Part shown: positions 1 to 51,782 of the stretch, one piece after another
Layout of the letters: every line of letters begins with the position of its first letter
Position numbering within the stretch: the stretch's first letter is position 1
Source of the DNA: Acidobacteriota bacterium
Lineage (GTDB): Bacteria > Acidobacteriota > Terriglobia > Acidiferrales > UBA7541
Assembly: GCA_003223215.1 (NCBI GenBank)
Contig: QHYH01000159.1
Coordinates: 1-51,782, forward strand
Length of the DNA stretch: 51,782 nucleotides
Direction: 5' to 3'
The notes under the pieces: generated by a model
Seen by the model: the letters and a program-made list of their open reading frames with translations, nothing else
Told to the model about the DNA's origin: nothing
Databases searched by the model: none
Made by a program: the position numbers and the translations under genes

Positions 1-108
1 CAGCCGCACGACCATCTCGCTCAGTTCGGGACGCCAAGCCGAATCGACTTTCTCAGGATGCATTTCGCCGTGAGCATATAGGAGGGGAACAGAAAAGTCC
101 AGTACAAA
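1..108 (-). other. Possible end-clipped coding fragment
   Basis: An open minus-strand frame runs off the left edge of the window. It is bounded upstream by an in-frame TAG at 109-111 and has an in-frame ATG at 61-63. The visible peptide includes HPEKVDSAWRPELSEMVVRL. I do not recognise the family; the tail of a mobile-element protein is possible but unproven. Confidence 0.2.
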
Positions 109-111
109 CTA

Positions 112-570
112 CAATTGTTTAAGTCTTATGGTCTTAAATCCCAGGACAAATCTACCCTGGGCTTGATGGCTTGAAGATGGCTGCTCTCCGGCAACCACGC
201 GCATAGACGCGCACGACTTTCCACAGATCCACAGCCCACATATTCGGGGCGCTTGAAACTAGAGTGGAACCTGGATTATGCTGCGATTTCTTGCTGAAGC
301 AGTTGCGAAGGATCTTGATGGTATGCTTCATGCAATCCTGCGATCCTTGACGCGCCGCCAACACGGCTCTTTGTGACACAATGTTCACACTTCAGCGCTG
401 GGAGAGCGCCTGGCCCTACTGTCGCTTTCGATGACGGCCTCCTCCCGATCGATAGGAACTGGTTCTATTTTGAGAAGCTCACCCTGGTTCCACAGACTGG
501 ACCTTATCTAACTGATCAAACTGGCCCCGACTTTCGTTACTAAGGAAGCTTCAAGAGGGGACGTCCGCGA
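112..570. other. Intergenic region, no recognisable gene
   Basis: No convincing gene is seen here. A 78-residue minus-strand open frame (152-388) has no recognisable motif and an unconvincing start. The promoter and leader of the following plus-strand gene must lie in the right part; AGGGGA at about 555-560 is its likely ribosome binding site. Confidence 0.4.
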
Positions 571-915
571 ATGAGTAGAAAAAGATCGATCCCCGACAGT
601 GTGAGCGCCGGCAGGAGCCGCATCGTGCCGTACTACCGAGGCGAGGACTTCAGAATGCGCCATGCGCGTCGTCTAAGCGCAAATCTGGAACAAGAGGCCA
701 ACGTTCGCCGGTGGTGTGGGCAGCGGGGACTGACGCTAAGGATAACCAATGAAGGACATCATTGGCAGATCGCGGACGGAGGTTTCCTGGCCGAATGGTG
801 GCCATCGAGCGCAAAACTCGTGATTGGCAAAAAATGGCACGACGGAATTCATTGTCATGACTACAAGCAAGCGCTGAAAGTTATCGAGGATTTCTACAGA
901 AAGAAGCGACACTGA
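571..915 (+). CDS. Small conserved-looking hypothetical protein upstream of SNF2 helicase
   Basis: This 114-residue soluble protein starts at ATG 571, about 10 bases after a purine-rich AGGGGA. The N-terminal 50 residues are basic and low in hydrophobics. The C-terminal half is compact and aromatic-rich, with GHHWQIADG, AEWWPSSAKLVIGKKW and DGIHCHDYKQALKVIEDFY. The pattern of Trp, His and Cys (HCHDY) suggests a small folded domain that might bind metal or nucleic acid, but no named family is assigned. It ends 82 bases before the SNF2 helicase and is co-oriented, so co-transcription and a shared role in DNA transactions or defence are plausible. That is inference from position only. Confidence 0.6.
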   Translation: MSRKRSIPDSVSAGRSRIVPYYRGEDFRMRHARRLSANLEQEANVRRWCGQRGLTLRITNEGHHWQIADGGFLAEWWPSSAKLVIGKKWHDGIHCHDYKQALKVIEDFYRKKRH

Positions 916-997
916 TTGGCATCGCGGGCATGAAAATTCGCAGCAGCCTTGCAGCAGTTGATTAGGGCCCGCTTTATTAAGGAAGGGTGGATCTGCC

Positions 998-3751
998 ATG
1001 TCACAAGTTGATTCCAGCTCTGCGAAGAAGAGCACAGAACTAACGCTCATCGACAAGCTGTCGCGGCTGTCGTACCAGCAGACGCTCAAGCTGCTGGGAA
1101 GCGACGGGCCGAAGTTGCTGCGGGCTGGGGATAGCTGGGATTTTCGCATCGAGGAAGACGTGTACTTGAATGAGGATTTGTTCCGCCTTAAGTTCCCGCT
1201 GGCGCCTGGCGAAACTGAATCCCCGCCTGTCGTCACGATCAGCCTCATGGATCCGTCTAACGGCCGGCTGCGGTGGAACTGCACAGTGTGCGAGTCGTTG
1301 TGCGAGCATGTCGGGGCGGCTTTCTCGTTCATTCTCGACGAAAAGATGACGCTGGGCCTTGCGGCGCCCCCGCCCGAGCGCGTGCCGGTCGAGAGCCTGA
1401 GTGAACAGGAACTTATCGAACGGGCCATTGAGGAGCGGCGGGAGCGGGCGCGCACGGAGCGAATGATCGTCAAGTCAGCGGAACCGGAACAGCCATGGAC
1501 CGACTACGCCGTGAGCAACACCATCTCCGGCAAGACGTACCGCGTCGCGGTGCGCGGGCGCGAACCGGGCGACTCCTATTGCTCGTGTCCTGACTTCCGC
1601 ACGAACACGCTCGGGACCTGCAAGCATATCCTGCACGTGCTTGCGAAACTAAAAAGGAGATTCACTGAAACGGAGTTGAAGCGGCCTTACCACCGGCGGA
1701 CGATTGGCGTTCACGTGCAGTACCGCGATCAGGCGACCCTTCGGCTCCTTCTCCCCGAAAGACTCGATCCGGAGGCCAGCGAGGTTCTTGGAAAGCTACG
1801 TGACCGGGACATCGAGGACGTGCCAGACCTGCTCAAACGGATTCAGTATCTGGAGCGGCGCGGACGCACGATCAACATCTACCCCGACGCGGAAGAATTC
1901 ATCCAACGGCGGCTGCTGCAGGACCGCATTGCGCGCCGAGTCGCCGAGATCCGGCGCCAGCCGGAGTCGCACCCTCTGCGCCGCGAGTTACTCAAGGCCG
2001 AATTATTGCCGTATCAGCTCGACGGCATCGCGTTCGCCGCCGGCGCCGGCCGCGCCGTGCTTGCCGATGACATGGGGCTTGGCAAAACCATCCAAGCCAT
2101 CGGAGTCTCGGAGCTGCTCGTGCGCGAGGCTGGCATATCGAAGGTGCTCGTCATCTGTCCCGCTTCGGTGAAATCGCAGTGGAGGAACGAAATCCGGCGC
2201 TTCTGTGACCGCGATTGCCAATTGATCGCCGGCAGCATCGCATCTCGAGGCGCACAATACGCCAACGACTGCTTCTTTACCGTATGCAACTACGAGCAGG
2301 TGCTGCGTGACATCCTCTCGATCGAACGGGTGAATTGGGACCTCATCATTCTCGACGAAGGCCAGCGCATCAAGAACTGGGAAGCGAAGACCAGCCGCGT
2401 GATCAAGGGGCTTCGTTCGCGGTTCGCGCTCGTGCTGTCGGGCACGCCGCTCGAAAACCGGCTCGACGAATTGTATTCGGTCGTGCAGTTCATCGACGAC
2501 CGGCGGCTCGGCCCGGCGTTTCGTTTTTACAACCATCATCGCGTCGTGGATGAAAAGGGCAAAGTGCTCGGTTATAAGAATCTGGCCGAGCTACGCGAAA
2601 AACTCCAGCCGGTGCTGCTCCGCCGTACGCGGCAGTCCGTAAGCCAGCAGCTACCGCCGCGCACGAACGAAATCATCCGCATCACGCCCACCCAGGAACA
2701 AATCGAGCTGCACCATTCACACATGCGGCTCGTCAACAGAATTACAAGGAAGAAGTTTCTCACCGAGATGGACCTGCTTAGGCTGCAGAAGCACCTGCTC
2801 ATGTGCCGCATGTCCGCTAACAGCACATTCCTCGTGGACAAGAAGGCGCCCGGGTACTCGTCGAAACTCGAAGAACTTGACGATTTGTTCGATCGGCTGT
2901 TTTCAGAAGAGAACCGTAAGGTGCTTCTCTTCTCGGAATGGACCACAATGCTCGACCTGATCGAGCCCCTCCTGAAGAAGCGTGGCCTTTCCTTCGTCCG
3001 CCTTGACGGTTCGGTGCCGCAAAAATTGCGGCAGGGGCTGGTCCACGAATTTCAAGGCAATCCCGGCTGCCGCTTGTTCCTGACGACCAACGCTGGCTCG
3101 ACCGGGCTGAACCTGCAGGCGGCGAACACAGTCATCAATGTCGATCTCCCTTGGAATCCTGCGGTTCTAGAACAGCGCATCGCGCGAGCTTACCGCATGG
3201 GCCAGGAACAGCCGGTTCAGGTTTTCGTCCTGATCACCGAGGACACCATCGAAGAAAAACTGCTCAGCACGCTTTCCGCCAAGCACAATTTAGCCCTTGC
3301 CGCCCTGGATGCCGAGAGCGACGTGGATCAAGTCGATCTCGCCGGCGGCGTCGAAGAACTCCGCCGGCGGCTCGAAGTTCTGCTCGGCGCCCGCCCCGAA
3401 GCCCCATCGGACATGAGTCTCCGCCGGGAGAGTGAACTCGCCGTAGCCCAGGCTGCCGCCGAACGCAGTGCCCGCCGCGAAAGACTCGCCGTCAGCGGCG
3501 GTCACCTGCTCAGCGCCGCGGTTCAATTCCTTGGTGAACTGTTGCCGGCGCCATCGGATTCCCCGGAATCGGAGGCGGCGACGACTGCTTTGGCAGCCAC
3601 TTTGAAACAGAACCTCACCGAGCTCGTGGAACCGGACGATAGCGGCCGTCCGCGCCTGACCTTCGCGCTGCCAGACGCGACTGCTCTCGATGGGCTGACT
3701 AACGTCCTCGCGCGCCTGCTGGCCCGGACTCAGTCCGCAAACGGGTTGTGA
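998..3751 (+). CDS. SNF2-family DEAD/DEAH ATPase with SWIM zinc finger
   Basis: This 917-residue soluble Swi2/Snf2 translocase acts on double-stranded DNA or protein-DNA complexes. A SWIM zinc finger lies at about residues 193-212 (SCPDF followed by TCKHILH, the CxCxnCxH pattern). A second SWIM-like cluster, CTVCESLCEH, occurs earlier at about residues 91-100. The ATPase core has Walker A DDMGLGKTIQAI near residue 357, Walker B as DEGQ near 452, SGTPLENRLDEL near 482, LDGSVPQKLRQ in lobe 2, TTNAGSTGLNLQAAN near 696 and the arginine-finger motif QRIARAYRMGQ near 726. A C-terminal extension of about 170 residues follows. The ATG follows GGAAGG at a usable distance. Known roles of the family include transcription-complex recycling and phage defence; the substrate here is unknown. 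Confidence 0.95.
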   Translation: MSQVDSSSAKKSTELTLIDKLSRLSYQQTLKLLGSDGPKLLRAGDSWDFRIEEDVYLNEDLFRLKFPLAPGETESPPVVTISLMDPSNGRLRWNCTVCESLCEHVGAAFSFILDEKMTLGLAAPPPERVPVESLSEQELIERAIEERRERARTERMIVKSAEPEQPWTDYAVSNTISGKTYRVAVRGREPGDSYCSCPDFRTNTLGTCKHILHVLAKLKRRFTETELKRPYHRRTIGVHVQYRDQATLRLLLPERLDPEASEVLGKLRDRDIEDVPDLLKRIQYLERRGRTINIYPDAEEFIQRRLLQDRIARRVAEIRRQPESHPLRRELLKAELLPYQLDGIAFAAGAGRAVLADDMGLGKTIQAIGVSELLVREAGISKVLVICPASVKSQWRNEIRRFCDRDCQLIAGSIASRGAQYANDCFFTVCNYEQVLRDILSIERVNWDLIILDEGQRIKNWEAKTSRVIKGLRSRFALVLSGTPLENRLDELYSVVQFIDDRRLGPAFRFYNHHRVVDEKGKVLGYKNLAELREKLQPVLLRRTRQSVSQQLPPRTNEIIRITPTQEQIELHHSHMRLVNRITRKKFLTEMDLLRLQKHLLMCRMSANSTFLVDKKAPGYSSKLEELDDLFDRLFSEENRKVLLFSEWTTMLDLIEPLLKKRGLSFVRLDGSVPQKLRQGLVHEFQGNPGCRLFLTTNAGSTGLNLQAANTVINVDLPWNPAVLEQRIARAYRMGQEQPVQVFVLITEDTIEEKLLSTLSAKHNLALAALDAESDVDQVDLAGGVEELRRRLEVLLGARPEAPSDMSLRRESELAVAQAAAERSARRERLAVSGGHLLSAAVQFLGELLPAPSDSPESEAATTALAATLKQNLTELVEPDDSGRPRLTFALPDATALDGLTNVLARLLARTQSANGL

Positions 3752-4248
3752 CTCTTAGGTGTACTGAATGGACTGGTCAAAGCCGTTCAGTCACGTCGAA
3801 GATCCGAGGTGTTGGCAGATCGGCCGAAACAAATTCTGACGCGCCCACTCCAGACGGGCCACCCGTCAATCAATCCCAATGACTGAGAAACTCGATTTGG
3901 TTTGTCAGCATGCTTCGAAGGATCGCGGCGCTGCTACAGCCGGACGCGTAGCGAACCAGGAAAGACAACGAACTGAGCGCTCCGAAGTGATCCAGTCGGG
4001 ACAAGTGTTAGCGGCCAGGCAGGTTGGAGGTCGAGAAACAGACCAAACAAGTCAGCGAAACTGCCGAACGAGCCGCGATGGGACCCGAGGGCGGCTATGT
4101 CGGCTATATCGGCTATGTCGATCTGAGTTTGACACGAGAGGGCTGGATCAGAAGCAAGCGACGCTGGAGCAACTTTGGAGCAACTCAAGGATGGCCCAAA
4201 ACTCGTAAGCGCAACCGAAGCAACGATTTAGATTGATTTTGCGTCCAC
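3752..4248. other. Intergenic region with repeats and a possible integrase tail
   Basis: No intact gene. A hairpin ACTGAATGG/CCGTTCAGT at about 3763-3791 follows the helicase but has no T-tract. GGCTATGTC, GGCTATATC and GGCTATGTC are arranged in tandem near 4093-4119. At 4167-4230 one plus frame reads ATLEQLKDGPKLVSATEA before a stop, which resembles the tail of a tyrosine recombinase and sits immediately before a tRNA fragment. The word GGAGCAACTTTGGAGCAAC here recurs with one base missing at about 4463-4480, beyond a second tRNA fragment. Confidence 0.4.
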
Positions 4249-4287
4249 TTAGAAGGCAGACGCTCTATCCAACTGAGCTACGGGCGC
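4249..4287 (-). tRNA. Partial tRNA-Arg, 5' half through the anticodon loop (looks like TCT)
   Basis: Read on the minus strand, the sequence gives a normal acceptor strand GCGCCCG, a complete D-arm (GCTCAGTTGGATAGAGC), the anticodon 5' stem TCTGC and the loop CTTCTAA. The anticodon would be TCT. Homology stops right after the loop: the 3' anticodon stem, variable region and T-arm are absent. This is a broken gene, most easily explained by a site-specific integration or deletion whose crossover lay at the anticodon loop. Confidence 0.7.
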
Positions 4288-4339
4288 ACTAGCTTCATTG
4301 ATTTTAAATCATTTAGCGGACGGTACAATACCATTTTGG

Positions 4340-4396
4340 CGGCCTCTAGCCTCTGCCGAAGGGGCAGACGCTCAACTAAACTGAGTTACGGACCCA
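4340..4396 (-). tRNA. Decayed tRNA-like fragment (5' half plus anticodon arm)
   Basis: On the minus strand the sequence reads as a degraded tRNA 5' half: a GGTCCGTAACTCAG-type D-arm, then TCTGC, a 7-base loop and GCAGA forming an intact anticodon stem. The acceptor 3' side and T-arm are missing and position 33 is not U. It lies about 70 bases from the tRNA-Arg half at 4249-4287 in the same orientation and is probably a second, older remnant. It is not functional. Confidence 0.45.
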
Positions 4397-4686
4397 TCCT
4401 TGCTATTCATTCGACTCTACTGAAGTTGCAAAACCAATTCGCATTCCGATTCTTCCGGGAATCTTGGAGCAACTTGGAGCAACGGGTGGTTTTTCACGCC
4501 CGAGCGCCTCAACACTGTCCGCGCGCGCCAGTTGTTTCTTCACGGAACGCATCAGCAGTTCGCAGAATGCGATTGCCTCAAAAGCCGCCGGCGAAATGGA
4601 AATGTCCGGTTCGTCCCAGATGCGTATTTCTAGCTCGTGTCCCGAATTCAAATTGACGAGTACGCTGTTTACCAGGACTTAGACTC
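4397..4686. other. Intergenic, second copy of the GGAGCAAC repeat
   Basis: No gene supported. At about 4463-4480 the sequence GGAGCAACTTGGAGCAAC nearly repeats the word at 4168-4186. Two tRNA remnants lie between the copies, so the segment looks like duplicated attachment-site flank. Confidence 0.35.
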
Positions 4687-5571
4687 TTATTTGCGAATAG
4701 CAATGATGATCTTGGCTGGATAGGAGTCGAGGTCGTATAAAGCTTCGTCACTAACGGCCTTCATTCGCTCGCGTCGAGCCTGCCGTAAAGATTCTTCGCT
4801 CTCCGAGGAGCCAGTTGCGTCGGTTCGACCAATGCTGTCCTTGCGATGAACCAGTTCATTTGCATAGGCTTTTGAGGCTTGGGACTTAGCGGGGCCGGTC
4901 GAAAATTCCTGGATGGCTTTGTCGGAATCAGGTGTTTGCGCATACCACAGAAGTAATAACAGACTCTTCTGCGCAGTGACATCCGTTTCTGCGCGCAGAC
5001 GCTCAATGGCCGGTTGAACCCAGAAATCCTGATTGGTGGGCAGCAACATGTAGACCAGGCAATAGTCCTGCGCCAAGGTCAGTGAGTGCTGGGGAATGAA
5101 CACCTGGAATTTTGGTTCTGGAAGAATGTGAAATGCGGCGGCAATGGTGTCTTCTCCTTGGGCCGCCATGCGCTGAACGAGCAGAAAATAGTCTTTCAAC
5201 TGAAGATCGCGCAGGTCGGTATGGGCGATGGCAGAAAGGACAATTTTCCTGTCAGCCGGAGCATCAGAAAGGCTCAACAAGAGCTGGCTGCCATCAAAGA
5301 GGAAAAAAGGCGGATTGCTGAAGTCCGCCAACTCGCGGCGGAGCTCTGGGACGTACACGCCACGCTGAGACTTTGCTTTGGTCCAAAATTGGTCCAAGAG
5401 GCCTGATTTTTGGTCAATCTGGGCGCTGCTGAGCGTGTGCGGGTGGAAGTCGTAGACCTTCTGAATCTCGGCGTGTAAAAAGCCCGTACTGGACGTGGCT
5501 TGGCCCCCTGCGGCCCGCGCGGTGGGCAGAAGCAAGAAAGCGAGAATGCACAAGCAAGTAGTAGTTTTCAT
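4687..5571 (-). CDS. Exported hypothetical protein
   Basis: A protein of about 294 residues with a clear Sec signal peptide (KTTTCLCILAFLLLPTARA, cleavage near residue 21). The start is placed at ATG 5571 because the signal peptide begins there; an in-frame ATG at 5619 would put 16 hydrophilic residues in front of it. The mature part is mostly helical, with no catalytic motif I recognise. It has a Ser/Glu-rich linker (GSSESEESLRQARRERMK) near the C-terminus. It stands alone, convergent with the tRNA remnants and divergent from the IS110 element. Function unknown; periplasmic location is inferred from the signal. Confidence 0.6.
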   Translation of the reverse strand: MKTTTCLCILAFLLLPTARAAGGQATSSTGFLHAEIQKVYDFHPHTLSSAQIDQKSGLLDQFWTKAKSQRGVYVPELRRELADFSNPPFFLFDGSQLLLSLSDAPADRKIVLSAIAHTDLRDLQLKDYFLLVQRMAAQGEDTIAAAFHILPEPKFQVFIPQHSLTLAQDYCLVYMLLPTNQDFWVQPAIERLRAETDVTAQKSLLLLLWYAQTPDSDKAIQEFSTGPAKSQASKAYANELVHRKDSIGRTDATGSSESEESLRQARRERMKAVSDEALYDLDSYPAKIIIAIRK

Positions 5572-5680
5572 GGCTTGCTCAGTGTCAAGCGACTCCTGGT
5601 GGTCTCGGTCTCCCTGCATGCTTGCAATTCAAACCGAAACGCAAGCCTATCACGAACTGCCGTAAGTGATTTCATAACAA

Positions 5681-5749
5681 TGTCGGCTCCTCGACCCGAG
5701 TAAACTTTGGCTCTCTGACGACCAAAGGCTCGGGAGGAAGGAGCCGAAC
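5681..5749 (+). promoter_or_regulatory. Long hairpin covering the transposase ribosome binding site; candidate IS110 left-end RNA
   Basis: GTCGGCTCCTCGACCCGAG at 5682-5700 pairs with CTCGGGAGGAAGGAGCCGA at 5729-5747, and an inner CTTTGG/CCAAAG stem extends it. The 3' arm contains the GGAGGAAGGAG Shine-Dalgarno just before ATG 5750, so folding would hide the site and limit transposase translation. In IS110 elements the noncoding end next to the transposase can encode a guide ('bridge') RNA, so this hairpin could alternatively be part of such an RNA. Confidence 0.6.
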
Positions 5750-6817
5750 ATGATGATTATAGGCGTAGATTATCACCCGAGCTTTCAGCAGATTGCTTTT
5801 TTAGATCAGGAAACCGGGGAGTGCGGGGAACAGCCATTGAACCACAGGGATGGAGAAGCCGAGAAGTTCTACCGGGAGCTAAAGCAAAGAGGAGTCAGCG
5901 TGCGCGTGGGATTGGAGGCCACCGGGTATTCACGCTGGTTCGAACGGCTACTGGCAGAGCTGGGATTCGAGGTGTGGATCGGCGATGCTGCGGAGATCAA
6001 GAGGCAGCGAGTCCGGAAGCAGAAAACCGACCGCGAAGATGCCCGACTTATGCGGAAGTTGCTGCTGGAAAATCGCTTTCCACGAATCTGGGTACCGAGT
6101 TCGGAGAATCGTGATCTGCGGCAACTGCTTTGGCACCGGCATCGGCTGGTGCAGATGCGGACACGGATCATGAATCAGCTGCAAGCGGTGGCATTGAACG
6201 AGGGCTATCGCTGGAAGAAAAAACTGTTCAGCGCACAGGGACGAGCACTGCTAGAGAAACTCGCATTAGCTCCCTGGGCCAGTCGGCGTCGGAAAGAATT
6301 GTTGGAGCTGCTGGACCAGCTGGATCCAAAGATTGCCGAGTTAACGGCAGCAGTCGAGCGAGAAGCCAATAAACGGCCCGAGGTGCTGCTTTTGATGACG
6401 CATCCTGGCGTGGGACCCATCACGGGGCTGGTCTACGTTCTGGTCATTGGGACGCCAGATCGGTTTCCTGGCGGCAAGAAGATCGGCAGTTACATTGGGC
6501 TGATTCCCAGTGAAGACTCCAGTGCTGGCCGGCAACGGCTCGGACACATCAGCAAGCAAGGCAACGCATTGCTGCGCTACTTGCTGGGAGAAGCATCGCA
6601 AGCAGCGGTGCGTACGAATGCGGACTGGCGGCGTCGGTATGTACACCTGGCATTGCGTCGACAGAAAAGCATTGCCAAGGTGGCGATGGCCAGAAAGCTC
6701 GGTGTTCGGTTGTACTGGATGTGGCGAAACGGTTGGGATTATTCGCAGTTGGTCGAGTTCGGTTCGAACGCGGGAAAGCTCGGAATCAGGCATGGCGTGA
6801 AGTGTAGCGTCGCCTAG
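5750..6817 (+). CDS. IS110-family transposase
   Basis: This 355-residue DEDD recombinase has normal length and no frameshift. The N-terminal RuvC-like domain has GVDYH (first Asp, residue 6), GLEATG near residue 58, a GDAAEIK stretch and KTDREDARLM near 92-101. A helical linker follows. The C-terminal Transposase_20 region has HPGVGPITG near 224 and the serine-bearing stretch GSYIGLIPSEDSS, with ISKQGNALLRYLL after it. The protein is expected to excise and insert its element through a circular intermediate guided by element-encoded RNA. All catalytic positions I can identify are present, so it may still be active. Confidence 0.95.
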   Translation: MMIIGVDYHPSFQQIAFLDQETGECGEQPLNHRDGEAEKFYRELKQRGVSVRVGLEATGYSRWFERLLAELGFEVWIGDAAEIKRQRVRKQKTDREDARLMRKLLLENRFPRIWVPSSENRDLRQLLWHRHRLVQMRTRIMNQLQAVALNEGYRWKKKLFSAQGRALLEKLALAPWASRRRKELLELLDQLDPKIAELTAAVEREANKRPEVLLLMTHPGVGPITGLVYVLVIGTPDRFPGGKKIGSYIGLIPSEDSSAGRQRLGHISKQGNALLRYLLGEASQAAVRTNADWRRRYVHLALRRQKSIAKVAMARKLGVRLYWMWRNGWDYSQLVEFGSNAGKLGIRHGVKCSVA

Positions 6818-6848
6818 TGATTGGGCATCCCGCTCCCTGAAAAAGGGA

Positions 6849-7282
6849 GTTTGAAGTAGTAATCATGGTCGAAGTTTTGATCGGAGAGATGTTTGGGTCG
6901 GACTGAATCCACCCGCTAGATTACGAACGAGCCGTGGTCGTCGATGAAGAGCAGAAAGAAAACGAAAGAGAAAAACTCTTTTAAGTGAAAAGGGAAGTGT
7001 GCTCAGAAAGAGTTTGACAGGGCCGACATTGTTAGAGATAAGTGGGGTACTCGGAAAAGTGGCGGCCACAGGTCCAGAAACGTGCACCGAGCCTGACCCC
7101 AGGAGGTCGATTGATGAATTGATTCGGCCGGGCGCATAGCATGCGATGAGCTGCAGCGCTAGAAAACGCAAGCCGGCCGTAATTGTCTGATTCGAGCCAT
7201 TGTTGGACCGAATGGACCGACAAACGATGCTGATGGCGCGGAGGTAGTGACTGTGCTTGAGAATCCCAAGGTTATTTCGCGT
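6849..7282. other. Intergenic; weak resemblance to an integrase 3' end
   Basis: No intact gene. At 6925-6980 a plus frame reads ERAVVVDEEQKENE before a TAA, and its DNA is similar to the segment coding AIVDEEQKR in the integrase tail at 28.9 kb. This may be an old integrase remnant, but the match is short. Nothing else is recognised. Confidence 0.3.
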
Positions 7283-7331
7283 GGGCGGGTAGCTCAGATA
7301 GGAGAGCACCTGCTTCGACAGCAGAGGGTCA
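7283..7331 (+). tRNA. tRNA-like fragment lacking T-arm and acceptor 3' side
   Basis: GGGCGGGTAGCTCAG, GGAGAGC and an anticodon-like stem CCTGC/GCAGA with a 7-base loop TTCGACA are followed by a GGGTC variable loop. This covers about the first 48 positions of a class I tRNA. Homology ends where the T-arm should begin. The isotype is uncertain: CGA as written, or GAC if one base was inserted. It is a broken gene, not a functional tRNA. Confidence 0.55.
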
Positions 7332-7372
7332 ATATGAAGAGCAATTCTTCTTACTCGTTTAACTTCAATGAG

Positions 7373-7400
7373 ATGGCGCGCCCTAGGGGACGATTTCAGA
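7373..7400. repeat. Short repeat resembling a decayed tRNA 3' end, copy 1
   Basis: TGGCGCGCCCTAGGGGACGA followed by TTTCAGAAC recurs at 8264-8293 with three differences. Its first 11 bases match the CCA and acceptor end of the tRNA-Arg scar at 14814, so it is probably a further degraded tRNA end. Confidence 0.4.
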
Positions 7401-7516
7401 ACTCTGCTGCTCTGCAATCCCGGAGAGACGATCTCAGAACCTGAGCGTATTTAACGGAGCCGATCAGAAGGTGGTCTTTTCCCCTCCCAAGGCAAAGTGC
7501 GTCAGGCTCAGATGAG

Positions 7517-7546
7517 GGTGATGTGTTACAGGTGGTGTGTTACAAT
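7517..7546 (+). promoter_or_regulatory. Tandem 14-bp repeats and -10 box of the toxin-antitoxin promoter
   Basis: GGTGATGTGTTACA (7517-7530) is followed directly by GGTGGTGTGTTACA (7531-7544), with one mismatch. The second copy overlaps TACAAT, a good -10 box, only 8 bases before the antitoxin ATG. The mRNA would start at or within a few bases of the start codon (leaderless or nearly so). Tandem sites over the promoter are what an autorepressing ribbon-helix-helix antitoxin would bind. Confidence 0.6.
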
Positions 7547-7554
7547 CGTAGCGT

Positions 7555-7770
7555 ATGAGTCATACACTTACGGTTCGTCTTACAGACGAGATTCTTGATT
7601 GGCTTAAAGAAACGTCACGCCGTACGGGTATTCCCGTCGGGCGCCTCATTCGCGAGCAACTGGAAACTGCCAAGTCCAAGGGAGGAAAACAGCGTTTCCT
7701 TCGCCATGCGGGAGCGATCGCTGGCGGGCCGCCGGATGTTTCTTCTCGCAAGGGATTTTCCCGCTCATGA
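7555..7770 (+). CDS. Ribbon-helix-helix (CopG-like) antitoxin
   Basis: A 71-residue protein. Residues 1-42 form a CopG/RHH DNA-binding unit: the beta strand HTLTVRLTDEI followed by two helices (WLKETSRRTGIPVGRLIREQ). The C-terminal 25 residues are basic and presumably bind the toxin. The stop overlaps the toxin start in ATGA at 7767-7770, indicating translational coupling. It is expected to neutralise the PIN protein and repress its own promoter through the tandem 14-bp repeats just upstream. Confidence 0.85.
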   Translation: MSHTLTVRLTDEILDWLKETSRRTGIPVGRLIREQLETAKSKGGKQRFLRHAGAIAGGPPDVSSRKGFSRS

Positions 7771-8174
7771 AGGGCATTGCCGACACTGGCCTCATCGTGG
7801 CATTCGCCCGAGGGAACGACCAGCACCATGTTTGGGCTGTCGATATCGCGAAGCAAATTACCGAACCCTTACTGACGTGCGAAGCTGTCTTGGCCGAAGC
7901 TGCCTTTCAACTTGAATCCAGTTCGTATGTTCTCGCGCTGCTGCAGGATCAGATGCTGCGCCTGGCCTTCGACTGCAATCGCAACATCGCGCCCTTGGCA
8001 GAACTCGCCCGGCGTTATCGTGACCGCAACCCAGATCTGGCCGATCTCTGTTTGATACGAATGAGCGAGCTTTATCCTCGGCACGTTGTTATCACGGTTG
8101 ACAGTGACTTTCGCGTTTATCGCCGGAATCGGCGGGAGGCGATTCCGATTCATCTGCCACCACAGCGACCCTGA
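7767..8174 (+). CDS. PIN-domain ribonuclease toxin (VapC-like)
   Basis: A 135-residue PIN domain. The acidic residues expected for Mg-dependent RNA cleavage are all visible: ADTGLIVAF with Asp6, TCEAVLAEA with a Glu near 36, DLADLCLIRMSE around residue 92 and VITVDSDFRVY near 111. Length is normal. It follows an RHH antitoxin with a 4-base overlap, the standard VapBC arrangement. VapC enzymes usually cut tRNAs or rRNA; the target of this one cannot be told. Several broken tRNA genes lie nearby, but I see no evidence for a functional link. Confidence 0.88.
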   Translation: MKGIADTGLIVAFARGNDQHHVWAVDIAKQITEPLLTCEAVLAEAAFQLESSSYVLALLQDQMLRLAFDCNRNIAPLAELARRYRDRNPDLADLCLIRMSELYPRHVVITVDSDFRVYRRNRREAIPIHLPPQRP

Positions 8175-8201
8175 AGCAGTGAAGCCTCGCCCCTTCCATC
8201 A

Positions 8202-8297
8202 CTGAGTTCGAAACACAGCAAAGGGTATATCGATAACACTATGAATTCAAAAAGCTGAAGGGGTGGCGCGCCCAAGGGGACGATTTTAGAACTTTTC
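8202..8297. repeat. Repeat module ending in a tRNA-3'-end-like sequence
   Basis: CTGAGTTCGAAAC, five variable bases, then AAAGGGTAT (8202-8228) recurs at 9609-9635 with four mismatches in 27. In both places a TGG(C/T)GCGCCC acceptor-like end follows 61-63 bases later (8264 and 9673). The second half also repeats 7373-7400. The module therefore looks like attachment-site flank copied with the tRNA end. Confidence 0.5.
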
Positions 8298-8399
8298 TTA
8301 CCGAATTCGTGTCAAGCATCCCACAGGCTGAGCTTCCCAATGGGAGACTCGCGGCACTTGATATCTGGTAACTAAACAGGAGTTGGCAGGCAGAACTTT

Positions 8400-9509
8400 T
8401 CAGTTGCTGTCATGGTCTTCACCATTGCTCGCCTTCGATTTGTGGCGACCTCCAAGATTTAGGGTGATGAAGTAAGGAGTCCCTCGTTGCAATCTGGGAG
8501 GAAAGAGCCGCGTAAATGCCCTTCGATACAGGAAAAGACCGCTAGTCGCTACCCCATACGACACCGGGTAGGTTAACCAAGCGCCTAGATTTCCTGGAAG
8601 CCAGTCCGTTAACAAAATAAGCGTGCAGAGAATCAAGGAACAGAATCCAAAAGCCGTTGCAAATCGCATTACATTTTGATAGCTGTCGGAAAGACTCAGC
8701 GGCTCCCTGCATGATGGACACTCGAATACTTCACTCAGCTTGATTTGCAGTAGTTTCAAATGTGTCTGACAAACAGGACATTTGGTTCCCGGTATCTGCC
8801 AAGTTTTGCGGCTCTGTCGGTCTTGGGACAATTGTCCCACTCCCCACAGGTAGACCGCCTGAACCGCGAGATGAGCCGTAAAGGGAGCGAGGAAAGATCC
8901 CTGCCACAAAAAAAGGAACCCGAAGAACACTCCTTCGAGGCTGGCGACGGCCGCACGCTGAAGGCCTAGGCTTAGGCACCCGCTGCCAAAGGCGACGCTA
9001 ACGGCGACGACCGAAAAAAGAGGCGAATTTCGGCTGGTCACCAGAGCCGCGATTGCTGTAACCCGCCACGTCTCTTCCGCTAAAGCTCCCACCAGCCAAA
9101 CCGCAATCTGAACTTTGAGCGGGGCCATTAGCCCAGGGATTTCGCGCCGCATCCGTCCCGTTGCGGCACCTAGCGCCAGAAACCAAATTGAAACGCCCGC
9201 CCAAGATACGCCTAAGTATCCGCCGATTAGCGCACTCGATAACCACGTGTTTGTGGAGAAGCTGGCTTTGTCTAGACCCACGGAAAAGAATAGCTGCCAC
9301 AATAGGGTGGCACACATCAAACAGCCGTACATGAAGAGCGATATTAATGCGCCCAGGCGCGCCGTCGCTGCCTTCTCAGTCTCAGTCACCGCGTCTGCAG
9401 CCAAGTTCGGAACTGGCGGTAGCATTTTCGGCCATAGCGAGTAAAAGACAACGGGCGCAGCCATGCCAACGACAGGGTACAAGACCAGTAGTAAAACTGA
9501 AGGAGACAT
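8400..9509 (-). CDS. CPBP-type intramembrane protease-like protein with zinc ribbon
   Basis: A 369-residue polytopic membrane protein with about seven or eight hydrophobic segments. Residues near 145-150 read AEETWRV, matching the EExxxR motif of CPBP/CAAX-type metalloproteases, and HLAVQ near 213 fits the later metal-binding His. The middle FxxxH motif is not clear. Between membrane segments sits a cytoplasmic zinc ribbon, CPVC (about residue 245) and CPSC (about 264), which is unusual for CPBP proteins. Divergence of the motifs makes enzyme activity uncertain. No operon partner is evident. Alternative: a non-catalytic membrane sensor. Confidence 0.6.
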   Translation of the reverse strand: MSPSVLLLVLYPVVGMAAPVVFYSLWPKMLPPVPNLAADAVTETEKAATARLGALISLFMYGCLMCATLLWQLFFSVGLDKASFSTNTWLSSALIGGYLGVSWAGVSIWFLALGAATGRMRREIPGLMAPLKVQIAVWLVGALAEETWRVTAIAALVTSRNSPLFSVVAVSVAFGSGCLSLGLQRAAVASLEGVFFGFLFLWQGSFLAPFTAHLAVQAVYLWGVGQLSQDRQSRKTWQIPGTKCPVCQTHLKLLQIKLSEVFECPSCREPLSLSDSYQNVMRFATAFGFCSLILCTLILLTDWLPGNLGAWLTYPVSYGVATSGLFLYRRAFTRLFPPRLQRGTPYFITLNLGGRHKSKASNGEDHDSN

Positions 9510-9672
9510 GCCATCTCCGGCGGAGAGTGTACAACAATTAGATTAGCGCCTAGATTAGCGCCTGATTGAAGCAGTTACCGGACACGTTATCCGAACCGAG
9601 CGTTAGACCTGAGTTCGAAACGAGGTAAAGGGTATCGCTTGATGTTGTTGAAAACAAAAACCCAGAAGGACG

Positions 9673-9719
9673 TGGTGCGCCCTGAGAGATTCGAACTCCC
9701 GACCTTCTGGTTCGTAGCC
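9673..9719 (-). tRNA. Displaced 3' half of tRNA-Arg(ACG), CCA included
   Basis: On the minus strand the fragment runs from the anticodon loop CTACGAA (anticodon ACG) through CCAGA, AGGTC, the T-arm GGGAG-TTCGAAT-CTCTC, the acceptor AGGGCGC and ACCA. The 5' half is missing; similarity stops just beyond the anticodon loop. The T-arm differs from that of the intact tRNA-Arg at 29 kb but equals that of the scar at 14.8 kb. It is best read as the original tRNA 3' half pushed away by an integrated element. Confidence 0.75.
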
Positions 9720-9964
9720 GTTCGAACTACTTTGCCAAATCTTGCCAGAGGAGTGGCTAATCGAACGGAATCAGCAAGTTGGGGCAAATTCCAGCAACTT
9801 ACTTTCTCCTTCCTTTGTTGCCGTTTGCCGCATTTTTTGCCGCCGCCTTCCGCACTTTGCGTTACATTTTCGTGACAGTGGCTAGATTCCGATTGCAAAG
9901 GCGAATAGCAGCTGTAATTCGCCAAATCGTTGTACCCTGTAAGCCCAAACAATTTCAAGCCGTT
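9720..9964 (-). other. Intergenic; possible integrase tail before the tRNA scar
   Basis: A minus-strand frame ending at about 9780 reads RRRQKMRQTATKEGESKLLE, a basic tail of the kind seen at the end of tyrosine recombinases, and is followed downstream by the tRNA scar. The evidence is compositional only. ATTTTCGTGACAGT (about 9866) recurs as CGTTTTCGTGACAGT near 14642. Confidence 0.25.
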
Positions 9965-9985
9965 CTAGTTTTTTGACCATACGAG
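9952..9985. repeat. Junction repeat, copy 1
   Basis: ATTTCAAGCCGTTC then (T/G)AGTTTTTTGAC recurs at 17669-17702 with few mismatches. On the minus strand both copies can be read as TRMVKKLERLEI / TRVVKKLERLEI. In each place a truncated gene (a reverse-transcriptase scrap here, a PAP2 phosphatase at 17.7 kb) stops exactly at the repeat. Confidence 0.6.
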
Positions 9986-10080
9986 TTCCAACCCGAATTT
10001 CCCCATGCGTTCCTGCAGTTCCTGCAAGAATCGCTTGGCGTCGTCCCGATGTTGAAACCCCAGCACGGCATCGTCCTTCC
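9965..10080 (-). pseudogene. Fragment of a group II intron-type reverse transcriptase
   Basis: A short minus-strand stretch reads DDAVLGFQHRDDAKRFLQEL then QERMGKFGLEL. This matches the YADD catalytic block and following helix of group II intron reverse transcriptase/maturases (Y-A-D-D-x-V-x-G-F-x). The Tyr-Ala of YADD is replaced by Trp-Lys, and similarity ends on both sides, with no intron RNA domains or maturase domain seen. It is a non-functional scrap whose 3' end coincides with the junction repeat at 9952-9985. Confidence 0.6.
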
Positions 10081-10255
10081 ACCGTGGGCTGCACAGAATT
10101 TTCGGGAGGCACAGCCACACCGTTCGTGTCTGGTTTTTTGAAGCGCACCCTTTGCGCTCCGGACGATCCCGGGGCGGGTGCGATTCTTTTCCGCGCTTTA
10201 AACCAAGCTGAACCGCCGCCCCAGTCAGCCGCAACGGCGACGAGGTGCGTGTAGC

Positions 10256-13200
10256 TTAGAAGACGACTTTGAAGCCGAACTCCAGCGAGCGAGGGGCGCC
10301 TAGCGCAAACACGCCAGACCCCAGCCCAACCAGGTTCGACCGGTTCCCGCGCGTCGTGCCGTTCAACGTTCCCGCCGTTCCATTCAGGATGCCGCTCAGC
10401 GGCTGGCTTGGCGAGTCGAAGTTCTGGCGGTTGAACAGATTATAGACGCTAACCTGGGGCTCAATCGTCAGGCGCTCCCACCGATGATCTGGCTTTATCT
10501 TCCATCCGAGCTTCAGGTCAAAGGTAAACATGTTGCCGAGGCCTTCCTCACCCGCTGGCGGAGCCGAAATCGTCGGCGTAACTGCGCCTAGCGCGACCAG
10601 CTGCGTCTGGGTGAAGAGCCCGGCGTCTACCAGCGCCTGCCCAGCGGGAGTCAGCTTGCCTGCGCCGCTCGAATTCCACTGGCTGATCAGGCTCGCCAGT
10701 CCAGTAACGCCGATATCTCGACCGAAAGAGCCGATTCCTGTCCCCGTCAGCAAGTCACCAGATTGGCCGCTGGTGTTGCCGGCCAGCGAGCCGTCGCCGT
10801 CCAAGTCCGAAGTAAAGATTGCTCCGGATATCCCATTGGCTGGCGAAGGCAGGAACACGCTTGACGGCAGCGGGCTGTACCAGTGCGTGATGAAGCTTAT
10901 CGCTCCGCCGTACTTGAAGTCCATGGCTGCCCCGGCCGAGAACTGATGCCTGCGGTCCAGCCCGTTCGGCCCTCTGAGACTCGTATTCCGGAAACTGAAC
11001 GCGTTATTGATGAAGTCTCCGTCGCGCGCCTTGGCCGTCAGCCGCGAAAACGCATACGAAGCGACGAAGTTCACGTTCGTCATGCCTCGGACCGGGTTAG
11101 CTTTCTGTGACGTGAGTTTCACTTGCAGTGCGTTGTACGCGGACCGGCCGATAGGAAAGAGCATTTGGTTCGCTCCGACATTGGCGTTAATCCCCGGGAA
11201 GGCAGCCCCTGTATCCGGCGTCCGACCGGTAGCGGGAGCTCCGAGGCTACCCAGGAAACCGTAGCCAGAATCAAGGCCGTGCGCTGCAAAGTCAAAGATA
11301 GTCGCGGGACCCGCGCTGGGCATCGTAGGTGGGTTCGCCGAATGGAGTCCTGGGCAAGCAGCGATCGCTTGGTCAATTGTGCTGACGCCGCAGGCCTTCA
11401 GTGTAGCGGCAATGGCGTTTTGTGCGGCAGTCGTGTTTAGGTACCGCGCATCGCCCACGTGGTTTGTGTCGTAACCAAGCAGACTATGCAAGCCAATGTT
11501 GCGGAGATAATCCACGGTCAACACTGTGCCTGGCCGCAATTCTCGCTGCACGCCAATGTTGAATTGCATGGAATACGGGGTACGGTAGCTCGGCGCGAGA
11601 AGCTCGGTTCCGGTGTTATTGAACGAATCCGCCAGAATGTTACCGATAAAACCCGAATTGCTCTGGGCTCCCGCACTTGCTGTTGCCTGCTGCAAGGTCT
11701 GTTCGACGGCCATTGCATCGCTGACAACGCTCCCGATAGGCTGGCCGCAAACCTGCGTCGAAATGTTCTTGCCGTTGATCGTCGTCTGCAAAGTTCCGTT
11801 GGGCAGGGCAATCCCGCCCTGGCTGCAAACTTCCTGGATGCCGAAGAAAATCCCCTTCTGGAGGCGAGGCGGCCTGTCGAAGAGAATGTTGTTCCAGATT
11901 GCATTTTCGTAGTAAACCCCAAACCCCGCTCGAATCGCCGTCTTTCCGTTCTTCCATGGGTCCCAGGCTAGCCCAATTTGCGGCCCAAAGTTTTTGTTTG
12001 GTTGGCGTACACGCCCGCCTAGTCCGGCTCCGAACTGATCGAGCAGATTACCAGTGCAATTGATGATGGATACAGAGCAAGGAATCGGATCAATGTCACT
12101 ATCCGTTCGCCCGGTGTCGCGCACATACCGCAAGCCAATCGTGGCCGTCAGGTTTGACCGGACCTTCCACTGATCCCCGAAATACGCAGTGAATCGTGTG
12201 TCTGACGATCCGCCTGCCGGAAAGCCAAATCCGGGCTTTTCGGTGAAGAACCCTTGGCCGTTTCCGATCAAGATAGCGTCAACGGTGTATGCCAGCGGGT
12301 CCGATTGGCCGGGGACGGGCGTCAAGGAGGTTACGATCGGCGCGGTCCCAACGAAGGCCGCAAAGACAGCTCCCTGAATTCGATTTACGCCAACACCGTA
12401 TCGTAATGTGTGCCGGCCGAACGTGATGCTGCCGTCGTATTTTGTTTGTTTGTTGCTCTGATAGGTCTTCTGTGGCGCCAAAAAGTTAGGTCCAGAGCAG
12501 AACGCATCCACTCCGGCGCCCAAACAAGTTATGTCACCGCCGATGGCGATTGCAATCCCGGGAGCTGGATCCGTGATCCCGGAACCCAGCACTGCGTCAG
12601 CGATTCCGTTGCGGAATTTCGTGTAGCCGAACCGAATGCTGTGTGAAAACGCGCCCGTGTTGAAGTCGAGTCCAGCCGCGTGCACCGGCGTGTGGTCCAC
12701 ATTTTTAAAGGGTGTAAACGTATTCGGTATGAAGCCGCGCACCACGCTGTTCTGCTCGTAAGAGAAACGGTAGAACAATTTCCAGTTGGGCCTCAACTGC
12801 CAGTCCAGCCTTCCAATCGGCTCTAGGTCTCGGAAAGGCGAGTTGTACGTGGCATTGAATGAACTAAAAGGATCCGGAAACACTTGCGCCGCCTGCAAGT
12901 CCTGGTGGGTCCGTTCTAGGCCGCCGAAAAAAAACAGCCTGTCCTTCAGCATTGGCCCGCCCAGGCGCGCACCGTATTGCTTGCGATCGAAGGGTACGGG
13001 AATCAAGCTTTGCTTGGCCGCAACGCTGTCGCCCCTCCAGTAGAAGAATCCTTCACCATGGACGTCATTCGCACCCGAGCGCGTCACGACGTTAATGGTG
13101 CCGGTGGATGTCAGCTCTGTTGAAAGATCTAGATTCGATTGGCCCACCTGAAACTCGCCGATGGCGATCTGTGGGATATTTTGGGTGGTCGTCCCGACGG

Positions 13201-13843
13201 TTTCATCGCTGATATCAATCCCGTCCACCTCAATTCGAGCAGTTCTCCCAAAATGCCCAGCGAAGGAGACAGAGGAGAAGCCATTTTTCGTGGGGTCGAA
13301 ATTGGCGCCATCCTGAATCTGAACGCCCGGCTCGAGCTGTGCGAGATCGAGAAAGTTCCTCCCGTTGACTGGCAGATTCTCAATCTGTTCAGCAGTGAGC
13401 ACGCCCTGCACCGTCGCCTGCTCGGTGTTCACCGAAATCGCTGAGCTCTCCACCCTGAGGACCGTGCTTTCCGAGCCGAGCTCGAATGTAACGTTTGCGG
13501 TTGTGATTATGCCGACAGCTACGACAACCGTTTGCTCGACTGTCTTGAATCCTTTCGCCGCTACCCGAACTACATACTGCCCCGGCGGGAGAGGGCCGGA
13601 ATTATAAGTTCCAGCCGACGTGACCTCCGGCTCCAACATCTGTCCCGTGTCTTTATTCGTGATCGTAACCTTGGCAGAGACTACGACCGCGCCTTTCGGG
13701 TCCAGAATCGCTCCCTGAACGCTTCCGGTGGAGATTGTGGCCTGGGTGCTTGCCTTTGGCGGAGCGACAAGCATTACACCCAAGAAAAGAGCGGCGACTA
13801 CCGACAGTGCGACAAATGAGATACCGCTGCGGCTATGACGCAT
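10256..13843 (-). CDS. Oar-type TonB-dependent receptor (1195 aa)
   Basis: An outer-membrane receptor with a signal peptide (VALSVVAALFLGVMLVAP, cleavage near residue 34). A carboxypeptidase-regulatory-like beta-sandwich follows at about 40-125 (GSVQGAILDPKGAVVVSAKV). Next is a plug domain with TAEQIENLPVNGRNFLDL near 150 and STGTINVVTRSGANDVHG near 250, then a long beta-barrel from about residue 290 (DRLFFFGGLERTHQD). It ends in the aromatic strand EFGFKVVF needed for barrel assembly. Size and layout fit the Oar-like receptors that are greatly expanded in Acidobacteria and usually linked to uptake of large organic substrates. Substrate unknown. It sits between two tRNA-Arg scars, so it is probably island cargo. 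Confidence 0.93.
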   Translation of the reverse strand: MRHSRSGISFVALSVVAALFLGVMLVAPPKASTQATISTGSVQGAILDPKGAVVVSAKVTITNKDTGQMLEPEVTSAGTYNSGPLPPGQYVVRVAAKGFKTVEQTVVVAVGIITTANVTFELGSESTVLRVESSAISVNTEQATVQGVLTAEQIENLPVNGRNFLDLAQLEPGVQIQDGANFDPTKNGFSSVSFAGHFGRTARIEVDGIDISDETVGTTTQNIPQIAIGEFQVGQSNLDLSTELTSTGTINVVTRSGANDVHGEGFFYWRGDSVAAKQSLIPVPFDRKQYGARLGGPMLKDRLFFFGGLERTHQDLQAAQVFPDPFSSFNATYNSPFRDLEPIGRLDWQLRPNWKLFYRFSYEQNSVVRGFIPNTFTPFKNVDHTPVHAAGLDFNTGAFSHSIRFGYTKFRNGIADAVLGSGITDPAPGIAIAIGGDITCLGAGVDAFCSGPNFLAPQKTYQSNKQTKYDGSITFGRHTLRYGVGVNRIQGAVFAAFVGTAPIVTSLTPVPGQSDPLAYTVDAILIGNGQGFFTEKPGFGFPAGGSSDTRFTAYFGDQWKVRSNLTATIGLRYVRDTGRTDSDIDPIPCSVSIINCTGNLLDQFGAGLGGRVRQPNKNFGPQIGLAWDPWKNGKTAIRAGFGVYYENAIWNNILFDRPPRLQKGIFFGIQEVCSQGGIALPNGTLQTTINGKNISTQVCGQPIGSVVSDAMAVEQTLQQATASAGAQSNSGFIGNILADSFNNTGTELLAPSYRTPYSMQFNIGVQRELRPGTVLTVDYLRNIGLHSLLGYDTNHVGDARYLNTTAAQNAIAATLKACGVSTIDQAIAACPGLHSANPPTMPSAGPATIFDFAAHGLDSGYGFLGSLGAPATGRTPDTGAAFPGINANVGANQMLFPIGRSAYNALQVKLTSQKANPVRGMTNVNFVASYAFSRLTAKARDGDFINNAFSFRNTSLRGPNGLDRRHQFSAGAAMDFKYGGAISFITHWYSPLPSSVFLPSPANGISGAIFTSDLDGDGSLAGNTSGQSGDLLTGTGIGSFGRDIGVTGLASLISQWNSSGAGKLTPAGQALVDAGLFTQTQLVALGAVTPTISAPPAGEEGLGNMFTFDLKLGWKIKPDHRWERLTIEPQVSVYNLFNRQNFDSPSQPLSGILNGTAGTLNGTTRGNRSNLVGLGSGVFALGAPRSLEFGFKVVF

Positions 13844-14500
13844 GACGCCTCCATTTCTCTACCTGAGGTTCAAGCAGGATTTCATCTGACATTACTGGCT
13901 AGCCCCATGAGCCCCGATCCAGGCAGATCTTCTCATGGAGAGCCAGCACCGTCCGGAAGTGTACGTTTCTATTCCGCAGGATCACGAACGACACCTATGC
14001 GGGCCTAAATATTGCAAGAAACCAGACAATGTCAAGCTAAAATAAATCTTGCCCTCCCCCAGTTTGGGGCGTAATCGACAATCACCTGCCATCCGCTGTG
14101 CTCTATCGGGCGCGAGGGAAACAATTCTTACAGGCTTTCCGAGGATCTTCGCTTCGAGGTCAGTGTCTGTAACGTCCGTTCAAATTCAACTGGCTCATCA
14201 AGAACGGAGTTTTTGGTAGGGACAGTATCCTCAAGGTTAGCGCCGGATTCGCAACCGATTTGAGTTCACCCGCTGCAGAATTGAAGGGTAGACAGCAGAA
14301 TGATTCTGGGGGCAAAATGCCGGTCGTTCGGCGAGTCACCCTGTGGAGAGTTCCTGGCGCAGGCCAGCACGAGGAAGATGCGTCTTCGATGCCTAAGGCA
14401 CCGAGGTGACGAGTGTATCCAGTGGGGCCGGTGAGCCAGGTATTCCTGCAAATCGCGGTCACGCTGGTCATTTCGCCGTAGTGGTGCACGGGAGAACGCC
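13844..14500. other. Intergenic between receptor gene and receptor fragment
   Basis: The region should carry the minus-strand promoter of the 1195-residue receptor (left side) and the former plus-strand promoter of the receptor fragment at 14501 (right side). No clear promoter boxes, RNA gene or conserved frame was found. Confidence 0.4.
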
Positions 14501-14620
14501 ATGAAATGCAATCGCAAATTTTGGGGATGGCTTATTTTATGCAGTTTGCTCTTCGCTTCCGGAACGCTGGGCCAAACGTTTCGGGGTGGCGTTGCCGGGA
14601 CGGTGGTGGACAAGTCCTAG
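14501..14620 (+). pseudogene. N-terminal fragment of a TonB-dependent receptor
   Basis: ATG 14501 opens a 39-codon frame: signal peptide FWGWLILCSLLFASGTLGQ followed by TFRGGVAGTVVDKS, the usual first strands of the carboxypeptidase-regulatory-like domain that starts Oar-type receptors (compare SSITGAVIDASGAVV in the 24-28 kb gene). It is then cut by TAG and unrelated sequence. The tRNA-Arg scar lies 194 bases further on, so the gene was probably truncated by insertion or deletion at the island boundary. Confidence 0.7.
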
Positions 14621-14813
14621 TCGGACCTGGTAAAGTATGACGTTTTCGTGACAGTTTTTGCGGCCCATAGAAAGAAGTCGCATTCGCATCGGTAACGTGT
14701 TGATTTTGCAAGATGAAAAATACTTGTGAGAACTGCTCATGCTAGAGCGTCTGGTCATTACCCAGACGGTCGGGTTAAAGCTCGCTTTGATTAAATCATT
14801 TAGATTCAAAGAG

Positions 14814-14858
14814 TGGCGCGCCCTGAGAGATTCGAACTCCCGACCTTCTGGTTCGTAG
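14814..14858 (-). tRNA. Second displaced 3' half of tRNA-Arg(ACG)
   Basis: On the minus strand: loop CTACGAA, CCAGA, AGGTC, T-arm GGGAGTTCGAATCTCTC, acceptor AGGGCGC, then GCCA. It is nearly identical to the fragment at 9673-9719 and breaks at the same place, the 5' edge of the anticodon loop. It marks an older integration end about 14.2 kb from the intact tRNA-Arg. Confidence 0.75.
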
Positions 14859-15096
14859 TTGGGAAGGCGGGAAATCCTAAGGCCTTGCAGGTGTCGCACT
14901 TACAGGCCGCACCGGCTTCAAAATCCTGCCTCAGTTGGTACACGCGATAGCGATTGGCTGTCGTTCCCCAAGACTCTGGCCGACTCTAAATCAATAAATC
15001 AAGAAGATACGGTGAGGCCGCGTAACATGTTGCATGGAATTGAGACTTCACCGAGTTGCTCAGCGACATTGCTTGTGCTAGCCGCCCCGGATTCGT
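14859..15096. other. Intergenic, nothing recognised
   Basis: No gene or structured RNA was recognised between the tRNA scar and the following pseudogene. Confidence 0.35.
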
Positions 15097-15753
15097 CTAC
15101 TGCACCAGTTTCTGAGTCATCATCGCTCCGCCCACGGAAGCCAGGACCGCGGTGACTTTCACTACTTTGTAGGTTTGGTTGGCTATCCAAAAAGTCTTCT
15201 TGTCCGAGCCTCCATCCGCGGAGGAAATCTCGACCCGCAGCGTACAAAGGTGCCCGCTGGTACCGTGACCTGTTCCTTTCCGGCGACAGCAAGCTGAAAT
15301 AATTTCACTTTCTGTGCCTGCACGTCGAAGTTGCGAAATGTCGTGCTGTAGCCCTCGGCAAGCGGCAGGCAGACGATGACCTGCCCCGCGCCGGCAGCAT
15401 CCGCAAACAACGGTCCGCCCAGATCGACCGCTATCGGCCGGTCTTGTCCGTTCATGCTCATCGTGCCTGACGCCTTGTTCCCCGCAAAATCGAGATCAAT
15501 GACGACCGGCCCTTGCTTGACGCTTCTCTTCAGCAGCACGAGGCTTCCCTTCTCCAGCGTCGCCGTATCCGTCGCGGTGCCTTGCGGCGTGTCCAACTGA
15601 TTCGTTGCCGTCCACGAGCTGGCGCCGTCCTGGATCGCCGTGGAAGCCTTCATGTTTATCTGCTGGCCGCCGGTCTCAATCTTCACCTGTGAATGGTGGG
15701 CGCACCCAGAATCGAATGGCGCCAAAATCCTTGGCCAGCGTCCCTTTCAGCAT
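15097..15753 (-). pseudogene. Frameshifted hypothetical protein
   Basis: The middle frame (about 15250-15690) reads VKIETGGQQINMKASTA and KQGPVVIDLDFAGNKAS, then VTVPAGTF. Near 15245 the sense continues in another frame (TLRVEISSADGGSDKKTFWI) to a stop at 15097, and near 15700 the N-terminal part (MLKGTLAKDFGAIRFW) is again in a different frame. The pattern VPAGTFxxLRVEI, then a lysine-rich FWI strand, resembles DUF3108-like periplasmic beta-sheet proteins, but this is tentative. At least two frameshifts make it non-functional unless they are sequencing errors. Confidence 0.55.
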
Positions 15754-15851
15754 CGCCGTTGTTGTAGAATTGGCAGGTTCTCGTGGTGATCAAACGGTTT
15801 TCCGTTAGTGTGTTCGACTTCAACTCTGGCACTGCCAGGAGGATTGTTACT

Positions 15852-17558
15852 ATGCACAAATTCATGTCGGTCGTCGTCTCGGTTCTTTTCGTCGCCATGG
15901 CCTTCTCCCCAGTCGCGCAAGCGGCGCAGGTGGGAGATCATTTCAAGGCCTTGGGCCCCGACAAGACCCAGGGAAAAGACGACTCTCTGTTCTTCCCCAA
16001 CGATTTTGAGGCCGCCGTCGCTGGTCATCCGGATGCCAATGCCCTTACCTTTTTCTCGCTCTGCCGGCGTGCGCCTTTCATCTCCACATCGCTGTTTTCA
16101 GCGTTCACGGCCGCCAATACCGACACGATCGTCAATGACGAACTGTTCACGCTGGTTGACGGCACCCAGTGTTACCAGCCGCAGAACGAGCAGAACATTG
16201 TCATCAACCCGACCAACAGCCAGAACATAGTGACCTCCGCCAACGATTACCGTGCCGGCTTCAGCGCACAGGTTTACCTCAGCTACGATGGTGGCGCGAC
16301 GTTCACCAATGTAATCCTCCCCGGATATGCTCCCGCCGCTCAGGCCTCCGGCTTGTTCAAGCATGTGAGTGCTGGCGGCGATCCGGTTCTTGCCTTCGCT
16401 CCGGATGGCACCCTCTACTATTCCGCGCTGGTCTATAACTTCAGCTTCCTGAATCGCACTCCCAGCGGTGTTGCGGTCAGTGTTTCCCACGACGGCGGCT
16501 CTACCTGGGGCGCGCCGGTCATGGTTCACTACGAAGACGCCAACACCTTCTTCAATGACAAGGAGTGGGTCACGGCGGGAACTAACGGCAACGTGTACGT
16601 TACCTGGACGCTATTCAAGTTCAGCAAGCCGCGCGGCTACCTTTCTTCGAACATCGTGATGGCTGTGTCGCATGATTACGGCGTCACCTGGTCTGACCCG
16701 ATCCAGGTCAGCGACGCCGCCCATCCCTTCGACCAGGGCTCGGCGCCAGCGGCTGCGCCTGATGGGACCATTTACGTCGCTTACGAGGGCAACCAGGCCA
16801 GCAATGTTTCGCGGGATCAGATCGTGCTCGCGCGCTCGACTGACGGCGGACGCACCTTCACCAATACCGAACTTGGACGCGTTTACGACGACATCGGGTG
16901 CTATCCGCTGAATGTGGCGCAGGGCCGGGCGCGGCTGAGCTTCGAGCAGTTCCGCCTCAGCAGCTTCCCCTCGCTTGCCATCGATCCGACCACTGGCGCT
17001 CTGGCGATCGCCTGGGCAGATGACCAGTTGAATCCTGGCTGTGCGGCGGGGGCGTCCTCATTCTCCGGAACCACGAACAACCAGGTGAAGCTCATCACCT
17101 CGACCAACGGCACCACCTGGACGGCCCCGACGTTCATCACATCGGGCCCGAACGATAAGGCGTACCCCGGTGTCGGAGCCAACGCCGGCCGCGTCGTAGT
17201 CGGCTACTACACCCGCGATTACTCGCCGGTTCCAACATCGACCGACCATACCTGTCAGCGGGCGCTCCTAGATACCAACGATCCCGGGTACCCTGCGTCT
17301 GCAGCGCACTACATCGACACGGTGGCGGTGTGCCTCGATTACGCGTTCAGCAGCTCGACGGACGCATACGCGAGCGAAACCCGAGTCTCAACCCAATCGT
17401 CCAATCCGTACATCGAGTTCTCCGGCAGTTTCATCGGCGACTATACTGGCGTTGCCGTAGATCCCGCCGGCGGAGCACACACCGCCTGGACCGACTTCCG
17501 CGGAAAGCCCGGAACGACGACACCTAACCAGGACACGGTTGTCGGGAACGTCCACTGA
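15852..17558 (+). CDS. Secreted BNR/Asp-box (sialidase-like) protein
   Basis: ATG 15852 is preceded by AGGAGG and begins a signal peptide (FMSVVVSVLFVAMAFSP, cleavage after AQAA), giving 568 residues. Asp-box motifs SxDGGxTW/F recur: SYDGGATF, SHDGGSTW, SHDYGVTW and STDGGRTF, as in six-bladed beta-propellers of the sialidase/exo-alpha-sialidase fold. I do not see a full sialidase active-site set (arginine triad and FRIP), so hydrolase activity is not established. Predicted to be exported. It lies alone on the plus strand between pseudogenes inside the tRNA-Arg island. Confidence 0.75.
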   Translation: MHKFMSVVVSVLFVAMAFSPVAQAAQVGDHFKALGPDKTQGKDDSLFFPNDFEAAVAGHPDANALTFFSLCRRAPFISTSLFSAFTAANTDTIVNDELFTLVDGTQCYQPQNEQNIVINPTNSQNIVTSANDYRAGFSAQVYLSYDGGATFTNVILPGYAPAAQASGLFKHVSAGGDPVLAFAPDGTLYYSALVYNFSFLNRTPSGVAVSVSHDGGSTWGAPVMVHYEDANTFFNDKEWVTAGTNGNVYVTWTLFKFSKPRGYLSSNIVMAVSHDYGVTWSDPIQVSDAAHPFDQGSAPAAAPDGTIYVAYEGNQASNVSRDQIVLARSTDGGRTFTNTELGRVYDDIGCYPLNVAQGRARLSFEQFRLSSFPSLAIDPTTGALAIAWADDQLNPGCAAGASSFSGTTNNQVKLITSTNGTTWTAPTFITSGPNDKAYPGVGANAGRVVVGYYTRDYSPVPTSTDHTCQRALLDTNDPGYPASAAHYIDTVAVCLDYAFSSSTDAYASETRVSTQSSNPYIEFSGSFIGDYTGVAVDPAGGAHTAWTDFRGKPGTTTPNQDTVVGNVH

Positions 17559-17668
17559 AGTCTTGCCTTCCGCTCTATAGCTTCGTGAAAGCGAGATTGT
17601 AGGTGATGTTTCTGCCTCGGAAAAGCCCATTCGAGAAGGGAGCTGTGCAAAATCCGAAGTCACGCTAT
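17559..17668 (-). other. Possible outer-membrane protein C-terminal fragment
   Basis: A minus frame at 17575-17664 reads APFSNGLFRGRNITYNLAF then TKL before a stop. The alternating pattern and terminal hydrophobic residue resemble a last beta-barrel strand. It begins directly at the junction repeat (17669-17702), so only the tail survives. Low confidence. Confidence 0.25.
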
Positions 17669-17702
17669 TTCAAGCCGTTCGAGTTTTTTGACTACACGCG
17701 TT
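17669..17702. repeat. Junction repeat, copy 2
   Basis: Nearly the same 34 bases as 9952-9985. It forms the boundary at which the PAP2 pseudogene is cut off. Confidence 0.6.
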
Positions 17703-18300
17703 TCCTTCGTTGGGACGTTCGCGGTTCGTAGCGAGCTTAAGAGCTTCTACTACGATTAAAGAATCGACGATCGCCTCCGCTCCCAAACGCCCTGTTTCGG
17801 CAAGGCGCTCATGTGAGTTCCTAAACCCAGAAAGTAGAGTCCAGCAGTACCTCCAAGCGTGGCGTAGGGCGAACCGAAACCGGAGATAATGTTGCTCGTG
17901 TCTATCCTGCTCTTGTCGATCCCAAGATTCTGTTGTGCTTGTGCGTCGTAGTGAAGCGCAACTGCTGTGCCGGCGGCAAACGGCACCAGCCAAAACGCAT
18001 CTCTGGGCGAGACACGCAATGGGCTAGTCCAGATACCGGTCTGATCGTGGCCAGTTTGAGGCATTGTCCGAGATGCTTCACGCCGCAGATTTCGGGTTGT
18101 TGGGATGATTGTTGCTGGGCTTCTGAAGCCTGATCCGATGATGAGAACGTATCGGAGACGGATTGCGCCGCCTGTGCTTGTTCACGGGATGAGTCTGTCG
18201 CCTGAGCAAACGCTGGCCTTGGAGTATAAATTAGGGCCGCACAGATTTGGACGAAAAGCGCAAAACGCGGCAAGCCGTACGTAATTCGAACAATCGACAT
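17680..18300 (-). pseudogene. Truncated, frameshifted PAP2-family phosphatase
   Basis: A signal peptide (LFVQICAALIYTPRPAFA) starts at ATG 18300. A second frame gives TGIWTSPLRVSPRDAFWLVP and a third gives EALKLATNRERPNEG. The last matches the K-x6-RP motif of PAP2 (type 2 phosphatidic acid phosphatase) enzymes. Two frameshifts (near 18065 and 17815) and loss of the later SGH and SRxxxxxHxxxD motifs, because the sequence breaks at the repeat 17669-17702, show that the gene is dead. The order of pieces is that of a normal exported or membrane PAP2 protein. Confidence 0.7.
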
Positions 18301-18358
18301 GATCTTTGAAGCTCCTCTGTGACGCGGGTTATCACACCGTTTTTTTCCTGACTATTTC

Positions 18359-21280
18359 TCAAAACTCGAAATCCAAAGAGAACTGGATTTGGCGAGCACC
18401 GGTTCCGGCAATCGGTTGCCTAAATCCGGGTATCGGAGTCAACCCTGAGCCGAATACCGGATTGATCTGCGAGACGTTCGCACTGTTGAACAGGTTGAAG
18501 AATTCCGCTACCACGTCGAGCCGTTTCACCCCGCCGAACGGGAAGTACTTCAGAACGCGAAAGTCCATCGTGGCCAGTGTGGATGTCTTCAGAGAGTTTC
18601 TGCCGAGTCCGAATGGTCTGGCCGAGAGGGGAAAGGCGTGACTCTGATTCGAGTCAAGGCCCGTCAACGGGTTTACAGGCCGGCCACTTTCCAGTGTCCA
18701 AATCGGCGCCACTTCAATATGGCTGAAGGTGTCCGTGAGCCAGCCGGTGCTTTCTTCCGACTTCCTACCTTTGTCCTCTTCCTCCCCAATAGGCAAGTCC
18801 CAGAGTGCATTGAAGACGAAGCGCTGTTGCTGATGCTGGCGGGAGACCGCGTGCTCCATACGCAGATTGAAAGGATTTTGGGGCTGCTCGTCGAAGTCCG
18901 AGGCGTCGTCAAATGTCTTCGAGAGGGTGTAACTCGCCGAGAACGCCAGCTCATCGCTCATCCGCCGGTTAAGCGTGAATGAAACGCCGTTGTAGGCCGA
19001 ACTCGCAGAATTCTGGAGCGCATAAATGTCGCTGAACTGGGTGTTGAGCCGACCAGGGGAAAAGACATCTCGCCCGATCTGCTGTGACGTTGGATTTAGA
19101 ACACCAAGGCTAGACGCGTTCGCAACAGTGAGGACGACCGGAGGCAACAAATTAACATTAAGTGTTCGAGACAGCTTAAGTCCATGAACAAACAACTCGT
19201 CAGCGCGCAGCGTAAGATTCTTCGCGAGCAAGTATTCCGCACCGGCGCTGGCTTGTTGGCTGTAGGGAGTCGCCATGCACGGATCGGGTTGGAAGATCGA
19301 TGGGGCAATCCCGGATGCAGGCACAACAAGGGGCCCGCCCTGTGCTGCCGCAGAAAGACTGGCTGCTGCGTTTCCGTCTGCTACTTGCTCGAATGCCTGT
19401 GAACCGTTCTTTTCGATGGCTCGCGTCAGGTTTGCGAGAACATACCGGTCGAAGAAAACTCCATACCCCGCACGAAAAACCCATCTAGGAGACGGACTCC
19501 AAGCGAGACCAATTCGCGGGCTGACGTTATTCGTGTCTTGATTGAATCCAGAAGGCAGGCGCTCGAGGTCGTAACGCACGCCGAGATCAACCGTCAGTTG
19601 GCGGGCGATGGACCAATGATCCTGAACGAATCCGCCGAAACTCGTCACCGGAAAATCCACGTTCGAATTCCCGAACGCCTGTCGAAACTGACTAGGATTC
19701 CCCGCGAGGAAATCACCGAGAGAGCCAAAGAGATACACGCTGTCGAAGCCATCCGGTACGTCGGCACGCAGTCTGATGCGATTCACAGTTCCGCCAACCT
19801 TCCAAAGGTGTTTCCCCCACGTCCGAGAATAGGTATAGCTGGCTTGATAATGGTTTTCGCGACGTTTGCCGTTCCCCGCATAGGGCCGTCCAAAGGTGAC
19901 GAGTCCAGCGATATCAATCTCCGGGCCGACGGGCTCATTCGTGCGCAGGACCGCATGGCGGGTTGCGGCCTGAAAGCGTAGATCGCTAACGGCTTCCGAG
20001 CCTAAGACAGTGGTGAGCGAACCCGAAAGAGCGTTGTCGCTCGTGAAGCTGCTGCCGCGCGCGCTTGCGTCTATGAGGCCATTGCTGTTGAACGCATCGC
20101 CTGATTCCTTGTTGTTTGTGAAGGTGTAGCGCAGCATCAGAGCAGTATTTTTCGTGAGCTGGTGATCGAGCTTGCCCGCAGCTTCCGTTTCCGCGCGCGC
20201 AATCGGAGAGAAAGCTGTCGTGATCTGGCGCGTTGCTAGCCCTGGAAATGCTCCCGTCGCGAGGAAGGCATTTATGGTTGATGTCACGGCAGGGTCAATA
20301 TCCGACCCGATTTGCCCTCGGTTGTGTTCTCGTTCGAGGGCGCTGTAGTAAAACGTTTTGTCCCTGATGACAGGTCCACCCAGAGCGAAACCGGCGCGGA
20401 ACCGACGAAATGATGGTTTGCCCGATTCAGTTTCGAAGGGGTCCCTCGCGTTGAATGCACCGTCCTGCGCAAATAGGAAGGCGTCGCCGTGAATCGCGTT
20501 TGTTCCAGAACGAGTGATTATGTTGATCGAACCCCCCGAGGCTCCGCCCGACTCTGCTGAAAGGCCATTGTTGACCACTTGAAATTCCTGCACGATTTCC
20601 GGCGAAAGCTCGGTGCGACTCGAACCCGCGTACTCGTCGTCGTTGTCCAGGCCATCGATGGAGAGATTGTTGCTCCGCGATCTCAGTCCACCGAAAGTGA
20701 AGCCACTGCCAGTAAGTGGCGTCGAACCGCTCGCGCCGGAGGGTATCGGTGAACTCGAAACGCCTGGTGCAAGGAGAACGAAATCCAGGTAATTTCGGCT
20801 CCGCACAGGCAGTTCTTCTATCCTCTCTTGATCCACAGTGGAAACGACTGACGACTGTGAGGGATCAAGTGACGAGGGCTGGGCATTGACGGTCACTTGT
20901 TCAGCCGCCGACGCCGGAGCTAGCACGATGTCGAGATGCACGGTTTGTCCGAGACTCGCTACAACACCTGCTCGCCGATAAGGTGCAAAGCCTGTCTGTT
21001 CCACTCGCACTTCATAGGTGCCGACAGCAAGCTGCGCTGCTCGAAAGAACCCCTGCTCATCCGTTGTTACAGTACGGGATTGATTGGTCAAGGGGTTGTG
21101 CAACGTAACTTTCGAGTTGGGAATGACAGCGCCGCTGGTGTCGCTCACAATGCCCTCAAGAGTTGCTCCAACCCGCGACGCTTGAGCGGCGGCGCCAGCC
21201 GCGCAAAACAACAAAGCAAACGATACGGCAACCCCAATAGCAATATGACGCCCGGAAAAGGAACGGCAAGCCAGAATCAT
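18359..21280 (-). CDS. Oar-type TonB-dependent receptor (973 aa)
   Basis: Signal peptide (AIGVAVSFALLFCAAGAAAQ) at residues 1-33, then a carboxypeptidase-regulatory-like domain (ATLEGIVSDTSGAVIPNSKV) to about residue 125. The plug follows, with ERIEELPVRSRNYLDFVLLA near 150 and GGSINIITRSGTNAIHGDAF near 245, then the beta-barrel, closing with ARQIQFSLDFEF. All structural parts are present and the length is in the usual range. It is shorter than the two neighbouring receptors and clearly not a recent duplicate of either. Ligand unknown; the adjacent phospholipase gene on the same strand suggests exploitation of organic debris, which is inference. Confidence 0.93.
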   Translation of the reverse strand: MILACRSFSGRHIAIGVAVSFALLFCAAGAAAQASRVGATLEGIVSDTSGAVIPNSKVTLHNPLTNQSRTVTTDEQGFFRAAQLAVGTYEVRVEQTGFAPYRRAGVVASLGQTVHLDIVLAPASAAEQVTVNAQPSSLDPSQSSVVSTVDQERIEELPVRSRNYLDFVLLAPGVSSSPIPSGASGSTPLTGSGFTFGGLRSRSNNLSIDGLDNDDEYAGSSRTELSPEIVQEFQVVNNGLSAESGGASGGSINIITRSGTNAIHGDAFLFAQDGAFNARDPFETESGKPSFRRFRAGFALGGPVIRDKTFYYSALEREHNRGQIGSDIDPAVTSTINAFLATGAFPGLATRQITTAFSPIARAETEAAGKLDHQLTKNTALMLRYTFTNNKESGDAFNSNGLIDASARGSSFTSDNALSGSLTTVLGSEAVSDLRFQAATRHAVLRTNEPVGPEIDIAGLVTFGRPYAGNGKRRENHYQASYTYSRTWGKHLWKVGGTVNRIRLRADVPDGFDSVYLFGSLGDFLAGNPSQFRQAFGNSNVDFPVTSFGGFVQDHWSIARQLTVDLGVRYDLERLPSGFNQDTNNVSPRIGLAWSPSPRWVFRAGYGVFFDRYVLANLTRAIEKNGSQAFEQVADGNAAASLSAAAQGGPLVVPASGIAPSIFQPDPCMATPYSQQASAGAEYLLAKNLTLRADELFVHGLKLSRTLNVNLLPPVVLTVANASSLGVLNPTSQQIGRDVFSPGRLNTQFSDIYALQNSASSAYNGVSFTLNRRMSDELAFSASYTLSKTFDDASDFDEQPQNPFNLRMEHAVSRQHQQQRFVFNALWDLPIGEEEDKGRKSEESTGWLTDTFSHIEVAPIWTLESGRPVNPLTGLDSNQSHAFPLSARPFGLGRNSLKTSTLATMDFRVLKYFPFGGVKRLDVVAEFFNLFNSANVSQINPVFGSGLTPIPGFRQPIAGTGARQIQFSLDFEF

Positions 21281-21418
21281 CTTGAGTCACCCAATCCAAT
21301 AAATGGCGGAAGAACAAAAGCAATATGTCTTGGTTGAGCAGCAAGAACAGCCCATCACGGCGCCGTCAACAGACGGAGCTACGTCTGAGCGCGTTTTTGA
21401 ATCAGCTATCGCAGATTT

Positions 21419-21739
21419 CTAGATACGCAGTGGGAGGGGAGGGGGACTCGTCGCATCAAAAAGCAGTAAAGTGAAACCGCATGGCGCGGAAAAGAAAGAT
21501 TTCTTGGCGAAGGAAGCGAATACACCCTTCGCAACAATACCAAGCGGCGCGGGTTTGACGATGAAGCGTGCAAGCGAATACGCCACTCCCGCGCATAACG
21601 CAAGAATGACCAACGTGTACTCGGTATCGTTCCCCGTTTGTATCGTGTGATCCCAGTGATCAAAAAGCTCGACCAGCGGACAAACGAGGCAAACGACTAG
21701 AATGAACACAATTCCCACGTGCAGGAGTCTTGAGCGCAT
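21419..21739 (-). CDS. Small hypothetical membrane protein
   Basis: A 106-residue protein with two hydrophobic segments (VGIVFILVVCLVCPLVELF and YTLVILALCAGVAYSLARFI) separated by a polar loop DHWDHTIQTGNDTEY rich in His and Asp, which might face the periplasm. The N-terminus is a good insertion signal. No family name is known to me. It lies just downstream of the phospholipase gene on the same strand (63-base gap), so the two may be co-transcribed. Confidence 0.55.
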   Translation of the reverse strand: MRSRLLHVGIVFILVVCLVCPLVELFDHWDHTIQTGNDTEYTLVILALCAGVAYSLARFIVKPAPLGIVAKGVFASFAKKSFFSAPCGFTLLLFDATSPPPLPLRI

Positions 21740-21802
21740 CGCAGGAATTGTATCACCGCGTGGCGCCTGCGGTGGGGGATTGAACCAAGAATTCGTGGAT
21801 GC

Positions 21803-23323
21803 CTAGCACGGACCACTTGGTCGAACCGCCGTTCCAGGTTCTTGCGTTGGAGAGCTCTGCGGGTTCGGAACTTCATATGGTGTTGTGCCAATCAGGCTGG
21901 CTGCACACTCCGTAAGTATCTGCGGTATTGCCGGAAGCGTGGACGGCAGAGCGGGTATCGACTGATCGGATTTTCTGAAGTTAAATGCGCTCGTGAGATC
22001 GCCAACGGTGGCGCGCCGCCATGCAGACAAGTTAGGCACTTCGACGCCAAAACGCGTTTCGAGGAATCGCAGCACTGAAGTGTGGTCGAAGAGCGCCGAT
22101 GATACAAATCCACCCCTGCTGAACGGAGAGATCACAAGCATCGGCACACGAAAACCCAATCCAATGGGGCCGAGAATGGGAGGATTGCCGATCACCGTGG
22201 GGTCCGGGACTGCGGGTGCAGTGACGTATTCGCCGGGGGTGCCTGGGGGCGCTGTCACCGGCGCGACGTGGTCAAAGAAGCCGCCATTCTCATCGTAGGT
22301 GGCGAACAGGACCGTCTTCGCCCATAGCGCCGAATTCGCGGTCAAAGCACTGATAATCGCGGACAGGGTGTTCTCCCCAAAGAGTGAGGGCGCTGGCGGA
22401 TGATCGGAGTCAACGATCGAGGCGAGCACCCAAGAGACTTGTGGCAGGTTTCCAGACAACGCATCCGCCAGAAAATCAGCCGGAAACTGGGGCCCGAATG
22501 CGTTCTGGTAGAGCGTCGATGCGGGGTTCTGGAAATTCTTGAAGTACGAGAGAACATTGTCGGAGAAAATGGTGTTCAGAATATTCTGGTCAGGTGACGA
22601 GTAGACCTTCCACGAAATTCCGCGAGCCTGAAGCTGTTCAGGCATCGTCGTATAGGTCAGTTTGCCGAAGAACGACGACCGATTTGCGACTAGCGTTTGA
22701 AGTAAGGGCCCACCGTTCTGTCCAGCTGGGTCGATGGAAGCCGCCATGGTGTAGAGCCGGTTAGGATCCGTGGGGCCGATCACCGAGCAGAAATAGTTGT
22801 CGCATACGGTGAAGGCGTCAGCCACGGCATAGTAAAAAGGAAGGTCTGCGCGCGTGTAGTAGCCCAGGGCGAGTACGGCATCATTGGAATTGGTCGCGAG
22901 GCGAGAGGTCACAAAGCCATCCATTGCGCCACTGTCCCAGCTCTGATGCTGCGGCACCCAGTCATGAGTGATGTCGTGGGTGCATGCAGCGTTCGTCTTG
23001 GAAGTATCGAGATGGAATGGAAGCAATACGCCGGCCGGCGGGTTCGTGGTATTTGCAGGGTCGGGTTGCTGGAATGCTGGACTCTGTTCGGCGAATCCAC
23101 GCACGCCGCGGTAGCTTCCGAAATAATGGTCGAAGGACCGATTTTCCTGGATGAAAATGACGACGTGCTCGATGTCAGTCAGTTTGGAGCAAACGGATGG
23201 AGCGGGACCGGGGGAAGTACCTCCTCCGCCGCAACCAGGCAGAAGCACAGCCGCGAGCTCAGCTGCAGCCGTGGCGGCGCCAATTTTCAATAAATCTCGA
23301 CGGGTAACATCCCTGGAAGGCAT
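21803..23323 (-). CDS. Tat-exported phospholipase C / acid phosphatase-like lipoprotein
   Basis: A 506-residue phosphoesterase-family (alkaline-phosphatase-like fold) protein. The N-terminus carries a twin-arginine signal (TRRDLLKIGAA) ending in the lipobox LPGC, so the protein is predicted to be folded before export and lipid-anchored. HVVIFIQENRSFDHYFG at about residue 53 is the family signature. YDENGGFFDHVAPV near 345 carries metal-site residues, and the later FRVPMLVISPFSRGG fits bacterial non-haemolytic phospholipase C and AcpA proteins. Expected to hydrolyse phosphodiesters or phosphomonoesters of lipids or nucleotides. Start supported by AGGAAAG upstream. Confidence 0.88.
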   Translation of the reverse strand: MPSRDVTRRDLLKIGAATAAAELAAVLLPGCGGGGTSPGPAPSVCSKLTDIEHVVIFIQENRSFDHYFGSYRGVRGFAEQSPAFQQPDPANTTNPPAGVLLPFHLDTSKTNAACTHDITHDWVPQHQSWDSGAMDGFVTSRLATNSNDAVLALGYYTRADLPFYYAVADAFTVCDNYFCSVIGPTDPNRLYTMAASIDPAGQNGGPLLQTLVANRSSFFGKLTYTTMPEQLQARGISWKVYSSPDQNILNTIFSDNVLSYFKNFQNPASTLYQNAFGPQFPADFLADALSGNLPQVSWVLASIVDSDHPPAPSLFGENTLSAIISALTANSALWAKTVLFATYDENGGFFDHVAPVTAPPGTPGEYVTAPAVPDPTVIGNPPILGPIGLGFRVPMLVISPFSRGGFVSSALFDHTSVLRFLETRFGVEVPNLSAWRRATVGDLTSAFNFRKSDQSIPALPSTLPAIPQILTECAASLIGTTPYEVPNPQSSPTQEPGTAVRPSGPC

Positions 23324-23453
23324 GGAGAGCTTTCTTTCCTCCTTTGGGCCGATCCCGTGATTGAATCCTCGCCATTGAAGGAGCGGCGGCTACAAAATTC
23401 CTGGGCGATCCTAGATAATCCTCGTCATTGGATGCGCTCAATGTCAAAAGCCT

Positions 23454-23531
23454 TCAGAATGTGAATTTCATGCCGAATTGGATTTGCCGCGCGCCCGAAG
23501 TTGCATCGGCACGCCTCACTTCCGAAGTCGA
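23454..23531 (-). pseudogene. C-terminal fragment of a TonB-dependent receptor
   Basis: A minus frame reads VRRADATSGARQIQFGMKF then TF and stops. The ARQIQF-x-x-x-F-x-F ending is the terminal beta strand of Oar-type receptors (the neighbour at 18.4 kb ends ARQIQFSLDFEF). No upstream barrel remains in frame. It is a relic of a receptor gene other than the three intact ones. Confidence 0.6.
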
Positions 23532-23621
23532 TTGCGAACGGAACAAGAGAACCACCGGCATTGCTGGCGGTTCCGCTTGGTCTGGCTATCTCGAAAGCAA
23601 CTGAAACTGCTCGAATGTTTC

Positions 23622-23800
23622 TTAGTGGCGACCCTTGTGCTTGCCCTGAGTAAAGCCCTTGTGCTTACCCTTGTTATCGTTCTTATCGTTGTCCTTGCCC
23701 TTGCTTGGCGTCTTGTTGGTACTCTTAACTAGGTTTGCGCGGGTGTCTCCGGTGTTGGCAGCGCCCTTATTGTCGCGGTCCTTACCCCTTATGGTCAAAA
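23622..23800 (-). pseudogene. Lysine-rich C-terminal fragment of an unknown protein
   Basis: The minus frame ends in a repetitive basic tail (NKTPSKGKDNDKNDNKGKHK, then GFTQGKHKGRH). Upstream it runs into the end of the IS200-like remnant, so the N-terminal part is lost. Composition suggests the tail of a small secreted or nucleic-acid-binding protein. The low-complexity Lys/Gly/Asp repeats explain the unusual CCTTG-rich plus strand. Confidence 0.4.
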
Positions 23801-23828
23801 AAGTCGTGCGTAGGGCCGAAGTCAGACA

Positions 23829-24275
23829 CCCCCCGCGGAGCGGGTGGCTTGGTGAGTGGGGCCGCCTCAAAGGCGGTTGTCCCGTTGGTTGAGGCGTCGC
23901 GCTAAGGCGCGCCTTCGTGGATGAGTTTAGAAACTGCCGCTGTTACCATCCGCGGCCTCTTGTTCGCGGATGTATTTGCGGACTTGCTCCAACTCAAAGC
24001 CCACTGTGGACACTGCGTATCCACGGGCCCAGAAGTGCTCGCCCGTGAAATTCCGCTCTTTGCCACACAAGCGGGCCATCGCTATGGCGCTCTTCCCTTT
24101 TAGAAATCCGATCACGAAGGCCACCGGATACTTCGGAGGGATCGCGATGCACATGTGCACATGGTCCGGCAGCAGGTGTCCCTCAATGATCTGGCACTCC
24201 TTCTGCCGCGCCAATGCGCGAAATACTTCATAACATCCTCCTTTTTCTGGCTCTCACCAAGCCACGGGGGATGTT
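23829..24275 (-). mobile_element. IS200/IS605-type remnant bounded by inverted repeats
   Basis: GGGTGGCTTGGTGAG (about 23843-23857) is inverted as CTCACCAAGCCACGGGGG (24255-24272). Downstream of the transposase fragment lie small palindromes GCCGCCTCAAAGGCGG and a GGCGTCGCGCTAAGGCGCGCC stretch, typical subterminal hairpins of IS200 elements. The unit is about 450 bases and appears internally deleted. Confidence 0.5.
23927..24246 (-). pseudogene. IS200-family Y1 transposase, N-terminally truncated
   Basis: About 105 codons survive. EGHLLPDHVHMCIAIPPKY contains the HUH metal-binding pair (HVH), GFLKGKSAIAMAR follows, and FWARGYAVSTVG with the downstream YIREQEAADG covers the catalytic Tyr region. 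The first 40-50 residues of a normal TnpA, including the first beta strand, are missing, and the sequence upstream of 24246 is unrelated. No tnpB is attached. Confidence 0.75.
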
Positions 24276-24344
24276 ATGCCCAAACGGAACGGTCAAACCT
24301 TTTCTGGTCTCACTGGTCGAACCAGTGGCTTACCTAAATCTGAG

Positions 24345-27300
24345 TTAAAAATTAAGCTTTAGGCCGAGCTGGATGACCCGGTTCGGTTCGCCAATGGCGA
24401 TCACCGTTGCCGAAGACGGCAGCGAAGCCGAGACGCAGCAAGTCCGGGCGAAGATACTGCTTTGAACGCTGGGCGACCCGGACGTCGCGTTGCGGGGATT
24501 TTCCCAGTTTGTGTGGTTTAAAACGTTGAAGAACTCCGCCCGAAACTGCAGTTTGAAGCGTTCCGTCAGGCCAAAGTCTTTCAATAGTCCCGAATCCAGG
24601 TTCCAGAAATTGGGCCCTTGTACGATGTTGCGACCATTGCCATTCTGTCCCGGCGGCGGAATGCAGAAGAACGTCTGAGTGCTAGTAACGTTGACGCAGT
24701 TGAAATTGGGGTCGGTGGGGTTGGTGATGAGTTGTCCCACGTTGTACATTACCGGGCCTTCCACTCCATTCACAAACTGCACGTGGCCCTTGTCCAGCGG
24801 CCCCCTTACCTGCGCGAAGCTAACATGCGCTCCATTGGTCGTCAGCGAACCGCTCGTGATGCTGTACGGTTCCCCGCTCTGGTATGCGAAGATGCCGGTG
24901 TACGACCAACCCCCGATAATCTGATTCGCCCAGCCCGGCGCGGACGAAGCGAGTTTCTTGCCCTTGCCGATGGGTAATTCGTAAAGCAGATTGGTCAAAA
25001 GTACGTGCGTATTGTTGAAGTCCGAGAGCGCCCGATCCAAGCGCCAGTTATGGATGTCCGTCGGCGTGCGGCTATTCGTCGTGCTCAGGCCACCGCCGGT
25101 GGCTGCACCGGTCGGGTCGATAGACATGTCGTCAATGGACTTGCTGAAAGTGTAGGAGAAGGACAGGTCCAGCCCTTGCTCGAAGCGCCGCCGGGCGGCG
25201 ATGAACAAACCGTGGTAGTAAGAATCACCACCAGAATCCTGGAAGAAGATTTGGCCGAACTGAGGATTGGGGCGGAAGAAATTCCTCGGGAGCGCGCTGT
25301 TCGCCGCGCTGTTCGGATCCCAAAAGGTACCAGCGCCAGTCAGGCTGTCCACAAAATTGGCAAAATTCCCGATGTTGAATGTGTCGAAGTCGGATGCTCT
25401 ATTGTTCAGGTTGGAGTTGGCAACTCCCGCAGTGCTGCCCGTTAATTGGAGAAGTAATGCCGGCGTTTGACCGGTCACGCCAACAGGGCAGGCGGTTCCG
25501 TCCGCTCTGCAACCAAGCTGCCGGTTGCCCATGGCGATTTTGAACGAATCGAGGAAGCCAGCTCCGTTAACGGAAACCTGGTTCAGATCGTAGGCTCTAT
25601 AAAGGTGTGTCCCGCGCTTCCCGATGTAGCCGATTTCCGCCACGAAATGCCTCGGAAGCTCGCGCTGAATCGTCAAATCCCATTCGTGAACGGAGGGATT
25701 CTTGATGTTCGGATCGAAGGCACCAACAGCCGGAGCGCCGCCTGCAGCCTGTTGCGCGGGCGTCACTGCCACAGAAGGTGTAATGGCTGGAGTCGGAACA
25801 GCGGTGGGAAACCCCGTGGAGATTCGGCTGCTGTTCCCGGTGGCGGTAATCCCATTTGGGAGCACACAGCCTGAGGTCGTGGTTGCGGCTCCAGACGAGT
25901 TAATCGTCGTTATGCAGTTCAGCAAAAAGCCTGGCATTTTGCCGGCCATTGCTGTTACCTGAAATGTAGAGAGTGTGTCAAAGAGCCAAGAATATCCGGC
26001 GCGCACCGAGGTTTTATCGTCGGGCGACCACGCTATCCCTATGCGCGGGCCAACCGCGCCGATGTTGTTATTCTGGAACCAGCGGTCAGCTTTCATATAG
26101 GTTACGGCGCCCTGTGAACCGTCAGGGAAGACATTAGGGACGAGAGATTGCTTGGCGTCGTAAGGAGCGGGATTGTATTCCCACCGCACGCCCAAGTTAA
26201 GGGTAAGATTCGGCCGCAACTTCCATTCATCCTGCACGTAGGAGTCATACTGGTGTGCGCGCGTGTAGACAGTCGCGAAATTCGTGCTGCCATAGGTATT
26301 GCTGGCGAAGTTGGCCAAGAACGCCTGCTGGATACGGCTGGGGATGCCAGCCAATTCGTCGATGGCTTGCTGTAGCCGATTGATGTCCGTTGAATTCGCG
26401 CATGTCGGGCAAGTGGCGGCATTGCCCGCCGCCGGAATGTTATTGAATCCTGCCAAACGGTTGCTGCGATTGAACCGGATGATCGGCGTAACAACGCTGC
26501 TGCCGAAGAACCCGCGGCTGTCATTGTGTATGTAGAATCGGAAGTTGATTCCCGCCCGAAGTGTGTGCGCCCCGTGAACCCACGTGATGTTGTCCACGAG
26601 CTGTGGCGTGGTGATCGCACGTTGTGTGTGTGGCGACAGGCAGTACGGCCCGTCGACGTTCAGCGTCGATCCCAGCACACAGTCGTCAGCCCAGATGGGA
26701 ACCTTCTGTGGATTCGGAAAGTTGGGATTGGACTCTCCGAAGGTGAATTGAAACGCGAAGCGGTTGAAACCGGCCGTGAATTCGTTCACCAGCGTCGGCG
26801 AAAAATTATGTCGGTAGCTGATTGCCAGATTCTTCCCAAGCCGGTTCACTTCACCCAGTGGTGGAAATCCGGGGTACACCTGGGGCCGTGCGTTGAGGAA
26901 GTCACCTTGCTTGGTATCGAAAGTATTTTGCAGCCACCGGACAAAGACGCTGTCATTGGGACCAAACGTGTGATCCACTCGCACATAGTAGTTGGGCCCT
27001 TTGAATTGGGAAGGCGGGTTCCAGTTGAATCCGGCTTGATTGAGTCCGTCACCCAGGCTGAAAGCGTTGGCAGCCGGAAAGCTGTTCATCAGCGCCAGCA
27101 CCGCCGGATCTCCGCCGATTCCTTGCGGGTCGTTGGCGAACATATTGTAGCTGTCCACGCAGTTGCCCACGATCGTCGAGCCATTGCACACCGGAACGCC
27201 GGGCTTCAGATTGCCATTGGTGTCTACCAGGAGTGGTGAATTGCGTGTGACCGTTGAGCCGCCCACGTTGATTGATCCGCGCACGAACCGGAAAATCCCC

Positions 27301-28298
27301 GATCGCGCCAGCGACGTGTAGACCGTCGGCGCTCCGAAGCCCGCTATGCCTACGTTGGTGGCCGAGACTGGCTCCGTCTGGTTGATTTGGTTATTCTGAA
27401 AGCTGCCGAAGAAAAACGTTTTGTTCTTGATGATCGGGCCGCCCACCGCAAAACCATATTCGTTGAGCTTCAGCTCCGGGCGCTTTTTCCCCTCGTAATT
27501 GCTGAACCACTCGTTTGCGTTGTAGTCCGTATTCCGATTGAAATAAAACGCTGACCCGTGGAGAGAGTTGGTGCCGGGCTTGGTAGCCACGATCACGTTT
27601 GCGCCGCTGTTCCGTCCTTGTTCAGCCGTGGCGCCCAGCGTGACAGTTCGGAACTCCTCCACATTATCGGGATTCAGCCGCTGAATATTCCCTTGTGGGT
27701 TCGGCACCGTCGACTCATTGGCGTCAATGCCGTCAATCGTGACGTTATGCGAGCGGTCACGAGAGCCAAATACGTGTGTACCGGAGCCTGCGCCATTGGT
27801 CGTGCGTTGTACCACGCCTGGCTCCAATGTCAGCAGCGCCAGCGGGTTGCGCCCGTTCAGCGGCAGGTCCTGTACCTGTTTCGTATCCATGATATCGCTC
27901 ACGGTGGCGTTGGACGTTTCCAGGCGCTGATAGTTCGATTCCACTACTTCCACGGACTGCCCGACGGTCCCCAATTTCAAGGTCACGTCCACAACCAGCG
28001 GTGTACCAACCGTCAGTATGTTGTGAATGCTGCTAAAGGTTTGGAACCCGGTAAGCGATACGGTGATGCTGTAACTTCCCGGAGTCAGCGATGCGAAGGA
28101 ATAATTGCCGGAACTTGTCGTGTTTTGACTGAACACTACGCCCGTTTCTTCGTTCTTTGCTTCGACTTTGGCGTTAGCTACGACAGCTCCGGATGCATCT
28201 ATTACAGCCCCAGTAATCGACGACGTACTGACTTGTGCGGAAAGGGAAAAGACACCCGAGAGCAACCCCAACAGAATTAAGACGGCATACTTCCTCAT
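24345..28298 (-). CDS. Oar-type TonB-dependent receptor (about 1317 aa)
   Basis: The start is set at ATG 28298, where a signal peptide begins (MRKYAVLILLGLLSGVFSLS); the frame is open 27 codons further upstream. A carboxypeptidase-regulatory-like domain (SSITGAVIDASGAVVANAKV) follows, then a plug with QVQDLPLNGRNPLALLTLEP near 155 and SGANVIVATKPGTNSLHGSA near 245, and a very long barrel ending NRVIQLGLKLNF. Features such as the PIIKNKTFFFGSF motif are those of acidobacterial Oar-like receptors. It is the largest of the three. A poly-G run lies between the start and the usual SD position, so translation initiation may be unusual. Confidence 0.92.
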   Translation of the reverse strand: MRKYAVLILLGLLSGVFSLSAQVSTSSITGAVIDASGAVVANAKVEAKNEETGVVFSQNTTSSGNYSFASLTPGSYSITVSLTGFQTFSSIHNILTVGTPLVVDVTLKLGTVGQSVEVVESNYQRLETSNATVSDIMDTKQVQDLPLNGRNPLALLTLEPGVVQRTTNGAGSGTHVFGSRDRSHNVTIDGIDANESTVPNPQGNIQRLNPDNVEEFRTVTLGATAEQGRNSGANVIVATKPGTNSLHGSAFYFNRNTDYNANEWFSNYEGKKRPELKLNEYGFAVGGPIIKNKTFFFGSFQNNQINQTEPVSATNVGIAGFGAPTVYTSLARSGIFRFVRGSINVGGSTVTRNSPLLVDTNGNLKPGVPVCNGSTIVGNCVDSYNMFANDPQGIGGDPAVLALMNSFPAANAFSLGDGLNQAGFNWNPPSQFKGPNYYVRVDHTFGPNDSVFVRWLQNTFDTKQGDFLNARPQVYPGFPPLGEVNRLGKNLAISYRHNFSPTLVNEFTAGFNRFAFQFTFGESNPNFPNPQKVPIWADDCVLGSTLNVDGPYCLSPHTQRAITTPQLVDNITWVHGAHTLRAGINFRFYIHNDSRGFFGSSVVTPIIRFNRSNRLAGFNNIPAAGNAATCPTCANSTDINRLQQAIDELAGIPSRIQQAFLANFASNTYGSTNFATVYTRAHQYDSYVQDEWKLRPNLTLNLGVRWEYNPAPYDAKQSLVPNVFPDGSQGAVTYMKADRWFQNNNIGAVGPRIGIAWSPDDKTSVRAGYSWLFDTLSTFQVTAMAGKMPGFLLNCITTINSSGAATTTSGCVLPNGITATGNSSRISTGFPTAVPTPAITPSVAVTPAQQAAGGAPAVGAFDPNIKNPSVHEWDLTIQRELPRHFVAEIGYIGKRGTHLYRAYDLNQVSVNGAGFLDSFKIAMGNRQLGCRADGTACPVGVTGQTPALLLQLTGSTAGVANSNLNNRASDFDTFNIGNFANFVDSLTGAGTFWDPNSAANSALPRNFFRPNPQFGQIFFQDSGGDSYYHGLFIAARRRFEQGLDLSFSYTFSKSIDDMSIDPTGAATGGGLSTTNSRTPTDIHNWRLDRALSDFNNTHVLLTNLLYELPIGKGKKLASSAPGWANQIIGGWSYTGIFAYQSGEPYSITSGSLTTNGAHVSFAQVRGPLDKGHVQFVNGVEGPVMYNVGQLITNPTDPNFNCVNVTSTQTFFCIPPPGQNGNGRNIVQGPNFWNLDSGLLKDFGLTERFKLQFRAEFFNVLNHTNWENPRNATSGSPSVQSSIFARTCCVSASLPSSATVIAIGEPNRVIQLGLKLNF

Positions 28299-28379
28299 CA
28301 CGGAACACCCCCCCATCAATGTTTCGCAGCTTGTGGAAAGGTAAAGTAGGCACAACCGAATTGCAACTGAACGCGGCAA

Positions 28380-28832
28380 GCTGCGAGAACTCTCGCTTTT
28401 TTACTCCGCGAAATCGATTTCGTCAACACCAGGATTCAGGGGTCGCTTGTCTTGACGACAACTTTCAATGGTCGGATGGAAGCTGTGAAGAACGCCCGAT
28501 AAACGTCACGCGTTTCGGAGTTTGCTGACCATCGCGCGAGGCAATATATATGAACGCCGTATGGGTTTGGAAACACGGTGCCTGACTTTTACGGAGGGGC
28601 ATAGAAGCGGCGTTCGTGCCCAGCACATTGCGGGCGTATCGTCGGCTACCCTTACCTAATCGCGTTACATCAGAGTTGCCCGTCATCCCCCAGAATTGGT
28701 CGCAACCGTTAGTGGAACGTATAACTTCCCAGAACCAAACCTGTCCCTGGCGAATTGGTACGGTGTCAAGGTTCAACGCAATGTAACATTGTTACACCGA
28801 AGCAAGACAACAATTCGCCAGCCAGAGGTGCG
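28380..28832. other. Intergenic with promoter-like and operator-like elements
   Basis: This carries the upstream region of the large receptor. GCGAGAACTCTCGC followed by six T (28382-28401) could be a small plus-strand terminator. The near-perfect palindrome TGTAACATTGTTACA lies at 28782-28796. No gene is evident. Confidence 0.4.
28782..28796. promoter_or_regulatory. Palindromic operator candidate TGTAACA-T-TGTTACA
   Basis: Seven-base arms with a one-base spacer, perfectly complementary. It lies 37 bases before the integrase-tail frame and about 480 bases upstream of the large receptor gene. It may be a regulator site or a recombinase arm site; which is unknown. Confidence 0.4.
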
Positions 28833-28982
28833 ATGAAGATCACGGGGCATCACACTGATTCGGTGTTCCGCCGCTACGCGATCGTCGACGAAGAACAGAA
28901 GCGGCAGGCGCTGGCAAAAACGCAGCAGCACCTTGCCGCTTCAGCGGACCGCAAGGTGGTTCGGATGGGAGAACGAAAGTGA
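28833..28982 (+). pseudogene. C-terminal fragment of a tyrosine recombinase (phage-type integrase)
   Basis: The 49-codon frame begins MKITGHHTDSVFRRYAIVDE, which contains the end of the HxxR..GH block and the catalytic Tyr (RRYAIVDE) of phage-type integrases. A basic tail (AASADRKVVRMGERK) follows. Everything upstream of the GH motif, including the catalytic Arg and Lys, is gone. It reads toward the 3' end of the tRNA-Arg 70 bases away, the usual position of an island integrase at its attachment site. The plus-strand orientation opposes the tRNA. Confidence 0.75.
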
Positions 28983-29051
28983 GAACACGGACAATTTACG
29001 GACAATCGAGCCATTCACGGACAACGCATGCGGTGTAAGTGCTTGAAAAGA

Positions 29052-29128
29052 TGGTGCGCCCTGGGTGATTCGAACACCCGACCTTCTGGTTCGTAGCCAG
29101 ACGCTCTATCCAGCTGAGCTAAGGGCGC
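29052..29128 (-). tRNA. tRNA-Arg(ACG), intact, CCA encoded
   Basis: The full cloverleaf can be drawn: acceptor GCGCCCT/AGGGCGC, D-arm GCTC-AGCTGGATA-GAGC, anticodon arm TCTGG-CTACGAA-CCAGA, variable AGGTC, T-arm GGGTG-TTCGAAT-CACCC, discriminator A and CCA. Anticodon ACG is normally edited to ICG by TadA, which is encoded at 46958. The T-arm differs from that of the displaced halves at 9.7 and 14.8 kb, suggesting that the present 3' half was supplied by an integrating element. Confidence 0.95.
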
Positions 29129-29266
29129 ACGGTTGATTCTAAAGAACTTACTGGAATTCCGGTTGTCCGCTTTTGCATACTCTTTGCATAATCGCAAAAC
29201 GTTGGCGCTAGGTTTGCCGCTTCTTGCGCTGTTTGGGATGTGGCGGAACGCAGCATTCTTAGCCTC

Positions 29267-29440
29267 TTAGTTTGGATGGCCGAAACTGCTCTCATTATCA
29301 AACAAGCTGGAAATTTTGTCCATCTCGCGAATCGCGGCGGCATGGACGAACTTGATATAATGCGCGGTGGTTGTCGCGAGGTTCGCGTGGCGCAGCATGG
29401 CTTTCGCGGCCATCGGGCTGCCCACGTCCGCAAGGGCACT
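29267..29440 (-). pseudogene. Tyrosine recombinase C-terminal fragment
   Basis: The minus frame reads MAAKAMLRHANLATTTAHYI, then KFVHAAAIREMDKISSLFDN. LRHANLATTTAHY is the HxxR-to-Tyr box of tyrosine recombinases (His, nearby helix, catalytic Tyr). The N-terminal three quarters are missing; upstream of about 29445 the sequence belongs to another gene remnant. It lies on the 5' side of tRNA-Arg(ACG), so a second integrase once entered from this side. Confidence 0.7.
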
Positions 29441-29700
29441 AATCTCCAGTCTCCTTGAATTTGCGAAACGAGAAGAACACGACCAGGTCGCCATGCGGAA
29501 GTCTGTTGCGAACGTCTTGCCGGCAGATTCCCCACGAGAGCGGGCCGCCAAACTTGCGCGGCATAGAACGAAGGGTCATCTCCGTTGTCATGGGGCCAGC
29601 CCTGCGCTTTCACGACCTTCCTGAACGCAGCGATAGTCGAGCCACAACGAGACATCGATGAGTCATCTGATGTGGCGTGGAATGGAGCGCAGTAAATCTT
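29439..29700 (-). pseudogene. Remnant of an unknown protein, one frameshift
   Basis: One frame gives KAQGWPHDNGDDPSFYAA. One base later the sense continues as RKFGGPLSWGICRQDVRNRL then PHGDLVVFFSF to a stop at 29439. The two parts clearly belong together, with a frameshift near 29560. The GGPxxWGxCRxDVRxxxxxGDLVVFFSF pattern is reminiscent of nucleotide-modification-associated (Nmad-type) proteins, but I am not certain. The 5' end is undefined. It abuts the integrase fragment. Confidence 0.45.
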
Positions 29701-29893
29701 CGTCGTTAGCAAGCGGCAGTTCTTCCCGCGCGGGCTCTTACTCCCTGCTACGGGATACGTAGTTCAGTGCTCAACCTTGTGGTTGGCCTTCCAGTCTCTT
29801 GAAGCGAGAACTCCGGCAGCTTGCTCTTCGGCAAAGACAAAAAGGTGTTACGGTCTGCACCGTGATTGCACAGGGAAAAGAAGGGGTAGCCAT

Positions 29894-31039
29894 TCATTTT
29901 TGGTTAGGTTTTTCTTCAAGTTGCCACGGCTTGCGGAATCCCCAGATGAGTCTCGCCACCGCAACGCCGATTAGAAGGACGTAGAGTCCCATTGTCATGT
30001 AGTCCATCAGCAGCGGAGCTTTCGGTGCAGCTGCCGCCAACGGCGCTCGGATCGCCCATATAGCTAGAAAATACGCGAACTCGTTCAGTGTCAGCTGTTT
30101 TGGGTCCGCACTCTTGGCGACCACCAGAATCCAAGCGACCGCAAGAATACCAAAGAACACGGCGAAAAACTTTGGAAACATTGGACGTTCTAATACCAGG
30201 AGAATGCGGCCATCCTTCCAAAAGTCAGGCCTGTAGAGTCGAGCGAATTCCTTGGGGTCTTGTTGAAAGTACTTGCCCCAGTATTCCAGGTCGTTTGCTT
30301 TTATGTTTCTGACCATGAGATTGGGTATTTTGGGCAAAACCGTGTAACGGTCGTCCGGAATCCTGAAATACTGCTTCCAGTCGGGTGATGCGACAATCAT
30401 GAGTTTGATTTGAGCGGCAAGGACATATTTGTCAAATGGATAAAGCCATGGGTCTCCCAAGAGTGGAACGTCCGCCATAGTAGACTTGGGAACGGATTCG
30501 GAAAAGGAAGCAGGAGGATGCCTTAATGGAACATTATTGGTCCACCCGCGTGGTGCGAAAACCCCGAGAGAGAATTCGTTCGTGGCGTCAGAAATCTCAA
30601 ACGGGCTAAAGAATACCTGAACGGGAGCGGAATAGTTCTTACGGATTTCGTGGGTCTCAGGGGATTCATCTATGAACGTAAACAGTGGCGCTCGAACTAG
30701 CATGCTCGGGTCTTTCCCCCATACGTATCGAAGGTCGGCTCGCAAGCGAGCCGTCTGGTATGTTTCATCGATAGATTCGAGCACCACCCTGTAGTACTTC
30801 ACATAAGCGGTAACTTGTCCAGGCGCAGGGATTTCTGTACCCAAGAACCATTGGGTCTGATCCTGGTCCATCTGAGGTTCACGGTGACCCAAGTACACGG
30901 CAACAAAGACGAAAGAGACGACGACCAGGAGAACGGCGATTGCTAGAATTTTTCGTCGATGGCCAAGAAGTCTCACGACAAGGCGGAGCTTGTCAGAAAT
31001 GACGTTCTCGATTTGCGTCCAGGAAGAAGCCGCGGGCAT
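29894..31039 (-). CDS. DUF4436-like membrane protein
   Basis: A 381-residue protein. A hydrophobic anchor lies near residue 30-50 (ILAIAVLLVVVSFVFVAVYL), followed by a periplasmic beta-rich domain of about 230 residues containing DPWLYPFDKYVLAAQI, a motif like the YPFDxY core of DUF4436 proteins. The C-terminus holds about three membrane segments (FFAVFFGILAVAWILVV, YFLAIWAIRAPLA, MTMGLYVLLIGVAVARLIW). The motif FWKDGRILLVLERPMFPKFF before them recurs in a broken copy at 48.2 kb. Role unknown. It is monocistronic, downstream of the MFS gene with a gap of 184 bases. Confidence 0.65.
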   Translation of the reverse strand: MPAASSWTQIENVISDKLRLVVRLLGHRRKILAIAVLLVVVSFVFVAVYLGHREPQMDQDQTQWFLGTEIPAPGQVTAYVKYYRVVLESIDETYQTARLRADLRYVWGKDPSMLVRAPLFTFIDESPETHEIRKNYSAPVQVFFSPFEISDATNEFSLGVFAPRGWTNNVPLRHPPASFSESVPKSTMADVPLLGDPWLYPFDKYVLAAQIKLMIVASPDWKQYFRIPDDRYTVLPKIPNLMVRNIKANDLEYWGKYFQQDPKEFARLYRPDFWKDGRILLVLERPMFPKFFAVFFGILAVAWILVVAKSADPKQLTLNEFAYFLAIWAIRAPLAAAAPKAPLLMDYMTMGLYVLLIGVAVARLIWGFRKPWQLEEKPNQK

Positions 31040-31223
31040 GAACGCATTGTATAGGGGAAAATGCTAGGCCCGTGGTCTAGGAACGCCTAGGTGCTTAATC
31101 AGACAAAGTGGGCCGCGGCTGTTTTTTCGGCCAGGACTGCTTGTTGTCCGCCGTCTTCTCAGCTTGCCGGACGTAACTCAAGGGCAAAAAAGGACCTGAG
31201 TGCGATTGCCTGACTTGGCTCGG

Positions 31224-32441
31224 TCAGCCCACTGCTGAGCCGCCTCGTCCGAAAACCACGCGATGTTCTTCCGGACCGAAACAAACGACAATTGCCCCGG
31301 CCACAAGCACGATCAGTGCGAACAGGCCCATAGCCCGCCCATAGCTCATGAAGTGAGCCATGCGCGCTTCGAAATACGCGCTGCCGGAAGCAATCAAGAC
31401 GCCCAGTTGGTAAGCGAAGCCAGGGAAAAACCCCCGTAGGGTATCAGGTGACAGCTCGTTAATGTGGGCTGGAATGACGCCCCAGGCACCCTGCACCATA
31501 AATTGCATCAGGAATCCTCCCGCCAGAATCAGCGGAAGATTGGGCGCGAACACCCAAATCGGAATCAGCAAGCAACCCAGAAGCAAAGCTGTCACCATCG
31601 CGAGGCGTCGCCCTCTGTAATCGGAAAAATATCCGAACGCTAGGCCGCCGCAGATCGCGCCAACCATGGCAAACGCGGTGACGTCCGAGGTGCGCTGCGG
31701 GCTGAAACCGTGCTGGTGCTGCAAGTAGGTGGGGTACATGTCTTGTGTGCCGTGAGAGATGAAGTTCACCATGGCCATCAGCACCACGAGATAGGCAAAG
31801 CGCTGCCAGTTTCCGAATATCGCTCGGCGGTAACTCGCCCAATCCGTGCGCGAACGGTGCCAAGCTTCGGGCTCTTTCACTTTTGCGCGGACAAAAAGCG
31901 TAAGCAGCGCCGGCAGTCCGCCGACAAAAAACAGCGGGCGCCACCCCCAGTGCGGATAAACAAGGCGGTACGCCCCGGCTGCGAGCAAGAATCCCAGCGC
32001 ATAGCCTTCCTGCAATAGCCCGGAAATGAGCCCCCGCCATCTCGCAGGGATCGACTCCATGGTGAGCGAAGCTCCCACGCCCCACTCGCCGCCCATGCCG
32101 ATGCCGTAGAGCAGGCGCAGGAAAAAGAAGGTTCGATAGTCCGGAGCAAGTCCGGACAAGACTTCTATGAGTGAGTAATACAGGATATTGATGACCAGCG
32201 GAATGCGGCGCCCATAGCGGTCCGCAAGCAAGCCGAATAGGATGGCCCCGATCCAGCGTGTGGCCAGACTCGCCGCAATAGTTAGCGTCATGGCCGGGAG
32301 CGTTTTGCCAAACTCCGCCGCGATGGGCGCCAAAACAAAGGTCAGAACAAAGAAGTCGAACGCATCGAAGGTCCAGCCGAGGAATCCGGCCAGGACTGCA
32401 TTGTGAGTGCCAGGGCGGACCGGTTCAACAGAATCCACCAT
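31224..32441 (-). CDS. MFS transporter (metabolite:H+ symporter / sialate-symporter-like)
   Basis: A 405-residue 12-helix carrier. GFLGWTFDAFDFFVLTFVLA is the conserved TM1 with paired acids of the NanT/JEN-like and aromatic-acid MFS groups. LLADRYGRRIPL between TM2 and TM3 is the MFS A-motif, and GYFSDYRGRRLAM repeats it in the second half. It begins one base after the stop of the symporter gene (TGAGATG), so the two are translationally coupled. A carboxylate or amino-acid-like substrate is likely; a role in import or export of products of the neighbouring D-amino-acid deacylase is inferred from context. Confidence 0.88.
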   Translation of the reverse strand: MVDSVEPVRPGTHNAVLAGFLGWTFDAFDFFVLTFVLAPIAAEFGKTLPAMTLTIAASLATRWIGAILFGLLADRYGRRIPLVINILYYSLIEVLSGLAPDYRTFFFLRLLYGIGMGGEWGVGASLTMESIPARWRGLISGLLQEGYALGFLLAAGAYRLVYPHWGWRPLFFVGGLPALLTLFVRAKVKEPEAWHRSRTDWASYRRAIFGNWQRFAYLVVLMAMVNFISHGTQDMYPTYLQHQHGFSPQRTSDVTAFAMVGAICGGLAFGYFSDYRGRRLAMVTALLLGCLLIPIWVFAPNLPLILAGGFLMQFMVQGAWGVIPAHINELSPDTLRGFFPGFAYQLGVLIASGSAYFEARMAHFMSYGRAMGLFALIVLVAGAIVVCFGPEEHRVVFGRGGSAVG

Positions 32442-32442
32442 C

Positions 32443-34236
32443 TCAATCCGCGCTCCACTCGTGGGCGCGAGGCATCAGACGTGAAAGCAGCACGGCGCAG
32501 ATGGCCGCGAGCACCAGCAGCACAAAGCCGAATCCTATTTTCCCTAGAAGCATCTTCCCCGAACCAAACAACGCCAGATACACCATGGCGCAGCCGAGCG
32601 CCCAGGATAATAGGTTACGCCCCAGATCCCGCGTTTGCGGGACGTCCTGCACCAATTGCGCGACCGGCCCCCAACCGGCAACATGGGGCCGAACCTTCCG
32701 GTAGAATTTCACCAACACGTCTTCCCTTTCCGGCCTGGTCAGGAAGGTTACGGCGATCCACACGAAGGACGTCAGGACCGTGGTAACGAGAGCGTTCTTC
32801 GCGAATAGCACCGCTTCGGATCCGGAAAACGGTTTCAGCAAGGAAAGCGCAGCCGTCACGGCAATGGCCGTGGCCATGGCGGCGATTTCGCTCCAGGCAT
32901 TGATCCGCCACCAATACCAGCGCAAGAGGTACACACCGCCCGTGCCGGCGCCAATGGTCAACACCACCTCCCAGCCCGCGACAATCGAGCCGAGCCGGGC
33001 CGAGACGTAGGCCGAAACCACCACGAGAAGCACGGTCGCGAACCGCGAGATCAAAACGTAATGCTTCTCCGTGCCGTCGCGCTTCACGAAGCGGCGATAG
33101 AAGTCTGCAACGAGATAGGACGCGCCCCAATTCAGTTGCGTGGCGACTGTGGACATAAACGCCGCCATGAACCCGGCAAACACCACGCCTCGCAGCGCGT
33201 GCGGCAAATGTTCCGCAACGATGCGCATGTACGCAGGCTCCGGTTGCGAGAGGCCTGGATACAAAACAATCACTGCCAGCGCGGCCAAAATCCACGGCCA
33301 GGGACGCAGCGCGTAATGCGCGACGTTGTACCACAACACAGAAAGCAGGCCGTTACGTTCGTCCCGTGCGCTGAAAATGCGCTGCGCGATGTATCCGCCT
33401 CCACCTGGTTCGGCTCCCGGGTACCAAAACGCCCACCACTGCAGGCCGAGATACACCGTGAACGTGATTACGGGAAGGGCCCACATTGCCTGGAAGGTGA
33501 AGGGGCGGGAAAAATCAGGGAAGAAAGCGGTGGGATCGGCGGCAGCAGGTCCCGCTGCCGCGCGCATCGCGTCGAGCTTCGCAAGCATGGCGTGCATCCC
33601 GCCAACCGCGTCGATCGCGTACCACGCAATGCCGATGACGATGGCCATTTTCAGGACAAACTGAAAGAGATCGGTCCACAACACCCCCCAGAGGCCGCCT
33701 AGCGCCACGTAGAATCCGGTGAATGGAATCAGGAAGAAGACGCAAACCCACAGCGAGGTTGCTTCGCTGATTCCCAGGCTGGCGGCCACGATAGCGGTCA
33801 TGGCTTTTGTGACCCATCCGAGGATCAGGCAGTTCATCAGCAAGCCGAGATAAAGCGCTCGAAAGCCCCGCAAGAATGCGGCGGGCTTTCCCGAGTAGCG
33901 CATTTCCGCGAACTGCACGTCGGTCAGGAGCCCAGAGCGGCGCCACAACCGCGCAAAGAGAAACACGGTCATCATGCCCGAAGGCAAAAAGCTCCACCAG
34001 AACCAGTTGCCGGCGATGCCGTTTCTGTAGACGAGGCCAGTGACCACTAGCGGCGTGTCCGCGGCAAACGTTGTCGCCACCATGGAAGTCCCCGCCAACC
34101 ACCAGGAAACGTTGCGGCCCGAGACGAAGTAATCTTCCGTGCTTTTCCCCGAGCGGCTCCGGAAATACAAACCGAGAACCAGCGTGACCAGCAGATAGCC
34201 AACGATGGCGGCCCAATCGGCAACAGTGAAAGTCAA
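32443..34236 (-). CDS. Sodium:solute symporter (SSS family)
   Basis: A 597-residue protein with 13 or more membrane helices. The N-terminus is typical for SSS carriers: DWAAIVGYLLVTLVLGLYF, then SGKSTEDYFVSGRNVSWWLA and GTSMVATTFAADTPLVVTG. The LeuT-fold core and sodium-site helices follow, and the C-terminus has extra hydrophobic segments. The likely start is TTG 34236, preceded by AAAGGA; no ATG fits better. It couples solute uptake to the sodium gradient. The substrate is unknown, but clustering with a D-glutamate deacylase-like gene and an MFS carrier points to an amino-acid or acyl-amino-acid substrate. Confidence 0.9.
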   Translation of the reverse strand: MTFTVADWAAIVGYLLVTLVLGLYFRSRSGKSTEDYFVSGRNVSWWLAGTSMVATTFAADTPLVVTGLVYRNGIAGNWFWWSFLPSGMMTVFLFARLWRRSGLLTDVQFAEMRYSGKPAAFLRGFRALYLGLLMNCLILGWVTKAMTAIVAASLGISEATSLWVCVFFLIPFTGFYVALGGLWGVLWTDLFQFVLKMAIVIGIAWYAIDAVGGMHAMLAKLDAMRAAAGPAAADPTAFFPDFSRPFTFQAMWALPVITFTVYLGLQWWAFWYPGAEPGGGGYIAQRIFSARDERNGLLSVLWYNVAHYALRPWPWILAALAVIVLYPGLSQPEPAYMRIVAEHLPHALRGVVFAGFMAAFMSTVATQLNWGASYLVADFYRRFVKRDGTEKHYVLISRFATVLLVVVSAYVSARLGSIVAGWEVVLTIGAGTGGVYLLRWYWWRINAWSEIAAMATAIAVTAALSLLKPFSGSEAVLFAKNALVTTVLTSFVWIAVTFLTRPEREDVLVKFYRKVRPHVAGWGPVAQLVQDVPQTRDLGRNLLSWALGCAMVYLALFGSGKMLLGKIGFGFVLLVLAAICAVLLSRLMPRAHEWSAD

Positions 34237-34522
34237 AGTGGCGGATCCTTTCCCTATAAGTGCTTGCCAGAACAGTGCGCCGTACTGTATAGCACTTTCC
34301 CGGCCCTGTCCCTACCGCCTTCTCGCGCGCTCGGCAATGTGCACCAGCGCGGGGGAAGCCCCCGGGGAAGCCCCGGTGCTTCATTCTTGTGGGGGGCCGG
34401 CATGCTGCGCCCCGGTTGGCAGTGAACGCCTTCTCCCGGTCCCTTTTCGGCCAGCTCCCGTGTTGCAACGGGCGTGTTGAAACGGGCGCACCGGAAATCG
34501 CGTCAAAGGCTTCGTTGAAGCC
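34237..34522. other. Intergenic, GC-rich with direct repeats
   Basis: GGGGAAGCCCC occurs at 34352-34362 and again at 34364-34374. The segment separates the deacylase from the symporter genes and may hold a separate promoter or attenuating structure for the transporters. No gene is seen. Confidence 0.35.
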
Positions 34523-36010
34523 TTACTGCGAGGCAGGCGCGCGCACCCCGTGTCCCGGGAATACGCCCTCAACGAGGTTCCCATTCTTAACCACGGGCAC
34601 TCCGCCTACCAGCACAAACGGAATCCCCTCGGAATATTGCAGCGGCTTTTCGTACGTAGCTCTGTCAATGACTGTGCCGGGATCAAAGACCGTGATGTCC
34701 GCGTCGGCGCCCACGCGAATTCTCCCTTTTTCGTTGAATGCGGGCGCACGTTTCTGCAGCCGCTCGGCCGGCATCAACGTCATTTTTTTCAGCGCGGTCA
34801 TTAAGTCGAGCGCCTTTTCCTCACGCACGTAATGGCCGAGCACACGTGCGTAAGTCCCCGCGGTGCGCGGGTGCCCTTTGCCGTTCAAGAGATGGCCATC
34901 GCTGGCAATCATCGTGAGTGGGCTTTCGATGGCGGCATCGATGTTCTCCAGGGTGTTCGAGGGAAGAATAATCATCCCACCCTGTTTGCGGTACCGCAGG
35001 AACAAATCGCGTGTCAGATGTTCGGCGGTCGCGGGCCAGAGAAGCGAAGCAAAATAGCTGTCGGGCTCGTTTTCCTTGTGATCGAAAATCGCAGATTGAA
35101 TGCTGGTCATGCCCATCGTGTAGGGATAGGCTTCGGTGGTCACGTCCATGCCGTGTGAGCGAGCCTCCGAAATCATCTGCAGTTCGTAGGCCACATCGGG
35201 TCCCCCGGTGCTCTGGATGTGCACGATGTGCAGCGGCGCACCAGTGATCGCTGCGGCTGCGACGGCTTCCTCAAAGCCGCTGAAGTTTCCCGGAGAGGCC
35301 CCGATTCTCGGCGCTCCGCTGCGAATATGAATGTGACAAGACGCGTGATACTTTGCCGCGACGCGAAACACCTGCGTGATCTCCCCATTGGTCGCTGCTT
35401 CGGTATAAGCCGGGCCGATGCCCACGGCCAGAGCACCGCTCCTTAGTCCCTTCTCGAGAAGGGACATGATCTGTTCCATTTCCTCCGGTGTTGCTTCGCG
35501 GTGAGCCGCATCTCCGCTCGGCAGGAGTCCTCCGGGATCGTGCATCACCGCCATTCGAACGGGAATGTGACCCACGCTGGCGCCATAGTTGATAAGTGCT
35601 TTGTCCTCCCGCTCTCCATACCAACGGTCAACATCTGCCACGCCGACTTCCAATTCCAACGCCGTGGTCACGCCGTCGCGGGCCTTCGCCCTGTAGTTCT
35701 CGTCATCCTGGCCGTGTTGGTGCAAATCGATGAAGCCGGGTGCAACCACAAGACCCTTGGCATCGATCGTTTGCCTCCCTTGCAATGCCGCGCTGCTGAT
35801 AGCTCGAATTTTGCCACCGCTGATTCCCACATTGCGCACCGCATCCAGTCCCGATTCAGGATCCATCACTCTTCCGTTTGTGATCGCCACGTCATACGAT
35901 ACTTCCTGCGCGCAAAGCGACCTTGCCCCGCCAAATGCACAGACAAGCGACGCGACGCCGAAACTTGCCAGCAGCATTTTGTTTGTGCTTCCGTCGCGCC
36001 GCTCCGCCAT
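34523..36010 (-). CDS. Exported N-acyl-D-glutamate deacylase-like amidohydrolase
   Basis: A 495-residue protein. Residues 1-35 form an export signal (LLASFGVASLVCAFGGARS). The amidohydrolase barrel follows: AITNGRVMDPESGLDAVRNV, then APGFIDLHQHGQDDENY with the HxH metal pair near residue 96, GVTTALELEVG with Glu as the likely bridging ligand (typical D-aminoacylases have Cys here), HIRSGAPRIG and HIVHIQSTGG with further His, and IASDGHL with the catalytic Asp near 370. The sequence pattern fits the D-glutamate deacylase branch. It would release D-amino acids from N-acylated forms in the periplasm. It is the first gene of the minus-strand catabolic cluster. Confidence 0.85.
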   Translation of the reverse strand: MAERRDGSTNKMLLASFGVASLVCAFGGARSLCAQEVSYDVAITNGRVMDPESGLDAVRNVGISGGKIRAISSAALQGRQTIDAKGLVVAPGFIDLHQHGQDDENYRAKARDGVTTALELEVGVADVDRWYGEREDKALINYGASVGHIPVRMAVMHDPGGLLPSGDAAHREATPEEMEQIMSLLEKGLRSGALAVGIGPAYTEAATNGEITQVFRVAAKYHASCHIHIRSGAPRIGASPGNFSGFEEAVAAAAITGAPLHIVHIQSTGGPDVAYELQMISEARSHGMDVTTEAYPYTMGMTSIQSAIFDHKENEPDSYFASLLWPATAEHLTRDLFLRYRKQGGMIILPSNTLENIDAAIESPLTMIASDGHLLNGKGHPRTAGTYARVLGHYVREEKALDLMTALKKMTLMPAERLQKRAPAFNEKGRIRVGADADITVFDPGTVIDRATYEKPLQYSEGIPFVLVGGVPVVKNGNLVEGVFPGHGVRAPASQ

Positions 36011-36250
36011 CGCTGTACACCATCCTTTGGGATCAAGCCGCCAAGTTTCTTCGCGTTCGAGGGAGGTGTCAAACGATTTCCAAGGGGAGGCATGCTATAG
36101 CGGTTTCCGCCCTGCCTCGAAAGTGCTTGGTCGGTTCATCCAGCATGTAAGAAAGAAGGAAATCCCAAGGCGCTTGGTCTCCAAAAGAGTTTCCACTATT
36201 ACCTGAGGTGCGTCTCTAACACATTGAATCGCAATAGGATAAAGGCAGAA
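36011..36250. other. Intergenic, promoter side of the deacylase gene
   Basis: No gene seen. It separates the deacylase start from the terminator of the small-protein operon to the right. Confidence 0.35.
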
Positions 36251-36288
36251 AGAAAAGAAAACCCGGGTCGCGGGGGGGCGACCCGGGT
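36251..36288 (-). terminator. Rho-independent terminator
   Basis: ACCCGGGTCGC (36261-36271) pairs perfectly with GCGACCCGGGT (36278-36288) around a six-G loop. On the minus strand the stem is followed by TTTTCTTTTCTTT. It terminates the two small minus-strand genes at 36327-36742. Confidence 0.85.
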
Positions 36289-36326
36289 GGGGGGTACTGC
36301 CGAGGGGGGCCGGAGGAAACTCTTTC

Positions 36327-36524
36327 TCAGTGAACGTGGTTTACGGTCAACAGGCAGATTTGGCGCAACTCTTCGTAAGTGAAAAAGGTCTCTTCTTCTT
36401 GGCCGGAGACCTCGGTGTGGCCAAAACCGCACTCGCTCGAGAGCCGACTTAGTTCCGGCTCCGAAAGACCCAGGAGCACTGCCGCGCGCCGCCGAGTTAC
36501 GTATTTGAGTTCTTGTGTTTTCAT
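36327..36524 (-). CDS. Small helix-turn-helix-like protein
   Basis: A 65-residue protein starting at ATG 36524. VTRRRAAVLLGLSEPELSRL looks like the first helices of a MerR/Xis-type winged helix domain, and EETFFTYEELRQI like the recognition of a short wing and C-terminal helix. It is probably a DNA-binding regulator or adaptor. It is second in a two-gene operon (11-base gap) and is followed 39 bases on by a strong terminator. No known family name is assigned. Confidence 0.65.
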   Translation of the reverse strand: MKTQELKYVTRRRAAVLLGLSEPELSRLSSECGFGHTEVSGQEEETFFTYEELRQICLLTVNHVH

Positions 36525-36535
36525 ATGTAGGGGCC

Positions 36536-36742
36536 TCACGAAGGCAAAAGGACCATGCCGTCTTCCTCCACTGCCAGGATCATGGTCTTGTAAATGTCTA
36601 CGTCCCAGCCTTCCCCGATGCGCATGCGCACCGTGTCGCCGCCATCTTTCAGCAGCTTTCCTCGCAGCGGCACTTTGATATCGCCCAATGCCACTTGAAG
36701 AACAACCGGGTGCCCAATCCAAGCCTTGAACGCGCTTTCCAT
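36536..36742 (-). CDS. Small conserved-looking hypothetical protein
   Basis: A 68-residue protein; ATG 36742 is chosen because the upstream part of the frame is Arg/Ser-rich and uncharacteristic. The sequence is beta-rich (GHPVVLQVALGDIKVPLRGK, then TVRMRIGEGWDVDIYKTMIL), resembling an Sm-like or small barrel fold. It lies immediately upstream of the HTH-like gene and divergent from the patatin gene, with the paired 17-base repeats between them. Function unknown. Confidence 0.6.
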   Translation of the reverse strand: MESAFKAWIGHPVVLQVALGDIKVPLRGKLLKDGGDTVRMRIGEGWDVDIYKTMILAVEEDGMVLLPS

Positions 36743-36831
36743 TCTTTTGACCCCGCACAACTTCAGCGTGACGGATGGAGAATCTCGCACAGGACTGCGG
36801 CTCACAATGGTACAGAGAGGGTACGGGACTA

Positions 36832-36903
36832 GTAAGTTCGTACTGTTTCAATCTGGCTCGTCGAACTACAAAGAATGGAAGGCGAAGTACGTTCGTACTG
36901 TTG
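36832..36903. promoter_or_regulatory. Paired 17-bp operator-like repeats in a divergent promoter region
   Basis: AGTAAGTTCGTACTGTT (36832-36848) and AGTACGTTCGTACTGTT (36887-36903) differ at one base and are spaced 55 bases start to start, close to five helical turns. The second contains the palindrome AGTACG-TT-CGTACT. They sit between the divergent genes starting at 36742 and 36959. Regulator unknown; the form AGTAC-N4-GTACT recalls some LexA-type boxes. Confidence 0.6.
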
Positions 36904-36958
36904 CCAGAGGGACGGCCGGACCATAGCTCGAAACGGCTGGCGCTGGCATCTTTTGGGA

Positions 36959-37870
36959 ATGACCGAGCGCCAGGATTCCGCGCTGGAGAAGTTGCCCCCC
37001 GGTACAGGGACACCGCCCCTGCGGACAGGGATTGGACTGGCTCTCGGTGGGGGTTTTGCTCGCGGATTTGCGCACCTTGGCGTATTAAAAGTCCTCCGGC
37101 AACACCAAATAAGCGTCTCGCACATCGCTGGCAGCAGTGTGGGCAGCATCCTTGGCGCCGCCTATGCCAGCGGAGCGCCGCTCGAACGGATCATCGAAGC
37201 CTGCCGGAGGCTGCGCTTTCGCGACATCGCTCGTTGGCGCGTGTCTCGCTTGGGTCTGGCCAGCAACCAGCGCCTCGGCGAACTGGTTGAGCGAGTGTTC
37301 GGTTCACGCCAGTTCGAGGACCTACGGATTCCCCTGGCCGTGGTGGCGACGGATTTGTCTTCGGGCGAACCTGTGGTTTTTACACAAGGAAATCTGGTCG
37401 ACGCCATCCGCGCGAGCTGCGCGTTCCCTGGCTTATTTGAGCCAGTCGAGATTGGCACCCGGTGCCTTGCCGACGGCGGCCTTGTCGCGCCGGTGCCAAC
37501 CGAAGCCGCACGCAGCATGGGGGCGCAAACCGTGATTGGAGTTTCCGTTGGCCTGCAGGACGGCAACCGAGGCGTACCTACAAACATTTTTCAGGTGGTG
37601 AGCCGGGCAGTTGGCGCAGCCCAGAAGCATCAACTTGAACTTTGGGAGCGGCAAGCCGATCTGGTGCTTCGCCCAGACGTGCAATCTCTGGCCTGGGACG
37701 ATTTTGCGCGCGCGGATGAAGCGATTGCGGCTGGGGCCGCGGCCGCACTCCGCGCTCTGCCGCGCATAGAAAAGTTGCTCGAGCGAGGGACGGAAGCGGA
37801 ATTTCCCTTGGAGGCTCGGTTGTTACTGGAACAGAGAAGTGACATGGAGCTAACGGAGGCCCAGGTATGA
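36959..37870 (+). CDS. Patatin-like phospholipase (RssA-type)
   Basis: A 303-residue protein from ATG 36959. The oxyanion loop GLALGGGFARGFAHLG (about residue 26), the nucleophile elbow GSSVGSILG (Ser near 60) and the DGG of LADGGLVAPVP (Asp near 180) form the complete Ser-Asp dyad of bacterial patatins. There is no signal peptide, so it is cytoplasmic or membrane-associated. Lipid acyl hydrolase activity is expected. The DedA and HAD genes follow on the same strand. The paired 17-base repeats lie in its promoter region. Confidence 0.9.
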   Translation: MTERQDSALEKLPPGTGTPPLRTGIGLALGGGFARGFAHLGVLKVLRQHQISVSHIAGSSVGSILGAAYASGAPLERIIEACRRLRFRDIARWRVSRLGLASNQRLGELVERVFGSRQFEDLRIPLAVVATDLSSGEPVVFTQGNLVDAIRASCAFPGLFEPVEIGTRCLADGGLVAPVPTEAARSMGAQTVIGVSVGLQDGNRGVPTNIFQVVSRAVGAAQKHQLELWERQADLVLRPDVQSLAWDDFARADEAIAAGAAAALRALPRIEKLLERGTEAEFPLEARLLLEQRSDMELTEAQV

Positions 37871-38057
37871 TTCGTCCGGGCGTACTGCTGGCGGCAATGG
37901 GCAGCCTGGTTTTCTTGTGGCACGAATGTGGGCAGGATGCAGGCGTTTTCTGTTACCGTATAGGTTGGGGTGCCGTGGCGGGGCTACGCACACGCGCTCT
38001 CGTGCCGGCGTACTCGCGGGCATCATTTCAGTTTTCTGCTTTGAGGAACAGATCGGA

Positions 38058-38741
38058 GTGCTTGACGCCATCCTTCAGTTCTTCCGTGCGCTGTTCAACC
38101 CCGACGGACTCCGAGAACTAATCCGCGCCGGCGGATCCCCCCTTATCTGCACGATTGTTTTTGTCGAAACAGGATTTTTTGTCGGCTTTTTTCTTCCGGG
38201 CGATTCGCTGCTCGTCACTGCGGGCATTCTTTCTGCCGGAGGCGTCATTCCGCTGAAGCTGCTGCTTCTCCCAGTCATGCTGTGTGCCATAGTGGGGGAC
38301 CAGATTGGTTACTGGATTGGACGTTCGGCGGGGGCAGCGCTCTATCGCCGCGAGGACTCTTTCTTTTTCCGTCGCAGCCACCTCGAGCGCGCGCATGATT
38401 TTTATGAGAAGTACGGGGGAAGGGCTGTGATTCTGGCACGCTTTGTTCCCATCATTCGGACGTTTTGTCCGCCGGTTGCGGGTGCGGCGAGGATGCCATA
38501 CGGCCGATACCTGGCGTTTGACATCTTCGGCGGCGTCTTCTGGGTGGGAACGATGATCCTCGGCAGCTATTTTCTCGGTCATCTCATGCCCAAGATCGCC
38601 GGGCGCATCCACTACGTTATCGCTGTCGTGATTCTTCTTTCGATCATGCCGGCGATCATCAGCATCTTGCGAGCGCGGCGGCAGCTCAACGTCATCAACG
38701 CCAACCGCGCTGCCTCCCTGCCGAGCGCCGAGAAAGAATAA
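38058..38741 (+). CDS. DedA-family membrane protein
   Basis: A 227-residue DedA/VTT-domain protein. GTG 38058 is preferred because GAGGAA lies 10 bases upstream and the length then matches the family; an ATG at 37917 in frame would add 47 atypical residues. ETGFFVGFFLPGDSLLVTAG is the hallmark re-entrant loop motif, GDQIGYWIGRSAG follows, and ARFVPIIRTFCPPVAGAARM is the second family signature with conserved Arg. About five membrane segments. The family acts in lipid carrier (undecaprenyl phosphate or phospholipid) scrambling and envelope homeostasis. It ends three bases before the HAD gene. Confidence 0.88.
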   Translation: MLDAILQFFRALFNPDGLRELIRAGGSPLICTIVFVETGFFVGFFLPGDSLLVTAGILSAGGVIPLKLLLLPVMLCAIVGDQIGYWIGRSAGAALYRREDSFFFRRSHLERAHDFYEKYGGRAVILARFVPIIRTFCPPVAGAARMPYGRYLAFDIFGGVFWVGTMILGSYFLGHLMPKIAGRIHYVIAVVILLSIMPAIISILRARRQLNVINANRAASLPSAEKE

Positions 38742-38744
38742 CCC

Positions 38745-39365
38745 GTGCCATCTCCCGACATACGGGCAATTATCTTCGACATTGGCCGGGTCCTGATTCG
38801 CGTGAACGTGGCGCACGCGGCCGGCGGCCTCGCCGAGGGGCTATCACTATCACCCGAGGAGATTTGGTCGGCCTTAGAAAAGGATCCGCTTTGGAAGGAC
38901 TGGCAGGAAGGCCGTATCTCGCCCCGGGACTGGCACCTGCATCTGTCGAAACGCTTGGGAAGCAAGCTCAATTTCGACCAGTTCGTAGAGGTCTGGAACC
39001 AGGCCCTAGACCCCGCGCCAATTCATGAAGATGGGTTCCTCGGGAAGTTAGGAAAGCGGTACCGCATGGCGGTGCTTTCCAATACCGACCCGCTGCATGT
39101 GGCTTACATGGAAACGACTTACGAGTTTCTACGGCTCTTCCCCGTGCGCATCTACTCCTGCCGCGTGGGTGCCAGCAAACCTGATCCCATCATCTACAAA
39201 GAAGCCCTCGAGGCTTGCAAGGTCCGGGCTCAGGAAGCCGTTTACGTGGACGACGTTCCTTCCTATGCCCGGGCAGCCGAGAGGCTGGGTATGCGAGGCA
39301 TCGTCTTCGAGACGAGGGAGCGGCTTTGGGATAGTTTCCGTGAGTTTGGTATTGACGTTACTTAG
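38745..39365 (+). CDS. HAD-like hydrolase (YihX-type)
   Basis: A 206-residue protein; start GTG 38745. Motif I is AIIFDIGRVLIRVN with the nucleophile Asp12; as in YihX-type enzymes the usual second Asp of DxD is Gly here. Motif II is MAVLSNTDPLHV near 110, the Lys of motif III is in GASKPDPIIYKEAL near 145, and motif IV is AVYVDDVPSYARAA near 165. It is probably a phosphatase for a small sugar phosphate or nucleotide. It is co-transcribed with dedA (three-base gap) and ends before a 217-base gap. Confidence 0.88.
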   Translation: MPSPDIRAIIFDIGRVLIRVNVAHAAGGLAEGLSLSPEEIWSALEKDPLWKDWQEGRISPRDWHLHLSKRLGSKLNFDQFVEVWNQALDPAPIHEDGFLGKLGKRYRMAVLSNTDPLHVAYMETTYEFLRLFPVRIYSCRVGASKPDPIIYKEALEACKVRAQEAVYVDDVPSYARAAERLGMRGIVFETRERLWDSFREFGIDVT

Positions 39366-39582
39366 GTCCTGGCACGCAAAAAATCCGCTATTGAGCGCGT
39401 TTTCACGTAATCTTTGCTAGGTCTAGTACCAGCCCTGTTGCCGACCTCCCAAGCAACCTCCCGTCCTTCTATCAGTTAGCACATTAGGGGACTCCTTTCT
39501 TTTGGTGGGGTGCATGCAAGACCTTCTTAACAAGCCGGTAAACCCGGCATTGCCCCCAGGGGCGAGGAGAGAAATTAAACTT

Positions 39583-40437
39583 ATGTCAGAAGATCAGATA
39601 CTGGATATGAAGGGCGGTTCTTCCTGGCAGCTTCCCGCGATCGTGGTTCTCGGGTTAATTGCACTTGGCGGACTGGCCTTCGGCTGGAGCGCATCGTCCA
39701 AATTGGACAGCACCCAGCAGGCAGTGGCATCACAACTGAAGACGACCCAACAGTCGATTCAGCAGGACATGTCCTCCCTGAAAGACCGTTTGGCGCAGGA
39801 TGAGAAGGCGAATACCGATCTGCAGGGCGATTTGAAGGTGGTCACGGATAAGCTAAAGATCACCCAAGGGCAGTTGAAGAAGGCACGGGCGGAATCCGCA
39901 AAGTTGAACGACGAAACGAACCAGAAGGTAACGGCGCTCGACACTTCCGTGCATTCCGAACTGGCCACGAAGGCATCGAGCGATGACGTCAAGTCAGTGG
40001 ATACCAAGGTTGTCGGCGTTAGGACCGATCTGGATACGACGCGCGAAGACCTGAAGATGGCCAAGAGCGAGATGGGAACCCTGATCGCTCGCAACCACGA
40101 CGAAATTGACCAACTCAGGCGCTTGGGCGAGCGCGACTACACCGAGTTCACCATTACCGGCAGAAACCGCCCGCAGAAGGTCGCCAATGTGACCGTCGAG
40201 CTGAAGGGTATAAACCAAAAGCGGAATCTGTTCAGCGTGGCCATGGTTGTGGAAGACAAGCGCTTTGAGAAGAAGAATCGTGCGATAAACGAACCCATTT
40301 TCTTCTACATGACCGGGACGCATATTCCTCAGGAGCTCGTCATCAACAAAGTGTCCAAAGACGCTATCAGCGGATACGTGAGCATCCCGAAGGCAAACTC
40401 GCAAGGCACGCCCGGCGCGACGAAGTCTGGTAACTAA
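39583..40437 (+). CDS. Membrane-anchored coiled-coil protein
   Basis: A protein of 284 residues from ATG 39583 (GAGGAG about 13 bases upstream); the frame is open from 39502 with an alternative ATG at 39514. A single transmembrane helix (LPAIVVLGLIALGGLAFGW) is followed by a coiled coil of about 150 residues rich in Gln, Lys, Asp and Ser, such as VTDKLKITQGQLKKARAESA. A C-terminal beta-rich globular domain (about 190-280, RDYTEFTITGRNRPQKVANV) follows. The arrangement resembles envelope-spanning scaffold proteins. No family name is known to me. A strong terminator follows. Confidence 0.7.
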   Translation: MSEDQILDMKGGSSWQLPAIVVLGLIALGGLAFGWSASSKLDSTQQAVASQLKTTQQSIQQDMSSLKDRLAQDEKANTDLQGDLKVVTDKLKITQGQLKKARAESAKLNDETNQKVTALDTSVHSELATKASSDDVKSVDTKVVGVRTDLDTTREDLKMAKSEMGTLIARNHDEIDQLRRLGERDYTEFTITGRNRPQKVANVTVELKGINQKRNLFSVAMVVEDKRFEKKNRAINEPIFFYMTGTHIPQELVINKVSKDAISGYVSIPKANSQGTPGATKSGN

Positions 40438-40476
40438 CCTAAGAGAGAACCCTGGCTCGTCGAGCCAAGTACATCA

Positions 40477-40508
40477 AAAGCGGGCAGAGGAATTCTGCCC
40501 GCTTTTTC
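40477..40508 (+). terminator. Rho-independent terminator
   Basis: AAAAGCGGGCAG pairs with CTGCCCGCTTTTT around a short AGGAATT loop, giving a perfect stem with a T-tract. It ends the coiled-coil gene. Confidence 0.9.
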
Positions 40509-40570
40509 TTCCTCCCTCCATAGCCATCCCATTCCGCTAAAATCAGAGCGCCCGACAATGGGAGATTTGC

Positions 40571-41422
40571 TTGCGCCAAACCGCCAGCGTTCTCTATATA
40601 GCGGTCGACCACCTCGTTCCTGAGCGTGGCAAAGGCATCGCCGGCTTCGATGAATTCACTGCAGCGCTCGACCACGCCGGAGTCCCAGCCGTGTGGCTTA
40701 CCCGTCGCTCGCGCCTCCAATTCGACGAGCCTCGGCGAAAGCTGGGCCACGCTCACCCATTTATTGGCGAAGACGGATGCGGCGTCTATCTTCCCGAGGA
40801 CTATTTCCACTTACGTCCGGAATCCGGAAACTTCCGGTCCCGTCCGACCTCGACGCTGCGCCTCGGACGGTTTACTTGCATCCCTTTGGCGGAACCTCTG
40901 CCGGCCGCCTCCGATGCTCTGGAATCGCTTTCACAAGAGACGGGAGTGCCGGTCGTGACCTTGCGCTCGCTCTCGGTTCGCGAGTTGGTTCAGAACACGG
41001 GTCTGCGCCCGCGTGAGGCAGAACTAGCCCGGCAGCGCGACTTTGACGAGTTATTCTTTTTTGCGGGCGCCTCGCCCGCCCAAATTGAGCGCTTCCTGGC
41101 GGACGGCCGTAAACAAGGAATCGATTTACGGCAGCACGAGGTCTTCTGGTCGGCTGCCGTTGGCGCGAGCATTCAGCGTTCGATCGCCGCGCTGTCAAGA
41201 TTATATGACCGGGCGCTGCGCTATCATGCTCCGTCCGTGGCGGTCGCGACCGAAGATCTTGCTCCTAGCCTTTTTCCCTTCTGCGACCGGAGCATTTTGT
41301 TAGCTGATCATACCGCTGAGACAGAAACCGACCCCCACAGGCGTTCGCGAGCCCGCAAAATCCGGCTGCTTTCCCGCGACGTTTGGGAGCAAGTGTTGGA
41401 AAGCGTCGCTTCCAAAGCCTAA
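40571..41422 (+). CDS. Mannosyl-3-phosphoglycerate phosphatase-like HAD-IIB protein, degenerate motif I
   Basis: A 283-residue protein with TTG start 40571 behind GGAGA. TRRSRLQFDEPRRKLGHAHP, then FIGEDGCGVYLPEDYF, matches the cap/substrate region of MPGP-family HAD-IIB phosphatases, where an ENG(G/A)A element follows PFI. However motif I, normally FTDLDGTLL, is LYIAVDHLV: the nucleophile Asp is Ala while the second Asp is kept. The GDxxND of motif IV is not recognisable. It may be a catalytically dead regulatory paralogue, or use a different chemistry. Monocistronic between terminators. Confidence 0.65.
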   Translation: MRQTASVLYIAVDHLVPERGKGIAGFDEFTAALDHAGVPAVWLTRRSRLQFDEPRRKLGHAHPFIGEDGCGVYLPEDYFHLRPESGNFRSRPTSTLRLGRFTCIPLAEPLPAASDALESLSQETGVPVVTLRSLSVRELVQNTGLRPREAELARQRDFDELFFFAGASPAQIERFLADGRKQGIDLRQHEVFWSAAVGASIQRSIAALSRLYDRALRYHAPSVAVATEDLAPSLFPFCDRSILLADHTAETETDPHRRSRARKIRLLSRDVWEQVLESVASKA

Positions 41423-41652
41423 CATCCGGAAAAAAATTGCTCACTCGTTAGCAACTTTGCCTGGCGGGCTTTTGCGCGCGCAAAGAGAAGAACGCCGCAG
41501 TTTGAGACAAGGTATGTATTTTCCGCGACATGAGTGGCGTTAGAGAAGGTGCGCGTGTGGCGGTCCGATTGCACGGCTCTTTTGCCGACAGCGACGAGTC
41601 CCCAACCACTGTCAGTTTCGTAAGGCTCAGGAGTACTAGGAGAATCCCTACC
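41423..41652. other. Intergenic before the small membrane protein
   Basis: No gene is recognised. The right part holds the ribosome binding site AGGAGA of the next gene. Confidence 0.35.
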
Positions 41653-41832
41653 ATGGAATGGATTCGCCGTGCCTTTCGCAGTGAGATTCACGAGTCGCAT
41701 GTCGGGATCGCTCTCATCCTCTGCCTTCTAGTCATGGCTGCCATGTCTATCGCCCTGCTGTGGCAGGCGCAGATCATTGCCAACCAGCGGGATGCCATCC
41801 GCTGGCTCGAACAACTCAAGCTCGGCAATTGA
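41653..41832 (+). CDS. Small single-pass membrane protein
   Basis: A 59-residue protein. ATG 41653 follows AGGAGA by eight bases. An amphipathic N-terminus (EWIRRAFRSEIHESH) is followed by one membrane helix (VGIALILCLLVMAAMSIALL) and a short charged tail (NQRDAIRWLEQLKLGN). Unknown function; possibly a membrane anchor or small regulatory protein. Confidence 0.6.
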   Translation: MEWIRRAFRSEIHESHVGIALILCLLVMAAMSIALLWQAQIIANQRDAIRWLEQLKLGN

Positions 41833-42307
41833 AACGATCACGGCTTCGAAGCAAAGCAACCGCCTCCGCAACACCAAAGTCTTACGCCTGTAACCGGCGT
41901 TCCACTCTCTCGAAACAGACTCCCGGATCGGCATATTCGCGATTGATACGTACCTCTAAGATTGCCTACAGGCCATGAAGGGTGCTTGAAGTCTTCTGTT
42001 CCTTGCGGGAATTTCTACATGGATTCGCGATTTCGTGTTGATGACAAAAAGGGGAACCTGGCGGCTCCCCTTTTTGCCAAATTGGCATATCGTTTCGAAA
42101 GCGCACCAACAAAATGCGCGTTTTTTCAAACGACTCGCACCGCAAAAGTGGTGCGTTCAGTTTTGGTGCAGCTCTAAGCCCGGTGGAGTCATGTTCCCTC
42201 CGGAGCTCGTGGAGCTCACGTCTTTCTTGTACTCCCAGAAATTGCTGGACGCAAGAGAAAAATTAGCGAACCCACCAACTCTCTCGCACCGAGCGGCGGG
42301 AGTCTTG
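41833..42307. other. Intergenic with bidirectional terminator
   Basis: Contains the hairpin at 42045-42077. It lies between convergent genes, the small membrane protein from the left and the methyltransferase from the right. Nothing else recognised. Confidence 0.4.
42045..42077. terminator. Bidirectional rho-independent terminator
   Basis: CAAAAAGGGGAACC and GGCTCCCCTTTTTG form a stem with A-tract and T-tract, serving both the plus gene at 41653 and the minus genes from 42308. Confidence 0.8.
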
Positions 42308-43066
42308 TTACTTGATGAAAAGGGTCTCGCGCAGTTGATCGCGACCGACAAAGGATTTCACCGTCCGATAGCGGCCGAAGAGATCCTGGATTTCCCTGTT
42401 CTGATAAACCTTCTGCGCCGGGCACAAAACCGGGGTCGGAACCATTTGCAGGGTATTCGCGTCCACAACACGGTAACGCTGGAACCCTTCCGGCTTCTTG
42501 TTGTGAAACATCGCGAAAACCACGCCGCCGGGCCGCAGTAATTCCGTGAGGCTCGCCACAATCTGCTTCACCAAAGCTAGCTCGAGATAATCCAAGAGGT
42601 CCCAGAGGAGCACGGCATCGAAGGAGCTGCGCGGGTATTGCAAACTTTCTTTCAGAAAGCGCGCGGCCCTCGCGCTGGGAGTCATCTCGAGCGTTTCACC
42701 AGCAGCAAAATCCTTTCTCAACCTGGCTTCTTCTTCCGCCAGAAATGTTTTCCAGGCACGAAGAATATCTTCGGAAGAAACTCGGAACCCTCTTGCAATG
42801 AAGAAACTCAAGGTCGTCTGCCAAGCGGGCCCCAGATCCAAGAGCGCACCGCGCTCCAAGCCATCCAGATTCCACAAAAGTTCTTTTAGTCCGTTCGAAA
42901 GCCGGTTGTATTCCAACTGATCGGGAGCGTGCGGAGTGCTGGCCTGCGGAGAAGCACCGCTAGGAGTGCGCGTCCGGGACGTCGTCAAATGAATCGGCCC
43001 GGTATCTTCGCGCTGCACGCCCTGTGTGCTGCCAACCCCGATTCCAAGTTTGTCGAGGAAGCTCAT
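42308..43066 (-). CDS. SAM-dependent methyltransferase-like protein
   Basis: A 252-residue protein. The first 50 residues are Ser/Thr/Pro-rich and probably disordered. Rossmann-type methyltransferase features follow: ALLDLGPAW (motif I, with GP rather than GxGxG, about residue 75), FDAVLLWDLLDYLELALVKQ (motif II region) and LLRPGGVVFAMFH (the LxPGG turn and strand 5). The degenerate motif I leaves SAM binding uncertain. It starts six bases after the bactofilin gene and is translated with it, so it may modify envelope or bactofilin-associated targets; that is inference. Confidence 0.7.
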   Translation of the reverse strand: MSFLDKLGIGVGSTQGVQREDTGPIHLTTSRTRTPSGASPQASTPHAPDQLEYNRLSNGLKELLWNLDGLERGALLDLGPAWQTTLSFFIARGFRVSSEDILRAWKTFLAEEEARLRKDFAAGETLEMTPSARAARFLKESLQYPRSSFDAVLLWDLLDYLELALVKQIVASLTELLRPGGVVFAMFHNKKPEGFQRYRVVDANTLQMVPTPVLCPAQKVYQNREIQDLFGRYRTVKSFVGRDQLRETLFIK

Positions 43067-43072
43067 CGTGGC

Positions 43073-43618
43073 TCAATCCGCCGCCGTTTCAGAACCAAGC
43101 GCCGTGGGTTGAGGAGAGGGCTTGGTGCTATTGGTATTAGCCGCAGCTGCCGCCGCAACCGTTTTCGTCTCGGCGGGCCTGCTCACTTCCAACTTCCCTG
43201 CTTCCACTTTGCCCCGAAGGGTGGCACCGTCTTCGATGACCAACCGGTTGGTTTGCACTTCGCCGGTAATCTGGCCGGTGCTGCCGATTTGCAGTTTATC
43301 CCGGGCGATAACTTTCCCCTCGACCTTGCCCCGGACAATAATTTCACGGGCATTGAGGTCGGCCTTCACGTTTCCGTTCGGCCCAACGGTCAAGCAACAA
43401 TTCGAGGTGAGGTTCAGTTTTCCTTCGACGAAGCCATCAACGAAAAGGTCTTCGGTTCCCGTTACTTCGCCTTTGACTCGGATTCCCTGACTGATGCTTG
43501 CCGCAGCTTTGGGAGAACCTGATAGTGAGTTAGAAGAATCAGAGCTCGGTTGAAACCCGGCAGTTCCTAAGGGACTTTCAGTCATAGTTTGAAACTTTGC
43601 ATCTTCTTTTCTCCACAT
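43073..43618 (-). CDS. Bactofilin (polymer-forming cytoskeletal protein)
   Basis: Up to 181 residues (ATG 43618 behind GAGGTG; ATG 43585 is an alternative). Flexible N-terminal part of about 40 residues, then the bactofilin beta-helix: GIRVKGEVTGTEDLFVDGFV, VEGKLNLTSNCCLTVGP, NAREIIVRGKVEGKVIA, GQITGEVQTNRLVIEDGATL. The repeating G-x-V pattern is the family hallmark. The C-terminus is Ala/Pro-rich. Bactofilins form nucleotide-free filaments that organise cell-wall enzymes at the membrane. It pairs with the methyltransferase-like gene downstream. Confidence 0.93.
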   Translation of the reverse strand: MWRKEDAKFQTMTESPLGTAGFQPSSDSSNSLSGSPKAAASISQGIRVKGEVTGTEDLFVDGFVEGKLNLTSNCCLTVGPNGNVKADLNAREIIVRGKVEGKVIARDKLQIGSTGQITGEVQTNRLVIEDGATLRGKVEAGKLEVSRPAETKTVAAAAAANTNSTKPSPQPTALGSETAAD

Positions 43619-43959
43619 CGGACACCTCGACGTCGAAAATGGGGTTCTCGAAGTCGCTCATCGCAGGGCAGGTCCGGAAGCCGCGACCGAGAAGAGTGAA
43701 CATAATACAGTACTTAGGGACATCCTCCCCGCCGCAAGCGGCGAGGATTCCTACGGCCTCTCGGTTTATTGTCCCGAGATGGCTTCGGTGGGTTCCTCCC
43801 ACAACCGCCCTACTTCAGCGGAGGACCACGAAGAGGCTTTACTTTTGGGCTGCCCGCCCATAGGTCGTTCGGACACAAGAAATATAGAACAGTTCGGAAG
43901 GAAAAGAAAGAGTGGCCTTATATCCTCGGCCTAAAAACGCCGAGGCTTTTCCTGAATAG
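43619..43959 (-). mobile_element. IS605-type right-end remnant (tnpB 3' end region)
   Basis: On the minus strand a GGGCAGCCCAAAAGTAAAGC... stretch (about 43860 to 43723) ends in the hairpin CCTCGCCGC/GCGGCGGGGAGG at 43723-43748 preceded by CCGTAGGAAT. This layout is that of the right end of IS200/IS605-group elements, where the 3' end of tnpB, the guide-RNA scaffold and the terminal hairpin overlap. The tnpB body is absent. The remaining bases are the bactofilin promoter region. Assignment is from pattern memory, not alignment. Confidence 0.45.
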
Positions 43960-44661
43960 CTACACCATGGATAGTGGACTTCGTTTGCCCCCTTCTACTA
44001 TCCCTTGCGAGGCCGAGGATGTTTCTGTTCCATGCCGACGTTCCCAAACGGCTACCATCATTCCGAGGATCTCCCGCATAAACAGCTTGCTGGACTTGCG
44101 TTTCTCCCACCACGCCTCCGGGTCAAAGTCGCCATCACGCGCGCTGGCCACACGCACATCGATGCCGCGTGGGAAGACGTGCCGGAAGATGTACCGGGCG
44201 CGGCGGGTGTGGTAGTTGGAGGTGACGACAATGGCGCTGTGCCATTTTCTTGCCTGGACGAACTTTGCCAATGTTTCGGCCTCTTCCAGTGTGCTGTCCC
44301 CTTCCTGGGGAACGCGCAAAATCTTGTCTTTGGGTACGCCGCGCTCGATCAAATCGTGTTCCATTAATTCCGTGATTCCGGCACTCGGACGCAACCTCCG
44401 TCCACTCGCGACGACGAGCGAAGCCTTGCCTTCCCTGAACAACTCCGCGGCGCGTGTGGCGCGGTCCGCATAGAAATTATCGTCACTCAAAACAATCAAG
44501 GCGTCGGCCTTATTGAGAGGATCTTCGACGATCCAGGATTCCGCTATGAAACGAAACATCGGGTGACGCACCAAATAGAAAAAAAAGAGAAAAGTCACGA
44601 CGCCCAGGGCGACAATCAACTTCATTACGATGCCGCCACTCTCCTGCCCGAAATGTTTCAT
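43960..44661 (-). CDS. YdcF-like (DUF218) membrane-anchored protein
   Basis: A 233-residue protein. An N-terminal membrane helix (MKLIVALGVVTFLFFFYLVR) is followed by the DUF218 Rossmann-like fold: ADALIVLSDDNFYADRATRA, ASLVVASGRR, EGDSTLEEAETLAKFV with its conserved acid, and SAIVVTSNYHTRRARYIFRH, the typical TSxYHxxRA signature. The family includes SanA/ElyC-like envelope proteins. Its ATG overlaps the stop of the upstream gene (ATGA), so it belongs to the NuoI-like / GalT-like operon. Confidence 0.88.
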   Translation of the reverse strand: MKHFGQESGGIVMKLIVALGVVTFLFFFYLVRHPMFRFIAESWIVEDPLNKADALIVLSDDNFYADRATRAAELFREGKASLVVASGRRLRPSAGITELMEHDLIERGVPKDKILRVPQEGDSTLEEAETLAKFVQARKWHSAIVVTSNYHTRRARYIFRHVFPRGIDVRVASARDGDFDPEAWWEKRKSSKLFMREILGMMVAVWERRHGTETSSASQGIVEGGKRSPLSMV

Positions 44662-45638
44662 GAATTAGGATCCAGGGCTCGCAAGTTGGAGGCTGCCTGT
44701 TCGGGCAATTCGGGATTGAAGTAAACTTCTTTGATACTGTAAGACTTGCTGCGCTTTTCCAGGATTGGCAGGATCTCGATGTGCCAATGGTAATCGTCCG
44801 CGAGCGTCTTCCAATAGCCTGCCATCTCACCCTTCTTGTTCATCGTGCTCGGCGACGTGTGCACCACCAAATGGTAGGCCGGCGCAACTTTTTCCAGGCG
44901 GCGCAGGATTCTTCCGAGCAGTGCCGCCAGTTGACGGCGGTTGGAGCCTGGCCGGGGCTGCTCGAAAGTGTGGTTGTGCCGCCGGTGCAGCAGCCAGATC
45001 TCGTATGGCACGCGCGAAGCATAAGGGCACAGCGCATAATAATCGCCCTGTACGTCCACGATGCGCTTTCCCTGTTTTTCTTCCTGCCGCACCATGTCGC
45101 AGAAAATACAGCGCTCTTTGTCCTTAAACCATTCATGGGCCGAATTCAATTCGTATTTAATGCGGCGGGGTACAAAGATGGTGGCGGTTAGCTGGGAATG
45201 GGCATGGGGCCACTCCTCCCCCGCCAGCGCGCCTTGGTTTTTGAACACGCTGATATATTTGAACCGCACGTCCTTCTTTAGATCGGCGATGCGTGAGGCC
45301 CACACCCAGAGTACCCGCTCGATCTCTTCATCGCTGAACAGGGACAACCGCCTGTCGTGCTGCGGCGTTTCCACCACGACTTCATGGGCGCCGAGCGCAC
45401 CCATCTTATCGTACATTCCTTCGGCTAATCGTCCGGGATCGCTCTCGACGTGATACAGCGGATCAGGGTGTGGAACGACTCGTACCTGCCAAGGCCCCGC
45501 GGCAGGCCAGATCATGATGGCGGGAACTTTCTCGATCTTTTCCGGCTCTAAGGGACACTGCTCCGCAGTCTCCGCAACAACTTCTCTTTGTCCCAGGATG
45601 ACCCAACTTTGCGTGATGGGATCTTTGCGAAGTTCCAT
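44658..45638 (-). CDS. Galactose-1-phosphate uridylyltransferase-like nucleotidyltransferase
   Basis: A 326-residue HIT-superfamily transferase. The active-site triad region reads EEWPHAHSQLTAT (HAHxQ where GalT has HPHxQ), with the second-half motif DDYHWHIEILPIL. CIFCDMV near 175 supplies one Cys pair, but the N-terminal zinc-site CxxC of GalT is reduced to CPLEPEK, so the zinc site may be lost. The partner nucleotide sugar may be UDP- or ADP-linked. It lies nine bases after the NuoI-like gene and overlaps the YdcF-like gene. Confidence 0.82.
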   Translation of the reverse strand: MELRKDPITQSWVILGQREVVAETAEQCPLEPEKIEKVPAIMIWPAAGPWQVRVVPHPDPLYHVESDPGRLAEGMYDKMGALGAHEVVVETPQHDRRLSLFSDEEIERVLWVWASRIADLKKDVRFKYISVFKNQGALAGEEWPHAHSQLTATIFVPRRIKYELNSAHEWFKDKERCIFCDMVRQEEKQGKRIVDVQGDYYALCPYASRVPYEIWLLHRRHNHTFEQPRPGSNRRQLAALLGRILRRLEKVAPAYHLVVHTSPSTMNKKGEMAGYWKTLADDYHWHIEILPILEKRSKSYSIKEVYFNPELPEQAASNLRALDPNS

Positions 45639-45647
45639 GCATTATCT

Positions 45648-46103
45648 TTAGCGGGTATAGCGCGCGGGTGTGGGCCCCTGCTCCAAACGGTGGCGGTCCC
45701 AGATTGCTCCTTCGCGAGTGTAATAGGCCATTTCGAAATCCTGGGTTAATTCCAAGGCGTCGGTCGGACAGGCATCTTCACACAGCCCGCAGAACATGCA
45801 GCGCGAAGTGTCATAAGTGAAGTGGGTCAGCACTTTTCGGCGGGTAGCATCGTCTCTCAGCCATCCGACAACGATGAGGTTTTCCGGACACGCCAGGGCG
45901 CACAGATTGCAGCCAATGCATAGCGTCTCGCCGGTTTCGGGATGGTTGTTGAGACGGGGCGCGCCGCGATAGCGCTCCGCCACCATCGGCCGCTCGAGCG
46001 GATACTGTTCGGTGACAATCTCCTTGGGATTCTGCATCCGGAAAGTAACTAGGAGACCTTTAATGAAATCGACTTGAAATAACCGCTCGAGCAGTTCCCT
46101 CAT
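45648..46103 (-). CDS. nuoI: NuoI-like ferredoxin (two 4Fe-4S clusters)
   Basis: About 151 residues from ATG 46103; a TTG 12 codons upstream is also open, but its TTGACA is a good -35 box. CIGCNLCALACPENL and CMFCGLCEDACPTDAL each bind a 4Fe-4S cluster, and the surrounding sequence (YPLERPMVAERYRGAPRL, HFTYDTSRCMFC) matches NADH-quinone oxidoreductase chain I. In complex I this subunit carries clusters N6a/N6b to quinone. No other nuo genes are nearby, so it is either an extra copy or the complex genes are dispersed. Confidence 0.88.
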   Translation of the reverse strand: MRELLERLFQVDFIKGLLVTFRMQNPKEIVTEQYPLERPMVAERYRGAPRLNNHPETGETLCIGCNLCALACPENLIVVGWLRDDATRRKVLTHFTYDTSRCMFCGLCEDACPTDALELTQDFEMAYYTREGAIWDRHRLEQGPTPARYTR

Positions 46104-46139
46104 AGCATGTAGTTTGTTTCGCTTGTCTGAAATTGTCAA

Positions 46140-46457
46140 GCAATCCGCTCATCGAATTTGCTACGCCGTCGCGAATACAGGACCTCGAGCGACCGTATGG
46201 TGAATCTGCCGCCTGAGTTTTTACCGGAACGAACCCCTTGCATTTTCAGGACGTCTCGCGCAGAGGTTACAGGGTTCGCCGGATTGTTTGTTTCTGCGAT
46301 TGGAGCGAAAGTTCGGTTGTCAGGCTTCGGTAGACACGGACCCGGGCCAAGTTTCTCGGCCCGGGTCGGAGGACGCAATGCTAGCCTACGACGGAGCAAC
46401 GCGGCGAAAACGAAGACACCGATTGTACCCTCCTCATAGTATTTCTATCATCGCCAT
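46140..46457. other. Intergenic with a strong hairpin
   Basis: No gene. The inverted repeat GACCCGGGCC/GGCCCGGGTC at 46339-46367 has no T-tract on either side. A similar ACCCGGGT-core stem forms the terminator at 36251. Confidence 0.4.
46339..46367. repeat. Perfect inverted repeat, hairpin
   Basis: Ten-base perfect arms GACCCGGGCC and GGCCCGGGTC around AAGTTTCTC. It is possibly a weak or rho-assisted terminator, or a protein binding site. Confidence 0.5.
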
Positions 46458-46840
46458 TTGCTACATTTCCCGAGCAACTATTTGACACGGTTGCACCGAT
46501 TGCACCATGCTTCGGTGGGAACGCCCCTCGAAGTTGAACACTTGAATCTTGGCGGCACGCCACCGCTTGTCCTTGCGGCATTTGCGCTCAATGGCCTAAT
46601 CGTTACATTCCTGGCGGACGTTCTGCTCAAATTACGGATCAGCCGGGAATCTTTATTGCTTTCACGGTGTACGTCATCGCCGTCGAAGAGGTTCATTGGC
46701 GCATTCACATCGGTGGATGGCTTCCTTCGTGGCTGCACTCTGGGCGCGAACATCATTTGATCCATCATGATCGTCCTACGGGGCGCTACAACGTGTTTCT
46801 CCCGCTGTTCGATTGGCTTCTAGGCACTGCCAAGGATTGA
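46458..46840 (+). pseudogene. Sterol desaturase / fatty-acid hydroxylase family remnant
   Basis: The C-terminal part (about 46660-46840) reads VEEVHWRIHIGGWLPSWLHS then GREHHLIHHDRPTGRYNVFL and PLFDWLLGT. The HxxxHH-like histidine clusters of membrane di-iron hydroxylases are present. An upstream stretch in another frame (RLHHASVGTPLEVEHLNLGG) continues the sense with a frameshift near 46635. The N-terminal half and the first His box are missing. Not functional. Confidence 0.7.
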
Positions 46841-46957
46841 CGGATAAGCATTTTTCTTGGCAAAGAAAAAGGCGGCAAGGCTGACCGCGATGCGGCTTTT
46901 CGGAAAGTAATTTAGGGCTAAGTCTTTTTTCGAGCGTCGCGTGTTATTCTCACGGCG

Positions 46958-47410
46958 ATGACAGAGTCTGACAATGCCTACATGCAAAAGGCCCTCAACG
47001 AGGCCCGCGCTGCGGCTGACGCCGGAGAAGTGCCGATCGGAGCGGTGTTGGTGCACGAAGGCAGAATCATCACGCGCTCGGGGAACCGCACCATCCGGGA
47101 TTGCGACCCGACGGCGCACGCCGAAATCGTTGTTTTGCGCAAAGCCGCACGGGTTCTCGGCAATTACCGGCTTGCAGAGACGACTCTCTATGTAACCGTT
47201 GAGCCGTGCAGTATGTGCGCGGGCGCAATGATTCAAGCGCGCATTCCGCGGCTGGTCTACGGCGCGAATGATCCAAAGGGCGGGGCGGTACGCACTTGCT
47301 TCCAAATCCTGTCCGACCCCCGGCTCAACCACCAGGTGGAAGTCACTCTCGGCGTGCTCGCACCCGAATGCGCGGCGGTAATTCAGTCGTTCTTTGCCGA
47401 ACGGCGCTAG
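46958..47410 (+). CDS. tadA: tRNA adenosine(34) deaminase
   Basis: A 150-residue zinc deaminase. HAEIVVLRKAA holds the zinc His and the catalytic Glu (about residues 54-56), and TVEPCSMCAGAMIQARIPRL holds the two zinc Cys. EVPIGAVLVHEGRII and FQILSDPRLNHQVEVTLGVL complete the TadA pattern. Length is normal. It converts A34 of tRNA-Arg(ACG) to inosine; that tRNA is encoded at 29052. Followed by tRNA-Ser(CGA) 85 bases on. Confidence 0.95.
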   Translation: MTESDNAYMQKALNEARAAADAGEVPIGAVLVHEGRIITRSGNRTIRDCDPTAHAEIVVLRKAARVLGNYRLAETTLYVTVEPCSMCAGAMIQARIPRLVYGANDPKGGAVRTCFQILSDPRLNHQVEVTLGVLAPECAAVIQSFFAERR

Positions 47411-47495
47411 CGGAGAAACAAAGAAGCACCTGGCGCCGAGTGACGCATTGCCGCGCAATCGAAGGCTCTGCTACGATGGGAGCTGCAACCACCCG

Positions 47496-47585
<90 letters not shown>

Positions 47586-47627
47586 TATCTAAAAAGCCGC
47601 AAAAACAGGTACTGTTGACACCTCCTT

Positions 47628-48071
47628 TTAACGCGACCGCCAAGCCCACACGCCCGCCGCGACGGTGAGCACCGCGAGGGTCCAGAAGAGAACTCGGTGC
47701 AGGAAATCAGCGTGGGTTCCAAAACGTGCCGCCACCGAAAGTCAAGGCTTCGTTTTGTTGTTAGACTCTTCCGCCTTCCGCTCATCCATACGTTCGACAA
47801 CCATGTCATCTATCTTCATCTGTGTCGCCATTTCCGTCATCTTGGAAATCTCTTCGTTTTTGATACCGAGGATTTTACAAATACCTGCTTTGTGTCCGGC
47901 GTCGTAGCCGTCGATGTAACCCTCGGCATGGCCCTCGCGCCTGCTTATCGCAGCGAAACAGGTGATTCCGATACCGATGGCCGCAATTTTCAACCAGCCG
48001 TACGGAAGGAAGAACACACCTACGCAGGCCAGCACAATCACCGCAAGCACGTACGTGTTGATGACGTTCAA
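47628..48071 (-). pseudogene. Broken small membrane protein(s), in-frame TGA
   Basis: From TTG 48071 the minus frame gives a membrane helix pair (VLAVIVLACVGVFFLPYGWL), then REGHAEGYIDGYDAGHKAG and a charged tail ending NNKTKP, followed by TGA at 47742. The same frame remains open after the TGA and continues with a basic patch and another membrane helix (FWTLAVLTVAAGVWAWRSR) to TAA 47628. This suggests one protein interrupted by a nonsense codon, or two adjacent small frames. No family recognised. Confidence 0.4.
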
Positions 48072-48089
48072 GTGCCACTCCCGATATTC

Positions 48090-48380
48090 CTTCCGAATGC
48101 GCGCGTCGCAAGAACACCGAAGAACAGAAGAACACAGCGAAAAACCTCGGAAACAATGGACGTGTCAGAACGAGGCAAATGCTGCCGTCTCGCCAAAAAT
48201 CCGTTCGCATCAACTCAGCCATCGGAGTCTTGGGCGGCAAGAACAGCGTCGGTCGTCCAACAAAACGGCACATGTCTGCAAGCGCGAGAGCCAGAATAGC
48301 GAAGGCGCAGAGGGCGCGGTGGGCGAAGGTGAGAGCGACGAAGAGGAATGCGTAACAGTCAGTGAAGTTTTCTCGCCGTG
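48090..48380 (-). pseudogene. Fragment related to the DUF4436-like protein at 29.9 kb
   Basis: The frame reads LMRTDFWRDGSICLVLTRPL then FPRFFAVFF. This aligns with LYRPDFWKDGRILLVLERPM, FPKFFAVFF in the intact gene at 29894-31039. Both flanks are unrelated or out of frame, so only about 30 residues of homology survive. Confidence 0.6.
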
Positions 48381-48425
48381 GTCCGTTGGCAATCGTTCCT
48401 GTTCAAAGGCCATCCACCCATTTTC

Positions 48426-48669
48426 TCATACTGTGCGGGTCATCCGTGCTCTCATAATCCACAACCCAATCGCAATCGCCGCCAAGAGCAAGCCCAAAAA
48501 CACCGGGCTGTGTAACAATCCAAGCCATATCCGAATGTCCCATTGTGCTCCGCCACGACCGGTTGAGGCTCATTTGTTGCAATGACTCCCGCAGGTGAAG
48601 CAACGAACTCATTGGAATTGCTTCGCTGACCACCGCCGCGAACGCGATTAGCACCCACGTTCTTCGCAT
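48426..48669 (-). pseudogene. Two-helix membrane protein with a frameshift
   Basis: ATG 48669 opens with a membrane helix (WVLIAFAAVVSEAIPMSSLL) and a polar loop. Near 48495 (a run of five T) the sense continues one frame over as LGLLLAAIAIGLWIMRARMT to TGA 48426, giving a clear second helix. The original frame instead yields Asp/Cys-rich nonsense. Either a sequencing error or an inactivating indel. Function unknown. Confidence 0.45.
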
Positions 48670-48748
48670 CCTTAGAACTCGGTTCAGCGGAAAAAAGGGG
48701 AGCCGGAATACTCAAGCTCCCTGGTATTTTGGGTTTATATCTGCGCCA

Positions 48749-49624
48749 TCAGTTTCTCGGATGACGGATAAACTGGACAACCTGCCGCCCGCTTGCATCT
48801 GTTTCGGTTTTTGTCGCGGAGCGGAGGCGTAGCCAGTAGGCATTCGTATCCGCATCGAAAAGGAAGTTCCAGACAAAGATTCCTCGGAAGTGTGGGCTTG
48901 TACTGCTTATGCTGTCTAACGCCTGCAACAGGAGTGTTCTTGCCGGAACATTTGTTCCACCGATGGCAAGCCTTGAATCCTGCAACGGATCGCTGGACAG
49001 GCCAATCGTACCCAAATTGATGTTAACCCCGCTTGTTGCGGCAAGCGTGTCCACGATTAGCTGAAGCGTTGCTCTCGCATCGCGCTGTTGCGTGGGTACG
49101 CTGATTGAGGTATCGAGCAGTGGGTTCACCGTTTCGTCCTTCCCGGTTTCATCCTTTCTTGATACGCCTACCAGCGCATATCTTCCGTCAGCTTCCTTGC
49201 GAACACTGAACTTGCCGGGATTGCCGCTGGAATTGTAGTCTGCAACTAACTTTTGCAAGACTTGTTCCTCGGCATTTCCTGAAGGGATGGACGAAGGTTC
49301 AGGGAAACTACTCTGAAACAAACCACCCGATACCCGCGTTGCGCCCTTCTCATTCGGATGGCTCGCTCTCCACTCGGGGTCCGTCGCATCAACTAAATCG
49401 AAATGACTTTGATATAGCGGGTCTTCGAAATCAACGATCCAGCCATATTCTTGGCTGATCGCTTCAACTGCTTGCATTAACGGCCTCGGGGCATTTGCTG
49501 TCAATGTTCCTGCGGCTCCATTGTGCTGTAGAACTGCGGCGTTCATGAACGACGGCTTCGTGGGTGCCTGCGCCAGTAGCAGCGAGGGTACCGCAAGCAA
49601 GAACAAGAGAACGGTTCTTTTCAT
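48749..49624 (-). CDS. Secreted hypothetical protein
   Basis: A 291-residue protein starting at ATG 49624 behind AAGGAGG. Signal peptide KRTVLLFLLAVPSLLLAQA. The mature part is a mixed fold with AVEAISQEYGWIVDFEDPLY, NVPARTLLLQALDSISSTSP and a terminal strand YWLRLRSATKTETDASGRQV, reminiscent of STN/secretin-like short domains, but not assigned. Its ATG lies one base after the stop of the upstream gene, and the SD is inside that gene, so translation is coupled. Confidence 0.65.
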   Translation of the reverse strand: MKRTVLLFLLAVPSLLLAQAPTKPSFMNAAVLQHNGAAGTLTANAPRPLMQAVEAISQEYGWIVDFEDPLYQSHFDLVDATDPEWRASHPNEKGATRVSGGLFQSSFPEPSSIPSGNAEEQVLQKLVADYNSSGNPGKFSVRKEADGRYALVGVSRKDETGKDETVNPLLDTSISVPTQQRDARATLQLIVDTLAATSGVNINLGTIGLSSDPLQDSRLAIGGTNVPARTLLLQALDSISSTSPHFRGIFVWNFLFDADTNAYWLRLRSATKTETDASGRQVVQFIRHPRN

Positions 49625-49625
49625 T

Positions 49626-50162
49626 TTATCGCGCCTCCTTCTTTGATGTTGATTGTGGTGACGAACGCGCAGGGCCACCGGTGTCAAAAGGACTTAGCAT
49701 GAGTGCCCACTCGAAACGGCGAGGAGTCCAGCGATCCGAGAAGTACGTTGGAAGACCACACTCCCCGGCCCGGCAAACCTCTTCCGTATTGCCGCCGTGG
49801 TTATCAACCTTGATGGTGATATCGTCCGTGGTGTAGTTGTACCAAAGGTTCGCGTCGCACTCTATCCGCATCCCTTGATGAATCGTTGCTGTGCAAGGGA
49901 ACGTCACTCCGTTTTGTGGTCCATTTTGTACGATGTTATCCAGGTCTTGGAGGTCCCACCCAATGGCGTCTGGCCCCCACTCGTTATCCGGACCAGGCGC
50001 ACCGTTATAGTACCCGACTGCCCAATTAACCGCGCCTGACACACCCGGATTTTGCGTGAGTCCAGAGTTAGGCCACCAGCACGCATTTGTTCCCGGCGTA
50101 ACCGTGTATTCTTCGATGGCATGGCCGTCAAAATTGTCGCCAGCACTATCACTCACCGTCAT
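49626..50162 (-). CDS. Hypothetical Trp/Gly/Asn-rich protein
   Basis: A 178-residue frame from ATG 50162: EEYTVTPGTNACWWPNSG, VNWAVGYYNGAPGPDNEWGP, WDLQDLDNIVQNGPQNGVTF, then DITIKVDNHGGNTEEVCRAG. There are several Cys and many aromatic residues as in exported proteins, but no signal peptide is visible from this start, so the real N-terminus may lie in the frameshifted region upstream. Reality is supported by tight coupling (one-base gap, shared SD) to the secreted protein downstream. No family recognised. Confidence 0.5.
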   Translation of the reverse strand: MTVSDSAGDNFDGHAIEEYTVTPGTNACWWPNSGLTQNPGVSGAVNWAVGYYNGAPGPDNEWGPDAIGWDLQDLDNIVQNGPQNGVTFPCTATIHQGMRIECDANLWYNYTTDDITIKVDNHGGNTEEVCRAGECGLPTYFSDRWTPRRFEWALMLSPFDTGGPARSSPQSTSKKEAR

Positions 50163-50497
50163 CGGCCGCCATATATCGAGCGTTCGCAGCGTGCGCGAGG
50201 TTGTGACAGCTTGGCAGATAGAGAAGTTCGTCCGACTGTTCTCCATCCGCGATCGTTTTGAGGTATTCGTGGGCGTGCAAATCCATGGCGACGATGACGT
50301 CAAATCGTCGGCCTCCAGCGCTCTCGACGTAGAAACGGCCCATCCTCGGCCTGGGCAATAGCCTCGTCCTGCGTGAGTGACCAATGACTTCCGTCTGGTT
50401 TGATCCCACAAATTGACTGGATTTGCTCATGCGCGCTCGGGTGCTCGCTCGGGTGCTCGGTCTTGACTACCTGCCGTATGCGGAGGTATCGGGCCAT
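50149..50497 (-). pseudogene. DUF3892-like protein, frameshifted
   Basis: The first frame gives IQSICGIKPDGSHWSLTQDE then AIAQAEDG. Near 50340 the sense moves to another frame: RFYVESAGGRRFDVIVAMDL, HAHEYLKTIADGEQSDELLY, LPSC. The order GG..PDG..W.LT.DEAI...E.G..FYV....VDVIVA....YLKT..DGE matches the whole DUF3892 domain. An N-terminal EHPSEHPSAHEQ repeat comes from a 12-base tandem duplication (GCTCGGGTGCTC). A single indel separates the two parts. Confidence 0.65.
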
Positions 50498-51152
50498 TTT
50501 GCCCTCTCAGTTCCTGAAAGGCTCAGCACACTCTGGCTTTGAGGGCTACTCTGCGACCGCTGCATCGGGCCGCGCAATCCGGTGAATACCTGTTCAACAC
50601 CGGATCAAGATACAACTTCACAAATCGGTTTGCTAGATTAGCCGCGAGTTATTTCGCTGCGCGATGCGTACATGAGTCCAATTACTAACAGTACGACCGC
50701 GCACGCCCTCGTATACGCTAGCGCCTGCTTACATTTTGCATGAGTTGTAGGTGCAGGAAGGGGTGCGGAATCAAGCCGCGTGTCGGTTGTAGATGCCGAT
50801 GCCACCGTGGAGATGTATGAAGACGACTTTAATCAGCGTAGTCACGGGGGGAGGGGAGCCGGCGAGTGGGCCTCCTTGCACATCGCTGGCTCCCCTGATT
50901 TGTGGACCACGGCATCGCCAAATCGGTCGATTCCTGGAATCGAAGACAGGGATTACGCCCTGTTCTCACGGGCGATCCCGAGAATGAAAACGCAAGAAAC
51001 AAAAGTCCCAGAACGCATTCTCTTAGGAATTCGGCCAATGATTCGCAAAACACGTCACACCACGGATCAAAGGCATAAGGTCGCGTTTCTGGCCAGCTCA
51101 AGATGCCGTTCATGTCGTTCTTTGTTTGGCTCTGGCTAGTTATGCGTTGTCT
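50498..51152. other. Intergenic, decayed
   Basis: No intact gene. A minus frame at about 50641-50735 reads YTRACAVVLLVIGLMYASRS then EITRG and stops, possibly a leftover membrane helix. Nothing else recognised before the insertion element. Confidence 0.35.
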
Positions 51153-51782
51153 AGCAGGCTGCTGAAAAAGTCGGAAATTCTGTAACGAAGCGGCGCAGCG
51201 CGCGTCCAATGGTGCATGAGAGGAACCGATCAGCAGCAGAGTCACGTGTTTAGCTACATTTCCCCGGAGCAGCGCGTGCCGCGCGACCATCCCCTGCGGC
51301 CGATCCGCACGATGGTGGACGAAATCCTGAAGCAGCTGTCGCCGCAGTTCAACAAGATGTACGCGAAAGTGGGTCGCCCGTCGATTCCGCCGGAGCAGTT
51401 GTTGCGCGCGCAGCTGTTGCAGATGTTGTATTCGGTGCGCAGCGAGCGGCTGCTGATGGAAGAGATTGGACTACAACATTTTGTTCCGCTGGTTCGTGAG
51501 GCTAAATATGGATGATGCGGTCTGGGACGCGACGGTGTTCACCAAGAACCGCGACCGGTTGCTGGAGGCCGAGCTGGCCAAGGAATTTCTGGCGCGGGTG
51601 GTGGCACAGGCGCGCGAGAAGGGATGGACATCGGACGAACACTTCACCGTGGATGGCACGCTGCTGGAAGCGTGGGCCAGCCTGAAAAGTTTTCAGCGGA
51701 AGGACAAAAAGGATGGGTCTCCGCCGGAGGATCCCGGAAATCCCAGCGTGGATTTTCATGGGGAGAAGCGCTGCAACCAGAC
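51153..51782 (+). mobile_element. IS5-type insertion element, cut by window end
   Basis: A GCAGGCTGCTGAAAAAGT-like left terminal sequence begins at about 51153, 63 bases before the transposase start, as usual for this IS group. The right end is outside the window. Confidence 0.65.
51216..51782 (+). pseudogene. IS5-family transposase, frameshifted and incomplete
   Basis: From ATG 51216: FSYISPEQRVPRDHPLRPIR, KVGRPSIPPEQLLRAQLLQM and SVRSERLLMEEI, the DUF772 N-terminal domain. At about 51463 one extra base diverts the frame to a stop at 51513, while the other frame continues LDYNILFRWFVRLNMDDAVW, FTKNRDRLLEAELAKEFLAR, EHFTVDGTLLEAWASLKSFQ (the first catalytic Asp is in VDGT). The C-terminal half is beyond the window. 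The indel kills translation unless frameshifting occurs. Confidence 0.85.

Follow-up and report, generated by a model that had tools for sequence, protein, structure and literature searches.

A candidate scavenging locus in an acidobacterium: an NF006560 amidohydrolase of predicted D-aminoacylase fold, without the metal cysteine, beside an SSF symporter and an MFS carrier

The window, that is the whole stretch of 51,782 nucleotides that was analysed, is one complete contig (C76) of a soil acidobacterium genome of 8.8 Mb in 279 contigs. Between positions 31224 and 36010 it carries the genes of a deacylase-like amidohydrolase, an SSF symporter and an MFS carrier, an assignment made in a first-pass annotation and on which the open reading frames (ORFs), Pfam and NCBIfam agree. 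We consider it plausible, with a probability of roughly 0.5, that this locus is a small scavenging module in which a periplasmic metal amidohydrolase of the Glu type acts and two carriers take up its products. The genes and the sites around them are arranged as follows:

36261-36288, minus strand: terminator-like hairpin of 11 pairs, 9 of them G-C, upstream of the enzyme gene
34523-36010, minus strand: amidohydrolase gene, longest ORF, 495 aa, ATG start
34237-34522, minus strand: enzyme-SSF intergenic gap, 286 nt
32443-34236, minus strand: SSF symporter gene, longest ORF, 597 aa, TTG start
31224-32441, minus strand: MFS carrier gene, longest ORF, 405 aa, ATG start

In the ORF listing, positions 31224-36010 are exactly filled by these three long minus-strand ORFs, which match Pfam Amidohydro_3/Amidohydro_1 (enzyme), SSF (6.8e-32) and MFS_1 (7.2e-34). 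The three ORFs are real genes: nearly full-length homologues are found in the nearest relative, the same-genus genome G345, with identities of 84% for the enzyme, 92% for the SSF and 85% for the MFS protein. The MFS frame of G345 contains one internal TAG. The two transporters had been described as coupled; the SSF stop and the MFS start lie 1 nt apart, a spacing that points to coupling of these two genes, and the enzyme gene is 286 nt away. A scan of the enzyme-SSF gap returned no promoter-like site, no minus-strand terminator-like site and one weak plus-strand terminator-like site (34367-34382). The hairpin upstream of the enzyme gene suggests that the enzyme is the first gene of the transcription unit, although the terminator-like sites of the region (9, compared to 7.0 expected by shuffling, sd 3.0) are not clearly above expectation. 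A 381-aa ORF downstream of the trio gave no family match.

The enzyme scored 523 bits against the NCBIfam model NF006560 (PRK09061), for which the curated cut-off is 340, and is thus a member of this family; the same model was matched by 63 of 63 aligned members at E <= 1e-30. NCBIfam names the model 'amidohydrolase family protein', without a function, and 'D-glutamate deacylase' is the label used for enzymes of this type in other databases. The AlphaFold model of the enzyme (pLDDT 92.8, pTM 0.90) was compared to known structures, and the top matches were D-aminoacylases, N-acyl-D-glutamate deacylase and OngB at Z 46-48, the next group lying at about 35. Among them were 1rjq (Z 48.3), 3gip (Z 47.8 over 423 residues, rmsd 2.4) and the OngB structure 9kb3 (Z 47.1), and the TM score of the fold comparison was about 0.77. 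The model displays the subtype V fold, a D-aminoacylase-like beta/alpha-barrel with a small beta-domain, and we are confident in the D-aminoacylase fold that it predicts.

Matches to the enzyme (E <= 1e-80) occur in 112 of the 399 genomes of the window's class. Among the best 80 of 415 relatives, the nearest named ones come from acidobacterial MAGs, two of them labelled 'gp2', and others from MAG records titled Gemmatimonadetes, Verrucomicrobia, Chloroflexi, Bacteroidales and Betaproteobacteria. Within the open-licence literature, no paper was recognised by title and start of abstract as characterising an NF006560 protein. Two candidates for characterised kin were set aside: the Shewanella GalNAc-6-P deacetylase AgaAII, for which the passages of PMC2996990 at hand name no family and whose main text does not mention COG3653, and a metal-dependent bile salt hydrolase, which the available portion of PMC13081902 describes with a carboxylated Lys and which is not of the NF006560 branch.

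To read the active site, 63 sequences were aligned, namely the window protein and 62 of the best 80 of 415 confirmed relatives, very similar and short ones having been dropped. It should be noted that one of the two patterns behind those 80 loci was DGVTTALE[LM], so that the loci were partly found through Glu119, which this pattern contains; neither pattern covers Glu121 or position 266. A check set collected with the profile NF006560 comprised the window and 29 further rows, two of which had been read on the wrong strand; over these 30 rows, both Glu119 and Glu121 were kept in more than 93%. The relevant sites are:

35639-35671, minus strand: model strand 114-124 (GVTTALELEVG), taken as beta-3, with Glu119 and Glu121
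35213-35221, minus strand: codons His264 (metal His) to Gln266, residue 266 being at the position of the carboxylate-binding Lys of D-aminoacylases
34898-34900, minus strand: codon of Asp371, equivalent to the catalytic Asp (Asp368 of OngB), Asp in 63 of 63 rows

According to the parts of PMC12017989 available to us, the D-aminoacylase group is marked by a Cys/His/His metal site, a catalytic Asp and a Tyr/Lys/Arg set for the alpha-carboxylate, this Lys being called strictly conserved in AfDam-, BbDam- and OngB-like sequences. The catalytic Asp of subtype V amidohydrolases is present as Asp371, and the metal histidines are retained (His228 and His264 in 63 of 63 rows, His97 and His99 of the HxH motif in 62 of 63). 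By contrast, the Cys/His/His metal site is found neither in the window enzyme nor in the 63-row branch: the column of the metal Cys holds V, I, L, G, A, S, R or M, and Cys in no row (0/63). Glu121 is invariant (63/63) and Glu119 is found in 60 of the 63 rows. The original remark of a Glu instead of Cys at the bridging position is accurate in that Glu121 is there and Cys is not; the change is, however, branch-wide, and in the ungapped strand match to 3gip the Cys column falls on Val122, one residue past Glu121. As judged from the alignment, the Glu-for-Cys change marks the NF006560 subfamily and not the window protein alone, and Glu121 is likely the metal ligand that replaces the D-aminoacylase Cys. 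In the source organism, Cys is not the rule, because four relatives from its own genome, in which five matching stretches were read, have Glu or Asp there: the ORFs C14, C92 and C65 carry GEG without HxH, C4 carries GND with HxH, and GNC appears in none of the four.

The second difference concerns position 266, which is Asn in 27 rows, Thr in 18, Gln in 11, Gly in 4, Ala in 2, Pro in 1 and Lys in none, so that the alpha-carboxylate Lys (Lys254 of OngB and its equivalents) is missing throughout the alignment. The two other alpha-carboxylate binders, Tyr295 and Arg382 (Tyr285 and Arg379 of OngB), are conserved in 63 of 63 rows and Tyr202 (Tyr194 of OngB, facing the amide oxygen) in 62 of 63, the OngB equivalences having been reached through alignments to 3gip and 1m7j. 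Glu293 and Tyr297 are likewise found in all 63 rows. At the column of BbDam Arg295, a gamma-carboxylate residue, the window has His312, within a gapped stretch. The branch thus resembles BbDam (Bb3285; 3gip) and AfDam (1m7j) in fold, size, HxH, the two metal His, the catalytic Asp and the Tyr and Arg of the carboxylate pocket, and departs from them in having no metal Cys, with Glu119/Glu121 on that strand, and in the replacement of the carboxylate Lys. OngB shares the fold as well but possesses both Cys97 and Lys254; in the parts of PMC12017989 at hand it is described as an N-acetylglucosaminate (GlcNAc1A) deacetylase (PDB 9kb1), so that the fold can act on sugar acids. The same parts report that the CE9 (NagA-type) subtype IV deacetylases also have Glu for Cys together with HxH but differ in their insertion domain from the group of the window enzyme; CE9 deacetylases are absent among the PDB sequence matches listed for the enzyme.

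A hydrophobic N-terminal segment precedes the enzyme domain in the window protein and in 137 of 141 evaluable proteins overall (158 were examined including that of the window, some loci being present twice). This segment, called with a simple hydropathy score and not with a signal-peptide predictor, agrees with the earlier proposal of an exported enzyme, and we infer export to the periplasm from it.

Regarding the carriers, the SSF ORF scored 111.3 bits against PF00474, above the gathering cut-off of 22.8, and 123.2 bits against TIGR00813 (sodium/solute symporter), below the cut-off of 184. Its closest PDB match is vSGLT (2xq2, 8.3e-22). The columns of vSGLT Ala361, Ser364 and Ser365, which belong to the Na2 site, are Ala, Ser and Thr in the window SSF protein, whereas those of Gln69 and Gln428, sugar-site positions, are Thr and Leu. 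The window protein therefore has the SSF family and the Ala/Ser/Thr columns in common with vSGLT/SGLT-type symporters but does not keep the sugar-site columns. The nearest named family of the MFS ORF is TIGR00891 (sialate:H+ symporter), with 373.5 bits, under the cut-off of 552.9. From their families, the SSF carrier is probably Na+-coupled and the MFS carrier probably H+-coupled.

In the module that we propose, the amidohydrolase would be exported via its N-terminal signal and would work in the periplasm, with a putative Glu/His/His/His/His/Asp metal site made of Glu121, His97, His99, His228, His264 and Asp371. With Asp371 serving as acid/base, water bound to the metal would cut an amide (or similar) bond in a substrate held without the alpha-carboxylate Lys of known N-acyl-D-amino-acid deacylases, and one or both products may then be imported by the Na+-coupled SSF and H+-coupled MFS carriers.

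In the 89 genomes of the window's bacterial family, the SSF protein was detected in 65, the MFS protein in 72 and the enzyme in 32 (E <= 1e-60). The 32 genomes with the enzyme comprise 15 with the order enzyme-SSF-MFS, 3 with enzyme-SSF, 6 with enzyme-MFS and 8 with neither carrier; at least one carrier thus lies directly downstream of the enzyme on the same strand in 24 of 32. In some of the 8 genomes without carriers, a contig ends near the enzyme. Two of the enzyme-SSF cases (G458, G413) have an SSF match that stops a few bases short of the contig start, and the third (G538) has a broken SSF frame followed by an MFS gene. Measured between match ends, the enzyme-SSF gap is 31-163 nt in 16 of 18 cases (the others being the window, 289, and G430, 744) and the enzyme-MFS gap 53-103 nt in 6 of 6. 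In G345, the enzyme and SSF genes are about 5.6 kb apart, the insert between them carrying ABC-transporter and MacB/FtsX genes. The gene-order table includes 58 of the 72 MFS-bearing genomes; in the remaining 14, the contig with the MFS gene carries neither an SSF nor an enzyme match. Beyond the family, an SSF or MFS relative (at least 40% identity over 150 aa) was found beside the enzyme in none of 129 other enzyme loci, within the stretch covered around each; these loci have 123 distinct enzyme ends, 99 include at least 3.5 kb downstream, and 3 (L284-L286) come from the family itself. Neighbour clustering gave no widely conserved partner gene for the enzyme outside the family. Conservation of the neighbourhood, which the first-pass annotation had named as a check, is thus seen inside the family but not beyond it, and the carrier pair also exists without the enzyme.

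Protein trees of the enzyme, SSF and MFS sequences (26, 34 and 32 rows passing the length and identity filters) disagree strongly. In the cluster genomes, each of the three proteins falls into two types (enzyme 1 and 2, SSF 1 and 2, MFS A and B), every type on a branch of its own with 99-100% support, and five combinations of these types occur at one locus, with identical gene order and conserved flanks:

Window: enzyme 1, SSF 1, MFS A
G416, G430, G538: enzyme 2, SSF 1, MFS A
G579, G395: enzyme 1, SSF 2, MFS A
G520, G360, G463: enzyme 2, SSF 2, MFS A
G350, G526, G355, G523, G588: enzyme 2, SSF 2, MFS B

AU tests, whose groups were chosen after the trees had been seen, reject a shared history of the genes (p 3e-91, 2e-5 and 1e-39), and comparison of the DNA revealed conserved flanks around an enzyme gene that was itself exchanged in place. 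These results show that each of the three genes changed type independently of the other two at a single syntenic locus, without any change in their order. That the order persisted despite exchange suggests a functional link; recombination at a shared locus explains the order too.

This last point belongs to a different reading of the locus, in which the genes are neighbours by location only, SSF and MFS being a transport unit of their own and the enzyme an exchangeable passenger with no shared pathway. The unequal numbers of the three genes across the family, the 8 SSF-MFS pairs spread over 7 family genomes in which the enzyme was not detected, the lack of such carriers at the 129 other loci and the exchange of the enzyme gene within a wholly syntenic locus are all in keeping with it, but it accounts poorly for a same-strand order with mostly short gaps that is kept in 24 of 32 genomes even though many family enzymes are only about 60% identical to that of the window. 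We regard it as possible but doubtful. For the module were counted the fold, the residues of the 63 rows, the hydrophobic N-termini, the synteny within the family, the order surviving exchange and the SSF Ala/Ser/Thr columns. Against it were counted the 8 of 32 genomes without carriers, the G345 insert, the enzyme-less SSF-MFS pairs, the 286-nt enzyme-SSF gap, and a recombination that could shuffle alleles at one shared locus without a functional link.

Two further explanations differ in the substrate, for which neighbouring genes give hints, none decisive. Release and import of D-amino acids, as first suggested, would mean that acyl groups are removed in the periplasm from N-acyl-D-amino acids (D-Glu/D-Asp) and that the carriers import the freed D-amino acids. 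The best PDB sequence match of the enzyme is indeed the N-acyl-D-glutamate deacylase 3gip (1.3e-37), of the same fold, two of the three alpha-carboxylate side chains are kept, and the gene immediately downstream of one enzyme relative (L127) encodes alanine-racemase N and D-serine-dehydratase domains. A D-amino-acid substrate is nevertheless not supported, because the branch is without the metal Cys and the alpha-carboxylate Lys; the BbDam Arg295 column falls on His312, within a gapped stretch, the single L127 case is weak, and of the neighbouring window genes that were searched, none was recognised as a racemase, D-amino-acid oxidase or peptidoglycan gene. We therefore hold this explanation to be unlikely. 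We consider improbable, too, that an N-acetyl amino sugar or aldonic acid is deacetylated as by OngB and the amino sugar imported. OngB, a GlcNAc1A deacetylase in the available parts of PMC12017989, does have the same fold (9kb3, Z 47.1), the SSF relatives L218, of the same genus, and L219 adjoin a GH2 protein with an exo-beta-D-glucosaminidase Ig domain and SIS and DeoR genes, respectively, and DeoR-SIS-PfkB genes precede the enzyme gene in the relatives L163 and L172. The enzyme-side contexts are few, however, since a SIS relative occurs at only 2 of 52 enzyme loci, these two being closely related; no sugar gene and no oxidative chitin gene was recognised at the window locus, the vSGLT sugar-site columns are replaced, and OngB keeps the Cys and Lys that the NF006560 branch lacks. 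The 359-363-aa genes beside L159 and L171 were rejected as SIS genes, the SIS relative being found only at L163 and L172. Elsewhere, the SSF relative L223 adjoins DHDPS and aldehyde-dehydrogenase genes, and the enzyme relatives L113 and L137 adjoin, respectively, a peptidase S51 gene and GntP and HpcH/HpaI aldolase genes.

More broadly, and tentatively, NF006560 may stand apart within the D-aminoacylase fold as a widespread branch with a Glu-bridged binuclear site that acts on substrates other than N-acyl-D-amino acids, in which case the D-glutamate deacylase label would be wrong throughout; in the window's family it might form part of a three-gene cassette with independently swapped parts, as if substrate versions of one uptake module were exchanged. 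The branch is common and uncharacterised, and a name in use, D-glutamate deacylase, suggests D-glutamate metabolism though two defining residues are absent. Knowing the substrate would allow many annotations to be put right and might bring to light a nutrient of soil acidobacteria.

In the same-genus genome G345, the nearest relative, genes for ABC_tran and MacB_PCD/FtsX proteins are inserted between the enzyme and SSF symporter genes (L068:12308-16831). The genes adjoining relatives of the SSF symporter differ by locus: an exo-glucosaminidase-like GH2 gene in L218, SIS and DeoR genes in L219, and DHDPS and aldehyde-dehydrogenase genes in L223. In L224, L226 and L234, the gene immediately after the relative of the MFS carrier (62-66% identity) encodes a single-chain transketolase.

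Among the D-aminoacylase-like paralogues of the enzyme in its own genome, L244 (contig C14), L245 (C92) and L246 (C65) carry GEG at the Cys region and retain the carboxylate Lys, the HxH motif being absent. The paralogue L247 (C4) displays GND at this region, and both HxH and the carboxylate Lys are present.

Other genes of the window are as follows.

10256-13843, minus strand, CarboxypepD_reg and OMP_b-brl_4 outer-membrane protein (domain matches)
18359-21280, minus strand, same domain matches
24345-28379, minus strand, same domain matches
21803-23323, protein resembling phosphocholine-specific phospholipase C (PF04185; 478.4 bits with TIGR03396, below the 580.25 cut-off)
29055-29128, minus strand, tRNA gene
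47496-47582, plus strand, tRNA gene
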